Below, in pieces: positions 1-64,000 of a stretch of 64,000 bases of DNA. Below the pieces are notes generated by a model. The model was not told where the DNA came from. It saw only the letters and a list, made by a program, of their open reading frames with translations, and searched no databases. Positions within the stretch are counted from its first letter, which is position 1; each line of letters starts with the position of its first letter. The DNA comes from Geothrix sp. (GTDB lineage Bacteria > Acidobacteriota > Holophagae > Holophagales > Holophagaceae), in assembly GCF_020622065.1 (NCBI RefSeq), contig NZ_JAHRYQ010000001.1, positions 992,001 to 1,056,000 on the forward strand, in the 5' to 3' direction. A program made the translations under genes and the position numbers.

Positions 1-155
1 CCCGTATCCACGAGGTCGGCCACCTTTCCGATCAGCTCAGGGTCGCGGTCCCGCCGCGCGGCCAGGGCCTTGCAGTAGGAGCAGACGGCCACCATGGTCC
101 CGGGCCGGAAGCTCAGGGCGGCACCGCAGCTGGGGCAGGAGGCGAGTGTGCTCAT
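1..155 (-). CDS. Zinc-ribbon protein, DUF4178-like, N-terminal fragment
   Basis: The gene begins with ATG at 155 on the minus strand and runs off the left edge, so only about 51 residues are visible. They start MSTLASCPSCGAAL and carry two CxxC pairs (CPSC near residue 7 and CSYC near residue 25), a rubredoxin-like zinc knuckle. This N-terminal layout, followed by RDPELIGKVADL, resembles DUF4178 proteins, whose function is not established. The DUF4178 assignment rests on recall of the N-terminus only, because the defining domain lies outside the window. Confidence 0.6.
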   Translation of the reverse strand, partial: MSTLASCPSCGAALSFRPGTMVAVCSYCKALAARRDRDPELIGKVADLVDT

Positions 156-180
156 CAGTATCCGGTGATTATGCAGGCTT

Positions 181-1338
181 CTAGACCAAGGGGAAGATGC
201 GGTCGAGCCCGTCGCGGAAAAGGGGTTCCGGCGTCAGGAGGCTCAGGACCAGGTGCCCGTCGCCGGGCAGGTCGAAGAACGAGCCCGGGTGGACGAGGAC
301 CGAGGCCGCTTCCAGCAGGCGCAGGGCGCAGGCCTCGTCCCCGTCCACGGCAGGGCGGCGCAGCAGGACGGACCAGCCGCCCTCGACGGGCAGCCGGGAC
401 AGGCGGGGATGGGTCGCCAGCCCGGCATCCAGCGCGGCGAGGTTGGCGCGGAGGCGCCCGAGCACCTGAGCTCGGATTCCGGGGGCCAGCGCCAGGAGCG
501 TCGGCGCCGCGGCCTGCGCGGGAGAGGACACGGAGAGATATTGATCTGCCAGAAAAGCGAGGGCCTCCAGGCTCGCGGCGGTTTGGGGGCCTCGCACCGC
601 GATCCAGCCGAGCTTCAGCTGCGGCAGGGCCGCCACCTTGCTGAGGCCCGACAGCAGGAAGACCGGGCAGGGCGGCTGGGCATCGGCCAGGGCCGTGGGA
701 AGGTGATCCTCCGGGGCCTCGAGCGGGTAATCCACGAAGACCTCGTCCACCAGGAGGGCCAGGCCGCGCCGGGCGCAGAGCTCCGTGAGTCCCTGCCATT
801 CCGGTTTGGACAGGAAATGTCCCGTGGGATTGTTCGGATTCACCACGATGACGGCGCGGGTGCGGGGACCCACCGCGGCTTCCAGAGCCCCCAGATCCAG
901 ATGCCAGCGGTCATGGAAGTAGGACGGTACGGGCCGCGCTTGCAGACCCTCAAGCCGGGCCAGCCAGTCGAACAGCGGATAGCTGGGACTGGGCACCAGC
1001 ACCTCGTCACCGGGATCACCCAGCAGCTTGAACAGCAGTCCGTAACCTTCGCTGGTGGAGGCCGTGAGCAGCAGTTCCTCCGCTCGGAGGCCGTGGCCAT
1101 GGTGGGCCGCGATGGCCTCCCGGGCGGTCCGTGTTCCTTGGGGATCGGGATCGTAGGCCAGCACCGAGGGCGCGGACAAGGCCGCGCGGATCTCGGCTTC
1201 CGGGTAGGCGAAGCCGCAGCGCGTGGGGTTCGACACCGTGAGATCGAGGATCGGATGGCCCGCCGCGCGCAGGCGACCCAACGCAGCCGACAGGGCATTC
1301 GGATCGAATCCGGACGGCAGGCGGGAGGAGAGGCGCAT
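181..1338 (-). CDS. PLP-dependent aminotransferase, class I/II
   Basis: A 385-residue fold-type I aminotransferase. Visible signatures are the VNPNNPTG segment (Asn170), the cofactor Asp198 in LLVDEVF, and the Schiff-base lysine Lys234 in SGLSKVAALPQLKLGW. Such enzymes transfer an amino group between an amino acid and a 2-oxoacid in the cytoplasm; the substrate cannot be read from sequence. I chose ATG 1338 because MRLSSRLPSGFD is a normal start for this family, whereas the upstream open frame is low-complexity antisense to elbB. It is divergent from elbB with about 100 bp between them. The ribosome site is weak. Confidence 0.88.
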   Translation of the reverse strand: MRLSSRLPSGFDPNALSAALGRLRAAGHPILDLTVSNPTRCGFAYPEAEIRAALSAPSVLAYDPDPQGTRTAREAIAAHHGHGLRAEELLLTASTSEGYGLLFKLLGDPGDEVLVPSPSYPLFDWLARLEGLQARPVPSYFHDRWHLDLGALEAAVGPRTRAVIVVNPNNPTGHFLSKPEWQGLTELCARRGLALLVDEVFVDYPLEAPEDHLPTALADAQPPCPVFLLSGLSKVAALPQLKLGWIAVRGPQTAASLEALAFLADQYLSVSSPAQAAAPTLLALAPGIRAQVLGRLRANLAALDAGLATHPRLSRLPVEGGWSVLLRRPAVDGDEACALRLLEAASVLVHPGSFFDLPGDGHLVLSLLTPEPLFRDGLDRIFPLV

Positions 1339-1437
1339 GGAATCAGGGTAGACGAACTGCCCTTCGGCCGACGGGAAGGGCCGGGACGGCCTGATCTTGT
1401 CTTTCCATGGATAATCGGGAAAACCCAGGAGGCTCCC

Positions 1438-2115
1438 ATGGCAAAGACACCGAAGGTCGCGGTGCTGTTGGCGGGCTGCGGCCATCTCGACGGCGCGGAG
1501 GTGCGCGAGGCGGTGCTGGCCCTGTTGGCCCTGGATCAGCACGGTGCGGCCTTCCAGTGCATCGCACCCAACGCGGATCAGTACCATGTCGTCGACCATG
1601 CCACCGGCCGCCCCGTGCCCGGTGCCCGGCGCAACATCCTGGAAGAGGCCAGCCGCATCGCGCGTATGGGCCAGTGCCTGGACCTGGCTTCGGCCGCGGC
1701 CGGCGACTACGATGCGCTGGTGATGCCGGGCGGTTATGGGGTGGCCAAGAACCACTGCACCTTCGCCATCAAGGGCGCGGAGGCCGAAGTGCGGCCCGAT
1801 GTGGCCGCCTTCATCCGGGGATTCTTCGATGCGGGCAAGCCGGTGGGGGCCATCTGCATCGCGCCGGCCCTGGTGGCCCTGGCACTGTCGGGGCGGGGGG
1901 CCGCCGAGCTCACCCTGGGCAATGATGCCGGCTGCGCCGAGGCCATGAGAACGCTCGGCCACCATCACAAGGACACCCCGAACGCGCGGGAGATCGTGGT
2001 CGACGAGGTCCATAAGCTCGTCACCACCCCCGCCTACATGTTCGACGATGCGAAGCTGAGCGATGTCTGGATCGGCATCGAACGCTGCGTGGCGGAAGTG
2101 CTGAAGCGCTGCTAG
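1438..2115 (+). CDS. elbB: Isoprenoid biosynthesis glyoxalase ElbB (DJ-1/PfpI-like)
   Basis: A 225-residue class I glutamine amidotransferase-like protein of the ElbB family. It opens with VAVLLAGCGHLDG, continues with VMPGGYGVAKN (residues 95-105) and carries the nucleophile-elbow cysteine Cys140 in GAICIAPAL; the C-terminal half has HHHKDTPNAREIVVDE, typical of ElbB. Family members have glyoxalase activity and are linked genetically to isoprenoid synthesis, but the physiological role is unclear. A good Shine-Dalgarno (CAGGAGG) precedes ATG 1438. The GAF-GGDEF gene follows after 16 bp, so the two may be cotranscribed. Confidence 0.9.
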   Translation: MAKTPKVAVLLAGCGHLDGAEVREAVLALLALDQHGAAFQCIAPNADQYHVVDHATGRPVPGARRNILEEASRIARMGQCLDLASAAAGDYDALVMPGGYGVAKNHCTFAIKGAEAEVRPDVAAFIRGFFDAGKPVGAICIAPALVALALSGRGAAELTLGNDAGCAEAMRTLGHHHKDTPNAREIVVDEVHKLVTTPAYMFDDAKLSDVWIGIERCVAEVLKRC

Positions 2116-2131
2116 ACCCAGGAGAATTCCC

Positions 2132-3196
2132 ATGTCCTCCCTGCTTCCCAGCCAGCTGATCGCCGATCCTGCCGCCTCCCTGCCACCGGAGCGGCTGCTG
2201 GGCATCATCCGCTTCCAGACGGAGATCGCCAAGGTCGGTCTGGATCTCGCCGTGGTGATCGAGCGGGTCGCGCTCCTGGCCCAGATCCTCACGGGAGGTT
2301 CCGGGGCCGTGGTGGAACTGGCGGAAGGCGAGGAGATGGTCTACCGAGCCGCCTCGGGGATCGCCGAGCGCCAGCTGGGTTTGCGGCTGACCCGCCGGGG
2401 GAGCCTTTCGGGACTCTGCGTGGAGCAGGGGACGCCGCTTCACTGCGAGGACTCGGAAACCGATGCCCGGGTGGATCGGGAGGCCTGCCGCTCGGTGGGT
2501 CTGCGTTCGATGATCGTGGTGCCTCTGCGTCACGGGGACCTCACCGTGGGGGTGCTCAAGGTCCTGTCGGCCCAGCCCGCCGCCTTCCAAGAGGCGGATC
2601 TCCTGACGCTCGAGCTGATCTCCGAGGTGGTGGCCTCGGCCCTGGTCCACGCCACCCGCTATTCCACCCAGGTGGAGACGGCCAGGGACCTCTTCCTCCG
2701 GGCCACGCGGGATTCCCTCACGGGGCTGGGCAATCGCGCGCTGTTCTATGACCGGTTGCACCAGGGCCTGAAGCTGGCGCGGCGGCACGGGCATTCGCTC
2801 GGCATCGCCCTCGTGGACATGGATGGCCTGAAGCGCATCAACGACGAGCATGGCCACCAGGCGGGCGACGCCGCCCTGAGGATTCTGGCCGAGCGGCTCC
2901 GCGCCCTCACCCGGGAATCGGACACCCTCGCCCGTCTGGGTGGCGACGAGTTCGGCATCCTCCTGGCGGCGGTCAAGGATCCGGCGGCGGCCCGGGACTT
3001 CGCCCTCAAGCTGGCCAACCAAATCCAGGGAACCTTCTCTTTCGACGGCATGCCTTTTGACCTGAGCGCCAGTGTGGGCACCGTGGTCTTCCCCGAAGAC
3101 GGCGGAGAAGTGGAGGCGCTCCTGCACCAAGCCGACCTGGCCATGTACGAAATGAAGCGGGCCCGCAGCGCGAGGCAGGCGGTCAAGGGGCGCTAG
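2132..3196 (+). CDS. GAF domain diguanylate cyclase (GGDEF)
   Basis: A 354-residue cytoplasmic signalling protein with an N-terminal GAF domain (about residues 35-180) and a C-terminal GGDEF domain (about 190-345). The catalytic signature GGDEF is intact at residues 270-274, and an allosteric I-site RESD sits at 261-264, five residues upstream, the spacing expected for feedback-inhibited cyclases. It should therefore make cyclic di-GMP from two GTP, with activity set by a ligand or redox signal at the GAF domain (inferred). There is no membrane segment. AGGAG precedes ATG 2132. Its 3' end overlaps the convergent gene by 14 bp. Confidence 0.92.
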   Translation: MSSLLPSQLIADPAASLPPERLLGIIRFQTEIAKVGLDLAVVIERVALLAQILTGGSGAVVELAEGEEMVYRAASGIAERQLGLRLTRRGSLSGLCVEQGTPLHCEDSETDARVDREACRSVGLRSMIVVPLRHGDLTVGVLKVLSAQPAAFQEADLLTLELISEVVASALVHATRYSTQVETARDLFLRATRDSLTGLGNRALFYDRLHQGLKLARRHGHSLGIALVDMDGLKRINDEHGHQAGDAALRILAERLRALTRESDTLARLGGDEFGILLAAVKDPAAARDFALKLANQIQGTFSFDGMPFDLSASVGTVVFPEDGGEVEALLHQADLAMYEMKRARSARQAVKGR

Positions 3197-3908
3197 CTGG
3201 CCAGTCCCACCCGGGATCGCGGTTCGGATGCGCCATTCGCCGCAGGGCCGGGGTGACGAGGTGACTGGCGACGAGGAGCCGGGTCTCCTCATCCAGGGCC
3301 CTGATCCATGGTGCCGCGTGGCCCAGGACCAAGCCTGATTCCGGCAGGGCGAGGCTGCGGTCGAGGGCCAGGAGCACCTGCTGGCCGATGGGAACGGCCT
3401 CCCGCCAGCGCGAGGTCGCCAGGGCCTCGGCCTGGGTGGGGCGCAGGGGGACTTGGATGAGGGCCACCAGGGGCTCGAGGCCCAGCCGGGGATGCTGGAG
3501 GAACGACGCGAGGACGCTGAGGGTGGGCGTGCGCCAAACCAAGGGCCAGAGCGCGCGGGGGGCGTGCAGGGCCAGGCTGCGGCGCTCCCCGGTGGTCATG
3601 GCCGTCCACAGTTGCTGGAGTTTCTCCGTGGCCTGTTGGCGGGCCTGGGGATGGGCTGCCGCATCGGCCGCCACGGCGGCCAGGGCCCGCCAGGGCAGCC
3701 GGGCCAGGAGGTGCGATCGCAAGTGGGCGGGTGCCTTGGGATGCTGGGCGATCCAGCGCAGCAGCAGCGGGCGCTTCTTCAACTCTGCGAGCTCCGCCGC
3801 GGCCTCGAGCCAGCCTCGCGGAGGATCCGGATGCCGCAGCATCCTCAGGAACCGCGGCCACGGCACATCGGGCGGCAGGGCCCAGGGGGCGGGGGAGGGA
3901 GGAGGCAT
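3183..3908 (-). CDS. Hypothetical protein, Ala/Leu-rich, helical
   Basis: A 241-residue protein I do not recognise. It begins with a proline-rich stretch (MPPPSPAPWALPPD) followed by leucine/alanine-rich helical sequence; RHPDP, AQHPKA, AHPQAR and QHPRLG recur at intervals of about 35-45 residues, which looks like degenerate HEAT-type helical repeats. No signal peptide, membrane segment or catalytic motif is visible. It converges on the cyclase gene and overlaps its last 14 bp, and is divergent from the DUF2520 gene. Codon usage matches its neighbours, so I take it as a real gene of unknown function. Confidence 0.65.
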   Translation of the reverse strand: MPPPSPAPWALPPDVPWPRFLRMLRHPDPPRGWLEAAAELAELKKRPLLLRWIAQHPKAPAHLRSHLLARLPWRALAAVAADAAAHPQARQQATEKLQQLWTAMTTGERRSLALHAPRALWPLVWRTPTLSVLASFLQHPRLGLEPLVALIQVPLRPTQAEALATSRWREAVPIGQQVLLALDRSLALPESGLVLGHAAPWIRALDEETRLLVASHLVTPALRRMAHPNRDPGWDWPASAP

Positions 3909-3933
3909 GGGGAAAGTCTAGGAGGTCTCCAGG

Positions 3934-3959
3934 CTGAAGACTGAAGACTGAAGACTGAA
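3934..3959. repeat. Short tandem repeat, CTGAAGA x3 plus a partial copy
   Basis: Three perfect head-to-tail copies of the 7-mer CTGAAGA (3934-3954) and a partial fourth lie in the divergent spacer between the 241-residue hypothetical gene and the DUF2520 gene. The stretch is less GC-rich than its surroundings and ends 18 bp before ATG 3978. Confidence 0.8.
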
Positions 3960-3977
3960 TTGCGCCACACTGTTTCC

Positions 3978-4613
3978 ATGACCTTCGAATTCACCATCCT
4001 GGGCCGGGGCCGCGCGGGGCGCTCGCTGGCGGCGGCCTGGGGGGCGCGGGCCACGCTGCTGGGTCATGAGGCCCGCCCGGAAGGGCTGGTGCTGCTCGCG
4101 GTCCCGGATCGCGCGGTGGAGGATCTGGCGAAGGCCTTCCCGGGACGCTGCGTCCACTTGGCCGGGAGCCTGCACCTGCCCGGGGTGCCCTGCGCCCATC
4201 CCCTCACCAGCTTCGACGGAGAGGCCCGGGACTGGACCGGCACGCCCCTGGCCATCACGGGAGCGGTGCCGGACGCCCTGCGCCGGGCCTTCGGCGACCT
4301 GGGCTTCGCAGCCTTCGATCTGCCCGCGGAGCTGAAGCCCCTGTACCATGCCGCGGCGGTCCTCACCTCGGGTCATGCGGCCACGCTTTGGTTGGGCGCG
4401 GCGGCGCTGCTGAGGGCCCAGGGCGTGGCCCTGCCAGGGCGGGGACTGCTGCCGCTGGCGGAGGCGACGCTGCGCAATGTCGCCCTCTTGGGGCCGGCAG
4501 GCCGCACGGGGCCCTTCCCCCGGGGCGATGAGGCCACCATCGCCCGGGATGTGGAGGCGCTGCCGGAGCCCTGGCGCGAGATCTTCCTGAAGCTGGGGCG
4601 CAGCCTCGACTGA
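3978..4613 (+). CDS. Rossmann-like / DUF2520 domain protein
   Basis: A 211-residue protein with an N-terminal nucleotide-binding signature FTILGRGRAGRSLAAAW (GxGxxG-like) and a C-terminal helical region containing LYHAAAVLTSGH, the hallmark of DUF2520 proteins. These resemble small NADP-dependent dehydrogenases of the ketopantoate reductase or pyrroline-5-carboxylate reductase type, but their reaction is unknown. At 211 residues it is shorter than the usual 260-300, mainly because the Rossmann half is compact. ATG 3978 is preferred over an in-frame TTG six codons upstream. Confidence 0.72.
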   Translation: MTFEFTILGRGRAGRSLAAAWGARATLLGHEARPEGLVLLAVPDRAVEDLAKAFPGRCVHLAGSLHLPGVPCAHPLTSFDGEARDWTGTPLAITGAVPDALRRAFGDLGFAAFDLPAELKPLYHAAAVLTSGHAATLWLGAAALLRAQGVALPGRGLLPLAEATLRNVALLGPAGRTGPFPRGDEATIARDVEALPEPWREIFLKLGRSLD

Positions 4614-4636
4614 GGGTTTTTTCCTCACGGAGTTTC

Positions 4637-5485
4637 ATGTCCCTGCTGCTCATCGTCTCGGTCATCTGGGCGCTCTCCTTCGGCCTGACGGCAGAGGTGA
4701 GCGACCTGGGGGCTCCGTTCGTGACGGCGGCCCGGACCGTCCTGGCGGCCCTGGTGTTCCTCCCCTTCCTGGATGTGAAGGGGATGCCCGCCCGGCGCCT
4801 GCTGGCCTTCGCCGGCATCGGCGCCCTGCAGTTCGGCCTCATGTACCTGCTCTACATCGCCTCCTACCGGTGGCTGCGGCCCTCGGAAGTCGCCCTGTTC
4901 ACCATCTTCACGCCCCTCTTCGTCACGCTGGTCAGCGACCTGCTGGAGGGACGGATGTCCTGGCTGTTCCTCCTCACGGCCGGACTGGCGGTGCTGGGCA
5001 CGGGCATCTGCGTCTGGTCCGGCCTGGGGCGGGGCGGGATGCTGCGGGGCTTCCTGCTGATGCAGGCGGCCAACCTGTGCTTCGCTCTCGGCCAGGTGCT
5101 CTACCGCCGCGCGGTTCCCGCGTCGGGCAAGCGGGATCGCGACCTCATGGGCCTGCTCTACCTGGGGGCCTCCGTGGTGGCCGTGGCCATGGCCGCGCCG
5201 TCCGTTCCGTGGGCGAAGGTGCTCGGCATGAACCTGCGCCAGATGGGCGTGCTGGTCTACCTCGGCGTGGTGGCCTCGGGCCTGGGGTTCTTCCTCTTCA
5301 ACGCCGGGGCCCGGCGGACGGACATTGGCACGCTGGCCATCTTCAACAACATGAAGATCCCCCTGGCCATCCTGGCCTCCGGCCTCGTGTTCCGCGAAGC
5401 CGTGGATTGGCCGAGGCTGGCCGCCGGCGGGGCGGTCATCGCCTGTGCCCTCGGGCTGAACGGCATCACTGGAGCGCGGTCATGA
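4637..5485 (+). CDS. EamA/DMT-family membrane transporter
   Basis: A 282-residue inner-membrane protein with about ten hydrophobic segments in two repeated EamA halves (about residues 1-130 and 140-280). Each half ends in the family's typical pattern, for example YLLYIASYRWLRPSEVALF in the first and DIGTLAIFNNMKIPLAIL in the second. Family members export or exchange small metabolites such as amino acids and purines; the substrate here is not predictable. It lies 23 bp after the DUF2520 gene and overlaps miaE by four bases (ATGA), so they are probably translationally coupled. Confidence 0.88.
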   Translation: MSLLLIVSVIWALSFGLTAEVSDLGAPFVTAARTVLAALVFLPFLDVKGMPARRLLAFAGIGALQFGLMYLLYIASYRWLRPSEVALFTIFTPLFVTLVSDLLEGRMSWLFLLTAGLAVLGTGICVWSGLGRGGMLRGFLLMQAANLCFALGQVLYRRAVPASGKRDRDLMGLLYLGASVVAVAMAAPSVPWAKVLGMNLRQMGVLVYLGVVASGLGFFLFNAGARRTDIGTLAIFNNMKIPLAILASGLVFREAVDWPRLAAGGAVIACALGLNGITGARS

Positions 5486-6078
5486 GCGGATTCAAACCTC
5501 CATTACCCCTCCGGACCGATACGCCCGCCACCTGGGCCGAGGCCGCCCTGGCCGATCCGGAGGCCCTGCTGTCCGACCATGCCCACTGCGAGAAGAAGGC
5601 CGCGCTGACGGCCTTGAACATGGCCCAGCATCTCAGCGACATGGCCCGCGCCTCGGTACTGCTGGCCCGGCTGGCGGAAGAAGAGCTCAATCACTACCGG
5701 CGCGTGCTGGAGGCGCTTCAGGCCTTCGGATGGAAGCTCCGCCCCGATCACGGCAATGCCTACGCCCAGGCTCTCCATAAACTGGCGTCGAAGGGACTGC
5801 TGGATCAGCTGCTCATCGCCGCGCTCATCGAGGCTCGCAGCTGCGAACGGCTGGGTCTGCTGGAGCGGGCCTGGGCCGCGCAGCCGGCGCCGGGATCCGA
5901 ATCGTGGCTGGCCTTCCTGCTGGAGCTGGAACACTGCGAGGCGGGCCACGCCCAGGTCTACCGCAGCCTGGCGGAGGAGCGGTTCGGTGCTGCGGCGGCC
6001 GCGACGCGGATGGACTGGTGGCTGGACCGGGAGGCCGAAGTGATCCGGGCCCTGCCTTGGCGGTCAGCGGTGCACTGA
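5482..6078 (+). CDS. miaE: tRNA-(ms2io6A)-hydroxylase MiaE
   Basis: A 198-residue ferritin-like non-haem diiron monooxygenase. The expected metal ligands are visible: Glu37 in HCEKKA, an ExxH at Glu68-His71 (EEELNHY), Glu117 in IEARSCERL, and a second ExxH at Glu153-His156 (HCEAGHAQVY). MiaE hydroxylates the isopentenyl side chain of ms2i6A37 in tRNAs reading U-initial codons, using oxygen. The start ATG 5482 overlaps the stop of the transporter gene. Its presence implies that MiaA and MiaB are encoded elsewhere, and that the cell meets oxygen at least at times. Confidence 0.9.
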   Translation: MSGFKPPLPLRTDTPATWAEAALADPEALLSDHAHCEKKAALTALNMAQHLSDMARASVLLARLAEEELNHYRRVLEALQAFGWKLRPDHGNAYAQALHKLASKGLLDQLLIAALIEARSCERLGLLERAWAAQPAPGSESWLAFLLELEHCEAGHAQVYRSLAEERFGAAAAATRMDWWLDREAEVIRALPWRSAVH

Positions 6079-6168
6079 ACGCCAGCCTGGGCGTCATCGG
6101 CTCCACAGGTCCCTTAACCCCCAGTAAGGCGGTTCGTGGCATGCTGGACGGACCTCCGAGGTAGTCTC

Positions 6169-6870
6169 ATGTCCACCGTTCCCGACCATGGTCTGAAAGA
6201 GTTGGTGCCGGTCTTCGGTCCTGAAGCCCTGGGTGTGGGCGCGGAAGGCAGCTTCCGAACCGCCCTGGAGCGCCTGAGCGGCGAGGGTGATCTGAAGGCC
6301 CGGCTGTTGCTGTCGGCCCTTTCCCACTTCGCGGCCAAGGGGTATGACGGGGTGCAGGTGAAGGAGGTGGCGGAGGAGGCCGGCGTGTCGAAGCCGACCC
6401 TCTACTACCATTTCGGCAGCAAGGAGGGGCTCTTCCGCCAGCTCTGCCTGGTGTCGCTCGCCGCCATGGCCGTGCGCATCCAGGCCATGGTGGAGCCCTT
6501 CCTCCAGGCGCCGATCCAGAGCGCGGAGGCCGTGGACGCGGCCTGCACCGGGCTGGCGCGGGCCTACCTGGACCTGCTGCAGGAGAGCCAGGAGTTCACC
6601 GGGTTCATCCTCCGTTCCATCGCGGTGCCCTCGCCGGATTCCAGTTTCCGGGACCTCATGCCCCTCGTGGAAAGGGGCCTGAGTCCCCTGGGCCTCTTCA
6701 TGAACCATGTGTTCGGCACGGGGCTGGAGCAGGCCCGCAAGGAGGTGCTGCTGTTCACCTCCCTGGTGGGCTCGCTCATCGAGGAGAAGCTCCGGGATCC
6801 GAATTACCAGATCACCGACGGCGAAGTCCGCTGGGTGACCCGCCGCTGGCTTCACGGCGTCCAAGGTTGA
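6169..6870 (+). CDS. TetR/AcrR family transcriptional regulator
   Basis: A 233-residue regulator. After an unusual N-terminal extension of about 40 residues comes the TetR helix-turn-helix (about residues 43-90) with SHFAAKGYDGVQVKEVAEEAG and VSKPTLYYHFGSKEGLF, followed by an all-helical ligand-binding domain. ATG 6169 has a purine-rich site (GAGG) upstream; an in-frame GTG at 6136 is less likely. It is followed 19 bp later by the M61 peptidase gene. The inducing ligand and target genes cannot be deduced. Confidence 0.9.
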   Translation: MSTVPDHGLKELVPVFGPEALGVGAEGSFRTALERLSGEGDLKARLLLSALSHFAAKGYDGVQVKEVAEEAGVSKPTLYYHFGSKEGLFRQLCLVSLAAMAVRIQAMVEPFLQAPIQSAEAVDAACTGLARAYLDLLQESQEFTGFILRSIAVPSPDSSFRDLMPLVERGLSPLGLFMNHVFGTGLEQARKEVLLFTSLVGSLIEEKLRDPNYQITDGEVRWVTRRWLHGVQG

Positions 6871-6889
6871 ACCTCCGAGAGAAGGCACC

Positions 6890-8689
6890 ATGACCAAGCT
6901 CACCCCGATCCGGGCCACCGTCCGTCCGCTGGACCTGCCCCAGCACTTGTTTGAAGTGGAACTGACTTTCCCCGCCGAGGCCGTGGCCTCCGGCGCCACG
7001 GCGGCCCTGCCGGCCTGGACGCCGGGTTCCTACCTGGTGCGGGACTACGCCCGCTTCGTGGACCGCGTCCGCCGGGTGGAGGGCCGCCGGGAATGGCCGC
7101 TGGAGAAGCTCGACAAGCAGCGCTGGCAGCTGCCCGCCACGAAGCGGGAGCTCACGGTCCGCTACCGCCTCTACGGCAACGACCTCACCGTCCGCACCAA
7201 CCATGTGGACGCCACCCACGCCCAAGTCGTCCCGGCCGCCACTTTCCTCTACCTGGAAGGCCAGCTGGACCGGCCGGTGGAGGTGAGTTTCGAGGGCTTC
7301 CCCGCCACCTGGAAGGTGGCTTCGGCGCTGCCGCAGAAGCGGGGTGTCTACACGGCCAGGGACTTCGACACGCTGGTGGATTCACCCTTCGAGCTGGGGG
7401 CATTCCGGACCCGGCAGTTCAAGACCGGAGGCACCGCGTTCGAGCTGGCCTTCACCGGCGACCACAACGGCGACGAGGGGCGCATTGCCGAAGCCACGAA
7501 GAAGATTGTCGAGGCGGCTGGTGCGATCTTCGGCGGTTTCCCCTTCAAGCGCTATGTGTTCCTCTTCACCTTCACGCCCAAGCTCCGGGGCGGCCTGGAG
7601 CACAAGGACTGCACCAGCCTCATCTCCGACTGCCATGCCTTCGACAAGCCGGAGGGCTACCACGCCCTCTACCAGTTGGTGGCCCACGAGTTCTTCCATG
7701 CCTGGAATGTGAAGCGCCTGCATGATCCCGCCCTGGGCCCCTTCGACTACAGTCGCGAGAACCCGACGAAGATGCTCTGGTTCCACGAGGGACTCACCTC
7801 GTACATGGAGCATCTCATCGTCCTCCGGGCCGGCGTGGTGCCCTGGAGCCATGCCTCCAAAGAGCTGACCCGCTGCTGGAGCGAGCAGGTGCAGCGTCCG
7901 GGCCGCCTGGAGCAGAGCCTCGAGGAATCCAGCTGGGACGCCTGGATCCGCCTCTACAAGCAGCACGAGTTCAGTCCCAACAGCTCCGTCAGCTACTACG
8001 ACAAAGGCGAGGCCGTGGCCTGGCTCATGGATGCGACCCTCCGAGCCGGCAGCCGCGGCAAGGCCGGCCTGCCGGAGCTCTTTGCCAGGCTGTGGGCCCG
8101 GCACGGCGAGAAGGGCCTGACCGATGGCGATGTGCGGCGGGCCTTCCAGGAGCTCTCCGGCCAGGATCCCGCCCCCTTCTGGGAGGCCTACATCTCCGGC
8201 CGGGCGGAGCTCGACCCCGCGCCTCTGCGCCGCGCTTATGGCCTGACCCTGGTGGCGAAGGCCCCCTGGGAGTCCCTGCCCGCCGCCGAGGCGAAGGATC
8301 CCGCGGCTCAGCGCCGGGCCCGGGCCTGGACGGGCCTCGTATTGGCCGCCAACGGGCCCTCCGTGCAGAACATCATCCCCGGCAGTCCGGCGGCGAAAGC
8401 CGGCCTCAGCTTCGGCATGGAGATCCTCGCCGTGGATGGCTGGCGCACCGCCAGTTCGGCGGAGGTTCAGCGCCTGCTGGCCGAACCGGGCCCCGGGGGG
8501 AAGGCCACCGTGCTGGCCGCGGATCGGGGCCGGGTCTTCGAGGTGCGGGTGCCGGTGATGGAAAGCCCCGACCGCAGCCACGGCCTGGTGCCGGATCCCC
8601 GGGCCACCGCCAATCAGCGCGCGGCCTTCGTCGCGGCCTACGGCCAGCCGTTCCCCTCGGCGCCGATCAAGCAGGGAACCCGCCGTTGA
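6890..8689 (+). CDS. M61 family metallopeptidase with PDZ domain
   Basis: A 599-residue zinc peptidase of the M61 (glycyl aminopeptidase) family. The zinc site HExxH is at residues 266-270 (HEFFH) and the third ligand is Glu300 in WFHEGLTSYMEHL. The N-terminal region is the M61 beta-rich domain, and residues about 480-560 form a PDZ domain (NIIPGSPAAKAGLSFGMEIL) that would bind substrate C-termini. No signal peptide is seen at the chosen ATG 6890, so a cytoplasmic location is likely. The downstream glycosyltransferase starts with a TTG overlapping the stop codon. Confidence 0.92.
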   Translation: MTKLTPIRATVRPLDLPQHLFEVELTFPAEAVASGATAALPAWTPGSYLVRDYARFVDRVRRVEGRREWPLEKLDKQRWQLPATKRELTVRYRLYGNDLTVRTNHVDATHAQVVPAATFLYLEGQLDRPVEVSFEGFPATWKVASALPQKRGVYTARDFDTLVDSPFELGAFRTRQFKTGGTAFELAFTGDHNGDEGRIAEATKKIVEAAGAIFGGFPFKRYVFLFTFTPKLRGGLEHKDCTSLISDCHAFDKPEGYHALYQLVAHEFFHAWNVKRLHDPALGPFDYSRENPTKMLWFHEGLTSYMEHLIVLRAGVVPWSHASKELTRCWSEQVQRPGRLEQSLEESSWDAWIRLYKQHEFSPNSSVSYYDKGEAVAWLMDATLRAGSRGKAGLPELFARLWARHGEKGLTDGDVRRAFQELSGQDPAPFWEAYISGRAELDPAPLRRAYGLTLVAKAPWESLPAAEAKDPAAQRRARAWTGLVLAANGPSVQNIIPGSPAAKAGLSFGMEILAVDGWRTASSAEVQRLLAEPGPGGKATVLAADRGRVFEVRVPVMESPDRSHGLVPDPRATANQRAAFVAAYGQPFPSAPIKQGTRR

Positions 8690-9357
8690 GGATCGCCGCG
8701 ATCCTCGCCGCCCACGATGAGGCCGATCACATCGGGCCGGTGCTGGCCGGGCTCGAGGCCTTCGGCTTGCACCGGATCCTGGTCGTGGACGACGGCTCCG
8801 GCGACGGCACCGGCGCCGTGGCCGCTGCCGCCGGGGCCGAGGTGCTGCGGCTCGAGCCCGGCCGGGGCGGCGGGAAAGGCCAGGCCCTCCGCGCGGGCAT
8901 CGCGCACCTCCGGTCCGACGATTTCGATTTCTACCTCTTCCTGGATGCGGACGGCCAGCATGCTCCCACGGACCTGCGGCGCTTCCTCGACCACCTGGCG
9001 ACCCACCCCGACACGGATTTCCTCATCGGATCGCGTCTCCAGGACCGCGCCCGGATCCCGGCGAAGCGGTGGCGCACCAACGCCCTCGGCACCTGGACCC
9101 TGGGCCGCATCGCCGGCGTCTCGTGGGAGGACAGCCAGAGCGGCTACCGCATGATCCGGAAGAAGGTGCTGGATCGCCTGGACCTGCGCTCGTCAGGCTT
9201 CGCCATCGAGATGGAGATCGCCATGAAGGCCGCGGACTGGAAGCTCCGATGGGCCCACATCCCCATCCAGGCCATCTACCAGCCCGGACCGCCCCGGAGC
9301 CATTTCCGCGGCGTGATGGATACTTGGCTCATCGCCTGGGAATCTCTGAAATGCTGA
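8686..9357 (+). CDS. Glycosyltransferase family 2 (dolichyl-phosphate-mannose synthase-like)
   Basis: A 223-residue GT-A fold transferase. The N-terminus RIAAILAAHDEADHIGPVL is followed by VVDDGSGDGT (nucleotide-sugar site) and the DxD motif in LFLDADGQH; SQSGYRMIRK lies in the acceptor region. There is no membrane anchor, unlike many polyprenyl-phosphate transferases. Translation most likely starts at TTG 8686, overlapping the M61 stop codon (TTGA); no ATG fits the family's start. It would transfer a sugar from a nucleotide donor to an unknown acceptor, perhaps a lipid carrier. Confidence 0.85.
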   Translation: MRIAAILAAHDEADHIGPVLAGLEAFGLHRILVVDDGSGDGTGAVAAAAGAEVLRLEPGRGGGKGQALRAGIAHLRSDDFDFYLFLDADGQHAPTDLRRFLDHLATHPDTDFLIGSRLQDRARIPAKRWRTNALGTWTLGRIAGVSWEDSQSGYRMIRKKVLDRLDLRSSGFAIEMEIAMKAADWKLRWAHIPIQAIYQPGPPRSHFRGVMDTWLIAWESLKC

Positions 9358-9389
9358 GCCTCCAGATTCCGGCCTGCTAGCCTGAATTC

Positions 9390-10214
9390 ATGATCAACCC
9401 GCTCGATTGGGACCTCGGCAATGTACCTCCCGGCGTGGCCTGGGGCGGTGTGGACGAGGCGGGGCGCGGCGCCTGGGCGGGGCCGGTGGTGGCCGCCTGC
9501 GCCGTCCTGGATGGGGAGACGGTCCACAAGTGGGGCCATGTGCTGCGGAGCGTCCGGGACAGCAAGCAACTGAAGCCCGAGCGGCGGGAGGTCCTTGCGG
9601 CGGAGCTCAAGTCCGTGCTTCCGGCCTACGGCATCGCCGAAGTGGATCCGCTCGCCATCGACCGGGAGAACATCCTGGAGGCCACCCTGATGGCCATGCG
9701 GCAGGCGGTGGCCCATCTGGCGATCCGGCCCCGCCTCCTGCTCGTGGACGGGAACCGGGGCCCCAGGACGGGCCTGCCCGAGCGGCTCGTGGTGGATGGG
9801 GACGCCGTCAGCTGCGCCATCGGCGCGGCGAGCATCCTGGCCAAGGCCCACCGCGATGCGCTGATGATCGGCCTGGAGGAACAGCATCCGGGCTATGGTT
9901 TCGGCCAGCACAAGGGCTACGGCACGGCCCTGCACCGGGCACGCATCCAGGAGCTGGGTGTGTCCTGCGTGCATCGCATCAGCTACGCCCCCGTGGCGGC
10001 GCTCCAGCGGGTGGACGAGGATCTGCGCGACGAGTTGCGCCGCAGCCTGGATCGTTGCGTCAGCGTGGCCGAACTGCAGGCCTGGGTGCTCTCGGACCTG
10101 CGCCCGGCCTATGGCCGGCTGAAGCTGGTGTGGGTGGAGACCCTGAGGCGGCACTATGCGGACCGTCTGGCCCAGTTGGCGAATGCCGAGGGCCTGGCCA
10201 AGGATCCCGAGTGA
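9390..10214 (+). CDS. rnhB: Ribonuclease HII
   Basis: A 274-residue RNase HII that nicks RNA in RNA-DNA hybrids and at single misincorporated ribonucleotides. The family motif DEAGRG is at residues 22-27 (acidic pair Asp22, Glu23), with LLVDGNRG and AASILAKAHRDALM supplying the remaining acidic residues, and GYGFGQHKGYGT downstream. It is longer than the usual 200-220 residues because of a C-terminal tail of about 60 residues (from about 215). It overlaps the NUDIX gene by four bases (GTGA). Confidence 0.93.
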   Translation: MINPLDWDLGNVPPGVAWGGVDEAGRGAWAGPVVAACAVLDGETVHKWGHVLRSVRDSKQLKPERREVLAAELKSVLPAYGIAEVDPLAIDRENILEATLMAMRQAVAHLAIRPRLLLVDGNRGPRTGLPERLVVDGDAVSCAIGAASILAKAHRDALMIGLEEQHPGYGFGQHKGYGTALHRARIQELGVSCVHRISYAPVAALQRVDEDLRDELRRSLDRCVSVAELQAWVLSDLRPAYGRLKLVWVETLRRHYADRLAQLANAEGLAKDPE

Positions 10215-10606
10215 CGGAGGTGGTCCTGGCCCTGGTGGAGCGGGAGGGCCGCTACCTCCTGCAGCGCCGGGCGGTCTCCAATCCGGTGCTGCCGGGGCTC
10301 TGGGAGTTCCCGGGTGGTAAAGCGGAAGCGGGCGAGTCGCTTCTCGAGGCCCTCAGGCGCGAGCTCCGGGAAGAAGTGGACATGAAGGTCCTGGCGGCCA
10401 AGCCGCTGCCTTCCATGGAGGGGGCTGTGCGCCTGCATCCCTTCTGCGTTGTGGCAGAGGGGCGTCCGCGAACGCCTCTGGCCTGGGGCTGGTTCACCGC
10501 CGCTGAAATCCTGCGCCTCCGTGTTCCTCCAGCCAATGTCCCGTTGCTCCACAGCCTGGCTGGAGCCGCTCCACCGGCCGATTCCGGCCCGCCCCGCTCC
10601 ATCTGA
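10211..10606 (+). CDS. NUDIX hydrolase, MutT-like
   Basis: A 131-residue NUDIX pyrophosphohydrolase, probably sanitising oxidised nucleoside triphosphates such as 8-oxo-dGTP. The NUDIX box GGKAEAGESLLEALRRELREE starts near residue 36; it keeps the REx2EE metal ligands, but the usual Gly after EE is replaced (EEVDM). LPGLWEFPGGK just before it is typical of MutT. Start GTG 10211 overlaps the rnhB stop, so the two genome-maintenance genes are coupled. The short C-terminal tail after GWFTAAEIL is proline-rich. Confidence 0.88.
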   Translation: MTEVVLALVEREGRYLLQRRAVSNPVLPGLWEFPGGKAEAGESLLEALRRELREEVDMKVLAAKPLPSMEGAVRLHPFCVVAEGRPRTPLAWGWFTAAEILRLRVPPANVPLLHSLAGAAPPADSGPPRSI

Positions 10607-10638
10607 TAACCTGGAAGCCCCCCAGGCCCGGAGATGCC

Positions 10639-11919
10639 ATGCCGCGATTCCTCATTCGGACCTTCCTTTGCGCCCTCGCCGCCCTGGGCCTGTCGGCCCA
10701 GCAGACGGAGGTGGTGCTGAGCGCCTCCAGCAGTGCCAAGCTGGTGCTGGCCATGCCCGCGCCGAAGCTGACCGGCATTGAGGATGGGCTTGTGGCCACC
10801 GAATTCACGGCCGTGCTCAAGCGCGACCTGGACGAGACAGGCGTGTTCGCGGTGCTGCAGGAGCGGCTACCCGCTGACTCCGCTCCCGCGAAGGCCTGGA
10901 AGGAGGCCGGCGCCCAGTGGCTGCTGACCGTCCGGCTCACGCGGGCGGCGGGCGGCGAGCTCCAGCTGGACGCCTCGGCGCTGGACACCGCCGCCGAGAA
11001 GGCAGTCTTCACCAAGCCCTACAAGGCCGACCGGCTGGTGCCCCTCCGGCGGCTGGCCCATGCCCTGGCCGATGACCTGGTCGCCCGGCTCACCGGGGAG
11101 CGGGGCGTCGCCTCGAGCCGCGTGGTGTTCGTGCGGCAGATGGCGCCAGGCGTGAAGGAGCTGTTCCAGATCGACCGGGACGGCGCGAACCTCGTCCAGC
11201 TCACGCGGCACGGCAGCCTCACCCTGTCGCCCACGGTGGCTTCGGACGGACGCCTGGCCTATGTCACCTACAAGGGCGGCGCGCCCGAGATCTGGGGCCA
11301 GCGCCGCCGCGACGGCGCCCACGAGAAGCTCTATCCCCTCGCGGGCGCGGGTGGCATGGTGTCCACGCCCGTCTGGTCGCCGGACGGGAAGCGTCTGGCC
11401 TTCGTGCAGCTCGACCGTCGCGGCAACAGCGACATCATGATCCTCGACCTGGGCACGGGGCGGGCCCGGCGTCTGACGGACGGGAACGGCATCAACACGG
11501 AGCCGACCTGGAACCCCAACGGCACGCAGATCGCCTTTACCTCCGACCGCGAAGGCGGCCCCCAGGTATTTCTCATGCAGGACGACGGCTCCAACCTCCG
11601 CCGTCTGACGGCCGAGGGCACCTACAACGCCAGCCCCGCCTGGAGCCCCAACGGCGCCATGGTGGCCTATGTCTCGCGTTTCGAGGGCAAGTTCGACCTT
11701 TTCATCTACAAACTAGGCGAAGGCAAGGCCTACCAGATCACCACTGGCGTGAGCACTTCCGAGTCGCCAGCCTGGTCTCCGGATGAGCGCCGATTGGTGT
11801 TCACAAGTAACCGTTTTGGCTCGATGCAGATCTTCACCACCGACCTCTCAGGCCGCCAAGTGGTGCGGATGACGGAGCTCCCGAACTGCCAAAGTCCGAA
11901 ATGGACCCGCGCAAGATGA
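10639..11919 (+). CDS. tolB: Tol-Pal system beta-propeller protein TolB
   Basis: A 426-residue periplasmic protein. A signal peptide (MPRFLIRTFLCALAALGLSAQ) is followed by the TolB N-terminal domain (about 22-160) and a six-bladed propeller of WD40-like PD40 repeats, seen as repeated xWSPDG/xWNPNG signatures (VWSPDGKRLAF, TWNPNGTQIAF, AWSPNGAMVAY, AWSPDERRLVF). TolB binds Pal and, with TolA, links inner and outer membranes during division. It is followed by pal and cpoB, but tolQ, tolR and tolA are not upstream here; the preceding genes are rnhB and a NUDIX hydrolase. Confidence 0.94.
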   Translation: MPRFLIRTFLCALAALGLSAQQTEVVLSASSSAKLVLAMPAPKLTGIEDGLVATEFTAVLKRDLDETGVFAVLQERLPADSAPAKAWKEAGAQWLLTVRLTRAAGGELQLDASALDTAAEKAVFTKPYKADRLVPLRRLAHALADDLVARLTGERGVASSRVVFVRQMAPGVKELFQIDRDGANLVQLTRHGSLTLSPTVASDGRLAYVTYKGGAPEIWGQRRRDGAHEKLYPLAGAGGMVSTPVWSPDGKRLAFVQLDRRGNSDIMILDLGTGRARRLTDGNGINTEPTWNPNGTQIAFTSDREGGPQVFLMQDDGSNLRRLTAEGTYNASPAWSPNGAMVAYVSRFEGKFDLFIYKLGEGKAYQITTGVSTSESPAWSPDERRLVFTSNRFGSMQIFTTDLSGRQVVRMTELPNCQSPKWTRAR

Positions 11920-11952
11920 AAAATAATGACGATTCCCTGAGTTCCGTCGAAC

Positions 11953-11958
11953 TATACT
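11953..11958 (+). promoter_or_regulatory. Possible -10 element upstream of pal
   Basis: TATACT lies 27 bp upstream of the pal start codon in a locally AT-richer spacer. No convincing -35 hexamer is found 16-18 bp further upstream. An additional promoter here would fit the higher dose of Pal relative to TolB in other bacteria, but this is inference. Confidence 0.3.
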
Positions 11959-11984
11959 CAGGCTTATCCAGGAGGAACAACCCC

Positions 11985-12698
11985 ATGCGATACGGAACCT
12001 ACCTCGTCCCTGCCGCGATTGTGCTGACCCTCGGCAGCCTCGCCTGCAAGCCGCCCAAAACGGCCGAGCAGCTCAAGCAGGAGACCCAGGCGGCCTTCAA
12101 CGAGGGCTACCAGGCGTTCAAGGATGGGAAGGCCCGCACGACCAATCCCTATCTGAACGACAAGGAAAACCCCCACAAGATGCAGGGCTGGTACGACGGT
12201 TGGGACAAGGCCAAGGCCGACAAGGATGCCGCTGACAAGGTCGCCGCCGAGAAGGCCGCCGCCGACGAAGCCGCCCGCAAGGCCGCCGCCGAGAAGGCCG
12301 CCGCGGAAGAAGCCGCCCGCAAGGCTGCCGAGGCCGAGAAGGCCGCTGCCTTCAAGAAGGCCGCCGAAGCCGCCCTCAAGATGATCCACTTCGACTTCGA
12401 CAAGTCCGACATCAAGGAAGGCGACCGCGCCACCCTCCAGGGCATCGCCGACTTCATGAAGGCCTTCCCCGCCGCCAAGCTCGAGATCGAAGGCCACTGC
12501 GACGAGCGGGGCACCAACGAGTACAACCTCGCGCTCGGCAACCACCGCGCTGCCGCCGCCCTGGCCTACCTGAAGACCCTGGGTGTGGATGAGGCCCGCT
12601 TCACGACCATCAGCTACGGCAAGGAAAAGCCCCTCTGCACCGAGGCCAAGGAAGCCTGCTGGAGCCAGAACCGCCGCGCCGAGTTCAAGCTCAAGTAA
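11985..12698 (+). CDS. pal: Peptidoglycan-associated lipoprotein Pal
   Basis: A 237-residue outer-membrane lipoprotein. The lipobox SLAC places the lipidated cysteine at residue 21. Residues about 75-130 form an Ala/Lys/Glu-rich heptad stretch (repeats of EKAAADEAARKAA), probably a long helix or coiled coil spanning from membrane to wall, which is longer than in E. coli Pal. The OmpA-like peptidoglycan-binding domain (about 133-237) has IHFDFDKSDI and GHCDERGTNEYNLALGNHRA. A strong Shine-Dalgarno (CAGGAGGAA) decides ATG 11985. A hairpin terminator follows the stop. Confidence 0.94.
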   Translation: MRYGTYLVPAAIVLTLGSLACKPPKTAEQLKQETQAAFNEGYQAFKDGKARTTNPYLNDKENPHKMQGWYDGWDKAKADKDAADKVAAEKAAADEAARKAAAEKAAAEEAARKAAEAEKAAAFKKAAEAALKMIHFDFDKSDIKEGDRATLQGIADFMKAFPAAKLEIEGHCDERGTNEYNLALGNHRAAAALAYLKTLGVDEARFTTISYGKEKPLCTEAKEACWSQNRRAEFKLK

Positions 12699-12716
12699 CT
12701 GTTCCTGATCACGCGA

Positions 12717-12746
12717 AGCGGGGGCTACGGCCCCCGCTTTTCGTTT
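12717..12746 (+). terminator. Rho-independent terminator after pal
   Basis: A perfect 9-bp stem AGCGGGGGC/GCCCCCGCT with the stable tetraloop TACG (12717-12738) is followed by a T-rich tract TTTCGTTT. It starts 19 bases after the pal stop codon and before cpoB, so cpoB expression needs readthrough or its own promoter. Confidence 0.85.
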
Positions 12747-12772
12747 AGGATGAAGTGCATCCCGGAGTTCCC

Positions 12773-13486
12773 ATGAGTGCCCGCACCCTGCTCTTTCCGG
12801 CCCTGACCGCGCTCCTCACCATCGGGTGCGGATCCGAAGACCAGCTCCGCCGCGTCGAGCAGGAGGTCGGTGACCTCAAGCTCGAGGTCTTCAAACTCCG
12901 CCAGCAGGTCGAGGACGGCAACAAGCGCTCCGAGGCCGAGCAAAAGGCCGCGCAGGAGTCCCGGAGCCAGGATCGACGCTTCCAGGCCGACCTCCAGGAA
13001 AGCCTCCGCCAGGTGCAGGACACCACCCGTGTGCTGAACAACCGCCTGAACAGCCTGCCCCGGGGCGGGACGCGACCGGCGGTCGATGCCGCACCCGCGG
13101 CCCAGGCCTCCGAGGATGAGCGCGCCTTCAACGCGGCGGTGCTGGACTACAACCGCGGCAACTATCCGCTGGCCGCCGAGGGTCTGGATCTCTTCCTGAA
13201 GAACTACCCGCAAAGCGCCAAGCGTCCCGATGCGCTCTTCTTCCTGGGGCTCTGCCACTACAACCAGCGGACCTTCGACAAGGCCCAGCAGGCCTTTGAT
13301 CGCATCATCAAGGATCACGCCGCCTCGCCCCAGTTCCTGCCCGCCAAGCTCAAGCGCGCCCAGTGCCTTCTCAAGCAGGGGCTCAAGCCCGCTGCGGTGA
13401 AGGCCTTCCGCGAACTGGTGGATGGATTCGCCGGCAGCGCCGAGGCCCGCACCGCCCAGCAGGAACTGAGCGACCTGGGCCTTTGA
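12773..13486 (+). CDS. cpoB: Cell division coordinator CpoB (YbgF), lipoprotein form
   Basis: A 237-residue YbgF/CpoB homologue, identified by position after pal and by its architecture: an N-terminal coiled coil (about 20-95) and C-terminal TPR repeats (about 115-237) with AFNAAVLDYNRGNYPLAAEGL, FFLGLCHYNQRTFDKAQQAF and RAQCLLKQGLKPAAVKAF. The N-terminus ends in a lipobox-like LTIGC (Cys19), so it is probably lipidated, unlike the E. coli protein. CpoB coordinates PBP1B activity with Tol during septation. ATG 12773 follows CGGAG. Confidence 0.88.
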   Translation: MSARTLLFPALTALLTIGCGSEDQLRRVEQEVGDLKLEVFKLRQQVEDGNKRSEAEQKAAQESRSQDRRFQADLQESLRQVQDTTRVLNNRLNSLPRGGTRPAVDAAPAAQASEDERAFNAAVLDYNRGNYPLAAEGLDLFLKNYPQSAKRPDALFFLGLCHYNQRTFDKAQQAFDRIIKDHAASPQFLPAKLKRAQCLLKQGLKPAAVKAFRELVDGFAGSAEARTAQQELSDLGL

Positions 13487-13497
13487 TCCGACCCGCC

Positions 13498-14481
13498 ATG
13501 AACCCTGAAACCTGGCGCGTTCCTGTCCGCATCGACTTCGCGGGCGGCACCCTCGACCTGTGGCCCATCTACGCCATGATGGGCGGCTGCCTCACGGTGA
13601 ACGCCGCCGTGGATCTGTGGATCGAGCTGGAGATCCGCCGCAGCGGCCCCGGCCACCGGCTCCGGAGCCGGGACCTGGGGATCGACCTGGCCTGCGAGAC
13701 CTGGCCAGCGGAACCGCCCGCCGGTCTCTCCTGGGTCTGGCGGGTGCTGGACGGCTCCGGTGCGCCGCCGGCCTCCGTGGCCATCCACAGCCCTGTGCCC
13801 CAGGGCTCGGGGCTGGGCGTGTCCTCCTGTCTCGGCGTGGGCCTGCTCGGCGCGGCCCTCGGGGAGGAGGCCGGTGAAGGTCTGGCACGCAAAGTGCCGA
13901 TTCTGCGGGACCTGGAAAGTCGGGAACTTCAGACCCCGGCGGGTTGGCAGGACTACTATCCAGCCGCCCTGGGCGGCGCCCTGGCGCTCCACTGGGATGG
14001 GCCCGAACCGCGCTGGGAGCGACTGGAACCCCATCCGGGCCTGCTGGCGGATCTGGTGGTGTTCTACACCGGCAAGCCGCACCACTCGGGCATGACCAAC
14101 TGGGAAGCCTACAAGCGGTTCATCGAGGGCGATGTCCAGACCCGGCAGGCCCTGTCCGACATCCGGGGCATCGCCTGGGACATGGCGGCGGTGCTGCCTG
14201 CGGATCCTGCCGCCGTGGCCGCCCTATTGGAGCGCGAAGGCCAGGCCCGAGTGAACCTGTCCCCGGCGGTGGAGACCGATGCGATGCGCGCCGTGCGGGA
14301 CCGTGGTCGCCGCGAGGGCTGGTACGCGGGCATGAAGCCCTGCGGTGCGGGGGGAGGCGGCTGCTGCCTGCTGGTGGCGAAGGACGGCCGTCGGGAAGCC
14401 GCCGAGGCGGCCCTGCGCGACATGGGCCTCCCGCCCCTGGATCTGCGGATCACCCCAAGGGGGCTGCACAGGCTCGGATGA
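13498..14481 (+). CDS. GHMP-family sugar kinase
   Basis: A 327-residue GHMP kinase. The N-terminal VPVRIDFAGGTLDLWP resembles the substrate end of sugar-phosphate kinases such as heptose 7-phosphate kinase; the ATP loop is SPVPQGSGLGVSSCLGVGL (about 100-118) and the third motif is MKPCGAGGGGCCLLV (about 280-294). It phosphorylates a small molecule, but whether that is heptose-7-phosphate, fucose or another sugar cannot be told. It starts 11 bp after cpoB and its last 32 bp overlap the convergent mutY gene. Confidence 0.82.
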   Translation: MNPETWRVPVRIDFAGGTLDLWPIYAMMGGCLTVNAAVDLWIELEIRRSGPGHRLRSRDLGIDLACETWPAEPPAGLSWVWRVLDGSGAPPASVAIHSPVPQGSGLGVSSCLGVGLLGAALGEEAGEGLARKVPILRDLESRELQTPAGWQDYYPAALGGALALHWDGPEPRWERLEPHPGLLADLVVFYTGKPHHSGMTNWEAYKRFIEGDVQTRQALSDIRGIAWDMAAVLPADPAAVAALLEREGQARVNLSPAVETDAMRAVRDRGRREGWYAGMKPCGAGGGGCCLLVAKDGRREAAEAALRDMGLPPLDLRITPRGLHRLG

Positions 14482-15550
14482 GCGCGCCCGGGTCCGGGGC
14501 CTCCAGGGGCGTCTGCCCCGGCGTGGCCAGCAGACCCCGAAGGCGCTGATCCCGCTTGCCGAGGGGCAGGGTGGAGAGGTCGGCGGCCGGGATCCAGCGC
14601 AGGCCCCCGGCGGCCTGGAAGCGCGCGTTGAGGCGCAGGTGCAGGGGGTTCACGGCCTCCCGGCGATGGGTGTAGACCTGGGTCCAGCCGGGCCAGGCCA
14701 GCATGGGGAATGAGCCGGGGAGTGGGGGCTGGGGGACCCCTTCCGACGCGTCGATGGTCGGCCAGCGCCAGAGGCCCGCCAGGAGCCCCTTGGCCGCGGG
14801 TGCATGGAGCAGCAGGTGTCCCTCCGCCTCCATGGCCACCAGCCAGATCGAGCTTTCCTTGGGTTTCGCGCGCTTGCCCGCAGGCGGGATCTCCCCGGTA
14901 CGCTCCGCCCGCCGGGCGGCGCAAGCGTCCGCAAGGGGGCAAGCGCCGCAGTCGGGCGTCGGCGTGCAGACCGTGGCGCCCAGCTCCATGATCGCCTGCG
15001 TCAGGCGGGAAGGGCCGTGAGCCTCGAGGGCCGGGACGAGCCAGGCCCGCAGTTCGGCGGCCCGGATCTTCGGGTCGCCCTCGATCAGCAGCAGGCGGGC
15101 CAGCACGCGGAAGGCGTTCCCATCCAGGGCCGGGGCGGGCCACTGGAAGGCGATGGCGCCCACGGCGGCGGCGGAGTAAGGGCCGAGGCCCGGCAACCGG
15201 GTCAGGCCCTCCAGGTCCTCGGGCCACCCCTCAGCGGCGACGGACGCTGCGGCGGCCTTCAGGAAGCGTGCGCGACGGTAGTACCCGAGTCCCTCCCAGG
15301 CCTTGTGGACGGTGTCCTCATCGGCCTCGGCGAGGGCCTGCGGCGTGGGAAACCGCTCCAGCCAACGGTTGAAATAGGGCACCACCGTGGCCACCTGCGT
15401 CTGCTGCAGCATCAACTCAGACACCAACACGGCGTAGGGATCCGGATGCGGTGCATCCAGATTGTGGGCGCGCCAGGGCAGGTCCCGTCGCATGCGGTCG
15501 AACCAGGGGGCCAGGGGGGCGAGGAGATTGAGGGCGGCGGGCCAAGGCAT
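14450..15550 (-). CDS. mutY: A/G-specific adenine glycosylase MutY
   Basis: A 366-residue DNA repair enzyme removing A opposite 8-oxoG or G. It shows the catalytic Glu in SELMLQQTQV (about residue 44), the helix-hairpin-helix LPGLGPYSAAAVGAIAF, the catalytic Asp in ALDGNAFRVLARL, a [4Fe-4S] loop (VCTPTPDCGACPLADAC) and a C-terminal NUDIX-like 8-oxoG recognition domain (about 230-366). The first cluster cysteines are spaced Cx5C rather than the usual Cx6C. It converges with the GHMP kinase and overlaps its last 32 bp. Confidence 0.92.
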   Translation of the reverse strand: MPWPAALNLLAPLAPWFDRMRRDLPWRAHNLDAPHPDPYAVLVSELMLQQTQVATVVPYFNRWLERFPTPQALAEADEDTVHKAWEGLGYYRRARFLKAAAASVAAEGWPEDLEGLTRLPGLGPYSAAAVGAIAFQWPAPALDGNAFRVLARLLLIEGDPKIRAAELRAWLVPALEAHGPSRLTQAIMELGATVCTPTPDCGACPLADACAARRAERTGEIPPAGKRAKPKESSIWLVAMEAEGHLLLHAPAAKGLLAGLWRWPTIDASEGVPQPPLPGSFPMLAWPGWTQVYTHRREAVNPLHLRLNARFQAAGGLRWIPAADLSTLPLGKRDQRLRGLLATPGQTPLEAPDPGALIRACAAPLG

Positions 15551-15680
15551 CCCCAGACCCTACCATTCCTGGATTCGCCCGCCTTGGGGCTCGGCGGGGA
15601 AGGGGTGTTTTTCATGGCATCTGAGGGGTATTCGGAAACTCCGACCCCATTTAGAATCATTCTTTTTTCATGGAGGAACC

Positions 15681-17108
15681 ATGGAAACGATGCGCATGAC
15701 GCTCCGTTCGGCGCTGGTGTCTCTTGGCGCGAGCCTGGGCGTGGTCTTTATGGGAGCCTGCGGCGGCGGAGCCTCCGGCTCTGGGGGCGTCGGGGCGCCA
15801 GCACCGGCCGTGCTGAAGGTCCTCCCGGCCGGCGCCGACATCAAGGTGGGCGGCTCCTTGCAGGTATGGGCGGAGAATGCTCAAGGAAGCCCCGTCCCGG
15901 CAACCTTCTCGGTGGTGGAGCCCCAGGGGGGCCAGGTGACGGCCACCGGTCGCTATCAGGCCCCTCCGGTGGCGGGGACCTACCACCTTCGGGCCACCAG
16001 CAGCCAAGTGCCCGGGGCCGTCGCCGAGGTGCCGGTGAGGGTCTCGCTCTACCAGGCGGCCGTTGCGGCAGCCCCGCCCTCCCAGTTCTCGCGCTTCGAC
16101 CACAGCGCCACCCTGCTTCCAGATGGCAGCGTCCTGCTGGCGGGGGGGATGGAATCCAGCCTGCTCGAGCGGTATCTCCCGGCCTCCGGAACCTTCGTGC
16201 AGGCGGCGGATCTCGGCGCCAAGCGGTGGGCCCACCAGGCCTCACCCCTCCCGGGGGGCGGGATCCTGCTGTCGGGTGGCGTCGGCTTCTCGGGAGCCAC
16301 CGCCGTCGCCCTGGCGACGGCCCAGGTCTACGACGCCGGAACAGGCGTCCGCCCCGTGGGATCTCTGACAGCTTCGCGCCTGCTGCACGCGGCCGAGGCG
16401 CTGGAGGATGGCCGTGTCCTGCTGACCGGGGGGCTGCCTGCCACCGGATCCGACACCTACGCCACGGCCACGGCGGAGGTCTTCGATCCGGCGACGGGGA
16501 GATTCGCCGCCACCGGCTCGATGGGATCACCCCGCACCGGCCACACGGCCACGCGGCTCGCGAACGGGAAGCTCCTCATCGTCGGCGGAAGGAACAGCAC
16601 CTGCCTCTTCGGTTGCCAGGAATTGACCTGGGCTTCCGCGGAGCTCTTCGATCCCACCACGGGCACCTTCTCCCCCACGGGAACCATGGCCCAGGCCCGG
16701 TACGGGCACACTGCCACCCCGCTTCCCGATGGACGGATCCTGATCGCCGGGGGAACCACGCCGGACCTTCCCAACACGGATGTGTCCACCTCCCTCGAGA
16801 TCTACGATCCTGCCACCGGCTCGTTCACCCAGGCGGGGACCATGCTCCGGCCCCGGACTCACCACACGGCGACCCTCCTCACGGACGGGCGCGTCCTGCT
16901 GGCCGGGGGGCGGACCGTCGGCGAGGGCTCCCTGGCTTCCGCCACGCTCGAGGTGATCGACCTGGCCCGGGGCCAGGCCACGCTGCTGACATCCTCGCTG
17001 ACCACCCGCTACCGCCACACGGCGACCCGCCTGCTCTCAGGTGAGGTGCTCCTGGCGGGGGGCAGCGAGGGGGGAGGCGGCATCAAGCTGGCGGAGGTAT
17101 TCCGCTAG
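15681..17108 (+). CDS. Kelch-like beta-propeller lipoprotein
   Basis: A 475-residue exported protein. The N-terminus ends in a lipobox-like MGAC (Cys27) followed by a Gly/Ser linker. Residues about 45-125 look like an Ig-like beta domain. Then come seven kelch-type blades, each with the pattern xLxDGxVLLxGG (for example LLPDGSVLLAGG, ANGKLLIVGG, LPDGRILIAGG, LTDGRVLLAGG) and a following phrase such as FDPATGRF or YDPATGSF, consistent with a closed seven-bladed propeller. It probably binds a partner at the cell surface; the function is unknown. GGAGG upstream supports ATG 15681. Confidence 0.82.
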   Translation: METMRMTLRSALVSLGASLGVVFMGACGGGASGSGGVGAPAPAVLKVLPAGADIKVGGSLQVWAENAQGSPVPATFSVVEPQGGQVTATGRYQAPPVAGTYHLRATSSQVPGAVAEVPVRVSLYQAAVAAAPPSQFSRFDHSATLLPDGSVLLAGGMESSLLERYLPASGTFVQAADLGAKRWAHQASPLPGGGILLSGGVGFSGATAVALATAQVYDAGTGVRPVGSLTASRLLHAAEALEDGRVLLTGGLPATGSDTYATATAEVFDPATGRFAATGSMGSPRTGHTATRLANGKLLIVGGRNSTCLFGCQELTWASAELFDPTTGTFSPTGTMAQARYGHTATPLPDGRILIAGGTTPDLPNTDVSTSLEIYDPATGSFTQAGTMLRPRTHHTATLLTDGRVLLAGGRTVGEGSLASATLEVIDLARGQATLLTSSLTTRYRHTATRLLSGEVLLAGGSEGGGGIKLAEVFR

Positions 17109-17130
17109 CTAAAGACGGAGTCCCTGAACG

Positions 17131-17159
17131 AAAAACGAGCGCCCAGGGGGCGCTCGTTT
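17131..17159. terminator. Bidirectional rho-independent terminator
   Basis: A perfect 9-bp stem CGAGCGCCC/GGGCGCTCG with a 3-nt loop (17136-17156) is flanked by AAAAA on the left and TTT on the right. It serves the kelch gene on the plus strand, and on the minus strand the tRNA-Leu gene, which ends eight bases away and there gains a T5 tract. Confidence 0.88.
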
Positions 17160-17164
17160 CGATT

Positions 17165-17250
17165 TGGTGCCCGCGAGCAGACTCGAACTGCTACGGCTTG
17201 TGGCCACCACCCCCTCAAGATGGCGTGTCTACCAATTTCACCACGCGGGC
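17165..17250 (-). tRNA. tRNA-Leu (anticodon GAG)
   Basis: Read on the minus strand, the 86-nt gene has a 7-bp acceptor stem GCCCGCG/CGCGGGC, a D-loop with TGGTAGACACGC typical of leucine tRNAs, an anticodon arm CCATC-TTGAGGG-GGTGG giving GAG, a long type II variable arm (TGGCCACAAGCCGTA), a T arm with GTTCGAGTC and an encoded 3' CCA. It lies 75 bp downstream of secG on the same strand, the same order as secG-leuU in E. coli. Confidence 0.95.
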
Positions 17251-17325
17251 ACGCGGAACATTCATCTTCACTCAAAGCGCGAACGCGGTCAATGACTCGT
17301 TTCGAGCCCCGGCCGGGCGAGGATG

Positions 17326-17670
17326 CTACTGCTTGGCAGGCGCGTGGGCCGGAGCCGGCACGGGCGCGGGAGCAGCCGGGGCAGGGGCGGGCACGGTGAC
17401 GGCTGGCTTGTCGCCGATCTTGTCCAGCACCGAGCGGTTGCCGCGGATGATCAGCACCTCGATGAACAGGGTGGTGCCGAGGAATCCGGCGGCCAGCCAG
17501 TAGGTGGCCTTGGACAGGAAAGGCGTGGCGCCCTGGGCGCCGAAGGCGGAGTTCGCGCCGCCGCCGCCGAAGGAGGCGCCGAGGCCCCCCTTGGTGCCGG
17601 GCTGCAGCAGGATCGCCCCGATGAGGAGGACGCCGAACAGGATCAGAAGCGCGAGGGCGAGGCCGTTCAT
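17326..17670 (-). CDS. secG: Protein translocase subunit SecG
   Basis: A 114-residue SecG with two transmembrane helices (about 3-22 and 55-75) joined by the conserved cytoplasmic loop ILLQPGTKGGLGASFGGGGANSAFG. It is an accessory subunit of the SecYEG channel that promotes SecA-driven export. The C-terminal tail is low-complexity Pro/Ala. It is preceded by aroF (38 bp) and followed by tRNA-Leu, and a GGAGG site precedes ATG 17670. Confidence 0.93.
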   Translation of the reverse strand: MNGLALALLILFGVLLIGAILLQPGTKGGLGASFGGGGANSAFGAQGATPFLSKATYWLAAGFLGTTLFIEVLIIRGNRSVLDKIGDKPAVTVPAPAPAAPAPVPAPAHAPAKQ

Positions 17671-17708
17671 GTAAACTCCGAACCTCCTAGTCTGCCATGC
17701 CTGCCCCT

Positions 17709-18740
17709 CTACATCCAGAGCCCCGTGAGGTTGGGGGTCTGCAGCGCGCGATGCACGGCCTGGGCCCGTTCCACGAGGCGGATGAAATCCGAGGGCAGCA
17801 GGGCCTGTGGGCCATCGCTGAGGGCCTTCTCCGGGTTGCAGTGGGTCTCCACCAGCAGGCCGTCAGCGCCCGCGGCCACGCCCGCCAGCCCGCAGGGGAT
17901 CACCAGGTCGCGGCGCCCGGTGGCGTGGCTGGGATCGACCATCACGGGCAGGTGGGTGAGGGCCTTGGCGGCGGGCACCACGCTGACATCCAGGGTGTTG
18001 CGGGCGTGATCGGACCAGGTGCGGATGCCGCGCTCGCAGAGCACGACATTCCGGTTGCCTTCGCCCAGCACATACTCGGCGGCATAGAGCCATTCCTCAA
18101 GCGTGGCCGAGGGGCCACGCTTGAGCAGCACGGGCTTGTGGCAGCGCCCCGCCCGGCGCAGCAGGGCGAAGTTCTGCATGTTGCGGGCGCCGATCTGCAC
18201 CATGTCGGCGCTGCGTTCCACGGCATCAAAGGTCTCCACCTCGGTGGCCTCGGTGACGACGCCCAGGTCGAATTCCTTGCGCGCTTCCTCCAGCAGGCGC
18301 AGACCCTCGAGTCCCAGGCCCTGGAAGGCGTAGGGGCTCGTACGGGGCTTGAAGGCGCCGGCCCGCAGCAGCTTGACGCCGGTCTCCGCCACATAGCGAG
18401 CCACGGTGAAAAGTTGTTCGCGGCTTTCCACCCCGCAGGGACCGCCCACCAGGACCAGATCCGGGCCGCCGATCTTCACGCCGCGCACCTCCACCACCGT
18501 GCGGCCCGCCACGGCGTCCGCGCTGGCCAGCTTGTAGGGGCTGGTGATGGGGACGACCCGGCGCACCCCGGCCATGGGCTCGATGCGGTCGGGCTTCAGG
18601 GCCTTGGAGGCGTTCGGCGCCACGATGCTGAGGGCCTCGGGCGTTTCGTTCACCTGGCTGCGGATGCCCGCCGATTCGAGCAGGGCCAGCACCTCGGCCA
18701 CCTGGTCCGGCGTGGCGGAGGGTTCCATGAGAATGAGCAT
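17709..18740 (-). CDS. aroF: 3-deoxy-7-phosphoheptulonate synthase (type I-beta DAHP synthase)
   Basis: A 343-residue enzyme condensing phosphoenolpyruvate and erythrose 4-phosphate, the first step of the shikimate pathway. Residues 1-70 form the ferredoxin-like regulatory domain found in Thermotoga-type enzymes (MLILMEPSATPDQVAEVL), which usually mediates Tyr/Phe feedback. The barrel shows LVGGPCGVESREQ (metal-binding Cys), GAFKPRTSPYAFQGLG, VLLKRGPSATLEEWL, CERGIRTW and MVDPSHATGRRD. It probably forms an operon with secG and tRNA-Leu. Confidence 0.93.
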   Translation of the reverse strand: MLILMEPSATPDQVAEVLALLESAGIRSQVNETPEALSIVAPNASKALKPDRIEPMAGVRRVVPITSPYKLASADAVAGRTVVEVRGVKIGGPDLVLVGGPCGVESREQLFTVARYVAETGVKLLRAGAFKPRTSPYAFQGLGLEGLRLLEEARKEFDLGVVTEATEVETFDAVERSADMVQIGARNMQNFALLRRAGRCHKPVLLKRGPSATLEEWLYAAEYVLGEGNRNVVLCERGIRTWSDHARNTLDVSVVPAAKALTHLPVMVDPSHATGRRDLVIPCGLAGVAAGADGLLVETHCNPEKALSDGPQALLPSDFIRLVERAQAVHRALQTPNLTGLWM

Positions 18741-18931
18741 GAGGATCCTCTAGCGGCGGGAGATGGCCGGACGAGCGTGAGAGGGGGGGAATCCGTGCCT
18801 GAAGCCTGAGCCCGGAAGGGCGAAGAGACTGAGCATGCGGCCTCGCGAAGACTTCCGATTCTAGCGCCTCTACAAGATCGGAGCCTGGACAGGGAACGAA
18901 GCGGCATCCAGACTTGGCCCCGGAGGTCCCC

Positions 18932-19708
18932 ATGCGGCTCGCCCCCACCCCCATTTCCGGTTCCCTGCTGTTGGTTCCCCTGCTGTTCGCCTTCGGCTGC
19001 ACCCGGCCGGAGGTCGAGGCCTTCCGCATCAGCCCCCCGCCCGTGAGCGTGACCGTGAGCCTGCCCGAGCGCCTGGCGGACCGGGAAGGATTCCAGCAGG
19101 AATATGCCTCGGCCCTGCGCGGCCGGCTCGCCACGCGGGTGGTGGTGGTCCCCGAGGGCGTCAAGCCCCCCGTGGGAGCTGCCGAACTGCAGGTGGACAT
19201 CCGGGACATCTCCCCGGCCTCGGGCCAGCCCAGCCCTGCCGCCATCGGCGTGGCCACGGGCGTCGCCGTGGGGGCCATCAGCGCCGCCTCGGGCAACCGG
19301 GGCTGGGGCGTGGTGGATGGCCTGTTCTGGGGCCTGTGGGTCGGCAGCCATGCCGCCATGCACCAGGAGCGGACCCAGGATCGCCTGGGCTACCGGCCCC
19401 AGGTGGTGCGGGCCCAGATCCGCCTGGTGCGGCAGGGCATTCCCGAACCCCTGTGGGTGGACTCGGTCGAGCCGGTGGAAGTGGTCGAGGCCATGGATCC
19501 GCTCCCTCCAGGTGCCCGGGACGACGACGGCCGCATCCGCGAAGAGGAGGCCAAGGGGTTCGCCCGGGTGGTGGTGCAGAAACTGTCCTCCCACTTCCAG
19601 TGGGTGCGCTTCACGGACCAGCGCTTCTACGAGGATCCGGCCGCCAAGAAGGGGGATCTCCCCAGCCGAGGCCCGGAGCCCACGCCTGCAGAGCCGAAGA
19701 AAGATTGA
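18932..19708 (+). CDS. Putative lipoprotein, DUF4136/LPS-assembly-like, unknown function
   Basis: A 258-residue protein with an N-terminal hydrophobic signal ending AFGC (Cys23), a weak lipobox. The mature part has a beta-rich region (VSVTVSLPERL, VVVVPEGVKPPVGAAELQVDIRDI), a Gly/Ala-rich hydrophobic stretch at about 110-145 (IGVATGVAVGAISAASG) that may be a hairpin membrane insertion, and a charged C-terminus. I do not recognise the family. ATG 18932 follows CGGAGGT. Its stop overlaps the start of the zinc-ribbon gene by one base. Confidence 0.6.
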   Translation: MRLAPTPISGSLLLVPLLFAFGCTRPEVEAFRISPPPVSVTVSLPERLADREGFQQEYASALRGRLATRVVVVPEGVKPPVGAAELQVDIRDISPASGQPSPAAIGVATGVAVGAISAASGNRGWGVVDGLFWGLWVGSHAAMHQERTQDRLGYRPQVVRAQIRLVRQGIPEPLWVDSVEPVEVVEAMDPLPPGARDDDGRIREEEAKGFARVVVQKLSSHFQWVRFTDQRFYEDPAAKKGDLPSRGPEPTPAEPKKD

Positions 19709-20469
19709 TGGAAGCCCGCACCCTCCGCTGTCCGGGCTGCGGGGCGCCGGTGCCTCCGGATGCGCCGCAGTGTCCCTACTGCCGGGCCCAGCTGGCCACG
19801 GTGGCCTGCCCGGCCTGCCTCGCCCTGGTGCCCCTGACGGTGGAGCATTGCCCGGCCTGCGGAGCCGCGCTGGCGGCCCGGGTCGAAGCCGCTTCCGGGG
19901 GCGCACCCTGCCCGGCCTGCGCCAAGCCCCTGGCCGCCTCCCGAATAGGAGATCTCGCGTTCCAAGGCTGCCAAGCCTGTGGTGGGCTCTGGCTGGACCG
20001 GGCGATCTTCGAGCAACTGGGCGCCAGCCGCGAGCGGCAGGGGGCCGTGCTGGGGGCCTTGCCCGCCCCTCCGGCCCGCCCCACGGCTGCCATGGGGCCG
20101 GCCGGGGCCGCGCTGGGCTCGGTGCAGTACCGCCCATGCCCCGGTTGCGGCCAGCGCATGAACCGCGTGAACTACGCCAGGCGGTCGGGCGTGGTGCTGG
20201 ATGTCTGCCGGGCCCATGGGCTCTGGTTCGATCGGGACGAGCTGCGCCGGGTGCTGGCCTTCATTGCCGGCGGGGGGCTCGACCGCGCCCGGCAGCGGGA
20301 ACTTGAGGAGCTGAAAGAGGCCAAGCGCAAGGCCGTGGCCCCACCGGAACACGCGGTCTCCTCCTACGAGTTCGGCCAGCAAGGGAGCGCCCCGGGCCAC
20401 TGGCTGACTGCCACGGACCTGGTGGGCCTGGCCATGGATGCGGCGGGATTGTTCCTGGGCCGGCCATGA
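19708..20469 (+). CDS. Zinc-ribbon protein with two TFIIB-like zinc fingers
   Basis: A 253-residue cysteine-rich protein. The N-terminus has two short zinc ribbons (CPGC...CPYC, CPAC...CPAC, residues 8-55), followed by two zf-TFIIB domains: CPAC...GCQACGGLWLDRAIFEQL (about 70-106) and CPGC...VCRAHGLWFDRDELRRVL (about 147-187). The last 40 residues are helical and hydrophobic. Such proteins are predicted metal-binding scaffolds of unknown role. It is coupled to the preceding lipoprotein gene (TGATG overlap). Confidence 0.8.
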   Translation: MEARTLRCPGCGAPVPPDAPQCPYCRAQLATVACPACLALVPLTVEHCPACGAALAARVEAASGGAPCPACAKPLAASRIGDLAFQGCQACGGLWLDRAIFEQLGASRERQGAVLGALPAPPARPTAAMGPAGAALGSVQYRPCPGCGQRMNRVNYARRSGVVLDVCRAHGLWFDRDELRRVLAFIAGGGLDRARQRELEELKEAKRKAVAPPEHAVSSYEFGQQGSAPGHWLTATDLVGLAMDAAGLFLGRP

Positions 20470-20521
20470 GTTCACTCCCGCAGGGAAACCGGGGAGTAAC
20501 TGGATGTGCCAGTCCCTCCGC

Positions 20522-21316
20522 TCACTTCCTGAGCAGGACGATGGCGTCTTCAGAGGTGGAGGAAGCCATTCCTTTCGCCAATCTGAGCAGGTCGACGAAG
20601 GAATCGCCCCGGCGCACAGCCCGGGGCCGCATCAGGCGCTCCAGGGCCTTCAGCAGCAGCCAGAATGGCTTTCGGCCCGGGAACCTCGGCCCGACCTTGT
20701 AGTAGTGCCCCAGGCGATAGGTGTGGGCATAGAGTGTGTGGCTGGTGAATCCGGCCCGCTGCGCCGCCTTCCAAATCCTCGGCGGATCCATGTCCTTTTC
20801 CGTCACGCCAAAACGCGCCATGGCCTCCCTGGATTCGGCTGAATCGGCATGCCCCAGCCCAGGCTCGGAGGTCAGGCAGATGCCGCCAGGAGCCAAGGCG
20901 CGGTAGACGGCCTGCAAGGCCAGCCCTTCATCCTCGGCGTGGTGGAGCGAGTCGAAGAAGACCGCCGCATCGAACGCTTCGACGAAGGGACAGGACTCGT
21001 AGTCCATGACCTCGAAGCGCAGGTTGGAGGTCATGCCTTCCATCTGCCTCAGCCGCTCAGCACCCTCGACCATGTCGGGGGCGATGTCGACGCCCGTGAC
21101 ATCGTAGCCGCGGCGGGCAAAGAACCGGCTGGTCCATCCGAGGCCGCAGCCAAGGTCAAGCAGCCGCGCGGGAGGCGGCGGGAGCAGGGAGAACAGCGCT
21201 CCCATTTCCATGAACATTTTTCCGCAGTCCTCAAGGCTGAAGGGCTTTCCCTCCACCTCGCAGCGGGAGGCTTCATTCAGGGCTGAAAGGTACCGACGTT
21301 CGGCTTCCTTGGCCAT
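20522..21316 (-). CDS. Class I SAM-dependent methyltransferase
   Basis: A 264-residue methyltransferase. Motif I is LLDLGCGLGWTSRFFARRGYDVTGVDIAP (about residues 52-80), the acidic residue after strand 2 is in GVDIAP, and FDAAVFFDSLHHAED with ALAPGGICLTSEP complete the Rossmann-like core. The C-terminal 100 residues, including AHTYRLGHYYKVGPRFPGRK, are an unusual substrate region with several aromatics. The substrate is unknown. It stands alone on the minus strand between the zinc-ribbon gene and tpiA. Confidence 0.83.
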   Translation of the reverse strand: MAKEAERRYLSALNEASRCEVEGKPFSLEDCGKMFMEMGALFSLLPPPPARLLDLGCGLGWTSRFFARRGYDVTGVDIAPDMVEGAERLRQMEGMTSNLRFEVMDYESCPFVEAFDAAVFFDSLHHAEDEGLALQAVYRALAPGGICLTSEPGLGHADSAESREAMARFGVTEKDMDPPRIWKAAQRAGFTSHTLYAHTYRLGHYYKVGPRFPGRKPFWLLLKALERLMRPRAVRRGDSFVDLLRLAKGMASSTSEDAIVLLRK

Positions 21317-21371
21317 TCAATCTCCGATGCGGGGCTGACCATCTGTAAAGCGGCCCACTGAAGGAGCGAGT

Positions 21372-22106
<735 letters not shown>

Positions 22107-22114
22107 GGATCTCC

Positions 22115-23311
22115 TTACTTCGACAGGGCGGCGACGCCGGGAAGCTCGAGGCCGCTGAGGAACTCCAGGCTGGCCCCACCGCCGGTGGAGACATGCGACA
22201 TGCGGGCGCCGACACCGGCCTTGTTCACGGCGGCCACGCTGTCGCCGCCGCCCACCAGCACGAAGGCGCCCCGGTCCGCGGCTTCGGCCAGCTCCTCGGC
22301 CATGGTCAAGGTGCCGCTGGCGTAGGAGGCCATCTCGAAGACGCCCATGGGACCGTTCCACAGCAGCGTCCTCGCGGCGCGGATCTCGGCCGCGTAGGCG
22401 GCGACGGTCTCTGGGCCGATGTCCAGGGCCATGCGGTCGGCGGGGATGTTCTGATCCACCGTGATGGCGCAGCCGGCATCTTCCTTGAATTCGGTGGCGG
22501 CCACATGATCCAGAGGCAGCAGCAGGCGGGTGCCCTTGGCCTCGGCCTGCTTGAGCAGCCCCAGGGCCAAATCCAATTTGTCTTCTTCGCAGAGGCTCTT
22601 GCCGATCTCGAAGCCCTGGGCCTTGAGGAAGGTGTAGCTCATGGCGCCGCCGATGAGGATGGCGTCGGCCTTGCCGAGGAAGTTCTGGATCAGCTCGATC
22701 TTGTCGCTCACCTTGGCGCCGCCGAAGATCACCACCAGGGGCTTGTCGGGGGTTTCGGTGACTTTGCCCAGGGCCTTCAGCTCCTTTTCCATGAGGAAAC
22801 CTGCGGCCACGCGATCCTTGGGGAAATGACCGACCATGCCGCTGACAGAGGCATGGGCCCGGTGGGCCGCGCCAAAGGCGTCGTTCACATAGGTGTCGGC
22901 CAGTCTGGCCAGGCTCTCGGCGAAGTCTTCTTTGTTCTTGGTCTCGCCCTTCTCGAAGCGCAGGTTCTCCAGCAGGAGCACCTGGCCCGGCTTCAGGGCG
23001 GCGGCCTCCGCCTCCACGGCCGCACCGTTCACATAGCTGGCCAGGCGGCAGTCGAAGCCCTGCTCCTTGAGCCAGGCAGCCATGGGGGCGGCACTGAAGG
23101 CGGCTTCGAAGCCCTTGCCTTCAGGTCGGCCCAGGTGGGAGGCCAGCACCACGGAGGCACCGCCATCGAGCAGGCACTTCAGCGTGGGCAGGGTCTCGCG
23201 GATGCGGGTGGCGTCCGTGATGCGGCCCTCCTTCAAGGGCACATTCAGGTCCGCCCGCAGAAAGACCCGGTGGCCCTTCACATCGAGATCCCGCACCGAC
23301 TGGAAGCCCAT
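22115..23311 (-). CDS. pgk: Phosphoglycerate kinase
   Basis: A 398-residue kinase transferring the acyl phosphate of 1,3-bisphosphoglycerate to ADP. Conserved segments are [15 protein letters not shown] (substrate arginine), [20 protein letters not shown], the nucleotide-binding [22 protein letters not shown] and the C-terminal [17 protein letters not shown] with [16 protein letters not shown] 23311 has AGGAG nine bases upstream; an in-frame TTG five codons earlier is less likely. It heads the pgk-tpiA pair. Confidence 0.96.
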
Positions 23312-23379
23312 GGCTGCTCCTTGCAAATGGAAAGCTCCATTCTGACGGAGGAGGGGCGGGCAGGCTATGGCGCCTTCCG

Positions 23380-24105
23380 CTACCGGGCCTTCTCGAGGAT
23401 TCCGATCCAGCGAGGGCTGTCCTCGGTGAAGGCCTCGCCCGAGTAGGTGCCGCGGACGCTCCGGAGGCGGAGCCCGGCGTGGAGGGCCATGGCCTGGAGG
23501 TCCGTGGGGTGGTAGAGGCGGACGCTCTCCATGGCTTGGCGGCGCTCCCCCGTGTCCAGCCGGATGAGCTCCATGTGTTTCACGAGGCGGTCGCCCTCGA
23601 GCGCCCGGCGGCTGACGACGCGCACCCCCGCCCGCTCCACCGTGTCCTCGGGCACCAGGGTCCGGGCTACCTGGCCGGCATTCATGTAGTCCATCACCAG
23701 TACGCCGCCAGGGTGGAGCAGCTGCCCGAGGCGGAGCATCAGCGCGTGGTTCTCTGAGTCGGAGAAGTAGCCGAAGGGGGTGAACCAGAGGCAGATGCCG
23801 GACAGCGCGCCGTCCTTCACGGGCAGGGCCCGCATGTCGCCCCGCAGCAGCCAGGGGCGCAGGTCCACGGGGGCCAGGCCGAGCAGGATCCGGGAGAGGT
23901 CCATGCCGAAGCCCAGGGGGTTCGTCCGCCGCAGGATCCCGAGGTGCCTGCCCGCGCCGCAGGCGAGGTCGAGGACGGGCCCCGCGGCCAGCTCCGGGGC
24001 CAGGCGCAGGGCCAGTTCCACGGCCTGGCGGGCCTCGTCCGCATCCCGGTGGGCGTAGAGCAGGGCATAGTCCTCGTCAAACCAAGCTTCGAACCATTCG
24101 GCCAA
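23380..24105 (-). CDS. Class I SAM-dependent methyltransferase
   Basis: A 241-residue methyltransferase with motif I VLDLACGAGRHLGILRR (about residues 44-60), the acidic end of strand 2 in GFGMDLSR, CLWFTPFGYFSDSENH (motif IV region) and LHPGGVLVMDYMN. The phrase WFDEDYALLYAHRD at the N-terminus is common in this group of small-molecule methyltransferases. The substrate is unknown. It is divergent from rbfA with about 105 bp between them, which must hold promoters for both. Confidence 0.83.
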   Translation of the reverse strand: MAEWFEAWFDEDYALLYAHRDADEARQAVELALRLAPELAAGPVLDLACGAGRHLGILRRTNPLGFGMDLSRILLGLAPVDLRPWLLRGDMRALPVKDGALSGICLWFTPFGYFSDSENHALMLRLGQLLHPGGVLVMDYMNAGQVARTLVPEDTVERAGVRVVSRRALEGDRLVKHMELIRLDTGERRQAMESVRLYHPTDLQAMALHAGLRLRSVRGTYSGEAFTEDSPRWIGILEKAR

Positions 24106-24210
24106 GGTGCGCCCTTCGAAAGGCCCAGAGTATCCAAATGGAGCGCGGCAGACCCCATGGGGAAGGAGAAAAATCGCGGTCGGCTACAATGGGGATTGCA
24201 AAGGAAAAGC

Positions 24211-24600
24211 ATGCAACGCCCAGAACGCCTTGAAGACCAGGTCCACTTCCTACTGTCGACCCTCATCCAACGCGAACTCCGCGATCCGGAGCTCGGCTTC
24301 CTCACCCTCACGGCCGTGCGCCTGACGCCGGACCGCAGCATGGCCCGGGTCTATTTCACGGTCCTGCCCGCGAACGGCGGCGACCAGGAGGCCCAGGATG
24401 CGCTCACACGCAAGGCCCTGGGCCGGGCGGCGGGCTTCCTCCGCAGCCAGCTGGCTTCGCGCCTCAAGATGAAGCGGGTGCCCGAGCTGCGTTTCTTCCC
24501 GGACGGCACGCTGGAAGAGGGGAACCATCTGGAGTCCCTGCTCGATGAAATCGAGAAGGAGCGGGCCGCGCGGCCTGCCGACCCCGAACCGGAAGCCTGA
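24211..24600 (+). CDS. rbfA: 30S ribosome-binding factor RbfA
   Basis: A 129-residue KH-fold maturation factor for the 30S subunit, acting on the 16S 5' helix. Conserved parts are QRPERLEDQVHFLLSTLIQRELRDPELGFLTLTAVRLTPD, with the C-terminal KH region LASRLKMKRVPELRFFPDGTLEEG. AAGGAAAAG precedes ATG 24211, and TACAAT (24185-24190) could be a -10 box. truB begins on the base after its stop codon. The usual upstream partners nusA and infB are not here. Confidence 0.93.
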   Translation: MQRPERLEDQVHFLLSTLIQRELRDPELGFLTLTAVRLTPDRSMARVYFTVLPANGGDQEAQDALTRKALGRAAGFLRSQLASRLKMKRVPELRFFPDGTLEEGNHLESLLDEIEKERAARPADPEPEA

Positions 24601-25497
24601 ATGATCGAATCCGGCATCCACCTCGTCCACAAGACCGTGGGCCAGAGCAGTTTTGATGTGATCCGGGGCTTCAAGCGCCGGGCTTTCGAGGCCGGGCAGA
24701 AGAAGCTGGCCCTGGGGCACGGCGGTACGCTGGATCCCTTCGCAGACGGCCTGCTGCTGGTGCTGGCGGGCCAGGCCACGCGGCTGATGGAGCTGATGCA
24801 TCCGCTGCCGAAGACCTATGTCGCCGAAGTGGCCTGGGGCCTGGAAACGGACACCTGCGACCTCCACGGCAAGCCCGCCTCGGAAGCCACCGAAGCCCAG
24901 CTCTCACCCGAGGCCCTGGAGGCCGCTCTGGCCCCCTTCCAGGGCTGGACCGACCAGGTGCCCCCCGCCACCAGCGCCAAGAAGATCGACGGGGAGGCGG
25001 CCTACCGGAAGGCCCATCGCGGCGAGACGGTGGTGATGAAACCCTGCCGCGTCTTTCTGCTGTCCGCCCGCTGGACCGCCCACGACCTGCCGCGGGCCAG
25101 CACCCTCGAAATCACCTGCCGTGGCGGTTTCTATGTGCGGAGCCTGGCCCGGGATCTGGGCCGCACGCTGGGTTGCGGCGCGCACCTGACGGCCCTGCAT
25201 CGCACCGCCATCGGCCCCTGGACCGATCCCGGCTCGGATCAGGAGCGGCTCATCTCCGGCGCCGACCTGCTGCCCTGGTGCCCCTCCCGTCTGCTGACGG
25301 ATGAGGAGGCGGAGCATCTGAGCCATGGTCGCGCCATTCCCGTGGGCGAATCGGTTCCCCCCACCTGGGCCCTGCCCGAAGGCTTTCCAGATCCAGGAGC
25401 ACCGTTGCGGGCCCTGCATGAGGGGCGCCTCGTCGCCCTGCTCAAGCCCACCGAAGATGGCCTGCGCACCTTCGCCAACCTGCGGGGCGGGCTCTAG
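24601..25497 (+). CDS. truB: tRNA pseudouridine(55) synthase TruB
   Basis: A 298-residue enzyme making pseudouridine 55 in the T loop of tRNAs. The catalytic Asp45 is in GHGGTLDPFADGLL, followed by the family segments KTYVAEVAWGLETDTCDLHG, PPATSAKKIDGEAAYRKAHRGE and RGGFYVRSLARDLGRTLGCGAHLTALHRTAIG. It has the C-terminal PUA-like extension of the long TruB type. It directly abuts rbfA, a pairing common in bacteria. Confidence 0.95.
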   Translation: MIESGIHLVHKTVGQSSFDVIRGFKRRAFEAGQKKLALGHGGTLDPFADGLLLVLAGQATRLMELMHPLPKTYVAEVAWGLETDTCDLHGKPASEATEAQLSPEALEAALAPFQGWTDQVPPATSAKKIDGEAAYRKAHRGETVVMKPCRVFLLSARWTAHDLPRASTLEITCRGGFYVRSLARDLGRTLGCGAHLTALHRTAIGPWTDPGSDQERLISGADLLPWCPSRLLTDEEAEHLSHGRAIPVGESVPPTWALPEGFPDPGAPLRALHEGRLVALLKPTEDGLRTFANLRGGL

Positions 25498-25508
25498 GAT
25501 TCCCGGCT

Positions 25509-26276
25509 TCAGGGGCGCTGGTCTGGGGCTTTCCCGGGCTCTTCGGTCCACTCTGAGTGCAGATGGACGGGTTTCGCCTTGACCCTCAGCCGCAGGTTCA
25601 ACATCTCCACCAGCAGTGAGAAGGCCATCGCGAAGTAGATGTAGCCTTTGGGGATGTGCATTCCGGTGCCCTCCCCCACGAGCGTGGTGCCGATGAGGAG
25701 CAGGAAGCTGAGGGCGAGGATCTTCAGCGTCGGGTGCGTCTCGACGAAATCGCCGATGGGCTTGGCGGCCAGCATCATCACGCCGACGGAGATGACGACC
25801 GCGGTGACCATCACCGCGAGGTCCTGGGCCATGCCGACCGCGGTGATCACCGAGTCGAGGGAGAAGACGATGTCGAGCAGCATGATCTGGATCAGGACCC
25901 CCGAGAACGAGGGGGCGACCTTCTTCACAGAGGCGCCTTCGATGCCCTCGAGCTTGTGGTGGATCTCGTGCGTCGCCTTGGCGATCAGGAAGAGCCCGCC
26001 GCCGAGCAGGATGAGATCCCGCCCTGAAAACCCGCGCCCCAGAATCTGGAACAGCGGATTCGTGAGCTTCACGATCCAGGCGATGGACATGAGCAGCACG
26101 ATGCGCATGCCCATGGCGAGCAGCAAGCCGGTCTGCCGCGCCTTGGCCTGTTTCTCCGCAGGGAGCTTCCCCGCCAGGATCGAGATGAAGATGATGTTGT
26201 CGATGCCCAGGACGATCTCAAGGACCGTCAAAGTCAAAAGGGCAATCCAGGCCTCGGGACTGGTCATCCAGCTCAT
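25509..26276 (-). CDS. TerC family integral membrane protein
   Basis: A 255-residue inner-membrane protein with about seven hydrophobic helices. The TerC motifs are visible twice: LEIVLGIDNIIFISIL (residues 19-34) and the inverted counterpart LDIVFSLDSVITAVGMAQD (about 133-151); the paired Asp residues probably bind a divalent metal. Family members are linked to tellurite resistance and, in better-studied cases, manganese efflux. The cytosolic tail carries His and Glu. It is convergent with truB, 11 bp apart. Confidence 0.88.
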   Translation of the reverse strand: MSWMTSPEAWIALLTLTVLEIVLGIDNIIFISILAGKLPAEKQAKARQTGLLLAMGMRIVLLMSIAWIVKLTNPLFQILGRGFSGRDLILLGGGLFLIAKATHEIHHKLEGIEGASVKKVAPSFSGVLIQIMLLDIVFSLDSVITAVGMAQDLAVMVTAVVISVGVMMLAAKPIGDFVETHPTLKILALSFLLLIGTTLVGEGTGMHIPKGYIYFAMAFSLLVEMLNLRLRVKAKPVHLHSEWTEEPGKAPDQRP

Positions 26277-26368
26277 GGGGGGGCATCTCCGGGAGTCGGC
26301 GGCAAACCGAAAACTCCCATCCTAGCCCGATGGTCTTCCCCTCGGCATCGCGGGAATGGGCAGGCCGC

Positions 26369-26632
26369 CTAATCCTGGGCGGGCACCCTCGCCGCGAGGT
26401 CGTCGAGGACCTTCAGCATGTGCTGGCACTCTTCACAGCTGGTGTGGGGCGTGCCGCAGGGGAAGCCGTCGCTCTGCATGCCGAGGCAGCGGGGCTGCTG
26501 GATGAAGCGCACCAGTTCGCCCATGAGGCCGGAGACCTTCGTGCGGAGCGGGCTGTCCGGGATCTCCCGGAGGGCCATGACGAGCTTCCATTCCTCGGTG
26601 CTGAGGGTGGTCTGGATGGCGGTATCCGTCAT
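26369..26632 (-). CDS. Small hypothetical protein with four clustered cysteines
   Basis: An 87-residue soluble protein. After a helical N-terminal half come four cysteines in about 22 residues, CLGMQSDGFPC...SCEEC, ending in CxxC, which could bind zinc or an iron-sulfur cluster. I do not recognise it. It lies 25 bp upstream of the next ATG-to-stop interval of the oxidoreductase operon on the same strand, so it may be the last gene of that operon, which would fit a redox role (inference). Confidence 0.6.
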   Translation of the reverse strand: MTDTAIQTTLSTEEWKLVMALREIPDSPLRTKVSGLMGELVRFIQQPRCLGMQSDGFPCGTPHTSCEECQHMLKVLDDLAARVPAQD

Positions 26633-26657
26633 GGCTGCCTCCGGGGGAGATGCCGAA

Positions 26658-28088
26658 CTACTTGTCGAGGGCTTCCACAGACTTGATGCCCCAGGCGAAC
26701 GCTTCTTCGTTGAGGGGGATCAGGGCGCACTTGTCCTTCAGGGCCACACGGATGGCGGTGAGGAGGGTGTCCTTGGGGAAGATGCCCGTGGCGGCCTGCA
26801 GGGCACCCAGCGCCACGATGTTCTTCACCACGGCCTTGCCCAGATCGGTGGCGATGCCCGTGAAGGGCACGGGGAAGACCTTGATGCTGGGATCCAGCAC
26901 GGGGGCTTCCGTGACCACGGAGCTGTCGTAGATCACGAAGCCGCCCTTGCGGACCGTGGGGCCGAACTTGACGAGGCTGGGCGTGTTGAAGGCGATGAGC
27001 ACCTGGGGATCGGGGGATCCGGGGTTCAGCACCTCGTCCTTGGCCACATGCACATCGGCGTAGGAAGTGCCGCCGCGGCTTTCGGGGCCATAGCTGGGGA
27101 TGTGGGTGGCGTCGAAGCCCTCGCTGATGGCGGCGCGGGCGATGAGCATGGCTGCGGTCTGGGCACCGTCGCCGCCGGATCCCGCCAGCTTCAGCGAGAT
27201 GTCTTGGGCGTCGAGGTGGGTGGGGAAGCCCTTGCAGAAGCGATCGGAGTGCTCAGAGGTGGCGCCGGCCAGGCTGAGGAGCTTCTCGCCCTTGAAGCAG
27301 GGCGGGTTGCGCTTGAACCAGGGCTCGACGGTGATGTCCTTCTTCACACCGAGGGGATAGACGGGCTCCATGCACTCCTTGACCCACTTGGCGGTGGCTT
27401 CGGGGTCCATCTTCAGGTGGGTGGGGCACTCGGCCAGCACCTCGATGAAGGAATAGCCGCGGCCCTCCACCTGGAGCTTGATGGCCTTCTGGATGGCCTT
27501 CTTGGCCTTGATGCGCTGCTTGGCGTCGAAGAGCGCGACGCGCTCCACATACACGGGGCCGTCGAGGCCCGCGATGATCTCGGCCATCTTCATGGGCTGG
27601 CCATTGTATTCGTTGCGGCCCGCGGGGCTGGTGGAGCTGGACTGGCCCATCAGGGTGGTGGGGGCCATCTGGCCGCCGGTCATGCCGTAGATGGCGTTGT
27701 TGATGAAGATGACGGTGATGGGGGCGCCGAGCTGGGCGGTGGCGATGGTCTCGGCCAGGCCAATGGAGGCCAGATCGCCGTCACCCTGGTAGCTGATGAC
27801 CACGCTCTCGGGGTTGGCGAACTTGTGGCCGAGGGCGACCACGGGGGCGCGGCCGTGGGCGGCCTGGCTGTTGCCCACATCGAAGTAGTAGTAGAGGAAC
27901 ACGGAGCAGCCCACGGGGCTGATGGCCACCGTGCGGTCCTGGATGCCGAGCTCGTCGATGGCCTCGGCCAGGTACTTGTGGGCCAACCCGTGGCCACAAC
28001 CGGGGCAGTAGTGGGTGGCGTGGCCCTTCAGGCCCTCGCCGTGGGAGTGGCGCTCGAACTTGTCGTAGAAGACGCTGGCCTTGCTCAT
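26658..28088 (-). CDS. 2-oxoacid:ferredoxin oxidoreductase, fused beta-gamma subunit
   Basis: A 476-residue fusion. Residues about 1-270 are the thiamine-diphosphate beta subunit, with THYCPGCGHGLAHKYLAEA, the TPP motif start SYQGDGDLASIGLAET and FINNAIYGMTGGQMAPTT. Residues about 285-476 are the gamma subunit, opening with LAGSGGDGAQTAAMLIARAA and containing SYGPESRGGTSYADVHV. Together with the upstream gene it makes a complete enzyme that oxidatively decarboxylates 2-oxoacids (branched-chain or 2-oxoglutarate) to acyl-CoA and reduced ferredoxin. Its start overlaps the alpha-gene stop by four bases. Confidence 0.92.
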   Translation of the reverse strand: MSKASVFYDKFERHSHGEGLKGHATHYCPGCGHGLAHKYLAEAIDELGIQDRTVAISPVGCSVFLYYYFDVGNSQAAHGRAPVVALGHKFANPESVVISYQGDGDLASIGLAETIATAQLGAPITVIFINNAIYGMTGGQMAPTTLMGQSSSTSPAGRNEYNGQPMKMAEIIAGLDGPVYVERVALFDAKQRIKAKKAIQKAIKLQVEGRGYSFIEVLAECPTHLKMDPEATAKWVKECMEPVYPLGVKKDITVEPWFKRNPPCFKGEKLLSLAGATSEHSDRFCKGFPTHLDAQDISLKLAGSGGDGAQTAAMLIARAAISEGFDATHIPSYGPESRGGTSYADVHVAKDEVLNPGSPDPQVLIAFNTPSLVKFGPTVRKGGFVIYDSSVVTEAPVLDPSIKVFPVPFTGIATDLGKAVVKNIVALGALQAATGIFPKDTLLTAIRVALKDKCALIPLNEEAFAWGIKSVEALDK

Positions 28089-29485
28089 GCGAGCACCTCC
28101 TTCTGACCCAGGACCCGGGTCATGATCTCGCTCTGCTGGGGCAGGATGCCGCCCATGCGGCGGACCGATTCGATCTCGGGGAACTGGCGGACGCCGGCCT
28201 TGCTGAGGGCGAGGCGCACCTCGTCCTCCAGCTGCCCGGCGCTGGCCTCGACCACCACGATGCGCTGGGCGCCGTGGATGGCCTTCTTCAGCTCTTCCAC
28301 GGGGAAGGGCCAGAGGGTGATGGGCCGGAAGAGGCCGGCCTTGACGCCCTGGTTGCGCAGGTCCTGCACGGCGCCCTTGGCCGTGCGGGCCGGCGTGTTG
28401 CAGGCGATGAGGATCACCTCGGCGTCGTCACACAGGAAGGACTCGGAGCGGGCCTCGACCTTCATGGCCTCGTATTTGGCATTGAGATGCACATTGTGCG
28501 CCTCGAGGTCGGTTTCCGTGAGGAAGATCGATGTGATGACATTCCGGCGGTGCATGGCATCGCCGTAGACCGCCCACTTCGGAATGCCGGGCTTGATCAT
28601 GGTTTCGGGCAGCTGCACCTTGCCCGTCATCTGGCCCAGGTAGCCGTCGCCCAGCAGGATCACGGGGTTGCGGTATTTGAAGCTCAATTCGAAGGCCAGC
28701 ATGGTGAGGTCGAGCATCTCCTGGGGCGTGGCGGGGGCCAGGGTGATGGCGTGCGTGTTCCCGTGACCCAGGCCGTGGCAGGCCAGCTTGATGTCGGACT
28801 GCTCGGGGGCGATGTTGCCCAGGCCCGGTCCGCCGCGCATGACATCCACGAAAACGCCCGGCAGCTCGGCGCCGATCATGTAGGACACGCCTTCCAGCAT
28901 CAGGCTGAAGCCCGGCGAGGAGGTGAAGGTCATGGTGGGCAGCCCCGCGCCGGCGGTGCCGTACATCATGTTCACCGTGGCCACTTCGCTGACGGCCTGG
29001 ATGAAGGTGCCGTCGAGCTTGGGCAGGAACTTCGCCATCAGCTCGGCGCCCTCGGTGGAGGGGGTGATGGGGTAGCCGTAGACATGGCGGCAACCGGCCA
29101 GCAGGGCTCCCAGGGCCGACGCATAGGTGCCCTTGATGACCAGGGGCTCCGTGCGGGGCAGGGGCAGGACTTCGGAGGGCAGGTCGATGGGCTCGGGCGC
29201 ATCGCTGGGCTTCACGCCGAAGAGCTTGGCGGGATCCTCCAGCTCGAAGTCCTGGATCTCGCCCTCATGGGCGGGGCGCAGACCGTAGGGCTCGGGGCAG
29301 GCGTCCATGCACAGACCGCAGGCGTTGCAGTTGGCCAGGTCCAGCTCCACGGGCACCAGGCCCGTCAGGGGATTGATCTGGTCGCTCAGCGTGATGCAGT
29401 CCTTGGCGCAGGCGTCGAGACACCGGCCGCAGCCCTTGCAATACTCCGGCAGCAGAAAGGGTTTGGGTCGTTCTTTGAGAGCCAT
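28085..29485 (-). CDS. 2-oxoacid:ferredoxin oxidoreductase, fused ferredoxin (delta)-alpha subunit
   Basis: A 466-residue fusion. The first 75 residues are a 2[4Fe-4S] ferredoxin domain with CKGCGRCLDACAKDC and CNACGLCMDACPEP. From about residue 110 follows the alpha (pyrimidine-binding) subunit, with IKGTYASALGALLAGCRHVYGYPITPSTE, GAGLPTMTFTSSPGFSLMLEGVSYM and VDVMRGGPGLGNIAPEQSD. The sequence style is closest to VorB/KorA enzymes rather than pyruvate oxidoreductase, but substrate choice is not certain. It heads a tight operon with the beta-gamma gene. Confidence 0.92.
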   Translation of the reverse strand: MALKERPKPFLLPEYCKGCGRCLDACAKDCITLSDQINPLTGLVPVELDLANCNACGLCMDACPEPYGLRPAHEGEIQDFELEDPAKLFGVKPSDAPEPIDLPSEVLPLPRTEPLVIKGTYASALGALLAGCRHVYGYPITPSTEGAELMAKFLPKLDGTFIQAVSEVATVNMMYGTAGAGLPTMTFTSSPGFSLMLEGVSYMIGAELPGVFVDVMRGGPGLGNIAPEQSDIKLACHGLGHGNTHAITLAPATPQEMLDLTMLAFELSFKYRNPVILLGDGYLGQMTGKVQLPETMIKPGIPKWAVYGDAMHRRNVITSIFLTETDLEAHNVHLNAKYEAMKVEARSESFLCDDAEVILIACNTPARTAKGAVQDLRNQGVKAGLFRPITLWPFPVEELKKAIHGAQRIVVVEASAGQLEDEVRLALSKAGVRQFPEIESVRRMGGILPQQSEIMTRVLGQKEVLA

Positions 29486-29569
29486 GGAAACTCCATGCAG
29501 GGACGCAGGTCCTACTTGGGGGAAGTGTCAGGCCCCCTCCATGTGCGCGTGGTCACAAGCGGGCAGGAT

Positions 29570-29625
29570 CGCAGACCGCCGCCGACCAAAAGGTCGGGAA
29601 TGGGCCCCGGGGTGGGCGGTCTGCG
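29570..29625. repeat. Nested inverted repeat (possible structured RNA or terminator)
   Basis: An 11-bp perfect stem CGCAGACCGCC/GGCGGTCTGCG encloses 34 nt that hold a second hairpin, CCGACC-AAAA-GGTCGG (29582-29597), and a GGGCCCCGGGG tract. It lies between nadK (30 bp upstream in minus-strand sense) and the start of the oxidoreductase operon (85 bp downstream). No T-tract follows on either strand, so it is not a classical terminator. It could be a processed or regulatory RNA structure in the operon leader. Confidence 0.6.
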
Positions 29626-29654
29626 TGGGACAGACCGGAAAGCAGGCTGGAGTC

Positions 29655-30533
29655 CTACCGATCGCCCCAGTGCAGCTTCTGCTGGAGCAGGGCGAAGAAA
29701 TCGAGGCCGGGCTGCTGGAGCAGGGTGATCCTGGCCTCGGCCTGGCGCAGGCGCACCTGGTCGCCGGGCAGCAGCTTGAGGCCCACTTGGCCATCCAGGG
29801 TGAGGTGGGCGTCCTCGGCCTCTTCGAGGGTGATCGAGATGGGGCGGTCGGCGGGCACCACCGAGGGACGCAGGGTCAGGGTGTGCGGGCAGATGGGGGC
29901 GATGACGAAGGCCTCGAGGCTGGGATGGAGGATGGGGCCGCCGGCAGACAGGGCGTAGGCCGTGGAGCCCGTGGGCGTGGCCACGATGAGCCCGTCAGCC
30001 TTGATGGGTCCGGCGTCCTGCGCGCCCACCCGCAGGTGCATGTCCATGATGCGGGCGAGGGCGCCCTTGGCCACCACGGCGTCGTTCAGCACGGTGTGGC
30101 GCGCCAGCAGCTCGTCCCCCCGCCACAGCTCGGCTTCGAGCATGGGCCGCACATCGGGCAGGAGCGAACCGGCGAGGAAGGCCCCGACGGCCGCGCGGGC
30201 CCCCTCGACGGGGTGGGCCGTGAGGAAACCCAGGGAGCCCAGGTTGATGCCCAGGATCGGGGTGCCCCGCAGGCCCACGCGGCGGGCCGCATGGAGCAGC
30301 GTGCCGTCGCCGCCGAGCACGAGGCAGAGGGCCGCGGGCGGCTGGGCGGCGCCCAGTTCTTCATCCAGGACGAGCCGCGCCGGGTCCAGTCCCGCCAGGG
30401 CCCAGGGCTCGGCCAGGGCCCGCTCGCCAGTCACGGTCCAGCCCCGCTCCAGGAAGGGAGGCAGCGCTGCGCGCAGGGTGGACCCCAGGTGCGGGGATTT
30501 GACCTTGGCCACGAGGATCAGTCGCTGGGGCAT
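29655..30533 (-). CDS. nadK: NAD kinase
   Basis: A 292-residue kinase phosphorylating NAD to NADP. The diagnostic GGDGT is at residues 74-78 (LVLGGDGTLLHAARR), followed by ILGINLGSLGFLTA, the NAD-contact HTVLNDAVVAKG, and IKADGLIVATPTGSTAYALSAGGPILHP. Start ATG 30533 is back-to-back with the PBP1A gene, with only 28 bp between start codons, so both promoters must lie inside the opposite gene or overlap tightly. Confidence 0.94.
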   Translation of the reverse strand: MPQRLILVAKVKSPHLGSTLRAALPPFLERGWTVTGERALAEPWALAGLDPARLVLDEELGAAQPPAALCLVLGGDGTLLHAARRVGLRGTPILGINLGSLGFLTAHPVEGARAAVGAFLAGSLLPDVRPMLEAELWRGDELLARHTVLNDAVVAKGALARIMDMHLRVGAQDAGPIKADGLIVATPTGSTAYALSAGGPILHPSLEAFVIAPICPHTLTLRPSVVPADRPISITLEEAEDAHLTLDGQVGLKLLPGDQVRLRQAEARITLLQQPGLDFFALLQQKLHWGDR

Positions 30534-30561
30534 GGCATCACTCTACCGCTATCCTTGGGGC

Positions 30562-33042
30562 ATGGCTTCCGCGTCGGCGACCTCCTCCATCCTCTCCCGC
30601 CACTGGCTGCGCCGGGCCCTCGTGGCCATGGCCGCCGTCATCGCCGTGGGCGCCGCGGCCTTCGCGGTGTCCTGGTCCGTGCTGTCCCGCGATGCCGACA
30701 GCTTCCTCACGCTGTTCGCCCTGCGGGTGCCCAAGACCATCACCAAGGTGCTGGACCAGAATGGCAATGTCATCGGCATCTTCGCCGAGGAGCACCGCGT
30801 GGTGATCCCCTACGGGGACATTCCCAAGGCCTTCGTCAACGCCGTGGTGGCCACGGAGGATGCCGACTTCTGGGGGCACAGCGGCGTCTCCGGGCGGGGC
30901 ATCGCCCGCGCCGGCTGGAATTTCGTCGCCAGTTTCGGCCGCCGCCGCGAGGGCGGCTCGACCCTCACCATGCAGCTCATCCGCACCGTGACGGCCAAGC
31001 GGCAGAAGCGCCTGGACCGCAAGCTCAAGGAGATCATCCTCGCCCGCAAGCTGGAGAAGGCCTACTCCAAGAAGCAGATCATGGAGATGTACGCCAACGA
31101 GGTGTGGTTCGGCGGCACCCGGTACGGCATCGAAGTGGCCGCCCAGTTCTACTTCGGGAAGAGCGCCCCGCAGCTGAATGTGGAGGAGTGCATCCTCCTG
31201 GCCGGCATCATCAACAACCCCGCCTACTACAACCCCTACTCCAACGACCCGGCGATCCGCCGGCTGGTGCGGAGCCGGCGGGACCATGTGGTCATCCGCA
31301 TGGCCAAGGAAGGCTACCTGAAGCCCCAGGAGGCCAGCCTGCTCCTGGAGCGGCCCATCCGTCTCGCCCGGGAGAATGCCCACGAAGAAGCCGTGGCCCC
31401 CTACGCGGTCGAAGAAGTCCGCAAGTACCTCTACGAGAAATACGGCCGCGAGCAGGTGCTGAACGGCGGCCTGGAGGTCACCACCACGCTGGACAGCTTC
31501 TGGCAGGAATCGGCCAATGATGCGGTGCGGGCCGGCGTCAAGGCCGTGGACCGCCGCCGGGGTTTCCGCAAGGAGGGGGTGCAGTTCGTCACGGACCCCG
31601 AGACCACGCAGCTGAACGGTTGGAAGCGCTACCTCGAGCCGGGCGACGGTGTCCGGGGCGTCATCCTCGGCTGGAAGGGCGGCAAGGCGCAGGTGCGCAT
31701 CGGCAAGGTCACCCTTGAGGTGCCCGACACCGCCTTCGCCTGGGCCGGCAAGGATCTCCAGAAGCTGCTGCCCCGGGGGGCCGCACCGCTCTTCACGGTG
31801 AAGACCGCCGAGGATGGGACGCCGAAGACGCTGGAACTCGACCAGGACCCCTCGGTGGAAGGCTCCCTCCTGGCGGTGGATCCCAAGACCGGCGAGATCC
31901 GCGCCATGGTGGGCGGCTATGACTTCAACCGCTCCAAGTTCAACCGCACCACCCAGGCTTTGCGCCAGGTGGGCTCCACCATGAAGGCCTTTGTGTACGG
32001 CGCCGCCTTCACGGCCGGAAAGACCCCCGCCACCATGGTCCAGGATGTGCCCACGCGGTTCCTCGACACCGTGGACTTCCTCACGGTCACGAACCCCGAT
32101 GGCACCTCGGAGTTCAAGCCCCTGCGTTCCAATGTGAAGCCCTACGAGCCCAAGAACTACGAGCGCGATTTCTGGGGGCCCATCCCCATCTGGGAAGCCC
32201 TGCGCGATTCGCGCAATGTGCCTGCGGTCCGCACGCTGGATGATGTCGGCGTCCTGAATGTCATCGACTTCGCGCGGAAGTGCGGCATTACCGGCACCAT
32301 CCCGCCCTATCCCAGCATGGCCCTCGGCTCGGCCGACCTCACACTGAAGGAGATGGTGCGCGGCTACGCCACCATCGCCAACGGCGGGCTGCAATCGCCA
32401 GCGCCCTTCCTGATCAAGAAGGTGGTGGACCGCAACGGCCGCGTGCTGGAGAGCCACGGCGGCAGCGCCACGGAGCAGGTGCTGGATCCCCAGAGCACCT
32501 TCCAGCTCATCCAGTGCCTGCAGGGCGTGGCCACCAGCGGCACCGGCGCCCGCAGCAACGAGGTGGGCTGGCCCGTGGCGGGCAAGACCGGGACCACTGA
32601 CGATCACACCGACGGCTGGTTCATCGGCTTCTCCACCCGCGTGGTGTGCGGCGTGTGGGTGGGACTGGACGAGAAGAAAACCATCTTCCGCGGGGCCGAC
32701 GGTGCCAAGGTGGCCCTGCCCATCTGGATCGACTTCATGAAGGCGGCCCTCCCCACCACTCCGCGGGAGGAATTCCAGGCGCCGGAGGGCATGGAGTGGG
32801 CCGATGTGGACCGCTACACCGGCCTATTGGCGACCTCTGCCACCTCCGACCGGGTGCTGCACCTGGCCTTCAAGCCCGGCACGGCGCCCCGGTCCGGCAG
32901 TGATGCCGAGGCCATCCAGAAGGTGCGGGAGGCCCGCGACAAGGCCAACGGACAGCCGACGGAGGTCCGCATCTGGGGCCGCCCCAAGCCCGTGGAGGAA
33001 CCCAAGCCCGTGGACCTGGGCGCCAGCGATCCGAACGCCTAG
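30562..33042 (+). CDS. Class A penicillin-binding protein (PBP1A-type)
   Basis: An 826-residue bifunctional peptidoglycan synthase. After a single N-terminal transmembrane anchor (about 17-40) comes the GT51 glycosyltransferase domain with catalytic Glu99 in ATEDADFWGHSG, GGSTLTMQLIRT and LARKLEKAYSKKQIMEMYANEVWFG. The transpeptidase domain has SxxK at Ser472 (GSTMK), SRN at 550-552 and KTG at 675-677. An OB-like insert (about 340-420) precedes it, as in PBP1A. The C-terminus is a Pro/Lys-rich tail. The enzyme polymerises and cross-links wall glycan in the periplasm. Confidence 0.94.
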   Translation: MASASATSSILSRHWLRRALVAMAAVIAVGAAAFAVSWSVLSRDADSFLTLFALRVPKTITKVLDQNGNVIGIFAEEHRVVIPYGDIPKAFVNAVVATEDADFWGHSGVSGRGIARAGWNFVASFGRRREGGSTLTMQLIRTVTAKRQKRLDRKLKEIILARKLEKAYSKKQIMEMYANEVWFGGTRYGIEVAAQFYFGKSAPQLNVEECILLAGIINNPAYYNPYSNDPAIRRLVRSRRDHVVIRMAKEGYLKPQEASLLLERPIRLARENAHEEAVAPYAVEEVRKYLYEKYGREQVLNGGLEVTTTLDSFWQESANDAVRAGVKAVDRRRGFRKEGVQFVTDPETTQLNGWKRYLEPGDGVRGVILGWKGGKAQVRIGKVTLEVPDTAFAWAGKDLQKLLPRGAAPLFTVKTAEDGTPKTLELDQDPSVEGSLLAVDPKTGEIRAMVGGYDFNRSKFNRTTQALRQVGSTMKAFVYGAAFTAGKTPATMVQDVPTRFLDTVDFLTVTNPDGTSEFKPLRSNVKPYEPKNYERDFWGPIPIWEALRDSRNVPAVRTLDDVGVLNVIDFARKCGITGTIPPYPSMALGSADLTLKEMVRGYATIANGGLQSPAPFLIKKVVDRNGRVLESHGGSATEQVLDPQSTFQLIQCLQGVATSGTGARSNEVGWPVAGKTGTTDDHTDGWFIGFSTRVVCGVWVGLDEKKTIFRGADGAKVALPIWIDFMKAALPTTPREEFQAPEGMEWADVDRYTGLLATSATSDRVLHLAFKPGTAPRSGSDAEAIQKVREARDKANGQPTEVRIWGRPKPVEEPKPVDLGASDPNA

Positions 33043-33108
33043 CCTCCTCGCCACCTTGTGACGGGGGCTACGGCCCGGGTTTGCGATGCTGGAGGGCTGG
33101 AGCGCCCC

Positions 33109-34434
33109 GTGTCCCTGGCCCGAGCCCTGTCCATCCTCTGCCTCAGTGCCGGTACGCTCCTGGCCCAGGAACCGCCCTCCGGGGTGGAGGTCGGATTCCA
33201 GGAGCGCGTGCGCTCGGAATCCTGGGACAACCTGACCGACCACCGGACGGCCACGCCGGATGATCGGATCCAGTACCGTTTCCGGACGAGGTTCTGGGTG
33301 GGGGTGCCCCTCGGCCGGGACTTCACCTTCGCGGCGGGGCTGGTGAATGAGAACCGGAAGCTGGTCCGCCCGGATCAGGCAGTCCATGGCCGTGAAGTGG
33401 TCTTCGAGACCTTCTACCTGGACTGGCACCCGGGCTCGGCCTGGTCGCTGCGGGCGGGGCGCCAGACCCTCATGCGGGGCGATGGGTTCGTGCTCTGGGA
33501 CGGTGGGGCCCTGGATGGAAGCCGCGCGGCCTATGTCAATGCACTGGACCTCGCCTGGACCTCGGGAGGCTTGAAGGTCGAGCTGCTCGCCATTTCGGAT
33601 CCGTTCAAGGACCGCTACCTGCCGCGCCTGAACGAATCCGGCAATCCGAAGGAACGCCAGCTGCTGAACGAGCGGGACGAGGCCGCCCTCGGGATCTACG
33701 CGACCTGGCGAAAGGTGGGCCGGGATCTCCAGGCCTACGCCTTCCACAAGACCGAGCGCCGCGATGTCCGCGCCCTGGCGGATCCCCTCTTCACACCGGA
33801 TCGCCGGGTCGAGACGCTGGGGGCGCGGCTATCCGAACCCCTGGCCCGGGGTCTGACGGCGACCGCCGAAGGGGCGCTCCAGTCCGGGCGGCAGGAGGGT
33901 CGGCCCGGCACCCTGGAACCGTCTTCCACCATCCGGGCCTGGGGGGCCCAGGCGAAGGTCACGCGCACCTTCGAGCATCCCCTGCGCCCCGAAGTGACCC
34001 TGGGCTGGGTGGGGCTTTCCGGGGACGATCCTGCCACGCCCACCCGCGAGGGCTGGGATCCGCTCTTCAGCCGCTGGCCGAAGTGGAGCGAGCTTTATGT
34101 CTACAGCCAGGTCCTGGAAGCAGGCGTGGCCAGTTGGTCGAACCTGCGGATGTGGGAGGCCACGGTGCAGGTCCGGCCCCACGCTCGCCTGGGACTGAGG
34201 GTCAGCGCCTTCTGGCTCCGGGCCTTCGAGCCCGCCACGGCCAGGGGGGCTATCTTCGCGCCGGGCATGGGCCGGGGGCGGCTCCTCGAAGCGCGGGCGG
34301 ACCTCACGCTGACGGATCGCTGGCAGGGCCACCTGCTCTGGGAGCGGCTGGATCCGGGCACCTTCTATACGGGACGGGACGCTGGCCACTTCTTCCGGGT
34401 AGAGGCGGTCTATACGCTGACCCGACGCCGCTGA
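33109..34434 (+). CDS. Outer-membrane beta-barrel protein, alginate-export/porin-like
   Basis: A 441-residue exported protein. GTG 33109 gives a clean signal peptide (MSLARALSILCLSAGTLLAQ); the longer upstream frame would bury it. The mature part is a run of amphipathic strands with alternating charged and aromatic residues (RIQYRFRTRFWVGVPLG, FETFYLDWHPGSAWSLRAGRQTLMRGDGFVLWDGG) and ends in an aromatic-rich strand, FFRVEAVYTLTRRR. The RAGRQ segment and strand spacing match the alginate-export (AlgE-like) group. Substrate unknown. It follows the PBP gene after 66 bp. Confidence 0.78.
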   Translation: MSLARALSILCLSAGTLLAQEPPSGVEVGFQERVRSESWDNLTDHRTATPDDRIQYRFRTRFWVGVPLGRDFTFAAGLVNENRKLVRPDQAVHGREVVFETFYLDWHPGSAWSLRAGRQTLMRGDGFVLWDGGALDGSRAAYVNALDLAWTSGGLKVELLAISDPFKDRYLPRLNESGNPKERQLLNERDEAALGIYATWRKVGRDLQAYAFHKTERRDVRALADPLFTPDRRVETLGARLSEPLARGLTATAEGALQSGRQEGRPGTLEPSSTIRAWGAQAKVTRTFEHPLRPEVTLGWVGLSGDDPATPTREGWDPLFSRWPKWSELYVYSQVLEAGVASWSNLRMWEATVQVRPHARLGLRVSAFWLRAFEPATARGAIFAPGMGRGRLLEARADLTLTDRWQGHLLWERLDPGTFYTGRDAGHFFRVEAVYTLTRRR

Positions 34435-34446
34435 GCGGCGCCGGGT
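34420..34446. terminator. GC-rich hairpin between convergent genes, possible bidirectional terminator
   Basis: A 12-bp stem with one mismatch (ACCCGACGCCGC/GCGGCGCCGGGT) has a triloop TGA that is the stop codon of the outer-membrane protein gene. The helicase gene ends 19 bp away on the opposite strand. No long T-tract follows, so termination is plausible but not certain. Confidence 0.4.
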
Positions 34447-34464
34447 TCATTCGTTGGAATCAGC

Positions 34465-36075
34465 TCAGCCCTTCTTCTTCCAGGTCTTCGCGGGAGCTGT
34501 CTTCCAGGGGCGAGGCGCGTCCTTGGTGGCGGGGCGGTCCTCCCAGGTCTTGCGCGGGCCCGAGGGGGCATCAGCCTTCGGCTTCACATAGGGACGGGGC
34601 TTGTCCTCGAAGTCGCGCCGGGGCTTGAAGCTGCCATCGGGGCGGGTCTTGGAGAAGGCGGAATCGGGGCGCTCGGTGCCGCGCGCCGCCGCGCGTTCGG
34701 CATAGGTGCGCTGGGGGCGGGGGCCGCCCTCCTTGCGCTCGCGGGCCGAGTCGAAGCGGGGCTTGGCCTTGCGCTCGGGCTCATTGGGCAGGTCGAAACC
34801 GGCGGACTGTTCGGACTGGACCAGGCCCAGCAGGCCCGCCACCAAACGAACGGGATCGGCGTCCTTCAGCAGCTGGGCGGCCTGGCTGAGCAGGGCCGCG
34901 CTGGCGGCACCCTGGATGCCCTCCAGGAGCTTGGCCGTCTGGGCCTCGCGGATCTCCGCGGGCGTGGGCACGGCGCGCCAGTCGAGCTTGAGTCCGCCCC
35001 GGCGGCCCCAGGCCAGCAGGATGCGGCTCTCCTTCCAGCCCACCAGGGCCAGGCTGGTGCCCTTGGCGCCGGCGCGACCTGTGCGGCCGCTGCGGTGAAT
35101 ATAGTTCTCGAGCTGGGTGGGGATGCCCACATGGACCACCAGGGGGAGGCCCTCGATGTCCAGGCCGCGGGCGGCGACATCGGTGGCCACCAGGTAGCGC
35201 AGCTTGCCGTCCTTGAACTGCCCCAGGATGCGGGTGCGGGTGGCCTGGGCCAGATCGCCGTGCAGGAAAGCCGCAGGCAGGCCCGAAACCGTCAGCTCCT
35301 CGGCGACTTCCTCAGTCTGGGCCTTGGTCTTGGTGAAGATCAGCGCGGAGCTGGGCTGATCGCGGAGCAGGAGGTTCACCAGCGCCCGCACCTGCTGGTG
35401 ATCGGGCACCAGCACGGGCGTGTGGGCGATGTCGGCATGGACGGCGGACTCGCCCGCCTCGGCCAGCTGGATCTGCACGGGATCCTTGAGGAACCGCTTC
35501 GCCAGCTTGGCGATGGGGACGGGCAGGGTGGCCGAGAACAGGTAGGTCTGCGGGCCGGCGGGCACCTTGGCGAGGATGGTCTCCACATCCTCGAGGAAGC
35601 CCATGTTCAGCATCTCGTCGCACTCGTCGAGGACGATCATGCTCACGCGGCTCAGGTCCAGGGTGCCGCGGTCCAGGTGATCCTTCACCCGGCCCGGCGT
35701 GCCCACGACCACGGGCGAACCCATCTGCAGGGCCCGGAGCTGGGGCGGGTAGGCCACGCCGCCGACGAGGTTGGCGATGGGCAGCTTGGGCACGAGGGTG
35801 TGCAGCTCGGCGCCCACCTGCTGCGCCAGCTCGCGTGTGGGCGCGAGGATGAGGGCCTGGGTGTGGCGCTCGTCCGACAGGCGCTGCAGCAGGGGCAGGC
35901 CGAAGGCCAGGGTCTTGCCGGAGCCGGTGCGGCTCTGCACCAGCAGGTCGCGGCCTTCGAGCCCCGGCTTGATGGTCTGGGCTTGGACGGGCATGGGGGT
36001 CTCGAAACCGCGCTTGGCCAGGGCGGCCAACAGGGCTTCGCTGCAGCCGAGGGCCGCAAAAGTCATCTCACTCAC
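34465..36075 (-). CDS. DEAD-box-family ATP-dependent RNA helicase (DECD variant)
   Basis: A 536-residue helicase with all SF2 motifs: Q motif (FETPMPVQAQTI), Walker A SRTGSGKT (48-55), PTREL (80-84), TPGR, motif II DECD at 150-153 instead of DEAD, SAT (FSATL), and the C-terminal helicase motifs VATDVAARGLDIEG and HRSGRTGRAG. The last 130 residues are a Lys/Arg/Pro-rich disordered tail (KPRRDFEDKPRPYVKPK) typical of RhlE/DeaD-like proteins, which binds RNA non-specifically. It probably acts in ribosome assembly or RNA decay. Confidence 0.92.
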   Translation of the reverse strand: MSEMTFAALGCSEALLAALAKRGFETPMPVQAQTIKPGLEGRDLLVQSRTGSGKTLAFGLPLLQRLSDERHTQALILAPTRELAQQVGAELHTLVPKLPIANLVGGVAYPPQLRALQMGSPVVVGTPGRVKDHLDRGTLDLSRVSMIVLDECDEMLNMGFLEDVETILAKVPAGPQTYLFSATLPVPIAKLAKRFLKDPVQIQLAEAGESAVHADIAHTPVLVPDHQQVRALVNLLLRDQPSSALIFTKTKAQTEEVAEELTVSGLPAAFLHGDLAQATRTRILGQFKDGKLRYLVATDVAARGLDIEGLPLVVHVGIPTQLENYIHRSGRTGRAGAKGTSLALVGWKESRILLAWGRRGGLKLDWRAVPTPAEIREAQTAKLLEGIQGAASAALLSQAAQLLKDADPVRLVAGLLGLVQSEQSAGFDLPNEPERKAKPRFDSARERKEGGPRPQRTYAERAAARGTERPDSAFSKTRPDGSFKPRRDFEDKPRPYVKPKADAPSGPRKTWEDRPATKDAPRPWKTAPAKTWKKKG

Positions 36076-36222
36076 TGGTATCTCCCGGGGCTATCCCTGC
36101 GAGTGTGCCGAGGTGGCAGTCTCTATTGGCGAACAGCGCCAGCCGGGAGGGGCCCAAACAATTAGTGTCGCACGAAACCCCTTGAAATCCCAGGAGAAAT
36201 CCCGGATCAGGCATACTGATTC

Positions 36223-37281
36223 ATGGCCCTCCCCGACGATCGCGTCCTCACACTTCCCCTCGGTTCCGATCCCTCCCTCCGGCGGCGCTTCATGCTGCTC
36301 GATGAGGATCTCCCGGCCAATGTGCGCTTCGGCCTGATCCTGGAGGTCCTCGACAAGCTGGCGGAGGAATGCGCCCTCGACTATGTGCGCCGCGCCCACC
36401 CCCAGGCGCGGGTGGTGACGGCCGCCATCGACAACATCTATGTGCGCAGCGCCGCGGATGTGAATCGCGACCTGGTGTTCCGGGCCCGGGTCAATTTCGT
36501 GGGACGCACGAGCCTGGAGGTGGGCATCCGCGTCGAACATGCCGCCGGTGCGGATGGCAGCCCTCCGGCGCACATCGCCTCCTGCTATTTCACGATGGTG
36601 GCCCGGAGCACCACGGGCGCGGGTGCCGAGAGCCTCATCCTGCCCACCTTCGAATCGAGCGATGCCTTGGCGGTGCGGCGCTGGGAGCGGGCCATCGCCC
36701 GGCGCGAGGGCTACCGCCAGCAGCTGCATCAGGCCCAGGAGCCGCCGAGCCGGGAGGAATACTCCCTGCTGATGGCCCTGCATGCGGCCCAGGACAAGCC
36801 CGGGTTCCAGGGCCTGATGGCGGGCGATTGCGTGACCAGCGGGTGGGAGCGCACCTATCCCGAGCACGAGAATGTGCCCACCAAGATCTTCGGCGGACAC
36901 CTGATCCGGCAGGCCTTCGAACAGTCGGCCATCTGCGCCGAACAGGTGGCCCCCCACCGCCCGGTGATCGTGGCCGTGAACCGCATCAACTTCGTGCAGC
37001 CCGTACGCATGGGCGACAAGCTGCAGTTCCTGAGCCGGGCCGTCTACTCGGGGAGCACCAGTGTCTGCGTGGAGACCGACATCATCCGGGTGAGCCGGGA
37101 CCGCACCCAGACGAACCTGTCCAACAGCTGCATCTTCACCTTCGCGAATGTGGACGATGAGTTGCGGCCCCAGCCGGTGCCGCCGATCTATCCCACCACC
37201 TACGCCGAGGACGCCCGCTATCTCGCGGCCCATCGCCGGCATGCCACCCGACTGGCCTGGAAGGCGTCACGAAAGCGGTAA
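36223..37281 (+). CDS. Acyl-CoA thioesterase, double-hotdog
   Basis: A 352-residue protein with two tandem hotdog domains. The first (about 25-140) has MLLDEDLPANVRFGLILEVLDKLAEECA and VVTAAIDNIYVRSAADVNRDLVFRARVNFVGRTSLEVGIRVE; the second (about 210-320) has NVPTKIFGGHLIRQAFEQS and VNRINFVQPVRMGDKLQFLSRAVYSG. The two-domain plan resembles the ACOT9/BFIT thioesterases, which hydrolyse acyl-CoA to free acid and CoA. It is the first gene of a plus-strand run with sixA and the hydrolase. Confidence 0.86.
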   Translation: MALPDDRVLTLPLGSDPSLRRRFMLLDEDLPANVRFGLILEVLDKLAEECALDYVRRAHPQARVVTAAIDNIYVRSAADVNRDLVFRARVNFVGRTSLEVGIRVEHAAGADGSPPAHIASCYFTMVARSTTGAGAESLILPTFESSDALAVRRWERAIARREGYRQQLHQAQEPPSREEYSLLMALHAAQDKPGFQGLMAGDCVTSGWERTYPEHENVPTKIFGGHLIRQAFEQSAICAEQVAPHRPVIVAVNRINFVQPVRMGDKLQFLSRAVYSGSTSVCVETDIIRVSRDRTQTNLSNSCIFTFANVDDELRPQPVPPIYPTTYAEDARYLAAHRRHATRLAWKASRKR

Positions 37282-37290
37282 GATCGCGGG

Positions 37291-37764
37291 ATGGCCACAC
37301 TCCTGCTCATCCGTCATGGCATCGCCGAAGATCCGCGCCCCGGTCTGCGCGATGCGGACCGCGCCCTGACCGAGGAGGGCTGGCGGAAGACCCGGGCGGC
37401 GATGCGGGGCCTGGCCGCCTTGGGTCACGCGCCCACCCGCGGATTCAGCAGCCCCTACCGGCGCGCCATGGAAACCATGGCCTGTCTTCAGGAAGCCATC
37501 GGAGGCTTCCCCATGGAGACCACCCTCGGGCTGGTGCCGGAGGGGCGCCCGGCCCAGGCAGATCTCTGGCTGCGCGGGCTCGCGGCTGAAGCCCCGGAAG
37601 GCGTGCTGGCCCTGGTCAGCCACCAGCCCTTTCTGGGCGAATTGATCTTCCACCTCACGGGCCGGGGCCTCGAGGTGAAGAAGGCCAGCTGCACGGTGAT
37701 CCGCTGGGAGGCTGGCGCCTGGCGCTTCGAGCGCCAGTACCAGCCCGCGGAGCTGAGGGGCTGA
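37291..37764 (+). CDS. sixA: Phosphohistidine phosphatase SixA
   Basis: A 157-residue histidine-phosphatase superfamily protein of the short SixA type. The catalytic RHG is at residues 8-10 (LLLIRHGIAED), FSSPYRRAMETM is the second arginine motif and LVSHQPFLGELIF supplies the second histidine. SixA removes phosphate from histidine phosphotransfer domains in other bacteria. It starts ten bases after the thioesterase gene and overlaps the next gene by one base. Confidence 0.87.
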   Translation: MATLLLIRHGIAEDPRPGLRDADRALTEEGWRKTRAAMRGLAALGHAPTRGFSSPYRRAMETMACLQEAIGGFPMETTLGLVPEGRPAQADLWLRGLAAEAPEGVLALVSHQPFLGELIFHLTGRGLEVKKASCTVIRWEAGAWRFERQYQPAELRG

Positions 37765-38597
37765 TGCGGACTCAACCCACCTTCGCCACGCTGGCTTCAG
37801 GCCTGAAGCTCCACTACCGCGTTCAGGGGAACCCGGAGGGGCCCTGGGTGGTGCTGCTCAACGGCCTGCTGTCAGACACCACCATGTGGGCTGGGGTGCT
37901 GCCGGGCCTGGCGGACCGCTACCGCATTCTGACCTTCGACAGCCGGGGGCAGGGGAAGTCGGACGCTCCGCTGGAGGGCCCCTATCCCACGGCCCTGTTG
38001 GCTCAGGAGGCCTGGGAGCTGTTCGGACTCCTGAAGGTGGAGCGGCCTTGGCTTATGGGGCTGTCGAACGGCAGCGCCATGAGCCTGGAGCTGCTCACGG
38101 CACATCCCGAGGCCTTCGCGGGGGCCGTCCTCACCAGCGCCATGTGCCGCTTCGATTTCGCCATGAACCTCAAGGCCGAGCATTGGGCCCGCTGTCTGGA
38201 AGTCGGCGGCCCCCTGATGCAGTTCGACGCCGTAGCGCCGTTCCTGTGGGGCGACGGCTTCCTGGAGGCCCGGCACGGCGTCCTCCGGGCCTACCACCAG
38301 GTGGTGACGGGCGGTGACAAGCCCATGCACGGCAATCTCCACCAGATCCGGGGGATCCAGGGTTGGGACATCCGGGAGCGGCTGGAGGCCATCCAGGCAC
38401 CGGTGCTGCTGCTCTGCGGGGCGGAGGACCTGCTGACGCCCCCCTGGAAGTGCCTCGAGACGGCCCGGCGCATTCCGGGCAGCCGATTCGAGGTGGTGCC
38501 GGACATCGGACATGCCTACCCTGTAGAGAATCCCAAGAAGTACGCGGCCAGGATTCGGCGTTTCCTGGATAAAGACGATGCCGGGTTTGGCCGATAG
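37764..38597 (+). CDS. Alpha/beta fold hydrolase
   Basis: A 277-residue hydrolase with the nucleophile elbow GLSNG (Ser101), the acid in GAEDLLTPPWK and the catalytic His in DIGHAYPVE. The oxyanion region is LLNGLLSDTTMW and the strand before the turn FDSRGQGKSD. The family resembles 3-oxoadipate enol-lactonase and esterase types, but substrate cannot be assigned. It is coupled to sixA (TGATG). Confidence 0.86.
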   Translation: MRTQPTFATLASGLKLHYRVQGNPEGPWVVLLNGLLSDTTMWAGVLPGLADRYRILTFDSRGQGKSDAPLEGPYPTALLAQEAWELFGLLKVERPWLMGLSNGSAMSLELLTAHPEAFAGAVLTSAMCRFDFAMNLKAEHWARCLEVGGPLMQFDAVAPFLWGDGFLEARHGVLRAYHQVVTGGDKPMHGNLHQIRGIQGWDIRERLEAIQAPVLLLCGAEDLLTPPWKCLETARRIPGSRFEVVPDIGHAYPVENPKKYAARIRRFLDKDDAGFGR

Positions 38598-38664
38598 GAG
38601 AATCTGGCCTACCATACCTTCTTCCCCGAGCCACTCCTGACTCGCCCTGCCCCCGAGGTGACCT

Positions 38665-39957
38665 ATGGCCACCCCTTCTCAGTCTCCGACCGTTCTGAGC
38701 TTGCAAGAGCTCAAGGAACTCTCCATCGGCAAGCTTGCCGAGCTGGGGAAAGAGCTGGAGATCGACAGCCCGCTCTCCATGCGCAAGCAGGAGCTGGTGT
38801 TCCGGGTACTGCAGGCCCAGGCCGAGCGCGAAGGCCAGTTCTTCGCCGAGGGTGTGCTGGAGGTGCTGCCGGAGGGTTTCGGCTTCCTCCGCAGCCCTGA
38901 CGCGAACTATCTCGCCGGGCCCGAGGACATCTACATCTCCCCCAGCCAGATCCGGAAGTTCAACCTCCGCACGGGCGACACCCTGTCCGGCATGATCCGC
39001 GCCCCCAAGGAAGGCGAGAAATTCTTCGCCATGCTGCGGGTGGATGCGGTGAACTTCGATCCCCCGATGACGGCGAAGGATCGCCTCCACTTCGACGACC
39101 TGGTGCCCCTCTACCCCAAGCATCACCTGCGCATGGAGCGGGACGCCCAGGAGCTGAGCACCCGCGTCATGGACCTGATGACGCCCCTCGGCAAGGGGCA
39201 GCGTGCCCTGATCGTGGCGCCGCCCCGCACGGGCAAGACAGTGCTGCTGCAGAACATCGCCAATTCCATCACCGCCAACCACCCCGAAGTCTTCCTCATC
39301 GTCCTGCTCATCGACGAGCGGCCTGAGGAAGTCACCGACATGGAGCGCAGCGTCAAGGGCGAGGTGGTCTCCAGCACCTTCGACGAGCCCGCCACCCGCC
39401 ATGTCCAGGTGGCCGAAATGGTCATCGAGAAGGCCAAGCGCCTGGTGGAGCACAAGAAGGATGTGGTGATCCTGCTGGATTCCATCACCCGATTGGCCCG
39501 CGCCTACAACACCGTGGTTCCGCCCAGCGGCAAGGTGCTCTCGGGCGGCGTGGACAGCAACGCACTCCAGCGGCCCAAGCGCTTCTTCGGGGCCGCGCGC
39601 AACATCGAGGGCGGGGGCTCGCTCACCATCGTGGCCACGGCCCTCATCGAGACCGGCAGCCGCATGGACGATGTGATCTTCGAGGAGTTCAAGGGCACGG
39701 GCAACAGCGAGATCGTGCTGGACCGCAAGCTCAGCGACAAGCGCATCTTCCCGGCCATGGACATCCAGAAGTCCGGCACCCGCAAGGAAGACCTGCTCAT
39801 CGAGCCCGCCAAGCTGGCCAAGATCTGGGTGCTCCGCAAGGTCCTCAGCGCCAGCGGCCCCAGCGAGAGCATGGAACTGCTGGTGGATCGGTTGGGCAAG
39901 AGCAAGACCAACGACGAGTTCCTGGCGAACCTCCAGGAGCCGCCCCCGCGGCGGTAA
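38665..39957 (+). CDS. rho: Transcription termination factor Rho
   Basis: A 430-residue hexameric RNA-dependent ATPase. The N-terminal helical domain ([22 protein letters not shown]) and cold-shock-like RNA-binding domain ([33 protein letters not shown]) precede the RecA-like ATPase with Walker A PPRTGKT (about 187-193), [16 protein letters not shown] (Walker B and Q-loop region) and [11 protein letters not shown]. The C-terminal segment [16 protein letters not shown] is also Rho-typical. A GAGGTGACCT site precedes ATG 38665. Confidence 0.97.
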
Positions 39958-40121
39958 TGCCCTCAAGCCGATTACCGGCGCAGAGGATGCGGAGGGGACC
40001 CTCAACCGCAATCCTCCGTTCCTCACCGCTCTCTGCGGTTAGCGCCCCTGTCATTCCAAAATCCAGAGACGGGTCAAGCGGCGCACCGGGTTAAACTGGA
40101 AGGTCATTTGAAAGCATTCCA

Positions 40122-41105
40122 TTGACCTTTCCCCATGCCCCCTTCCAGATCCGCGATGTCCAGGTTCCCAACCGCCTGGTCATGGCGCCGCTGCATGAGA
40201 TCACCGACCAGCCCTTCCGCAAGTTCATCCGGGAGATCGGCGGCGTCGGTCTGGTGGTGTCGGAGATGATCAGCAGCGAGGCGCTGATCCGGCACGCGGT
40301 GAAGGCGGAGAAGATGATGGCGGCCACGGGCGAGCGGCCGCTGTCCATGCAGATCTCCGGGGGGCGCCCCGAGGCCCTGGCGGAAGGCGCGGCGCTGTGC
40401 GAGGCCGCGGGTGCGGATCTGGTGGACCTCAACATGGGCTGCCCGGCCAGCAATGTCACCAAGGGCGGCGCGGGCTCTGCCCTCCTGCGCGACATCCGCC
40501 TGGCGGAGCGGTGCGTCACGGGCATGGTGAAGGCCGTGAAGATCCCTGTGACGGTGAAGATGCGCGCGGGCTGGGACGCCTCACAGAAGGATCGCGGCGA
40601 GTTCCTGGATTTCCTGCGGATGTTCGAGGCGGCCGGCGTGCAGGCCCTGGCCATCCACCCCCGCACCCGGGCCCAGCAGTACGAGGGGCACGCGGACTGG
40701 AGCATCATCGCCCGGGCCGTGGAGGCGGGCACCTCGTACCCCATCATCGGCAACGGGGATGTGAACGCCGCCGCGGATGCCTACCGCATGGTGGCGGAGA
40801 CTGGCTGCGCCGCGGTGATGATCGGCCGCGGGGCTCTCTACAATCCCTTCCTCTTCCGGCAGATCCTTGACCCGGAGTTCGTGGTCACCACGGAGATGCG
40901 CATCGATGCCACGCTGCGGCTGTTCCAGATCCTGCTGGATCTGCTGGAGCCCCGCGAAGCCCTGCACAAGATCAAGAAGATCGGCGCCTGGTTCACCAAG
41001 GGCGTGCCCGGCGGCCATGGCTTCCGCCAGAACCTGCATGCCGCCAGCGATGCCCAGGCCCTCATGGCCGCCATCGACGCCCTGCGGCACCAGGGCGCGG
41101 CCTGA
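40122..41105 (+). CDS. tRNA-dihydrouridine synthase
   Basis: A 327-residue flavoenzyme of the Dus family (DusB-like) that reduces uridines in tRNA. It shows APLHEITDQPFRKFIREIG (FMN-binding start), the catalytic Cys107 in VDLNMGCPASNVTKGGAGSALL, VKMRAGWD, AIHPRTRAQQYEGHADW, PIIGNGDVN and VMIGRGALYNPFLF. The start is a TTG at 40122; no ATG is in frame upstream or close downstream, and the ribosome site is poor, so the start is the least certain part. A 164-bp spacer with small hairpins separates it from rho. Confidence 0.88.
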   Translation: MTFPHAPFQIRDVQVPNRLVMAPLHEITDQPFRKFIREIGGVGLVVSEMISSEALIRHAVKAEKMMAATGERPLSMQISGGRPEALAEGAALCEAAGADLVDLNMGCPASNVTKGGAGSALLRDIRLAERCVTGMVKAVKIPVTVKMRAGWDASQKDRGEFLDFLRMFEAAGVQALAIHPRTRAQQYEGHADWSIIARAVEAGTSYPIIGNGDVNAAADAYRMVAETGCAAVMIGRGALYNPFLFRQILDPEFVVTTEMRIDATLRLFQILLDLLEPREALHKIKKIGAWFTKGVPGGHGFRQNLHAASDAQALMAAIDALRHQGAA

Positions 41106-41119
41106 GGGCCGACCAGCCC

Positions 41120-42592
41120 TCAGCGCCGGCGCCCGCCACCACCGAAGATGGAGCCCATGACGCCCCGGATGATCTGGCGGCCGATGGAGCTTCCGGCGGC
41201 GCGGATGACGCTCTTGCCGAAGGCCTCGATCATGCTGTCGGAGCGGCGGGCGGGCTCCTTGTTGGCCTTGGCCTCCACCTTCGCCTGGGCCTCGGCGGCT
41301 TCCTGCTGCATGGCCTCTTCCGCGCGGGCCTTCAGCTTCTCGAAGGCGCTCTCCCGGTCAATGGCCTGCTCGTAGTGGCCTGCCAGCAAGGAGGTCGTGA
41401 TGACCTGCCGCCGCTCCTCCGGCGTGATGGGTGAGAGCTGGCTCTGGGGCGGGCAGACGAAGGCACGCTCCACGATTCCCGGACGGCCCTTCTCGTCCAG
41501 CAGGGACACCAGGGCCTCGCCCACGGCCAGCTCGGTGATGGCCGTGGCCACATCCAGATCCGGGTTGGCCCGGAAGGTCTCGGCGGCGGCCTTCACGGCC
41601 TTCTGGTCCCGGGGGGTGAAGGCCCGGAGGGCATGCTGTACGCGGTTGCCCAGCTGGCCCAGCACCTTCTCGGGGATGTCGAGGGGATTCTGGCTCACGA
41701 AGTAGACCCCCACGCCCTTGGAGCGCACCAGGCGCACCACCTGCTCGATCTTGTCCAGCAGGGCATCCGGCGCGTCGTTGAAGAGCAGGTGGGCCTCATC
41801 GAAGAAGAAGGCGAGCTTGGGCTTCTCGGGATCGCCCACCTCGGGCAGGCGTTCGAACAGCTCGGACAGCAGCCACAGGAGGAAGGTGGCATAGAGCTTC
41901 GGCGCATTGATGAGCTTGTCCGCCGCCAGGATGTTGATGACGCCGCGGCCCTTGGCGTCGGTCTGCAGGAGGTCGTCGAGGTCGAGGGCCGGCTCGCCGA
42001 AGAAGGCCTCGGCGCCCTGGCTCTCCAGCTCCAGCAGGCCGCGCTGGATGGCGCCGATGCTGGCGGCGGAGACATTGCCGTACTGGGTCTTGAACTCGGC
42101 GGCGTGGTCGCCCACGAACTGGAGCATGCTGCGCAGGTCCTTGAGATCCAGCAGCAGCAGGCCGTTGTCGTCGGCGATCTTGAAGACCATGTTCAGCACA
42201 CCGCCCTGGGTGTCGTTGAGGTTCAGGAGCCGCGCGAAGAGCAGGGGGCCCATGTCGCTGATGGTGGTGCGCACGGGGTGGCCCTGCTGGCCGTAGAGGT
42301 CCCAGAAGGCGACGGGATAGCCCGCGTATTCGAAGCCCTCAAGCTTCAGCTGCTCCACGCGCTCGGCCACCTTCGGGTTGTCTCCGCCGGGCTTGCAGAG
42401 GCCGGGCAGGTCGCCCTTCACATCCGCCAGGAAGACCGGCACGCCGATGGCTGAGAACCGCTCGGCCATGGTGCGCAGCGTCACGGTCTTGCCCGTGCCG
42501 GTGGCGCCGGCCACGAGCCCGTGGCGGTTGGCCATGCGGGGCAGCAGGACGAGGTCGGAGGCGGCTTTGGCGATCACCAGCGGCTGGGGCAT
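41120..42592 (-). CDS. HerA-like ATPase, DUF853 family
   Basis: A 490-residue P-loop ATPase. Walker A is [20 protein letters not shown] (about residues 25-44) and Walker B is [14 protein letters not shown] (about 243-256), with an intervening DUF853 region ([27 protein letters not shown]) and the C-terminal [36 protein letters not shown]. The extreme C-terminus is Gly/Arg-rich. Relatives of FtsK/HerA translocate DNA, but for this family the role is not established. Its stop lies 15 bp from the convergent dihydrouridine synthase. Confidence 0.86.
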
Positions 42593-42630
42593 GGAAACCT
42601 CGGAGGCGGGAAAGGATCTAGATGGAGAGG

Positions 42631-43620
42631 TCAGGCCGGCCCGGCGGCGGTCGCTTCTTCGAGAAGGAAGGCGGCGTCGGCGGTCTTGGGGGCCATCCGG
42701 ATGGTGCATCCCTCTGCGGGACAGCGCTCGCAGTAGAGGCGTCCACAGGGATCCACATGGGTGTGGACTTCGCCTTCGACGCCCCCCTCCTCGAGGGATT
42801 TCTTCGCGAAGGCCTCGCAGAGGTCGTGGGCCTGCCGCACGGGATAGAACTCTGGCACCACGATGTGCACATCCACATGGGTGAACCGGCCAGAACGGAA
42901 GGTGCGCATCTCGTGGACGGCGATGATGTCCCAGGTGCGAACCCGGTTCATGGCCGCCAGCACTTTGCCGAGCACATCGGGATCCTCCATGTCGAGCAGG
43001 GCCTGGGAGGATTCCTTCACCAGGCGGAAGCCCGTGCGGGCCAGCAGGAGGCCCACGAGCATGGCCATGGCGGGATCCAGCCACTTGAGGCCCGTGAGCT
43101 TCACGGCCAGCAGGCCCGTGGCGATGCCCACGGTGGTCCAGAAGTCGGAAAGGATGTGATGGCCATCGGCTTCCAGGGCCTTGGACCGGGTCTTCCGGCC
43201 CTGGCGCAGCAGAAACCACCCCAGCAGGCCGTTGATGGCGCCAGCCACCAGGTTGACCATGAGGCCGAGGCCCAGGTCCTTGAGCTCCACGCCGTAGAAG
43301 AAGCCCTTGGCGGCCTCGAAGATGATGAGCACTGCCGCCAGCGAGATGAGGCCGCCCTCGAAGGCGGCGCTGAAATGCTCGATCTTGCCGTGGCCGTAGG
43401 GGTGCTCCTTGTCGGCGGGCTTGCCTGCGAAGATCACGGCCCCCAGGGCGAACACGGCCGCCACCACATTCACCACGCTCTCGATGGCGTCGGACTTCAG
43501 GGCCACGGAGCCGGACAGCAGGAAGGACAGATACTTCAGGCCGAGGACGCAGATCCCCGCTCCGATGGACAGGAGGGCGATGCGGACCCGGGATCGCTGT
43601 TCGAGGTGTTCGGCGGACAT
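42631..43620 (-). CDS. Cation diffusion facilitator transporter with cysteine-rich C-terminal tail
   Basis: A 329-residue divalent-metal/proton antiporter with six transmembrane helices. The metal site is visible as [17 protein letters not shown] (helix 2) and [15 protein letters not shown] (HxxxD, helix 5), with [15 protein letters not shown] after helix 3. The cytoplasmic domain (about 210-300) has [21 protein letters not shown] short tail adds [18 protein letters not shown], four cysteines not part of the standard family and perhaps a metal sensor. Substrates are usually zinc, iron or manganese. Confidence 0.9.
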
Positions 43621-43645
43621 GGCGGCTCCGGTGGCCCTCAGGGTA

Positions 43646-44833
43646 TCAGCCGAGATCTTCGAAGAGCCCGCGCTGGACGCCATTGCCGGGATCCGCCGGG
43701 AAGGGGAAGGCAGCGGGCAGGGCCCAGGGGCGGTCGGGATCGAAGGGGGCCGGTGGCGGCAGGTCCGGAGGTAGCCAGCGCAGGGCCGGCGCGGGCTGGA
43801 TCTGCGCCAGGAGGGCCTGGGCCCCGGCCTCGGGCGGGACGGCAGGCACCCGCAGCAGGATTGCGGGCGAGTGGTCGAGTGTGTCCGCCCAGGCGGCGGG
43901 TTGGAGGGCGCGGGCCTCCAGCGGGGCGGGGTCCCGCGGGTCCGCGGCCAGCCCGGGCGTGAAGGCGCCGGGCGCGGGGGGAAGCGGCAGGCTGGCCCGC
44001 CAGGGCAGGCCTTCCCGGAGGGCCTGGCGGCCGAGGAGGGCGGCCATCCGGGGATCGCTGCCGGCACCGAGATGGATGGGCGTGCGCAGGCGCTCCTGGA
44101 GCAGGGCCTTGAGGGCCCGGAGCTGACCGAAAGCGGCGGCCCAGGTGCCGCCCGCCCGCTGGAATTCCACCCCGCCGGTCAGGGCGACGCGCCAGCCGGC
44201 GGTGCGGCGCGAGAAGGGGAGATCCCCCCAGGCGCCCACCGACAGGCGCTGGGCCAAGCCCCGCTCGGCCGACCCCTGGGCTTCGGACAGGGCGGTCACC
44301 AGGGCTTCACCCGAGGCCAGCGTGGAGAGGGCCCCCAGAGGCAGGGTCACTTCCCCCCAGAGCCAGCCCGGCGGCACCTCGTCTCCCGGGGCGGGCGTTC
44401 CGAGATCCGGCAGATGCCAGGCAGGCGTGGGTCGGGGCGCCCAACCGAGGACTCCGTGGCGCCAGGCCTCGCCGATCGGCCCCTCGGGCATCCCGGGGGC
44501 GTGCACCCAGGCACGGAAGGCGCCCCCGGGGAGCTGGGCGGCTGTGTCGGGCCCCACATGGAGGCTGAGGCCGGGGACGGCGGAGATGGCCTCCCACCAG
44601 CCCTGGCGGGACTCTGCGGGGAGGGCCTCCATCCAGGCCGGGGGGTGGTCCCACACCAGACCGAAGCCACCGGGAAGGAGCGAAGCCAGATGCATGAGGC
44701 GGGCCAGGGCCCGGCCCGGCGCCGCATGGACCGAAGCCAGACCTTCTTCCAGGAAGCGCGAGCCGGCCCAGCCGGCCCAGGGGCCGTCGGTGGCAGCGCG
44801 CAGCAGGAACCCCCGACCCTCCGTCTCCGTCAC
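43646..44833 (-). CDS. Hypothetical protein in thiD operon
   Basis: A 395-residue soluble protein, Pro/Ala/Gly/Trp-rich, with no signal or membrane segment. It starts with GTG 44833, overlapping the thiD stop (GTGA), so it is translationally coupled to thiD. I do not recognise the family. The segment FGQLRALKALLQERL faintly recalls the FRALRRLW region of methylmalonyl-CoA mutase barrels, but no cofactor site is visible and I would not annotate it so. Composition fits the host genome. Confidence 0.6.
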   Translation of the reverse strand: MTETEGRGFLLRAATDGPWAGWAGSRFLEEGLASVHAAPGRALARLMHLASLLPGGFGLVWDHPPAWMEALPAESRQGWWEAISAVPGLSLHVGPDTAAQLPGGAFRAWVHAPGMPEGPIGEAWRHGVLGWAPRPTPAWHLPDLGTPAPGDEVPPGWLWGEVTLPLGALSTLASGEALVTALSEAQGSAERGLAQRLSVGAWGDLPFSRRTAGWRVALTGGVEFQRAGGTWAAAFGQLRALKALLQERLRTPIHLGAGSDPRMAALLGRQALREGLPWRASLPLPPAPGAFTPGLAADPRDPAPLEARALQPAAWADTLDHSPAILLRVPAVPPEAGAQALLAQIQPAPALRWLPPDLPPPAPFDPDRPWALPAAFPFPADPGNGVQRGLFEDLG

Positions 44834-45657
44834 CGCGCCTCCGCGGCAAGGGGGGCGAACATCGGCCGGCCGACACCCCCGGGGGCGAAGGCCAGGTTCC
44901 AGCGGCCGCGCAGGCGGCGAGCGGCCTCTTCAGCAGCCTCAAGGTCCGTCAGGCCCCGGAGCCGGAGACCCAGCCAGCTGGCGGACAGGAGGCAGCCGGT
45001 GCCGCGACGCTCGCCGGGGAGCCGGGGCGCGGATTCAAGACGCCAGGTGCCCTCGGTCGTGAACCACCCATCCTGCACCTGGTCGCCGGCGGCATGGCCG
45101 CCCTTGAGCCACACGGCGGCGGCCCCGGCCTCCAGCCAGGGCGCAGCCAGCACTTCGGGTGCGGCGCTGCGGATGGCCTCCGGCGGGAGTCCGGCGAAGG
45201 CGGCGGCCTCACCGCGGTTGGGACTCACCACCCAGCCGCCCATGGGCAGCAGATCCCCGGCCATCCGGCGCAGGTCTTCCCCGTCGTGGAGGCCCACGCC
45301 GGCGCTGGGCGCAAGGATGGGATCCCAGATGCGGACCGGTGGCGCCAAGTGGCGAAGGGTGGCGCAGAGACGGCGGAAGCCTTGGGCATCCAGCGCGCAG
45401 AGGCTGAGCTTCAGGCCCCAGCGGCCGGCCAGGTGCGGGGCCAGGGTCTCGACACGCTGGACCGGATCCAGGCCGGGAGCTTCGATGCGGGTGCAGGCCA
45501 GGCCGTTCTGAAGGGTCTCTGCGAGGCTCACGGCCATGGGTTGGCAGCCCAGTTCCGCCAAAGTCAAGGCGTCGCGCAGCAGACCCGCACCGGCGGACGG
45601 ATCCATGCCGCCCAGGCAGAGGGCGACCGGCGGGGTGCTGGAGCGGGTGTCATCCAT
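44830..45657 (-). CDS. thiD: Hydroxymethylpyrimidine/phosphomethylpyrimidine kinase
   Basis: A 275-residue ribokinase-like kinase of thiamine biosynthesis. The N-terminal ALCLGGMDPSAGAGLLRDALTLAELG is the ThiD signature; DPILAPSAG and SPNRGEAAAFAGL follow, and the catalytic Asp is expected in RLPGERRGTGCLLSASW, where the usual GTGD-type motif reads GTGC: the aspartate appears replaced by cysteine. That substitution may affect activity. GTG 45678 seven codons upstream is an alternative start. A coupled orphan gene follows. Confidence 0.75.
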   Translation of the reverse strand: MDDTRSSTPPVALCLGGMDPSAGAGLLRDALTLAELGCQPMAVSLAETLQNGLACTRIEAPGLDPVQRVETLAPHLAGRWGLKLSLCALDAQGFRRLCATLRHLAPPVRIWDPILAPSAGVGLHDGEDLRRMAGDLLPMGGWVVSPNRGEAAAFAGLPPEAIRSAAPEVLAAPWLEAGAAAVWLKGGHAAGDQVQDGWFTTEGTWRLESAPRLPGERRGTGCLLSASWLGLRLRGLTDLEAAEEAARRLRGRWNLAFAPGGVGRPMFAPLAAEAR

Positions 45658-45695
45658 GGCGAAGTCCCAGGATGACACAGGATGGCCGCCGTCCC

Positions 45696-46001
45696 TTACA
45701 CCCGGCGGTCGGGATCCACGATCTCGGTGACCCGCAGTCCGAGGGTGTCTTCCAGCACCGTGACCTCGCCGCGGATGATGACGCGCTCCTTGCAGAGGAC
45801 ATCCATGGGCTCGCCGGCGCTCTTCTTGAGCTCCACCAGGGAGCCCGGCTCCAGGTCCAGCAGTTCGCGGATGGTCATGCGCGCCTGGCCCAGCTGGATC
45901 TCCAGCGAAAGAGGGGTCTCGATGAAGGGCATGACCTCCGCCACCACCTGCTCAAAGCTGAGCACGCGGTCGACCTCGAGCCGATCTCCCCGCTTGATCA
46001 T
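45696..46001 (-). CDS. fliN: Flagellar motor switch protein FliN
   Basis: A 101-residue FliN/SpoA-domain protein of the C ring. After a short N-terminus (MIKRGDRLEVDRVLSFEQVVAEVMPFIET), the surface-presentation domain includes LSLEIQLGQARMTIRELLDLEPGSLVELKK and ERVIIRGEVTVLEDTLGLRVTEIV, as in FliN. It sets rotation direction together with FliM and FliG. It is downstream of fliL on the same strand with a 72-bp gap; fliM, normally between them, is absent here. Confidence 0.88.
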   Translation of the reverse strand: MIKRGDRLEVDRVLSFEQVVAEVMPFIETPLSLEIQLGQARMTIRELLDLEPGSLVELKKSAGEPMDVLCKERVIIRGEVTVLEDTLGLRVTEIVDPDRRV

Positions 46002-46073
46002 GTCCCTCCCGATGGTCCTGTCAAAGCATGGACCCGCGTTCCCGGCGCCGCAACGGGCATGCCAGATCCCCGA

Positions 46074-46715
46074 TTACTGCTGGATGGCCCAGTCCACGAT
46101 GAGCACGCTCTTGATGGGCCGCTTCGGTTTCTTGTGCTTGGGATCTTCCTTCTCGCCGGGCTTGGGGGGGTGGGGCCTGAACTGTTCGTTCAGCTTGTCC
46201 TTCATCTCCTGGCGCAGGGCCTCGCGGGACTCGGCATCCGAAGCCTCCTCCACGCTCTTGCCGGAGAGGGCACCCAGGATGATCGACTGGATGAGGCTCT
46301 TCTCGGGGGAGGGTTTGTCGCCGGAGACCAGCTTCCCCAGTTCGGCGTCGCAGAAGAGGATGTTCAACTCGCAGCGGAGGAAGGCGTTCCTCCGGGGGCC
46401 GGTGAGGTTCACGGTGCGGGTCAGCACCATCACGGGCGAGGCTTCGGCGCCCCCGTGCCCGCCGGCCTCCTTCCCGTCGCCGGCGCCCTCACAGTCGTCC
46501 GAGTTCGCCTCGGCGGGGCCTGGCTCACCAGGGGCTGCTTCGGCCTGGGTGGCGGCCTGGGCCGCAGCAGCCTCGGCCGCCGCCTTCGCCGCCTGGCGCT
46601 TCTTCAGATACCAGAGGGTGCCCGCCCCACCCCCACCGAGGACCGCCAGCGCGACCACGATGAGGAGGATCAGCTTCAGGGGGCTCTTCTTGGGGGAGAC
46701 CTCTTCGTCAGACAT
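46074..46715 (-). CDS. fliL: Flagellar basal body-associated protein FliL
   Basis: A 213-residue inner-membrane protein. A transmembrane helix (about 14-36, LILLIVVALAVLGGGGAGTLWYL) is followed by an Ala/Glu-rich linker (about 40-95) longer than in most FliL proteins, then the FliL domain with VNLTGPRRNAFLRCELNILFCDAELG and a C-terminal VLIVDWAIQQ. FliL surrounds the stator and supports torque or swarming. The charged basic insert near 185-200 (KPGEKEDPKHKKPKRP) is unusual. ATG 46715 follows a GAGAGG-like site. Confidence 0.8.
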   Translation of the reverse strand: MSDEEVSPKKSPLKLILLIVVALAVLGGGGAGTLWYLKKRQAAKAAAEAAAAQAATQAEAAPGEPGPAEANSDDCEGAGDGKEAGGHGGAEASPVMVLTRTVNLTGPRRNAFLRCELNILFCDAELGKLVSGDKPSPEKSLIQSIILGALSGKSVEEASDAESREALRQEMKDKLNEQFRPHPPKPGEKEDPKHKKPKRPIKSVLIVDWAIQQ

Positions 46716-46926
46716 GGAAACCTCTCGCAACACCCCCTCTCATCGGAAGGGCAGGCGGGGGGCCTGAATAGCGGACAGGTGCCGGTTCTCTGGGGCAAAT
46801 CGGGCCCATACCAATGGGATACGGGATTTAGGAGGGCAGAATTCGCTGAGAACGAAAGTTGACGCCTGTTGCCAGCTCCGGGAATCTCCGACCCATAATG
46901 CATCAAAAAAGAGCTTTGGCATGAAT

Positions 46927-46950
46927 CGGGGCCCGTCGAAACGGGCCCCG
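46927..46950 (-). terminator. Stem-loop terminator after the HU gene
   Basis: Read on the minus strand, a 10-bp perfect stem CGGGGCCCGT/ACGGGCCCCG carries the very stable TTCG tetraloop. It starts about 40 bases downstream of the HU stop codon. A T-run (TTTTTT) appears only about 16 bases after the stem, so it is not a perfect intrinsic terminator. Confidence 0.65.
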
Positions 46951-46988
46951 AAGATCCTGGAAACCGGCCGAAACCGGCTCGCTCGATC

Positions 46989-47285
46989 CTACTTGCGCTT
47001 CTTGCCGCCCTTGCCGTTGACTTCGTCAGCCAGCTTCTTGCCGGGCTTGAACTTGGCAACCTTCTTGGCAGCGATCTTGATGGGCTTGTTGTCGCGGGGG
47101 TTGCGACCGGTGCGGGCACCGCGGTTGGCGACGGAGAAAGTGCCGAAGCCCACCAGGGTGACCTTGTCGCCGGAGCGCAGGGCGGAAGCGATACCACCAA
47201 GCACCTGATCCAGGGCGGCAGCGGCCTGGGCCTTGGTGATGCCGGCCTTGTCGGCGACGGCGCTAACCAGTTCAGCCTTGTTCAT
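46989..47285 (-). CDS. HU family DNA-binding protein
   Basis: A 98-residue nucleoid protein. It shows MNKAELVSAVADKAGITKAQAAAALDQVL (dimerisation helices), the beta-arm GFGTFSVANRGARTGRNPRDNKPIKIAAKKVAKFKPGK with the intercalating Asn-Pro pair, and a lysine-rich C-terminal tail (VNGKGGKKRK) beyond the usual 90 residues. It stands as a single transcription unit between a candidate sigma-70 promoter and the TTCG hairpin. Confidence 0.95.
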   Translation of the reverse strand: MNKAELVSAVADKAGITKAQAAAALDQVLGGIASALRSGDKVTLVGFGTFSVANRGARTGRNPRDNKPIKIAAKKVAKFKPGKKLADEVNGKGGKKRK

Positions 47286-47635
47286 GGAAACCTCCGAATT
47301 TGGGGAATTGCGTCCCCAGGTTGAGGGAAACGAAATCGCCCCCGGATGGAGACGACCGTGCTTACTGGGTTTTCGAATATCAAAGGCCCGTAGAAGCCGA
47401 TGAATACTGTATTTCCTAAACTGCCAAGAAGCTACGCCGCAGATGCAGTGTGGTCAAGGTTTTTCTTCGAAAAAAAACGGGAGATCGGCATTCCTGGGGA
47501 GTCTAGGCATGCATGGAACATCTGAATGGCCGGAAATGCTTGCCTGTAAGTCCCATGAATCGCGCAGATCACCGTAGAACGGGCGACCTGGGGGGCCCCT
47601 ATCCGCGAAAGGCCCGCCACGGCCTATGATGAGGC
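47286..47635. other. 350-bp non-coding spacer between HU and truA
   Basis: This is the only stretch over 300 bp without a gene. It is locally less GC-rich than the window and holds the candidate HU promoter below; two T/A-runs near 47460-47478 resemble curved DNA. No convincing open frame with coding character or RNA fold is visible. The truA promoter must lie in its right half, but I see no clear hexamers. Confidence 0.6.
47429..47457 (-). promoter_or_regulatory. Candidate sigma-70 promoter for the HU gene
   Basis: On the minus strand TTGACC (47457-47452) and TAGCTT (47434-47429) are separated by 17 bp. The -35 is a close match to consensus and the -10 a fair one. It would give a 5' leader of about 135 nt before ATG 47285. 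Confidence 0.5.
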
Positions 47636-48427
47636 ATGGCGTACCCCTTCTTTCTGACCGTGGCCTATGCCGGCGCGGGTTTCCATGGCTGGCAGATCCA
47701 GACGAGCCTGCGGAGCGGACAGGGAGATCTGTGGAAGGCTCTCCAGGCCCTGGATCCCGAAGCCCCCATGCCCCAGGGCACGGGCCGCACGGACGCGGGT
47801 GTCCATGCGCGGGCCCAGGGTGTGCTGATCCGCACGGTCCGCGCCTGGGATCCCTATCGCCTGCTCGCGGCCCTGAATGCGCATCTTCCCAAGGACATCC
47901 GCGTGATGGCCGCGCAGCCGGCGCCGGAGGGCTTCTTCCCTCGCCAGCACGCGGTGGCCAAGCGCTATGTGTATCGGTTGGGTCTCGGGCCGGTGGAGGA
48001 CCCCCTGCTGGCCCCCTTCCGCTGGCATGTCCGCCAGGCTGCGCCTCTGGATCTGCAGGCCATGGCGGAGTCCGTGCCTCCGCTGCTGGGCACCCATGAT
48101 TTCTCGAGCTTCCGCTGCGTGGAGTGCGTGGCGAAAACGCCGGTGCGGACCCTCCACGACCTCCGCCTCGCGCCCATGGAGGGCGGTGTGGAGCTCATCT
48201 TCGAAGGCACCAGCTTCCTCATGCACCAGGTCCGCATCATGACGGGCACCCTGGTGGAGGTGGGCCGGGGGCGCCGGCGTCCGGATTCGCTGGGCGCACT
48301 GCTCGCCGCGCGGGACCGCACCCGGGCCGGCCTCACGGCACCTCCGGGGGGCCTGTGCCTCGAGAAGGTCTGGTACGAAGCCCGATGGGGCGTCGGGGAG
48401 CCGAGCCCCTTCGGTGAGCGGGCCTGA
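47636..48427 (+). CDS. truA: tRNA pseudouridine(38-40) synthase TruA
   Basis: A 263-residue enzyme modifying positions 38-40 of the anticodon stem. The catalytic Asp53 is in QGTGRTDAGVHARAQ; other signatures are VAYAGAGFHGWQIQ, AKRYVYRLGLG, HDFSSFRCVECV and FLMHQVRIMTGTLVEVGRGRR. It is alone on the plus strand, with the ahpC regulatory region following. Confidence 0.94.
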   Translation: MAYPFFLTVAYAGAGFHGWQIQTSLRSGQGDLWKALQALDPEAPMPQGTGRTDAGVHARAQGVLIRTVRAWDPYRLLAALNAHLPKDIRVMAAQPAPEGFFPRQHAVAKRYVYRLGLGPVEDPLLAPFRWHVRQAAPLDLQAMAESVPPLLGTHDFSSFRCVECVAKTPVRTLHDLRLAPMEGGVELIFEGTSFLMHQVRIMTGTLVEVGRGRRRPDSLGALLAARDRTRAGLTAPPGGLCLEKVWYEARWGVGEPSPFGERA

Positions 48428-48467
48428 TTCAGAGGGCCGGCTCTGGGCTCCCGGTGGGGCCAGGTCG

Positions 48468-48508
48468 TCTCGACATGTCGGGAATGGCCCTCTCGACATG
48501 CCGGGAAT
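48468..48508. promoter_or_regulatory. Direct repeats upstream of ahpC (candidate operator)
   Basis: Two copies of an 18-mer, TCTCGACATGTCGGGAAT (48468-48485) and the same with one T-to-C change (48491-48508), sit 23 bp apart, about two helical turns. The first contains the palindrome CGACATGTCG. They lie immediately upstream of a 40-bp AT-rich island (48530-48570) which, with TATGAT at 48562-48567 as a likely -10, looks like the ahpC promoter. They probably bind a regulator; which one is unknown. Confidence 0.6.
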
Positions 48509-48591
48509 CGAAGCGCGCCAAGCTCGGTGTTTATTGCATAAATATTTAAAAATAATTTATTTATGATGTTGGCATGCGCTTGGCTCTTTAG

Positions 48592-48614
48592 GGGAACCGC
48601 CGCTTGCGGTTCCT
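48592..48614 (+). promoter_or_regulatory. Leader hairpin before ahpC ribosome site
   Basis: GGAACCGC/GCGGTTCC forms an 8-bp stem with the 5-nt loop CGCTT; the Shine-Dalgarno CAGGAG begins directly after it (48615-48620), nine bases before ATG 48629. The stem may stabilise the mRNA 5' end or keep the ribosome site open. Confidence 0.5.
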
Positions 48615-48628
48615 CAGGAGAAAGCCCG

Positions 48629-49198
<570 letters not shown>

Positions 49199-49325
49199 GG
49201 CGTTTCCGCCACCCTGACGGCCCGCAGCGCAGAGGATTCCGGGGCACCGGCTCCAGAGTCCTCTGCCCGGGCGAGGGGACGCCTGTCCCGGGCGTTCCCG
49301 CAGCACCCTTCTTTGGAGAACGACG

Positions 49326-50888
49326 ATGCTCGCGGCAGACATCAAGGCCCAGTTGAAGGGCTACCTCGAAAAGCTCGTCCAGCCGATCGAGCTGGTGGCC
49401 TCGCTCGATGACGGCACCAAGTCCGCCGAGATGCTCGCGTTGCTCCAGGAGATCTCAACACTCTCCGGCAAGGTGGATCTTCGCACGGACGGGCACCACC
49501 CCCGCCGGCCCTCATTCGGCATCAGCCGGGTGGGCGAGGTTCCGCGCGTGCATTTCTCGGGCCTTCCCATGGGCCACGAATTCACCTCGCTGGTGCTGGC
49601 GCTCCTGCAGGTCAGTGGCCATCCACCCAAGCTGGAAGCGGAGGCCATCGAACAGATCCGTGGTCTGGACGGTCGATTTCGCTTCGAGACCTTCGTCTCG
49701 CTGTCCTGCCACAACTGCCCGGAGGTGGTACAGGCCCTCAACGCGATGGCCGCGCTCCATCCGGGCTTTGAAGCGGAGATGATCGACGGGGCGCTCTTCC
49801 AGGCGGAAGTCGATGCCCGCCAGATCATGGGCGTGCCGGCGATCTTTTTGAACGGGGAGCCCTTCGGCCAGGGTCGCACCAGCGTGGAGGAAGTCCTGGC
49901 CCGGCTGGATGCGGGCGCCGCCGGGCGGGAAGCGGAAAAGCTCAGCCACAAGGAGGCCTTCGAGGTTCTGGTGGTCGGCGGCGGCCCGGCAGGTTCAGCC
50001 GCTGCGATCTACGCCGCCCGCAAGGGCATCCGCACGGGCCTGGTGGCCGAGCGCTTCGGCGGGCAGGTGCTCGACACCCTGGGCATCGAGAACTTCATCT
50101 CGGTGAAGGAGACCGAGGGGCCCAAGCTGGCGCAGGCGCTTGAGCAGCATGTCCGCGAGTACGAGGTCGACATCATCCATCTGCAGCGGGCCGAGGCCTT
50201 GATTCCGGCTGGGGCCGACAGCCTCATCGGAGTGCGCCTGGCGAGCGGGGCGGTCCTCAAGAGCCGGACCGTGATTCTCGCCACCGGCGCCCGGTGGCGG
50301 GAGATGAAGGTGCCGGGTGAGCAGGAGTACCGCACCAAGGGGGTGGCGTATTGCCCCCACTGCGACGGCCCGCTGTTCAAAGGCAAGCGCGTCGCCGTGA
50401 TCGGCGGCGGGAACTCCGGCGTGGAGGCCGCGATCGATCTGGCCGGCATCACGGCCCATGTCACGCTGATCGAATTCGACCGGGACCTCCGGGCCGATGC
50501 CGTCCTCCAGAAGAAGCTCCACAGTCTGGCGAATGTGGCCGTGGTGACCTCGGCGCAGACCACCGAAGTCCTGGGTGACGGGCAGAAGGTCGTCGGCCTC
50601 GCCTACCGGGACCGGATCAGCGGCGAATCCCACGCGCTCGACCTGGAGGGGATCTTCGTCCAGATCGGCCTGCTGCCCAACACCGACTGGCTCAAGGGCG
50701 CGGTGGCCCTCTCGCCGCGCGGCGAGATCGAGGTCGATTCCCGGGGCCAGACCTCAATGCCCGGTGTCTTCGCCGCCGGCGATGCGACCACGGTGCCTTT
50801 CAAGCAGATCATCATCGCGATGGGCGAGGGTGCCAAGGCCAGCCTGGGCGCCTTCGACCACCTGATCCGGACCTCCGTGCCCGCCTGA
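49326..50888 (+). CDS. ahpF: Alkyl hydroperoxide reductase subunit F
   Basis: A 520-residue flavoprotein that passes electrons from NAD(P)H to AhpC. The N-terminal tandem thioredoxin-fold domain has the redox pair CHNC (Cys128-Cys131); the thioredoxin-reductase-like part has the FAD site [21 protein letters not shown], the active disulfide CPHC (Cys343-Cys346), the NAD(P)H loop [19 protein letters not shown] and [21 protein letters not shown]. The spacer from ahpC contains a GCCCGGG/CCCGGGC stem, possibly tuning the AhpC:AhpF ratio. GGAGAACG precedes ATG 49326. Confidence 0.95.
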
Positions 50889-50901
50889 GAGCCATCAGGG
50901 G

Positions 50902-51609
50902 TCAATCCAGGTAGAACCCCACGCCCTGCCAGACCTTGAAGCGGGTCTTGCCGTCCTTGGAGGTGGCGGGATCGAAGACGATCTTCTTCGCGGCCTCCAC
51001 GCAGGCTTCGCCGGCGTCTTTCACATCGGGCCCCTCGCCCGGCAGCCCCTGGATCAGGCGGGCGGCGACGACCTCGCCCTTCTCGCTGACCAGGACATTC
51101 ACCACCACCACGCCCTTGGGCCGGCCCGAGAAGAAGCCCGAGGACTTCAGGCGCGGCACGACCCGGTTCAGGTTCAGGGGCCGGGCGGGCTGGATGTCTT
51201 CACTCAGCAGCACCAGGTCTCCTTCGGCCGGAGTCGCCCCGGCCTTGCTGCGGAACTCGTCGTTTTCGGCCTTGAGCCTGGCCGCCTCGGCCTTGGCGTC
51301 AGTGGCTTCCTGCTTCGCGGCCTGCAGCTCCTTGAGCATGGCCTCACCGCCCCCCTGATTCTCCGTGAGGGTGGCGCGCACCTGCTCGGCCTCGCGGCGG
51401 GCGGCCTGGGCCTCGGACCGAGCCAGATCCCTGGCTTTCTGGGACGCCGCCAGTTCCTGCTGCAGGTCCTCCGTGGCCGCTAGCCGTTGCTTGAGGCCAT
51501 CCCGCTCTTCGGTGAGACGCCGGACCTGGGCCTCCAGCTGGGCGGGCGTCGGTTTCCTGGCCGCCGCGAGGGGCACGGCGATCAGCAGCAGGGCAAGGAC
51601 GATGCGCAT
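50902..51609 (-). CDS. Periplasmic coiled-coil protein with TonB-like C-terminal domain
   Basis: A 235-residue protein with a signal peptide (MRIVLALLLIAVPLAAARK) and a long coiled coil (about 22-125, e.g. QLEAQVRRLTEERDGLKQRLAA). The last 90 residues resemble a TonB C-terminal domain: PARPLNLNRVVPRLKSSGFFSGRPKGVVVVNVLVSEKGEVVAARLIQG and ACVEAAKKIVFDPATSKDG. Proteins of this type are annotated as energy transducer TonB-like, but there is no N-terminal membrane anchor with ExbD-contact residues here. ATG 51609 follows GGAGG. Confidence 0.72.
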   Translation of the reverse strand: MRIVLALLLIAVPLAAARKPTPAQLEAQVRRLTEERDGLKQRLAATEDLQQELAASQKARDLARSEAQAARREAEQVRATLTENQGGGEAMLKELQAAKQEATDAKAEAARLKAENDEFRSKAGATPAEGDLVLLSEDIQPARPLNLNRVVPRLKSSGFFSGRPKGVVVVNVLVSEKGEVVAARLIQGLPGEGPDVKDAGEACVEAAKKIVFDPATSKDGKTRFKVWQGVGFYLD

Positions 51610-51631
51610 GGCGCCTCCGGGTGCGGAGGGT

Positions 51632-52756
51632 TCAGCGCAAGGCATCCGGCTGATGACCCCCCTGGGCGGGTTTCGTGGTCTTGAGAATCCCACGCTTGAT
51701 GAGCTTGGAGAAGATGGCGAGGCATTCATCCTGCTCGAAAGGGGCGATGGTGAGGATGTCGCGGATGGCCCAGAGCCCATTGACCCGGCTGGCGAGGAAG
51801 GCCTCGTTGGGGCCGAGGTTCGTCGTCATCAGCTCGTCGAGGCTCACAGCCAGCTCGGGGATCAGGTCCTGATCGAGCTTCTTGTCCTCCAGCAGGTCCT
51901 GGACCACGGCCATCATCTTGCTGGCATCGAGATGGCGGGGCTGGTCCTTCAGGATGCGACGCAACTCCTCCTGGGCTTCCTGCAGCTTCTGCTTCTCCAC
52001 CAGGGCCCGGGCCCGTTGGAGCTGGAGGCTGGGGTTTTCGCCGAGGTTGCCGCCGGAGTTGAGGATGCGGACGAGGCCCTTCTCGTGCAAGTCGAAGAGC
52101 AGCTTGTTGATCTTGTACTCGGGCATCCGCATGTCCAGCACCAGCTGGTCCACCCGCTTGTGGCCGTCCAGCCGCGCGAGGATGTCGGCATCATCCGTCG
52201 CCAGGGGCAGGCGCTCGGCGATGGCCTCGGAGATGGGGGCCAGGACGGCATCACCGCCCTTGATGACTTTGCGGATGCGCTTCCAGTCGTCCATGCGACG
52301 GGCACCTTCCAGCACGATGCCGGTGACATCGAGGCTGAGGAGCATGGACTTCTGGTGGGAGGCGGCGCCATCGTGGAACTCGAAGCTGCCCACATTCCAC
52401 AGGAAGGTGTCGTAGATGCTCTCTTCCACCTTGAGCTGGACGATGCGCCGGATCTCGGCCTCGGTCACCAGCTGGCGGTTGATGAGGATGCGCCCCAGGA
52501 GCTGCTGTTCATCCTCCTGGGTGGCCAGGGCGTCGCGCAGCTGCTCTTCGGTGATGCGGTTGAAGGCGAGCAGGTATTGGCCCAGGTACTCGCGGGGATC
52601 TGAGGACCAGATGCTGGTGATGCGGCCCTCGTGGAAGGCCACGCGCTTGGTGTGCAGGGAGCCCCGCAGCTCCAGGACGCCGGTCTTCTTGCCCACGGCC
52701 AGCCACTGGAAGATGTCTTCCAGGCCCATCGTCGCAAGATCGCCACTCAGCGCCAA
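51632..52756 (-). CDS. DUF4388 (PatA-like N-terminal) domain protein
   Basis: A 374-residue protein. The N-terminal DUF4388 domain (about 1-110) starts MALSGDLATMGLEDIFQWLAVGKKTGVLELRG and continues with FHEGRITSIWSSDPREYLGQYLLAFNRITEEQL. The middle contains helical repeats (about 115-300) and the C-terminus an FERR-like helical region (PFEQDECLAIFSKLIKRGILKTTKP). Family members occur with two-component and chemotaxis-like systems in Acidobacteriota and Deltaproteobacteria, often near signalling or motility genes. Role unknown. Confidence 0.83.
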   Translation of the reverse strand: MALSGDLATMGLEDIFQWLAVGKKTGVLELRGSLHTKRVAFHEGRITSIWSSDPREYLGQYLLAFNRITEEQLRDALATQEDEQQLLGRILINRQLVTEAEIRRIVQLKVEESIYDTFLWNVGSFEFHDGAASHQKSMLLSLDVTGIVLEGARRMDDWKRIRKVIKGGDAVLAPISEAIAERLPLATDDADILARLDGHKRVDQLVLDMRMPEYKINKLLFDLHEKGLVRILNSGGNLGENPSLQLQRARALVEKQKLQEAQEELRRILKDQPRHLDASKMMAVVQDLLEDKKLDQDLIPELAVSLDELMTTNLGPNEAFLASRVNGLWAIRDILTIAPFEQDECLAIFSKLIKRGILKTTKPAQGGHQPDALR

Positions 52757-52811
52757 CTCATGCCCCCTGCCTTGCCTAAAGGGTACCCCAGATTCCTTGT
52801 CGAAAAATGAA

Positions 52812-52865
52812 CCTGCCGATAAATCTACAAGGGCCCCGGGGCCCCTTCACCTACCTATCGGCAGG
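52812..52865. repeat. Nested inverted repeat in spacer between yvcK and DUF4388 gene
   Basis: A perfect 10-bp stem CCTGCCGATA/TATCGGCAGG encloses 34 nt whose centre is a GC-rich near-palindrome (GGGCCCCGGGGCCCC). It lies 62 bp after the yvcK stop and 56 bp before the DUF4388 start on the minus strand. No T-tract follows. Its size and plan resemble the element at 29570-29625. Confidence 0.6.
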
Positions 52866-52927
52866 GCGGGGCCGGGCGTGAGGGGTCACGGCCTTCGCGC
52901 ATCTCGCCCCTGGGGGGCTAGGTGGCC

Positions 52928-53917
52928 TCAAAGTCGGGTGAGGGTCTCCCGGATGGCCTGGTTCAGGAGGCTGGGGTGATGCCGGGCCAGGGGGGCCTCC
53001 GGGTCCAGTAGGGGGAATCGGTGGATCGGGATGTCCAGGATGCGGTCCCCGGGGGCGGTCAGGGGCTCGCCGCCCTCCTCCCGGTAGCGGGCGAGCATGT
53101 CCGGCGGCAGGGGGTCGGCGTTGGCGATCACGGCGGAGACCTGGACCCGGCCGAAAGCCGAGATCGCGCTGAGGTGCCCTTCGAGATCCAGCCCGGCGGT
53201 CTCGCCGGGCTCAGTCATCAGGTTGGCCACATAGAGGACCGGGGCCCGGGAGATGGCCACGGCCTCCTGCAGTTCCGGGAGCAGGAGGTTGGAGATGGTC
53301 GAGGAATAGAGGCTGCCTGGCGACAGGATCACCAGGTCGGCGCGAAGGAGGGCCAGGATGGCCTCGGGTAGGGGTTCGGCGCCCCGGGGCTCCAGCCAGA
53401 GCCGGGCGAGGGGGGGGCGGCAGGACCCCACGGCGGTCTCTCCCACATACCGCACCCCCGCCATGTCCTCGGCGCAGAGGGTGACGGGCATGATGGTCGA
53501 GGGGAAGAGCCTGCCCACGGTGACGAGGACGCTCGAGAGCTGCCGGATGGCCCGCACCCAATCGCCCGTGAGGTCCGCCAGGGCCCAGAGCATGAGGTTG
53601 CCGAGGGAGTGGCCCGCGAGGCTGCCCTCCCCCTTGAAACGGTAGTTGAGGAGGTCGGACAGGGCCGAATCCTCCAGGGTCAAGGCCGCCAGGCAGTTAC
53701 GGAGGTCGCCCGGGGGGAGGCCGCCCAGTTCGTCCCGGAGACGCCCCGAGGAGCCCCCGTTGTCGGAGACGGTCACGATGCCTGTGAGCCGCCAGGGCTC
53801 CCGGCTGCGCCCCGCTTCGCGCTTCAGGGCCCGCAGCAGGGCGGCCAAGCCGGTCCCACCGCCCAGGGCCACCACCTTGAGAGGCTGGTCGGCGTGAAGG
53901 GCCGGGGGGCTGGGCAT
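52928..53917 (-). CDS. yvcK: Gluconeogenesis factor YvcK / CofD-like protein
   Basis: A 329-residue member of the YvcK (CofD-superfamily) group. Signatures are KVVALGGGTGLAALLRALK, GIVTVSDNGGSSGRLRDELGGLPPGDLRNCLAAL and the LSPGSLYSSTISNLLLPEL motif, with APVLYVANLMTEPGET. In Gram-positive bacteria YvcK binds UDP-GlcNAc and is needed for normal wall synthesis on gluconeogenic substrates; here the function is assumed from family only. A TPR-like gene lies upstream on the same strand. Confidence 0.86.
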   Translation of the reverse strand: MPSPPALHADQPLKVVALGGGTGLAALLRALKREAGRSREPWRLTGIVTVSDNGGSSGRLRDELGGLPPGDLRNCLAALTLEDSALSDLLNYRFKGEGSLAGHSLGNLMLWALADLTGDWVRAIRQLSSVLVTVGRLFPSTIMPVTLCAEDMAGVRYVGETAVGSCRPPLARLWLEPRGAEPLPEAILALLRADLVILSPGSLYSSTISNLLLPELQEAVAISRAPVLYVANLMTEPGETAGLDLEGHLSAISAFGRVQVSAVIANADPLPPDMLARYREEGGEPLTAPGDRILDIPIHRFPLLDPEAPLARHHPSLLNQAIRETLTRL

Positions 53918-53944
53918 CAGACCGATCCCATGCCCTGACGGAGC

Positions 53945-54484
53945 CTAGCGGCCCTCGGTGAAGGCGAAGAGGGGGGACTTGCGGATCGGGTTGAAGTCCG
54001 GCTCCATGTGCCACTGGAAGACCAGGTCGGCATCGAGTTCCATGGCCTTCTTCAGGCTTTCGGCGGAGGCTTCGGCATTCTCGGCCTGGGCGAAGGCCAC
54101 GGCCTTGAGGTAATGCAGCGAGCCCGCGGTGGGATGGCTCTTGAGGGCCTTCTCCGCCATCTTGATGGCTTCGTCGGTATCCCGGCGGTTGAGGCAGGCC
54201 TGGATTTCCGTGACCGGGTCCGCAGCGACGGCCTTGGCGGGATGGACCTTGGATTCCGAAAGGGCGAGGTAGACCTGCGCCCGGCGCTTCACGGCCCAGT
54301 CACCGGCAGCCTGGGCCTCCTGGATCAGGGCCTCGAGGGCCTTCACGGCCTCGGGATGCTTTCCTGAATCCACGAGCTTCACGGCTTTGGCGAAAGTGGC
54401 CGCGAGGGGCGTGTGCTGAGCGGTCGCCGGAGCGGGGGCCGGGGCGGACTTGGGGGTGGATTCTGACTTAGCCTTCGTCGCCAT
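53945..54484 (-). CDS. TPR-like helical protein, unknown function
   Basis: A 179-residue protein with a Lys/Ala/Pro-rich N-terminal tail (MATKAKSESTPKSAPAPAPAT) and three to four helical hairpins resembling TPRs: AKAVKLVDSGKHPEAVKALEALIQEA, EIQACLNRRDTDEAIKMAEKALKSHP and YLKAVAFAQAENAEASAESLKKAMELD. It ends in a short motif, MEPDFNPIRKSPLFAFTEGR. It probably mediates protein contacts. ATG 54484 is the first after the upstream non-coding stretch; the longer frame is not supported. Confidence 0.72.
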   Translation of the reverse strand: MATKAKSESTPKSAPAPAPATAQHTPLAATFAKAVKLVDSGKHPEAVKALEALIQEAQAAGDWAVKRRAQVYLALSESKVHPAKAVAADPVTEIQACLNRRDTDEAIKMAEKALKSHPTAGSLHYLKAVAFAQAENAEASAESLKKAMELDADLVFQWHMEPDFNPIRKSPLFAFTEGR

Positions 54485-54570
54485 GCGTGGATCCTCTGGA
54501 AACCTTGTGGAAACTATAGAGTGACAGGTTTCCGCCGGCAAATCCCGGGCCCGGTGCAGGGGATGGCCCC

Positions 54571-55761
54571 TCAGGCCTTGAACAGCGCCTTCTCCCGGTT
54601 CAGGACCCGGGTGGAAACCAGGGTCATGATGCCCGCCAGGCCTACGGTCATGGCGAAGGCGATCAGGTACTCCGCCCAGCTGAACTGCTGGCTGAAAAGT
54701 TTGCGGAGGGCCAGACAGACATTCACCACGGGCACATAGGACAGGAAGGCCATCTTGTCCACGCCCGGGGCCATGGTGAAGACGCCCAGGAAGACCACCA
54801 GGAAGATGCCCGGTGTGATGGCGCTGCCCGCCTCGATGGTGTTCTTGGCCTGGATGCCCATGAGCAGGATGAAGTTCGAGAAGAACAGGCCCAGGGGGAC
54901 CATGATCAGGAAGGTGAGGCCGAGCGTCATGGGGTTGGCGATGGCCGCCATGGCCTGCATGGAGCCCGTGGAGCCGCCGCCCATGAAGGGGATCGAGAGC
55001 CCCATGCTCAGCAGGTTCAGCAGGGCCGCGATGACCCCCATGCAGAAGATGTAGAGCAGCTTCCCGAGGATGATCTGGTTGCGCGGCAGCCGCGTGGCCA
55101 TGAGGCTCAGGAGCGTGTGCCGCTCCTTCTCGCCGGCGGTGGCGTAGATGCCGTGCTGCATGGCGCCGGTGTACATCATGATCATCAGCAGGTAGGGCAG
55201 GAGCCGGCCCATGACCTTGCCCATCTCCAGGGCCGTGTCCGCCGCGTTCTTGACCTCCAGCTTCACGGGCTCGGCCAGCTGGGCCGAGGCCCCCAGCCCC
55301 TGGAGGCGCGCCTGGACCCAGGCCTTCTCCTGGCCCTTCATGGCCTCGCGGAGGCGCTTGAGCGCCATCTCGGAGGTGCGCTCGCTTTCGTCCACGGAGA
55401 CGGCGACGGTGAAAGTCTCGTGTTTCTCCAGGGCCGTGGCAGCGCCGGGAGCCACCTCCAGGGCCAGATCCAGCTTCTGGTCGCGGAGCGCCTGCTTCAG
55501 GTCGCCCTCGGGCTTCGGCACCAGCTCAAAACGCTTCGGATCGCCCTGCAGCACGCCGGTGAGGGCGCCCGAGGGGTCCGAGACATAGATCCGGCTGGCC
55601 TTGTTGCGGTTCTGGGCCTCGTCCCGCTTGGACATCTTGGCCATCATGCCGAAGATGGCCGGGTAGAGCAGGAAGGGCAGGACGAAGGCGAAGAACAGCG
55701 TCTTGCGATCCTTCGAGAGTTCCAGGAACTCCTTCTTGGCGATGAGCAGGGCGCCGCGCAT
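54571..55761 (-). CDS. ABC transporter permease (ABC-2/NatB type)
   Basis: A 396-residue membrane protein. A first helix (about 20-45, FFAFVLPFLLYPAIFGMM) is followed by a large extracytoplasmic loop of about 130 residues (KQALRDQKLDLALEVAPGA), and a five-helix membrane block from about 175 with PYLLMIMMYTGAMQHGIYATAGEKERHTLLSLMATRLPRNQIILGKLL, typical of NatB-type exporters. Its ATG overlaps the stop of the ATPase gene (55761), so both are coupled. Substrate unknown; NatAB exports sodium in Bacillus. Confidence 0.85.
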   Translation of the reverse strand: MRGALLIAKKEFLELSKDRKTLFFAFVLPFLLYPAIFGMMAKMSKRDEAQNRNKASRIYVSDPSGALTGVLQGDPKRFELVPKPEGDLKQALRDQKLDLALEVAPGAATALEKHETFTVAVSVDESERTSEMALKRLREAMKGQEKAWVQARLQGLGASAQLAEPVKLEVKNAADTALEMGKVMGRLLPYLLMIMMYTGAMQHGIYATAGEKERHTLLSLMATRLPRNQIILGKLLYIFCMGVIAALLNLLSMGLSIPFMGGGSTGSMQAMAAIANPMTLGLTFLIMVPLGLFFSNFILLMGIQAKNTIEAGSAITPGIFLVVFLGVFTMAPGVDKMAFLSYVPVVNVCLALRKLFSQQFSWAEYLIAFAMTVGLAGIMTLVSTRVLNREKALFKA

Positions 55762-56522
55762 CAGTTGCCTCCCTCGGATTCGGCTGCGAGCTGGAAGAAG
55801 ACCTCATCCAGAGTCTTGGCGCGCCTGCTTTGCAGGATCTCGTGCGGCGGCGCATCTCCGTGCAGCCGACCGTCGAAGATGATGCCTACGCGGTCGCAGA
55901 TCTCCTCGACCATGGGCATGACATGGGTGGACACGATCACGGTGCGGCCTTCCTCACGCATGATGCGGAGCAGGTCCAGCACGGTCTTGGCCGTAAGCAC
56001 ATCAAGGCCGGTGGTCGGTTCATCGAAGATCACCACCTTGGGGTCGTGCAGCAGGGCCCGGGCGATGCTCACCTTCTGCTTCTGGCCCGAGGAGAAGCCC
56101 TCCATCTTTACATCCGCGAAGTCCGCCAGGTGGAGCTTCTCGAGCAGGTGCATGCCACGGCGCTCGGCGGTCACCGGATCCACATCCTGGAACTCGCCGA
56201 AGATCCTGAGCAGTTCACGGGGCGTGAAACGGGTGTAGACGCCCATGTCCGTGCTGAGGTACCCCAGACAGCCGCGCACCGCCTCGGGCTTCACCCGGGT
56301 ATCGAGACCGCAGACATGGATGGATCCGCCGTCGGGATCCATGAGGCCCGCGATCATCCGCAAGGTGGTGGACTTCCCGGCGCCGTTGGGCCCGAGCAGG
56401 CCGTAGATCTCGCCGGGATTCACCTGCAGCGAGATGCCGCGCACGGCATCGATGCGCTTGGTGACGCGGGTCTTCCGGTCCTTCACGGTGAAGGATTTGT
56501 GGACCTCGTTCAGCTGGATCAC
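55761..56522 (-). CDS. ABC transporter ATP-binding protein (NatA-like)
   Basis: A 253-residue ATPase. Walker A GLLGPNGAGKSTTLRM (about 40-55), signature FSSGQKQKVSIARALLHD (about 137-154), Walker B VVIFDEPTTGLDVL (about 157-170) and the switch histidine in IVSTHVMPMVEE are all intact. The start is a GTG at 56522 with GGAGG just upstream. It powers the permease encoded next to it. A pair of direct repeats lies about 60-90 bp upstream. Confidence 0.92.
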   Translation of the reverse strand: MIQLNEVHKSFTVKDRKTRVTKRIDAVRGISLQVNPGEIYGLLGPNGAGKSTTLRMIAGLMDPDGGSIHVCGLDTRVKPEAVRGCLGYLSTDMGVYTRFTPRELLRIFGEFQDVDPVTAERRGMHLLEKLHLADFADVKMEGFSSGQKQKVSIARALLHDPKVVIFDEPTTGLDVLTAKTVLDLLRIMREEGRTVIVSTHVMPMVEEICDRVGIIFDGRLHGDAPPHEILQSRRAKTLDEVFFQLAAESEGGN

Positions 56523-56582
56523 CGGGCCTCCGGATGGGAAAGCCCAAGTCTAGGCCACGAATCCGGGGGGCCCTGGGCCGGA

Positions 56583-56614
56583 CCGGCGAACGGAGGATCC
56601 GGGCCGGCGAACGG
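56583..56614. promoter_or_regulatory. Direct repeats upstream of the ABC ATPase gene
   Basis: Two perfect 11-bp copies of CCGGCGAACGG (56583-56593 and 56604-56614) are spaced 21 bp apart, about two helical turns. They sit 61-92 bp upstream of the GTG start of the ATPase gene, in the 106-bp spacer after uppP. They could be an operator, but no regulator gene is adjacent. Confidence 0.4.
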
Positions 56615-56628
56615 CGCGGCCCGCACCT

Positions 56629-57510
56629 TCAGTGGTGGTTGAGGGCGCCTGTGCCGCCCAGGACCAGCATCACCAGGCCCAGGCCCAGGCAGTAGAGGGC
56701 GAACCCATTGAGGCGGGGCTTGCGGGTGAAGCGATCCAGGAGGCCGATGGCCAGGTAGCCCGAGATGGCCGCGGCGACCACACCGGCCACGCACAGCAGC
56801 CCGGGAGCCGCCGACCCGGCGGGGAAGGCCAGTTCCGCGGGCAGGGGCTGGTGCTTGAACAGGGGCTTCAGCAGGCCGCGGAGCTCCACCACGGCGGCCG
56901 CGGCGATGGTGGGCATGCCGAGGAGGAAGCTGAAGCGGGCCGAGGCGGGAAGGCGCAGGCCCTGGAACACGCCCATGGCGATGGTGGAGCCCGAGCGGGA
57001 GAGCCCGAAGCCCCCGCCAAGGCCCTGGATGGTGCCGACGGCCAGCGCGTCCGAGGCCCGCAGGTCGCCGATGCCCCGGCCCGCCTGATCCTCGCTGAGC
57101 ATGTTGTTGCGCTCGCGGCTCATCCGGTTGGCGAGGAAGAGCAGGCCCGAAGTGCAGAGGAGGCCGATCCCGTAGACCCAGAGGTGCTCCTTGGCAGCCT
57201 CCTTCACCCCGCGGGTGGCCAGCCCGAAGATGCCCGTGGGGATCATCGCCAGGAACAGCCAGAAGGCCAGCTTGCGGCCCTCCGCATCCCGTCCCAGACA
57301 CCCCATCACCAGCTGCACCAGCTCCCGGCGGAAGTAGACCATCAGCGCGATGAGCGTGCCCCCGTGGAGCAGCACATCGAAAGCCAGCGGCATAGGGCGC
57401 CCCCCGAACATCAGGTGCTCGGCCAGGGTGAGGTGCGCGGTGGAGGAGACGGGCAGGAATTCCGTCAGGCCCTGGATCAGACCCAGGAGGATGGCGTGCA
57501 ACAGATTCAT
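56629..57510 (-). CDS. uppP: Undecaprenyl-diphosphatase UppP (BacA)
   Basis: A 293-residue inner-membrane enzyme with about eight helices that recycles the C55 lipid carrier of wall synthesis. Diagnostic motifs are LIQGLTEFLPVSSTAHLTLAEH (catalytic Glu17 region) and GGGFGLSRSGSTIAMGVFQGLRL. The protein is also known as BacA because overexpression gives bacitracin resistance. It is separated by 106 bp from the downstream ABC operon on the same strand. Confidence 0.94.
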   Translation of the reverse strand: MNLLHAILLGLIQGLTEFLPVSSTAHLTLAEHLMFGGRPMPLAFDVLLHGGTLIALMVYFRRELVQLVMGCLGRDAEGRKLAFWLFLAMIPTGIFGLATRGVKEAAKEHLWVYGIGLLCTSGLLFLANRMSRERNNMLSEDQAGRGIGDLRASDALAVGTIQGLGGGFGLSRSGSTIAMGVFQGLRLPASARFSFLLGMPTIAAAAVVELRGLLKPLFKHQPLPAELAFPAGSAAPGLLCVAGVVAAAISGYLAIGLLDRFTRKPRLNGFALYCLGLGLVMLVLGGTGALNHH

Positions 57511-57547
57511 TCAAGCTCCGGCGCAAAGAACCAGTGTGCCAGAGCGG

Positions 57548-57958
57548 TCAGGATTCCCGGGGCATCGACCTCAGGATGGCCAGGTACTCGCGGTGCTCTT
57601 TCCAGCCCCGCACCATGGACAGGGCCCCCCATATTTGGATGAGGAGGATGAGGATCACCAGGCCGACGGCCGTGAAATGGCCGAACAGTCCCCAGTCCTG
57701 GGGCAGGGACGGTGCCGATGCCCTGAAACGGAAGAGGAAGAGCGGAACGAGCCTGAGGATGCACTGGCCGACCAGGACCGCATAGACCCGGGCTTCCTCG
57801 ATGCCGCGGATGGCCCAGGGCAAGGGCAGGAGATAGAGCAGGGGCATCGACAGAATCCAAAGAGGGGGAGGGCAGAGCGCCGCCTGGGACCGGTTCGCCT
57901 GCAGGAAGCCTGAGGCGAAGGCATAAAGGGCCGCCAGCAGGACCCCCATGAGGAACAA
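57548..57958 (-). CDS. C-terminal half of a split tandem-duplicate membrane protein
   Basis: A 136-residue open frame with three to four hydrophobic helices. It matches the C-terminal half of the intact neighbour at 58273-59022: compare PLLYLLPLPWAIRGIEEARVYAVLVGQ here with LPWLYLLVAPWWIKGVEEARAYLVLVGQ there, and the ends RGWKEHREYLAILRS and RGWREHRGYRSLLLS. It lies in the same frame as the N-terminal half at 57995-58276, separated only by one TAA and 12 codons (ERRRWFWILGLA) that also match the intact copy. A TTG or ATG (57949) restart would be needed for it to be made; otherwise it is part of a pseudogene. Confidence 0.6.
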   Translation of the reverse strand: MFLMGVLLAALYAFASGFLQANRSQAALCPPPLWILSMPLLYLLPLPWAIRGIEEARVYAVLVGQCILRLVPLFLFRFRASAPSLPQDWGLFGHFTAVGLVILILLIQIWGALSMVRGWKEHREYLAILRSMPRES

Positions 57959-57994
57959 CGCGAGGCCCAGAATCCAGAACCAGCGCCGGCGCTC

Positions 57995-58276
57995 TTAGGT
58001 CCTATCGGGCGAGGCCTTCACGGTGCCGAGGCCCCGGTAGAGCGCCCGCCCGGCCAGGCCCTTGAGGGCGAGCCAGAGGAGGGGGATCCAGATGAGGTAC
58101 TCGATGAGCAGGCGGCCCGTGGCACGGGCGCCCATGAAGTCCGGGCTCAGCGCGGCGAGGACCAGGAGCACGGCCATCAGGCCCCCGAGGGCCGTGGCCA
58201 GCCCGCTCTTGCGGGCCTGGAAGACGGCGTAGTCGCGCGTGAGGGTGATCAGGGCATCGAGATTGGGGGCAGTCAT
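57995..58276 (-). CDS. N-terminal half of the split duplicate membrane protein
   Basis: A 93-residue frame from ATG 58276, coupled to the intact copy (ATGA overlap at 58273-58276). MTAPNLDALITLTRDYAVFQARKSGLATALGGLMA aligns with LTHDYADFDTRKSGLATALGGVMA of the intact copy, and LLWLALKGLAGRALYRGLGTVKA with LLWLPLKQLLFHWLYRGLGPVRA. A TAA at 57997-57995 replaces the codon expected for a His in the intact copy. Without it the product would be about 242 residues, against 249. It is probably a recent nonsense lesion, but could be a truncated functional protein. Confidence 0.65.
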   Translation of the reverse strand: MTAPNLDALITLTRDYAVFQARKSGLATALGGLMAVLLVLAALSPDFMGARATGRLLIEYLIWIPLLWLALKGLAGRALYRGLGTVKASPDRT

Positions 58277-59022
58277 GGCCGTTCTTCCTCGGGGGTGAGA
58301 GACAACAGGAGAGATCGGTATCCCCGGTGCTCCCGCCAGCCCCGCCGGATCGTCCTGAGGGCCCATATGAAGACGCCGATTTGGATTCCCAGGAAGACCG
58401 GAAGCAACCAGCCCTTGGTCGCCCGGCCGATGTTCGCCCCTACCTGGTTGAATCCGAAGGCGATCCAGATCACGCCCTGACCAACGAGGACGAGGTAGGC
58501 GCGGGCCTCCTCGACCCCCTTGATCCACCACGGGGCCACCAGCAGGTAGAGCCACGGGAGGACCGCGACCCATAGCCAGGACCTCCAGAGGGAAGGAAGC
58601 CTCGCCGGCAGCTGTGGGATGGTTTCCGGGCGCTGGAGGACGCCGGCGTATCCACTCACGAAGCCCAGGAGGGCGAGGGTCTGGAAGGTCATCAGGAACA
58701 GGGCGATGGCGAAGATCCAGCGCCACTTCCTCTGCTCGTGCGCCGCGTCCTGAAGGGCCCTCACGGGGCCCAGCCCGCGGTAGAGCCAATGGAAGAGCAA
58801 CTGTTTCAGGGGCAGCCAGAGCAGGGGCATGAGGAAGATCAGGATGGCCTGGAGGTGCCACCAGGGGCCGAGAAGCATTCTCGTGGCATGGGAGAACACA
58901 TGCAGGCTCATGATCAGGGCCATCACTCCGCCGAGCGCCGTGGCGAGGCCGCTCTTCCGGGTGTCGAAGTCGGCGTAGTCATGCGTGAGCGCTTCCAGCC
59001 TCTGGATGTCGATTCCGCTCAT
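58273..59022 (-). CDS. Membrane protein paired with winged-helix regulator, unknown function
   Basis: A 249-residue integral membrane protein with about six to seven hydrophobic helices and a soluble N-terminus (MSGIDIQRLEALTHDYADFDTRKSG). A positively charged stretch (RALQDAAHEQRKWRW, about 88-102) separates the first helix set from the second, suggesting an internal duplicated plan. It overlaps the regulator stop (ATGA at 59019-59022) and the next gene start, forming a tight three-cistron module. No transport or enzyme motif is visible. I do not recognise a named family. Confidence 0.75.
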   Translation of the reverse strand: MSGIDIQRLEALTHDYADFDTRKSGLATALGGVMALIMSLHVFSHATRMLLGPWWHLQAILIFLMPLLWLPLKQLLFHWLYRGLGPVRALQDAAHEQRKWRWIFAIALFLMTFQTLALLGFVSGYAGVLQRPETIPQLPARLPSLWRSWLWVAVLPWLYLLVAPWWIKGVEEARAYLVLVGQGVIWIAFGFNQVGANIGRATKGWLLPVFLGIQIGVFIWALRTIRRGWREHRGYRSLLLSLTPEEERP

Positions 59023-59342
59023 CGCCGGCCCTCCTCGGGCAACAGGGCCCGCAGCTGCTTGTGATAGGCCCTGAGGGCCGCCCGCCCATCCTCCGTGATG
59101 CGGAAGCTGGTGACGGGAATGCGGCCCTGGAAGGCCTTGACGGTCTCGAGGTAGCCGACCCCCTCCAGCTTCTGGGTGTGGCTCGAGAGGTTGCCCTTGC
59201 TCAGGCCGGTCACTCGCTGGAGGAAGAGGAAGCCCACCTCCTCCGCCGCCGCCAGCACGGTGAGGATGGCCAGGCGGGCGGGTTCGTGGATCATGCGATC
59301 GAGGCTGAGGATGGACTTGGGGGTGGTTCCGGTTTTAGTCAC
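59019..59342 (-). CDS. Winged-helix transcriptional regulator (HTH_34 type)
   Basis: A 107-residue DNA-binding protein with the PF13601-like winged-helix: DRMIHEPARLAILTVLAAAEEVGFLFLQRVTGLSKGNLSSHTQKLEGVGYLETVKAFQGRIPVTSFRITEDGRAALRAY. The start is probably GTG 59342, which lies inside a long palindrome; TTG 59357 and ATG 59294 are alternatives. Such small regulators are often co-encoded with membrane proteins, as here. Overlap of the palindrome with its own start codon suggests autoregulation (inference). Confidence 0.85.
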   Translation of the reverse strand: MTKTGTTPKSILSLDRMIHEPARLAILTVLAAAEEVGFLFLQRVTGLSKGNLSSHTQKLEGVGYLETVKAFQGRIPVTSFRITEDGRAALRAYHKQLRALLPEEGRR

Positions 59343-59373
59343 GAAACAAGTTTGCAATACAAACTTGTTTCGT
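59341..59373. promoter_or_regulatory. Perfect 14-bp-arm palindrome between divergent genes (candidate operator)
   Basis: ACGAAACAAGTTTG and its exact reverse complement CAAACTTGTTTCGT flank the 5-bp spacer CAATA. The sequence is AT-rich in an otherwise GC-rich region. It overlaps the GTG start of the winged-helix gene, and a likely promoter for that gene (TTGGCT, 16 bp, TATTGC on the minus strand) runs into it. Its right end is 37 bp from the threonine aldolase ATG. This is a strong candidate for a dimeric repressor site. Confidence 0.8.
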
Positions 59374-59409
59374 CAAGCCAAAAACCGACGCCCGTGATTG
59401 AATCTCCCC

Positions 59410-60438
59410 ATGCGACCCATCGACCTCCGTTCCGACACCGTGACCCAGCCTTCGAAGGAGATGCGCGCCGCCATGGCCGCTGCGGAAGTGGGTGACGATG
59501 TGCTGGAGCAGGATCCCACCCTGGCCCGGCTGGAGGGCCGTGTGGCCGACCTGCTGGGGTTGGAGGCGGCCCTGTGGGTGCCTTCCGGCTGCATGGGCAA
59601 CCTCATCGGCCTGATGCTCCACTTGAAGCGCGGCGACCGCTTCCTGGCGCCCGCCCAGGCCCATGTGCTGGGCGCGGAACTGGGCACCGGGGCCTGGCTG
59701 GCGGGCGGCATGCCCGAGGCCCTGGCCTGGGAGGGCGGGCCCGGCCGGCCCACACCCGCCCAGGTGACGAAGGCCGCCGGCGCTCCCGGCCCCTACTATG
59801 CGCTGCGCACGACGCTGCTCTGCCTGGAGAACACCCACAATTTCGCGGGCGGGGCCGTGACACCCCAGGCCGAGCATCGCGCCCTGGTGGCCGCCGCGAA
59901 GGCGGCGAAGCTGGCGGTGCACCTGGATGGCGCACGAATCTGGCACGCGGCCGCGGCGCTGGGGCTTCCGCCCTCGGCGCTGACGGAAGGCGTCGATACC
60001 GTGCAGGTCTGTCTCAGCAAGGGGCTGGGCGCCCCCATGGGGTCGCTGCTGGCGGGATCACAGGCGGCCATCGCTGACGCGCGGCGCCTGCGCAAGATGT
60101 TGGGCGGCGGCGTACGCCAGGGCGGCGTCGTGGGCGCGGCCGGGCTGGTGGCCTTGGACTACCTGCCCCGAATCACCGAGGACCACGCCAAGGCCCGGCG
60201 TCTCGCGGAGGGGCTGCGCGGCTTCGGCGTCGCCGCGCCGGTTCCCGAGACCAACATCCTGCTGGTGCCCGTGCCGGACGCGCCCGCGGCTCTGGCGGCG
60301 CTGGAAGGGGTCGGCGTGCGGGTCCTGCCCGTGGGATCGGCCATCCGCTTCATTCCGCACCGCGACCTGGAGATGGCCGACATCGAGGAAGCGCTGCGCC
60401 GCCTCGAGCCGCTGGCCCACCTGCTTCGCACCGCCTGA
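59410..60438 (+). CDS. ltaE: Low-specificity L-threonine aldolase
   Basis: A 342-residue PLP enzyme cleaving L-threonine or allo-threonine to glycine and acetaldehyde. The N-terminus [34 protein letters not shown] is diagnostic; Asp173 in [10 protein letters not shown] contacts the pyridine ring and Lys204 in [13 protein letters not shown] forms the Schiff base. The C-terminal small domain is intact. It is divergent from the winged-helix gene, with the palindrome in the shared spacer. Confidence 0.92.
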
Positions 60439-60448
60439 AGGGAGAACC

Positions 60449-61306
60449 ATGAAGGGTCGTCTCCTCCTTGCCGCCCTGGCGCTGATCGTGGCGGGCATTG
60501 CCGGGTACCTCTGGTACCAGGACACCCTCGTGCCGGTGCCCCTGGCGCCCGGGCAGGCGCTCTTCGTGCCCGCCCGGCCGGAGTTCGGGGAGGACGAGGT
60601 GGTCCTGGAGGCGCTCCTGCCCGCCGGGGAGAAGCTGGAGGCCTTCCTGGCCACCCAGTCCGACCTCACCCTGCTGGAGAAGGGGCCGGAGGGCGATTGG
60701 GCGGGTCAGCTGCTCTCCGGGCTCCAGGGCAGCCGCCACGGCCGCCGCTGGCGGTTGTCGGTGATCCCCGGCTGGCGGATGCAGGACGGGAGCCTGCTCG
60801 ACGCCGGGAGACTCGCCGCGGCGCTCGCAGCGGACCTGACGCGGCTGGAAGGTCATTCCCGAGTGATCGATCCGGACACCCTGGAGCTTCGCTTCAAGGC
60901 CCGCCAGGCGGACCTTCCGGCGCTCCTCTCGCGGTGGCGCGTGCCGGGAAGCGGCCCCTTCCTGCGCCGGGGGATGACGCTCTCCAGGTCCGCCGGCTTC
61001 GTCCACGGCCCCGCCGGCATCGCGGGGCTGCGGGTGGCGACGGATCCCGGACTGATGGAGAGCCGGGCCTGGGCCGAAAGTCTAGCCGCCGCGCGATGGG
61101 CCTGGGCCGCGTTCCCCGGGAAGATCGACCCCGAGGACATGGCGAAGGTCCGTCTGGCACCTTACGACGAGGTCCGCCTGAAGGATGGTTCCGTGTGGTT
61201 CCTCTCCCGCCGCCTGCGCCGCCTGCGTCCCAACGCGGAGGATTGGACCCGCACCCGGCTCTTCGGCGTCTGGAAGGGCGCCATGGATCTCTCCTACGAA
61301 CCCTGA
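60449..61306 (+). CDS. Hypothetical membrane-anchored protein
   Basis: A 285-residue protein with one N-terminal hydrophobic segment (about 4-23, LLLAALALIVAGIAGYLWY) and an extracytoplasmic body. A phrase in the middle (WRMQDGSLLDAGRLAAALAADL followed by IDPDTLELRFKA and FLRRGMTLS) resembles lobe I of family 5 solute-binding proteins, but a full binding-protein length is missing. I do not assign a function. It is ten bases after the aldolase gene, and DUF1684 follows 13 bp later. Confidence 0.65.
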   Translation: MKGRLLLAALALIVAGIAGYLWYQDTLVPVPLAPGQALFVPARPEFGEDEVVLEALLPAGEKLEAFLATQSDLTLLEKGPEGDWAGQLLSGLQGSRHGRRWRLSVIPGWRMQDGSLLDAGRLAAALAADLTRLEGHSRVIDPDTLELRFKARQADLPALLSRWRVPGSGPFLRRGMTLSRSAGFVHGPAGIAGLRVATDPGLMESRAWAESLAAARWAWAAFPGKIDPEDMAKVRLAPYDEVRLKDGSVWFLSRRLRRLRPNAEDWTRTRLFGVWKGAMDLSYEP

Positions 61307-61319
61307 CTGGAGCTGCCCC

Positions 61320-62216
61320 ATGTCTCTTGGACCCCAGATCCTGAAATTCGTTCCCTTCCTGCTCGCCGCTCCCAGCCTTCTGGCCCAGGCCCCCGCCGAG
61401 TTCACCGCGGCCCACCAGAGCTGGCGGGCCGAACGGTTCCGTTCCCTGTCGGCGGAGGAGGGGTGGCTCAGCTTGGTGGGGCTGCACTTCCTGAAGGAGG
61501 GGGCGAACGAGGCGGGATCGGAGGCGGGCCTTCCCGTGGTCCTGCCGAGCGGCGTGCCGTCCCGGGTCGGTGTCTTCCGGCTGGATCAGGGCCGCGTGAC
61601 CTTCCGCGCCGAGCCCGGCGCCGGGGTGACCCTCCGCGGAAAAACGGTGGAGGAGGTCCCCCTGCGCACGGATGCCGAAGGCGAGCCGGATGTCCTGCGG
61701 GTGGGGACGCTGCGCTTCCATGTCATCCGCCGCGGCGACCGCTTCGCCGTCCGGGTGAAGGACACCGCCAACCCGGCACTCAAGGCCTTCAAGGGCGTGG
61801 ACGCCTTTCCGCCGGATGCCGCCTATCGGGTCGTGGCCACCTTCAAGCCCTATCCCACGCCCAGGACCGTGGCCATCCCCACGGTGCTCGGCACCACGGA
61901 AGCCATGCCAGCGCCCGGCCTGGTGAGGTTCCGCCTCCAGGGGCGCTCCTACACCCTGCAGCCTGTGCAGGAAGGCGGGCCGGACTCGAAGTTCTTCTTC
62001 ATCTTCCGGGATGGCACGGCCGGTGCCGAGACCTATCCCGCGGGGCGTTTCCTCTACGCCGATCCGCCCAAGGACGGGAAGCTCGTCCTGGACTTCAACC
62101 GGGCCGTCAACCCGCCCTGCGCCTTCACGCCCTTCGCCACCTGTCCGCTGCCCCCAAAGCAGAACCTGCTGAAGGTGCGGATCCCGGCCGGCGAGAAGAC
62201 CTACGGAGAGCACTGA
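61320..62216 (+). CDS. DUF1684 domain protein, secreted
   Basis: A 298-residue protein with a signal peptide (MSLGPQILKFVPFLLAAPSLLAQ) and a DUF1684 body: SWRAERFRSLSAEEGWLSLVGLHFLKEGANEAGS at the start, and DFNRAVNPPCAFTPFATCPLPPKQNLLKVRIPAGEK at the end, which is the family's best-conserved motif. The fold is mainly beta. Function is unknown. It ends seven bases before the convergent YicC gene. Confidence 0.86.
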   Translation: MSLGPQILKFVPFLLAAPSLLAQAPAEFTAAHQSWRAERFRSLSAEEGWLSLVGLHFLKEGANEAGSEAGLPVVLPSGVPSRVGVFRLDQGRVTFRAEPGAGVTLRGKTVEEVPLRTDAEGEPDVLRVGTLRFHVIRRGDRFAVRVKDTANPALKAFKGVDAFPPDAAYRVVATFKPYPTPRTVAIPTVLGTTEAMPAPGLVRFRLQGRSYTLQPVQEGGPDSKFFFIFRDGTAGAETYPAGRFLYADPPKDGKLVLDFNRAVNPPCAFTPFATCPLPPKQNLLKVRIPAGEKTYGEH

Positions 62217-62222
62217 AGGCGG

Positions 62223-63098
62223 CTACTCCAGGTTGGCGGACTGCTCCCGGATCTGATCGAGGACGCCCTTGGCCTCCATGACGGCGCGGGTCATGTCGAT
62301 GCGCTTGCACTTGCTGCCGGTGGTGTTGAGCTCGCGCAGCACCTCCTGGCACCACACATCCACGGCCTTGCCTTCAAGGCGGCCCTTCGCCAGCCGCTCT
62401 TCAAAGTCGTCCAGGTGGGCGGCGAGCCGGGTCAGCTCCTCCCGCACATCCTGGCGTTCGGCCAGCACCCCGGCTTCGGCCAGCAGGCGCTCGGCGGGCA
62501 GCTGGCCCGTGAGGCGGGCGTCCTCGAGGATCTGTTCGATGCGCTGGCGGTAGAGGCCCGGAAGCTCGGCGGCCTGGGCTTCCGCCTCGGCCTGGAGGCG
62601 TTCGCGCAGGGATCGAAGCCGCACCAATCCGTCCTCGAAGAAGGGCCGCAGCCGCTCCGCTTCACGGGCCCTGCCTGCGTTCCAGGTTTCCAGAAGGGCC
62701 TTCAGCGCCTCGTGGACCGGTGCCTGGAGCCGCTCTCCGAGATCCGAGGCGGGGGATTGGAAGGCCCCGGGCAGGCGGAAGAAGGCCTCGGCCGTGAGGG
62801 AGGGCAGGTTCAGCCATTCCGCGTCCTCCTGCCAGCCCTTGGCCACGGCGCGCAGCAGGGCGCGGTTCATGCGGGGCTCCAGCGAGGGCTCGTCCTGCAC
62901 CTCGACCACCAGGTCCAGCTTCCCGCGCTGGGCGGCGTCGCGCACCTGGGCGCGCAGCCCGGCCTCCAGGGGAAACAGGGCGGGGGGCAGGCGCAGGCTC
63001 AGGTCCAGGGTCTTGTGGTTGACGCTGCGGAGCGTGAGCCGCAGCTGACCGGCCTCCAGGGGACGGACGATCTCGGCGAAGGCGGTCATGGATTTCAT
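62223..63098 (-). CDS. YicC family endoribonuclease
   Basis: A 291-residue protein with the YicC N-terminal domain (MKSMTAFAEIVRPLEAGQLRLTLRSVNHKTLDLSLRLPPAL) and DUF1732 C-terminal domain (ERLLAEAGVLAERQDVREELTRLAAHLDDFEERLAKG and ELNTTGSKCKRIDMTRAVMEAKGVLDQIREQSANLE). The E. coli homologue cleaves RNA and affects small-RNA turnover. It follows leuD on the same strand. Confidence 0.92.
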   Translation of the reverse strand: MKSMTAFAEIVRPLEAGQLRLTLRSVNHKTLDLSLRLPPALFPLEAGLRAQVRDAAQRGKLDLVVEVQDEPSLEPRMNRALLRAVAKGWQEDAEWLNLPSLTAEAFFRLPGAFQSPASDLGERLQAPVHEALKALLETWNAGRAREAERLRPFFEDGLVRLRSLRERLQAEAEAQAAELPGLYRQRIEQILEDARLTGQLPAERLLAEAGVLAERQDVREELTRLAAHLDDFEERLAKGRLEGKAVDVWCQEVLRELNTTGSKCKRIDMTRAVMEAKGVLDQIREQSANLE

Positions 63099-63137
63099 GC
63101 GGCATCCTGGAGGTTGGCCCTCCAGGGTAGCCTGCTC

Positions 63138-63740
63138 TCAGGGCACGCGGATCTCCAGCCAGGGCGCCTCTTCGCGTCGGCGGGCCTCGAAGGCCGCGAT
63201 GTCGGCCAGGTTCGCCTCGGTGCGTCGGATCTCGTCGAGCCCTTCGAGCAGCACGGCCTTGCGGGCGGGCTCGATGGTGAAGGCGAAGGACCGGCTTCCG
63301 CCGCGCACCTGCTGGGCGGGGAGGTCCACGGTAAGCGGGCCCTCAACCGTCGCCAGGACCTCAAGTGCCTCCATGGGGAGGACCGCCGGCAGCAGGCCGT
63401 TGGCGAAGCAGTTGGTGAAGAAGATGTCGGCGAAACTGGGTGCCAGAATGGCGCGGATGCCGAAGTCCTTCAGGGCCCAGGGCGCATGCTCGCGGCTCGA
63501 GCCGCAGCCGAAGTTCGGCCCGGCGAGCAGGATCGAGGCCCGGCGGTAGGGCGCCTGGTTCAGGATGAAGTCCGGGCGCTCCCGCCCCTGGGCGTCGTAC
63601 CGGATCTCCTGGAAGAGGTTCTTGCCCAGGCCCGAACGCACCAGCGTCTTCAGGAACTGCTTGGGAATGATGAGGTCCGTGTCGATGTTGGCGCGCAGCA
63701 GGGGCGCCGCGATGCCGGTGAGGGTGGTGAACGGTTCCAT
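63138..63740 (-). CDS. leuD: 3-isopropylmalate dehydratase small subunit
   Basis: A 200-residue swivel domain of the leucine-pathway isomerase. It shows FTTLTGIAAPLLRANIDTDLIIPKQFLKTL, LAGPNFGCGSSREHAPWALKDFGIRAILAPSFADIFFTNCFANGLLP, all typical of LeuD. It combines with LeuC to interconvert 2- and 3-isopropylmalate. ATG 63740 lies one base after the leuC stop, so the two are coupled. Confidence 0.95.
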   Translation of the reverse strand: MEPFTTLTGIAAPLLRANIDTDLIIPKQFLKTLVRSGLGKNLFQEIRYDAQGRERPDFILNQAPYRRASILLAGPNFGCGSSREHAPWALKDFGIRAILAPSFADIFFTNCFANGLLPAVLPMEALEVLATVEGPLTVDLPAQQVRGGSRSFAFTIEPARKAVLLEGLDEIRRTEANLADIAAFEARRREEAPWLEIRVP

Positions 63741-63741
63741 C

Positions 63742-64000
63742 TCAGGCCTCCAGCCATCGGCGCACATCAGTGAAGTGCCCCGTCACGGCCGCGGCGGCAG
63801 CCATGCCGGGACTCACCAGGTGGGTGCGGCTACCCCGGCCCTGACGGCCCTCGAAGTTGCGGTTGCTGGTGCTGGCGCACCGGACGCCCTCGGCGAGGCG
63901 GTCCTCGTTCATGCCCAGGCACATGCTGCAGCCGGGCTGGCGCCACTCGAAGCCGGCCTCCAGGAAGATCCGGTCCAGGCCCTCGGCCTCGGCCTGGCGC
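63742..64000 (-). CDS. leuC: 3-isopropylmalate dehydratase large subunit, C-terminal fragment
   Basis: The last 85 codons of leuC, running in from the right edge. Visible are [64 protein letters not shown]; the two cysteines in GCSMC are ligands of the [4Fe-4S] cluster. It is an aconitase-family hydro-lyase. The start lies outside the window. Confidence 0.93.

Follow-up and report, generated by a model that had tools for sequence, protein, structure and literature searches.

LytTR regulatory systems (HdrRM, BrsRM) are widespread and activate their own expression, and their direct repeats lie upstream of the -35 element (PMC6193735). Autorepressors of the MarR, PadR and ArsR types share with the locus described here a winged helix, inverted half-sites, an operator over the core promoter and an autogenous location. 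For PF13601, HTH_34 or PH1061 (PDB 1ub9), no operator, target site or function was found in the open-access literature searched, with subscription journals mostly outside it. The locus was analysed in a window of 64,000 nucleotides from Geothrix sp., and all positions refer to that window unless a locus handle is given. The features considered are the following.

59341-59373, unstranded: perfect palindrome with 14-bp arms and a 5-nt centre, read directly from the sequence.
59344-59370, unstranded: candidate operator as kept in Geothrix, AAACnnGTTTG-N5-CAAACnnGTTT, in which the nn positions vary and symmetry is not kept.
59350-59364, unstranded: candidate operator core GTTTG-N5-CAAAC, kept across genera and phyla.
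59371-59376, minus strand: putative -35 element, read from alignment as TTGACG here and TTGACA in many orthologues; it overlaps the palindrome at the upstream end.
59349-59354, minus strand: putative -10 element CAAACT after a 16-nt spacer, a weak, tentatively placed hexamer identical to one operator half-site and 6 nt from the start codon.
59019-59342, minus strand: HTH_34 (PF13601) winged-helix regulator of 107 aa with a GTG start, from Pfam and structure prediction.
58273-59022, minus strand: MEM1, putative membrane protein of 249 aa, all-helical, its start overlapping the regulator stop.
57548-58276, minus strand: MEM2, a MEM1 paralogue overlapping MEM1, with an in-frame TAA at 57995-57997.
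56629-57510, minus strand: uppP/bacA (PF02673), co-directional with MEM2 and separated from it by 37 nt, preceded by a conserved element of its own.
59410-60438, plus strand: ltaE-like PLP-dependent aldolase (PF01212; best NCBIfam match NF041359, GntG family), the divergent neighbour.
59395-59403, plus strand: putative extended -10 element of ltaE, TGATTGAAT, 6 nt before the ATG and kept also in loci that lack the operon.

We consider, with a probability of about 0.85, that the palindrome serves the adjacent HTH_34 regulator as its operator, and that a dimer of this protein would repress the regulator-MEM1-MEM2 operon. The assignment of the site to this regulator is strongly supported by sequence comparison; dimer binding, repression as the sign of regulation and the promoter positions are what we infer.

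The palindrome reads ACGAAACAAGTTTG / CAATA / CAAACTTGTTTCGT, the arms being complementary at 14 of 14 positions (100%). Among perfect inverted repeats whose arms lie within 40 nt of each other it is the longest in the window, the runner-up (13 bp) lying at 18096; both the repeat and its rarity in the window, as originally noted, were borne out. The same prediction had it covering the regulator's GTG start (59342-59340), with which it in fact shares 2 nt without covering it. Further perfect short-loop inverted repeats occupy 18096-18125 (13 bp) and 17133-17159 (12 bp). Estimated from base composition, at a per-pair complementarity of approximately 0.28, perfect 14-bp arm pairs with a short spacer should occur approximately 0.01-0.05 times per 64 kb. 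The length taken alone is therefore mildly improbable, which is suggestive and not conclusive, so that the weight must rest on comparison.

The core, searched as RGTTTG-N5-CAAACY, had exactly one exact site in the whole 3.35-Mb genome (two contigs), and near-matches were at control level (95 versus 96 for a control pattern). Similarly, the 27-mer AAACnnGTTTGnnnnnCAAACnnGTTT had one exact genomic site, every other match being at least three mismatches away, and a whole-genome regulon search gave no second convincing operator site. As this appears to be the only strong operator site in the genome, the regulator would act locally, as a switch that controls itself and its membrane-protein partners.

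The regulator matched PF13601 with 80.1 bits (gathering cut-off 27) over residues 28-105 of a 112-aa reading, and this was the only Pfam family matching at E<=0.001. Its AlphaFold2 model is a winged helix (pLDDT 88). The top solved match was PH1061 (PDB 1ub9; TM 0.79/0.84, 32% identity), followed by MarR-type proteins, some of them DNA-bound, and then by the PadR protein Rv3488. MarR-type Pfam models gave no match at that threshold, the likeness to MarR lying in the fold only; the NCBIfam model HTH_metalloreg (ArsR/SmtB metalloregulators) stayed below threshold (22.9 bits, cut-off 55), and a Pfam search found no LytTR DNA-binding domain. Phage records held only two weak relatives. MEM1 and MEM2 are hydrophobic and helical; neither matched Pfam or NCBIfam above cut-off, and a structure search for the membrane protein found no solved fold (best E 0.69). 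Orthologues of MEM2 (e.g., L005 4079-4804) read through where the window has the TAA at 57995-57997, and the interruption here reflects either recent pseudogene formation or an error in the sequence.

Orthologues of the regulator (E <= 1e-49) were present in 23 of 47 Geothrix genomes. With at most two mismatches, the 27-mer motif was found in all 23, and in one (G005) of the 24 genomes lacking the orthologue; a reversed-pattern control gave no match in 77 family genomes. The G005 site, with the core down to 9/10 and adjoining a 33-residue stretch of regulator, is a decaying remnant. In every intact Geothrix locus measured, 7 nt separated the core end from the regulator start and 44-45 nt separated the core from ltaE, while the remaining intergenic DNA had diverged. 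Joint loss of site and regulator inside one locus is trivial evidence; changes in gene order matter more. In other Holophagaceae (G053, G054, G056, G059, G060, G063, G068, G070), one or more membrane genes lie upstream of the regulator, and the site fronts the first operon gene, 0.6-2.7 kb from the regulator; in G059, this first gene encodes a TraB/GumN protein. In G060 the operon is expanded (L089 2304-6830): a single operator precedes several MEM paralogues and two regulator genes, one of them intact and the other truncated.

In 297 genomes from the phylum, HTH_34 relatives were mostly preceded by a membrane-protein gene. In about half of these loci, a core matching at 9-10 of 10 positions stood directly before the membrane gene, approximately 590-810 bp upstream of the regulator; composition-matched shuffles gave a core match in 2.9% of upstream regions. 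Family groups of Acidobacteriota were scored with a symmetric consensus, which had been shaped by some of the sequences scored, and 10 of 16 had a site that was reached by at most 1% of shuffles, mostly lying 25-45 nt before the membrane gene. Likewise, bin522 and Zixibacteria carry the site. Of 15 plasmid-borne homologues from other phyla, seven passed p<0.01 upstream of the membrane gene and none did so in a control stretch inside that gene, the test not being blind since the 15 sequences had been inspected before scoring. Those that passed were from Thermomicrobium, a Chloroflexota bacterium, Actinomyces oris (two copies), Bacteroides, Natronosalvus, Hoyosella and Persicobacter. Two are less secure: in Natronosalvus the distance from the site to the annotated start is 145 nt, and in Hoyosella the match relies on a start earlier than annotated. 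No such site was seen at several of the homologues scored, e.g., those of ANME-2, Kocuria, Azospirillum, Sphingomonas, Streptomyces and Phocaeicola.

The core or a variant recurs at the front of membrane-protein/HTH_34 operons in other Acidobacteriota families, Chloroflexota, Thermomicrobiota, Actinomycetota, Bacteroidota and Zixibacteria, and possibly also in haloarchaea. A lack of conservation near orthologues had been named as what would speak against the original prediction; this comparison was run, and the motif proved strongly conserved in Geothrix, in other Holophagaceae, in Acidobacteriota and in other phyla. L134 (Acidobacteriota family f11) and L187 (Actinomyces oris) each have two copies of the operator, flanking the promoter or lying ahead of it, an arrangement that suggests cooperative binding.

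Across lineages, the core consensus is AGTYTG-YANNR-CARACT, with the variant ACTYTG/CARAGT. The half-sites take the forms GTTTG/CAAAC, GTCTG/CAGAC and CTTTG/CAAAG, and both sides change together between lineages, as expected of a dimer site; they are partly or wholly GTCTG/CAGAC in G051 (L094), G054 (L098) and G056 (L099). The nn positions behave differently. Position 8 from the centre was symmetric in 15 of 23 Geothrix loci, at chance level (14.2 when shuffled), and position 9 in 16 of 23 (12.2 when shuffled, p 0.03); an asymmetric example is L060, AAACCTGTTTG...CAAACCTGTTT. A long perfect palindrome as the selected unit was rejected, the nn positions varying freely. Because these positions are not kept symmetric, the 14/14 perfection of the arms is partly incidental here, and an RNA stem is not the conserved thing. 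The 5-nt centre (59355-59359) is CAATA in some Geothrix species and TATTG, its exact reverse complement on the same strand, in others; this swap may reflect either an inversion of the loop through template switching or simple substitution.

At the Geothrix loci and related ones, the site has TTGACA at its upstream edge; a spacer of 16-17 nt separates this hexamer from a CARACT half-site, which lies 6-7 nt before the start codon. These hexamers were picked by eye from alignments, and a sigma-70 consensus scan of the window found no promoter. A -10 element at this distance from the start codon implies a site over the core promoter and an mRNA without, or nearly without, a leader; the regulator mRNA may thus be leaderless. 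In family f42, TTGACA and TATAAT-like hexamers lie before the site, which covers the start region. Either placement is compatible with repression. The HTH_34 dimer would bind the inverted half-sites GTTTG and CAAAC between and over the -35 and -10 elements of its own promoter, block RNA polymerase and so repress the regulator-MEM1-MEM2 operon. The palindrome's predicted position over the regulator's likely promoter is thus matched by the putative elements read from the alignment, and the predicted autorepression of the regulator/membrane-protein operon gains support from a site that fronts that operon and appears to overlap -35/-10 or the start site.

That the operator is real and the regulator activates its own operon in the manner of LytTR systems, with the membrane protein as inhibitor, is suggested by the gene content, a soluble regulator together with a membrane protein as in the widespread, auto-activating LytTR systems (PMC6193735), and by the f11 loci, in which one operator copy lies upstream of a -35 element, a position open also to an activator. 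However, LytTR direct repeats lie upstream of -35, whereas nearly all lineages have the palindrome over -35/-10 or over the start site. As this overlap is found in most lineages, repression fits better, and we regard activation as improbable. The palindrome might instead work in RNA, as a hairpin hiding the start of the regulator mRNA, and the regulator-sense strand does fold well (-21.5 kcal/mol, z -5.55). Three observations oppose this: the transcription start would coincide with the start codon or lie just ahead of it, and the hairpin would then not be transcribed whole; nn is not symmetric in Geothrix, position 8 being at chance; and the site precedes other genes in other genera. The hairpin was rejected despite its good fold on the asymmetry of nn and the promoter location, and we give it hardly any credence. 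The site could also be the operator of another regulator, its link to HTH_34 being one of neighbourhood only; yet it stays with HTH_34 operons when gene order changes and, across phyla, when the neighbours are different, which makes this very unlikely. A transcription terminator was rejected as well, as none was found and the flanking genes diverge.

The divergent ltaE gene had been named as a possible second target of the palindrome. The two genes share the intergenic region, and the core-to-ltaE distance of 44-45 nt holds throughout Geothrix. Against such control, ltaE has a separate putative extended -10 element approximately 25 bp beyond the site; this element, TGnTTGAAT, stands 6 nt ahead of the ATG and is retained in Geothrix whether or not the operon is present, and so persists where site and regulator are missing. 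Moreover, the distance varies between genera (42-71 nt), and in other lineages the site is present without ltaE. On the far side of the operon, an element CTCTGGCACACTG-N3-CTTTG(T/C)GCC was seen upstream of uppP (57511-57547 and orthologous gaps), and it too is kept in Geothrix both with and without the regulator operon. In genomes without the operon, ltaE directly faces uppP. Since the ltaE and uppP upstream elements are kept in both arrangements, the regulator-MEM operon is a presence/absence cassette between two genes that each have their own control elements, which makes control of ltaE by the site unlikely; this part of the original prediction was not supported.

Genes for undecaprenyl-lipid or envelope functions recurrently adjoin the module, namely uppS in Gemmatimonadota and Aureimonas, uppP in Holophagaceae and creD in Bacteroides (L025 3288-3992; L184 1942-2640; window 56629-57510; L189 1803-3155).

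Autorepression by the HTH_34 regulator would assign an operator to a widespread regulator family for which the literature searched held no target site. In addition, a conserved membrane-protein/regulator operon is defined in many phyla, and the role of the largely unstudied HTH_34 family, with its target genes, becomes directly testable. The recurring neighbours uppP, uppS and creD point to a possible link to cell-envelope lipid handling. An autogenous operator is an ordinary kind of thing; the breadth of conservation is not. A wider reading, which we put forward tentatively, is that of a sensory module spread across the prokaryotes and sharing a single ancestral operator (AGTYTG-N5-CARACT / ACTYTG-N5-CARAGT), in which an autorepressing HTH_34 protein is paired with a multi-pass membrane protein that would sense the state of the envelope and release or capture the regulator, as a negative-feedback counterpart of LytTR systems.

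The Geothrix regulator has its domain and predicted fold in common with the PF13601 family and PH1061 (1ub9). Compared with autorepressors of the MarR, PadR and ArsR types, it is shorter (107 aa), matches none of those families above cut-off and has an unclassified membrane protein as its partner. LytTR systems (PMC6193735) likewise are widespread operons that join a soluble regulator to a membrane protein and carry a conserved site at their promoter. Their membrane protein inhibits the regulator; the co-directional, hydrophobic, helical protein present in the HTH_34 operon may or may not act in that way. They have a LytTR domain, direct repeats upstream of -35 and positive feedback, whereas in the HTH_34 module the domain is HTH_34, the site is a palindrome lying over the promoter, and the feedback is presumed to be negative. 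LytTR systems are the closest described arrangement of a regulator with a membrane partner, but the HTH_34 module is not a member of them, because domain, site type and site position differ.
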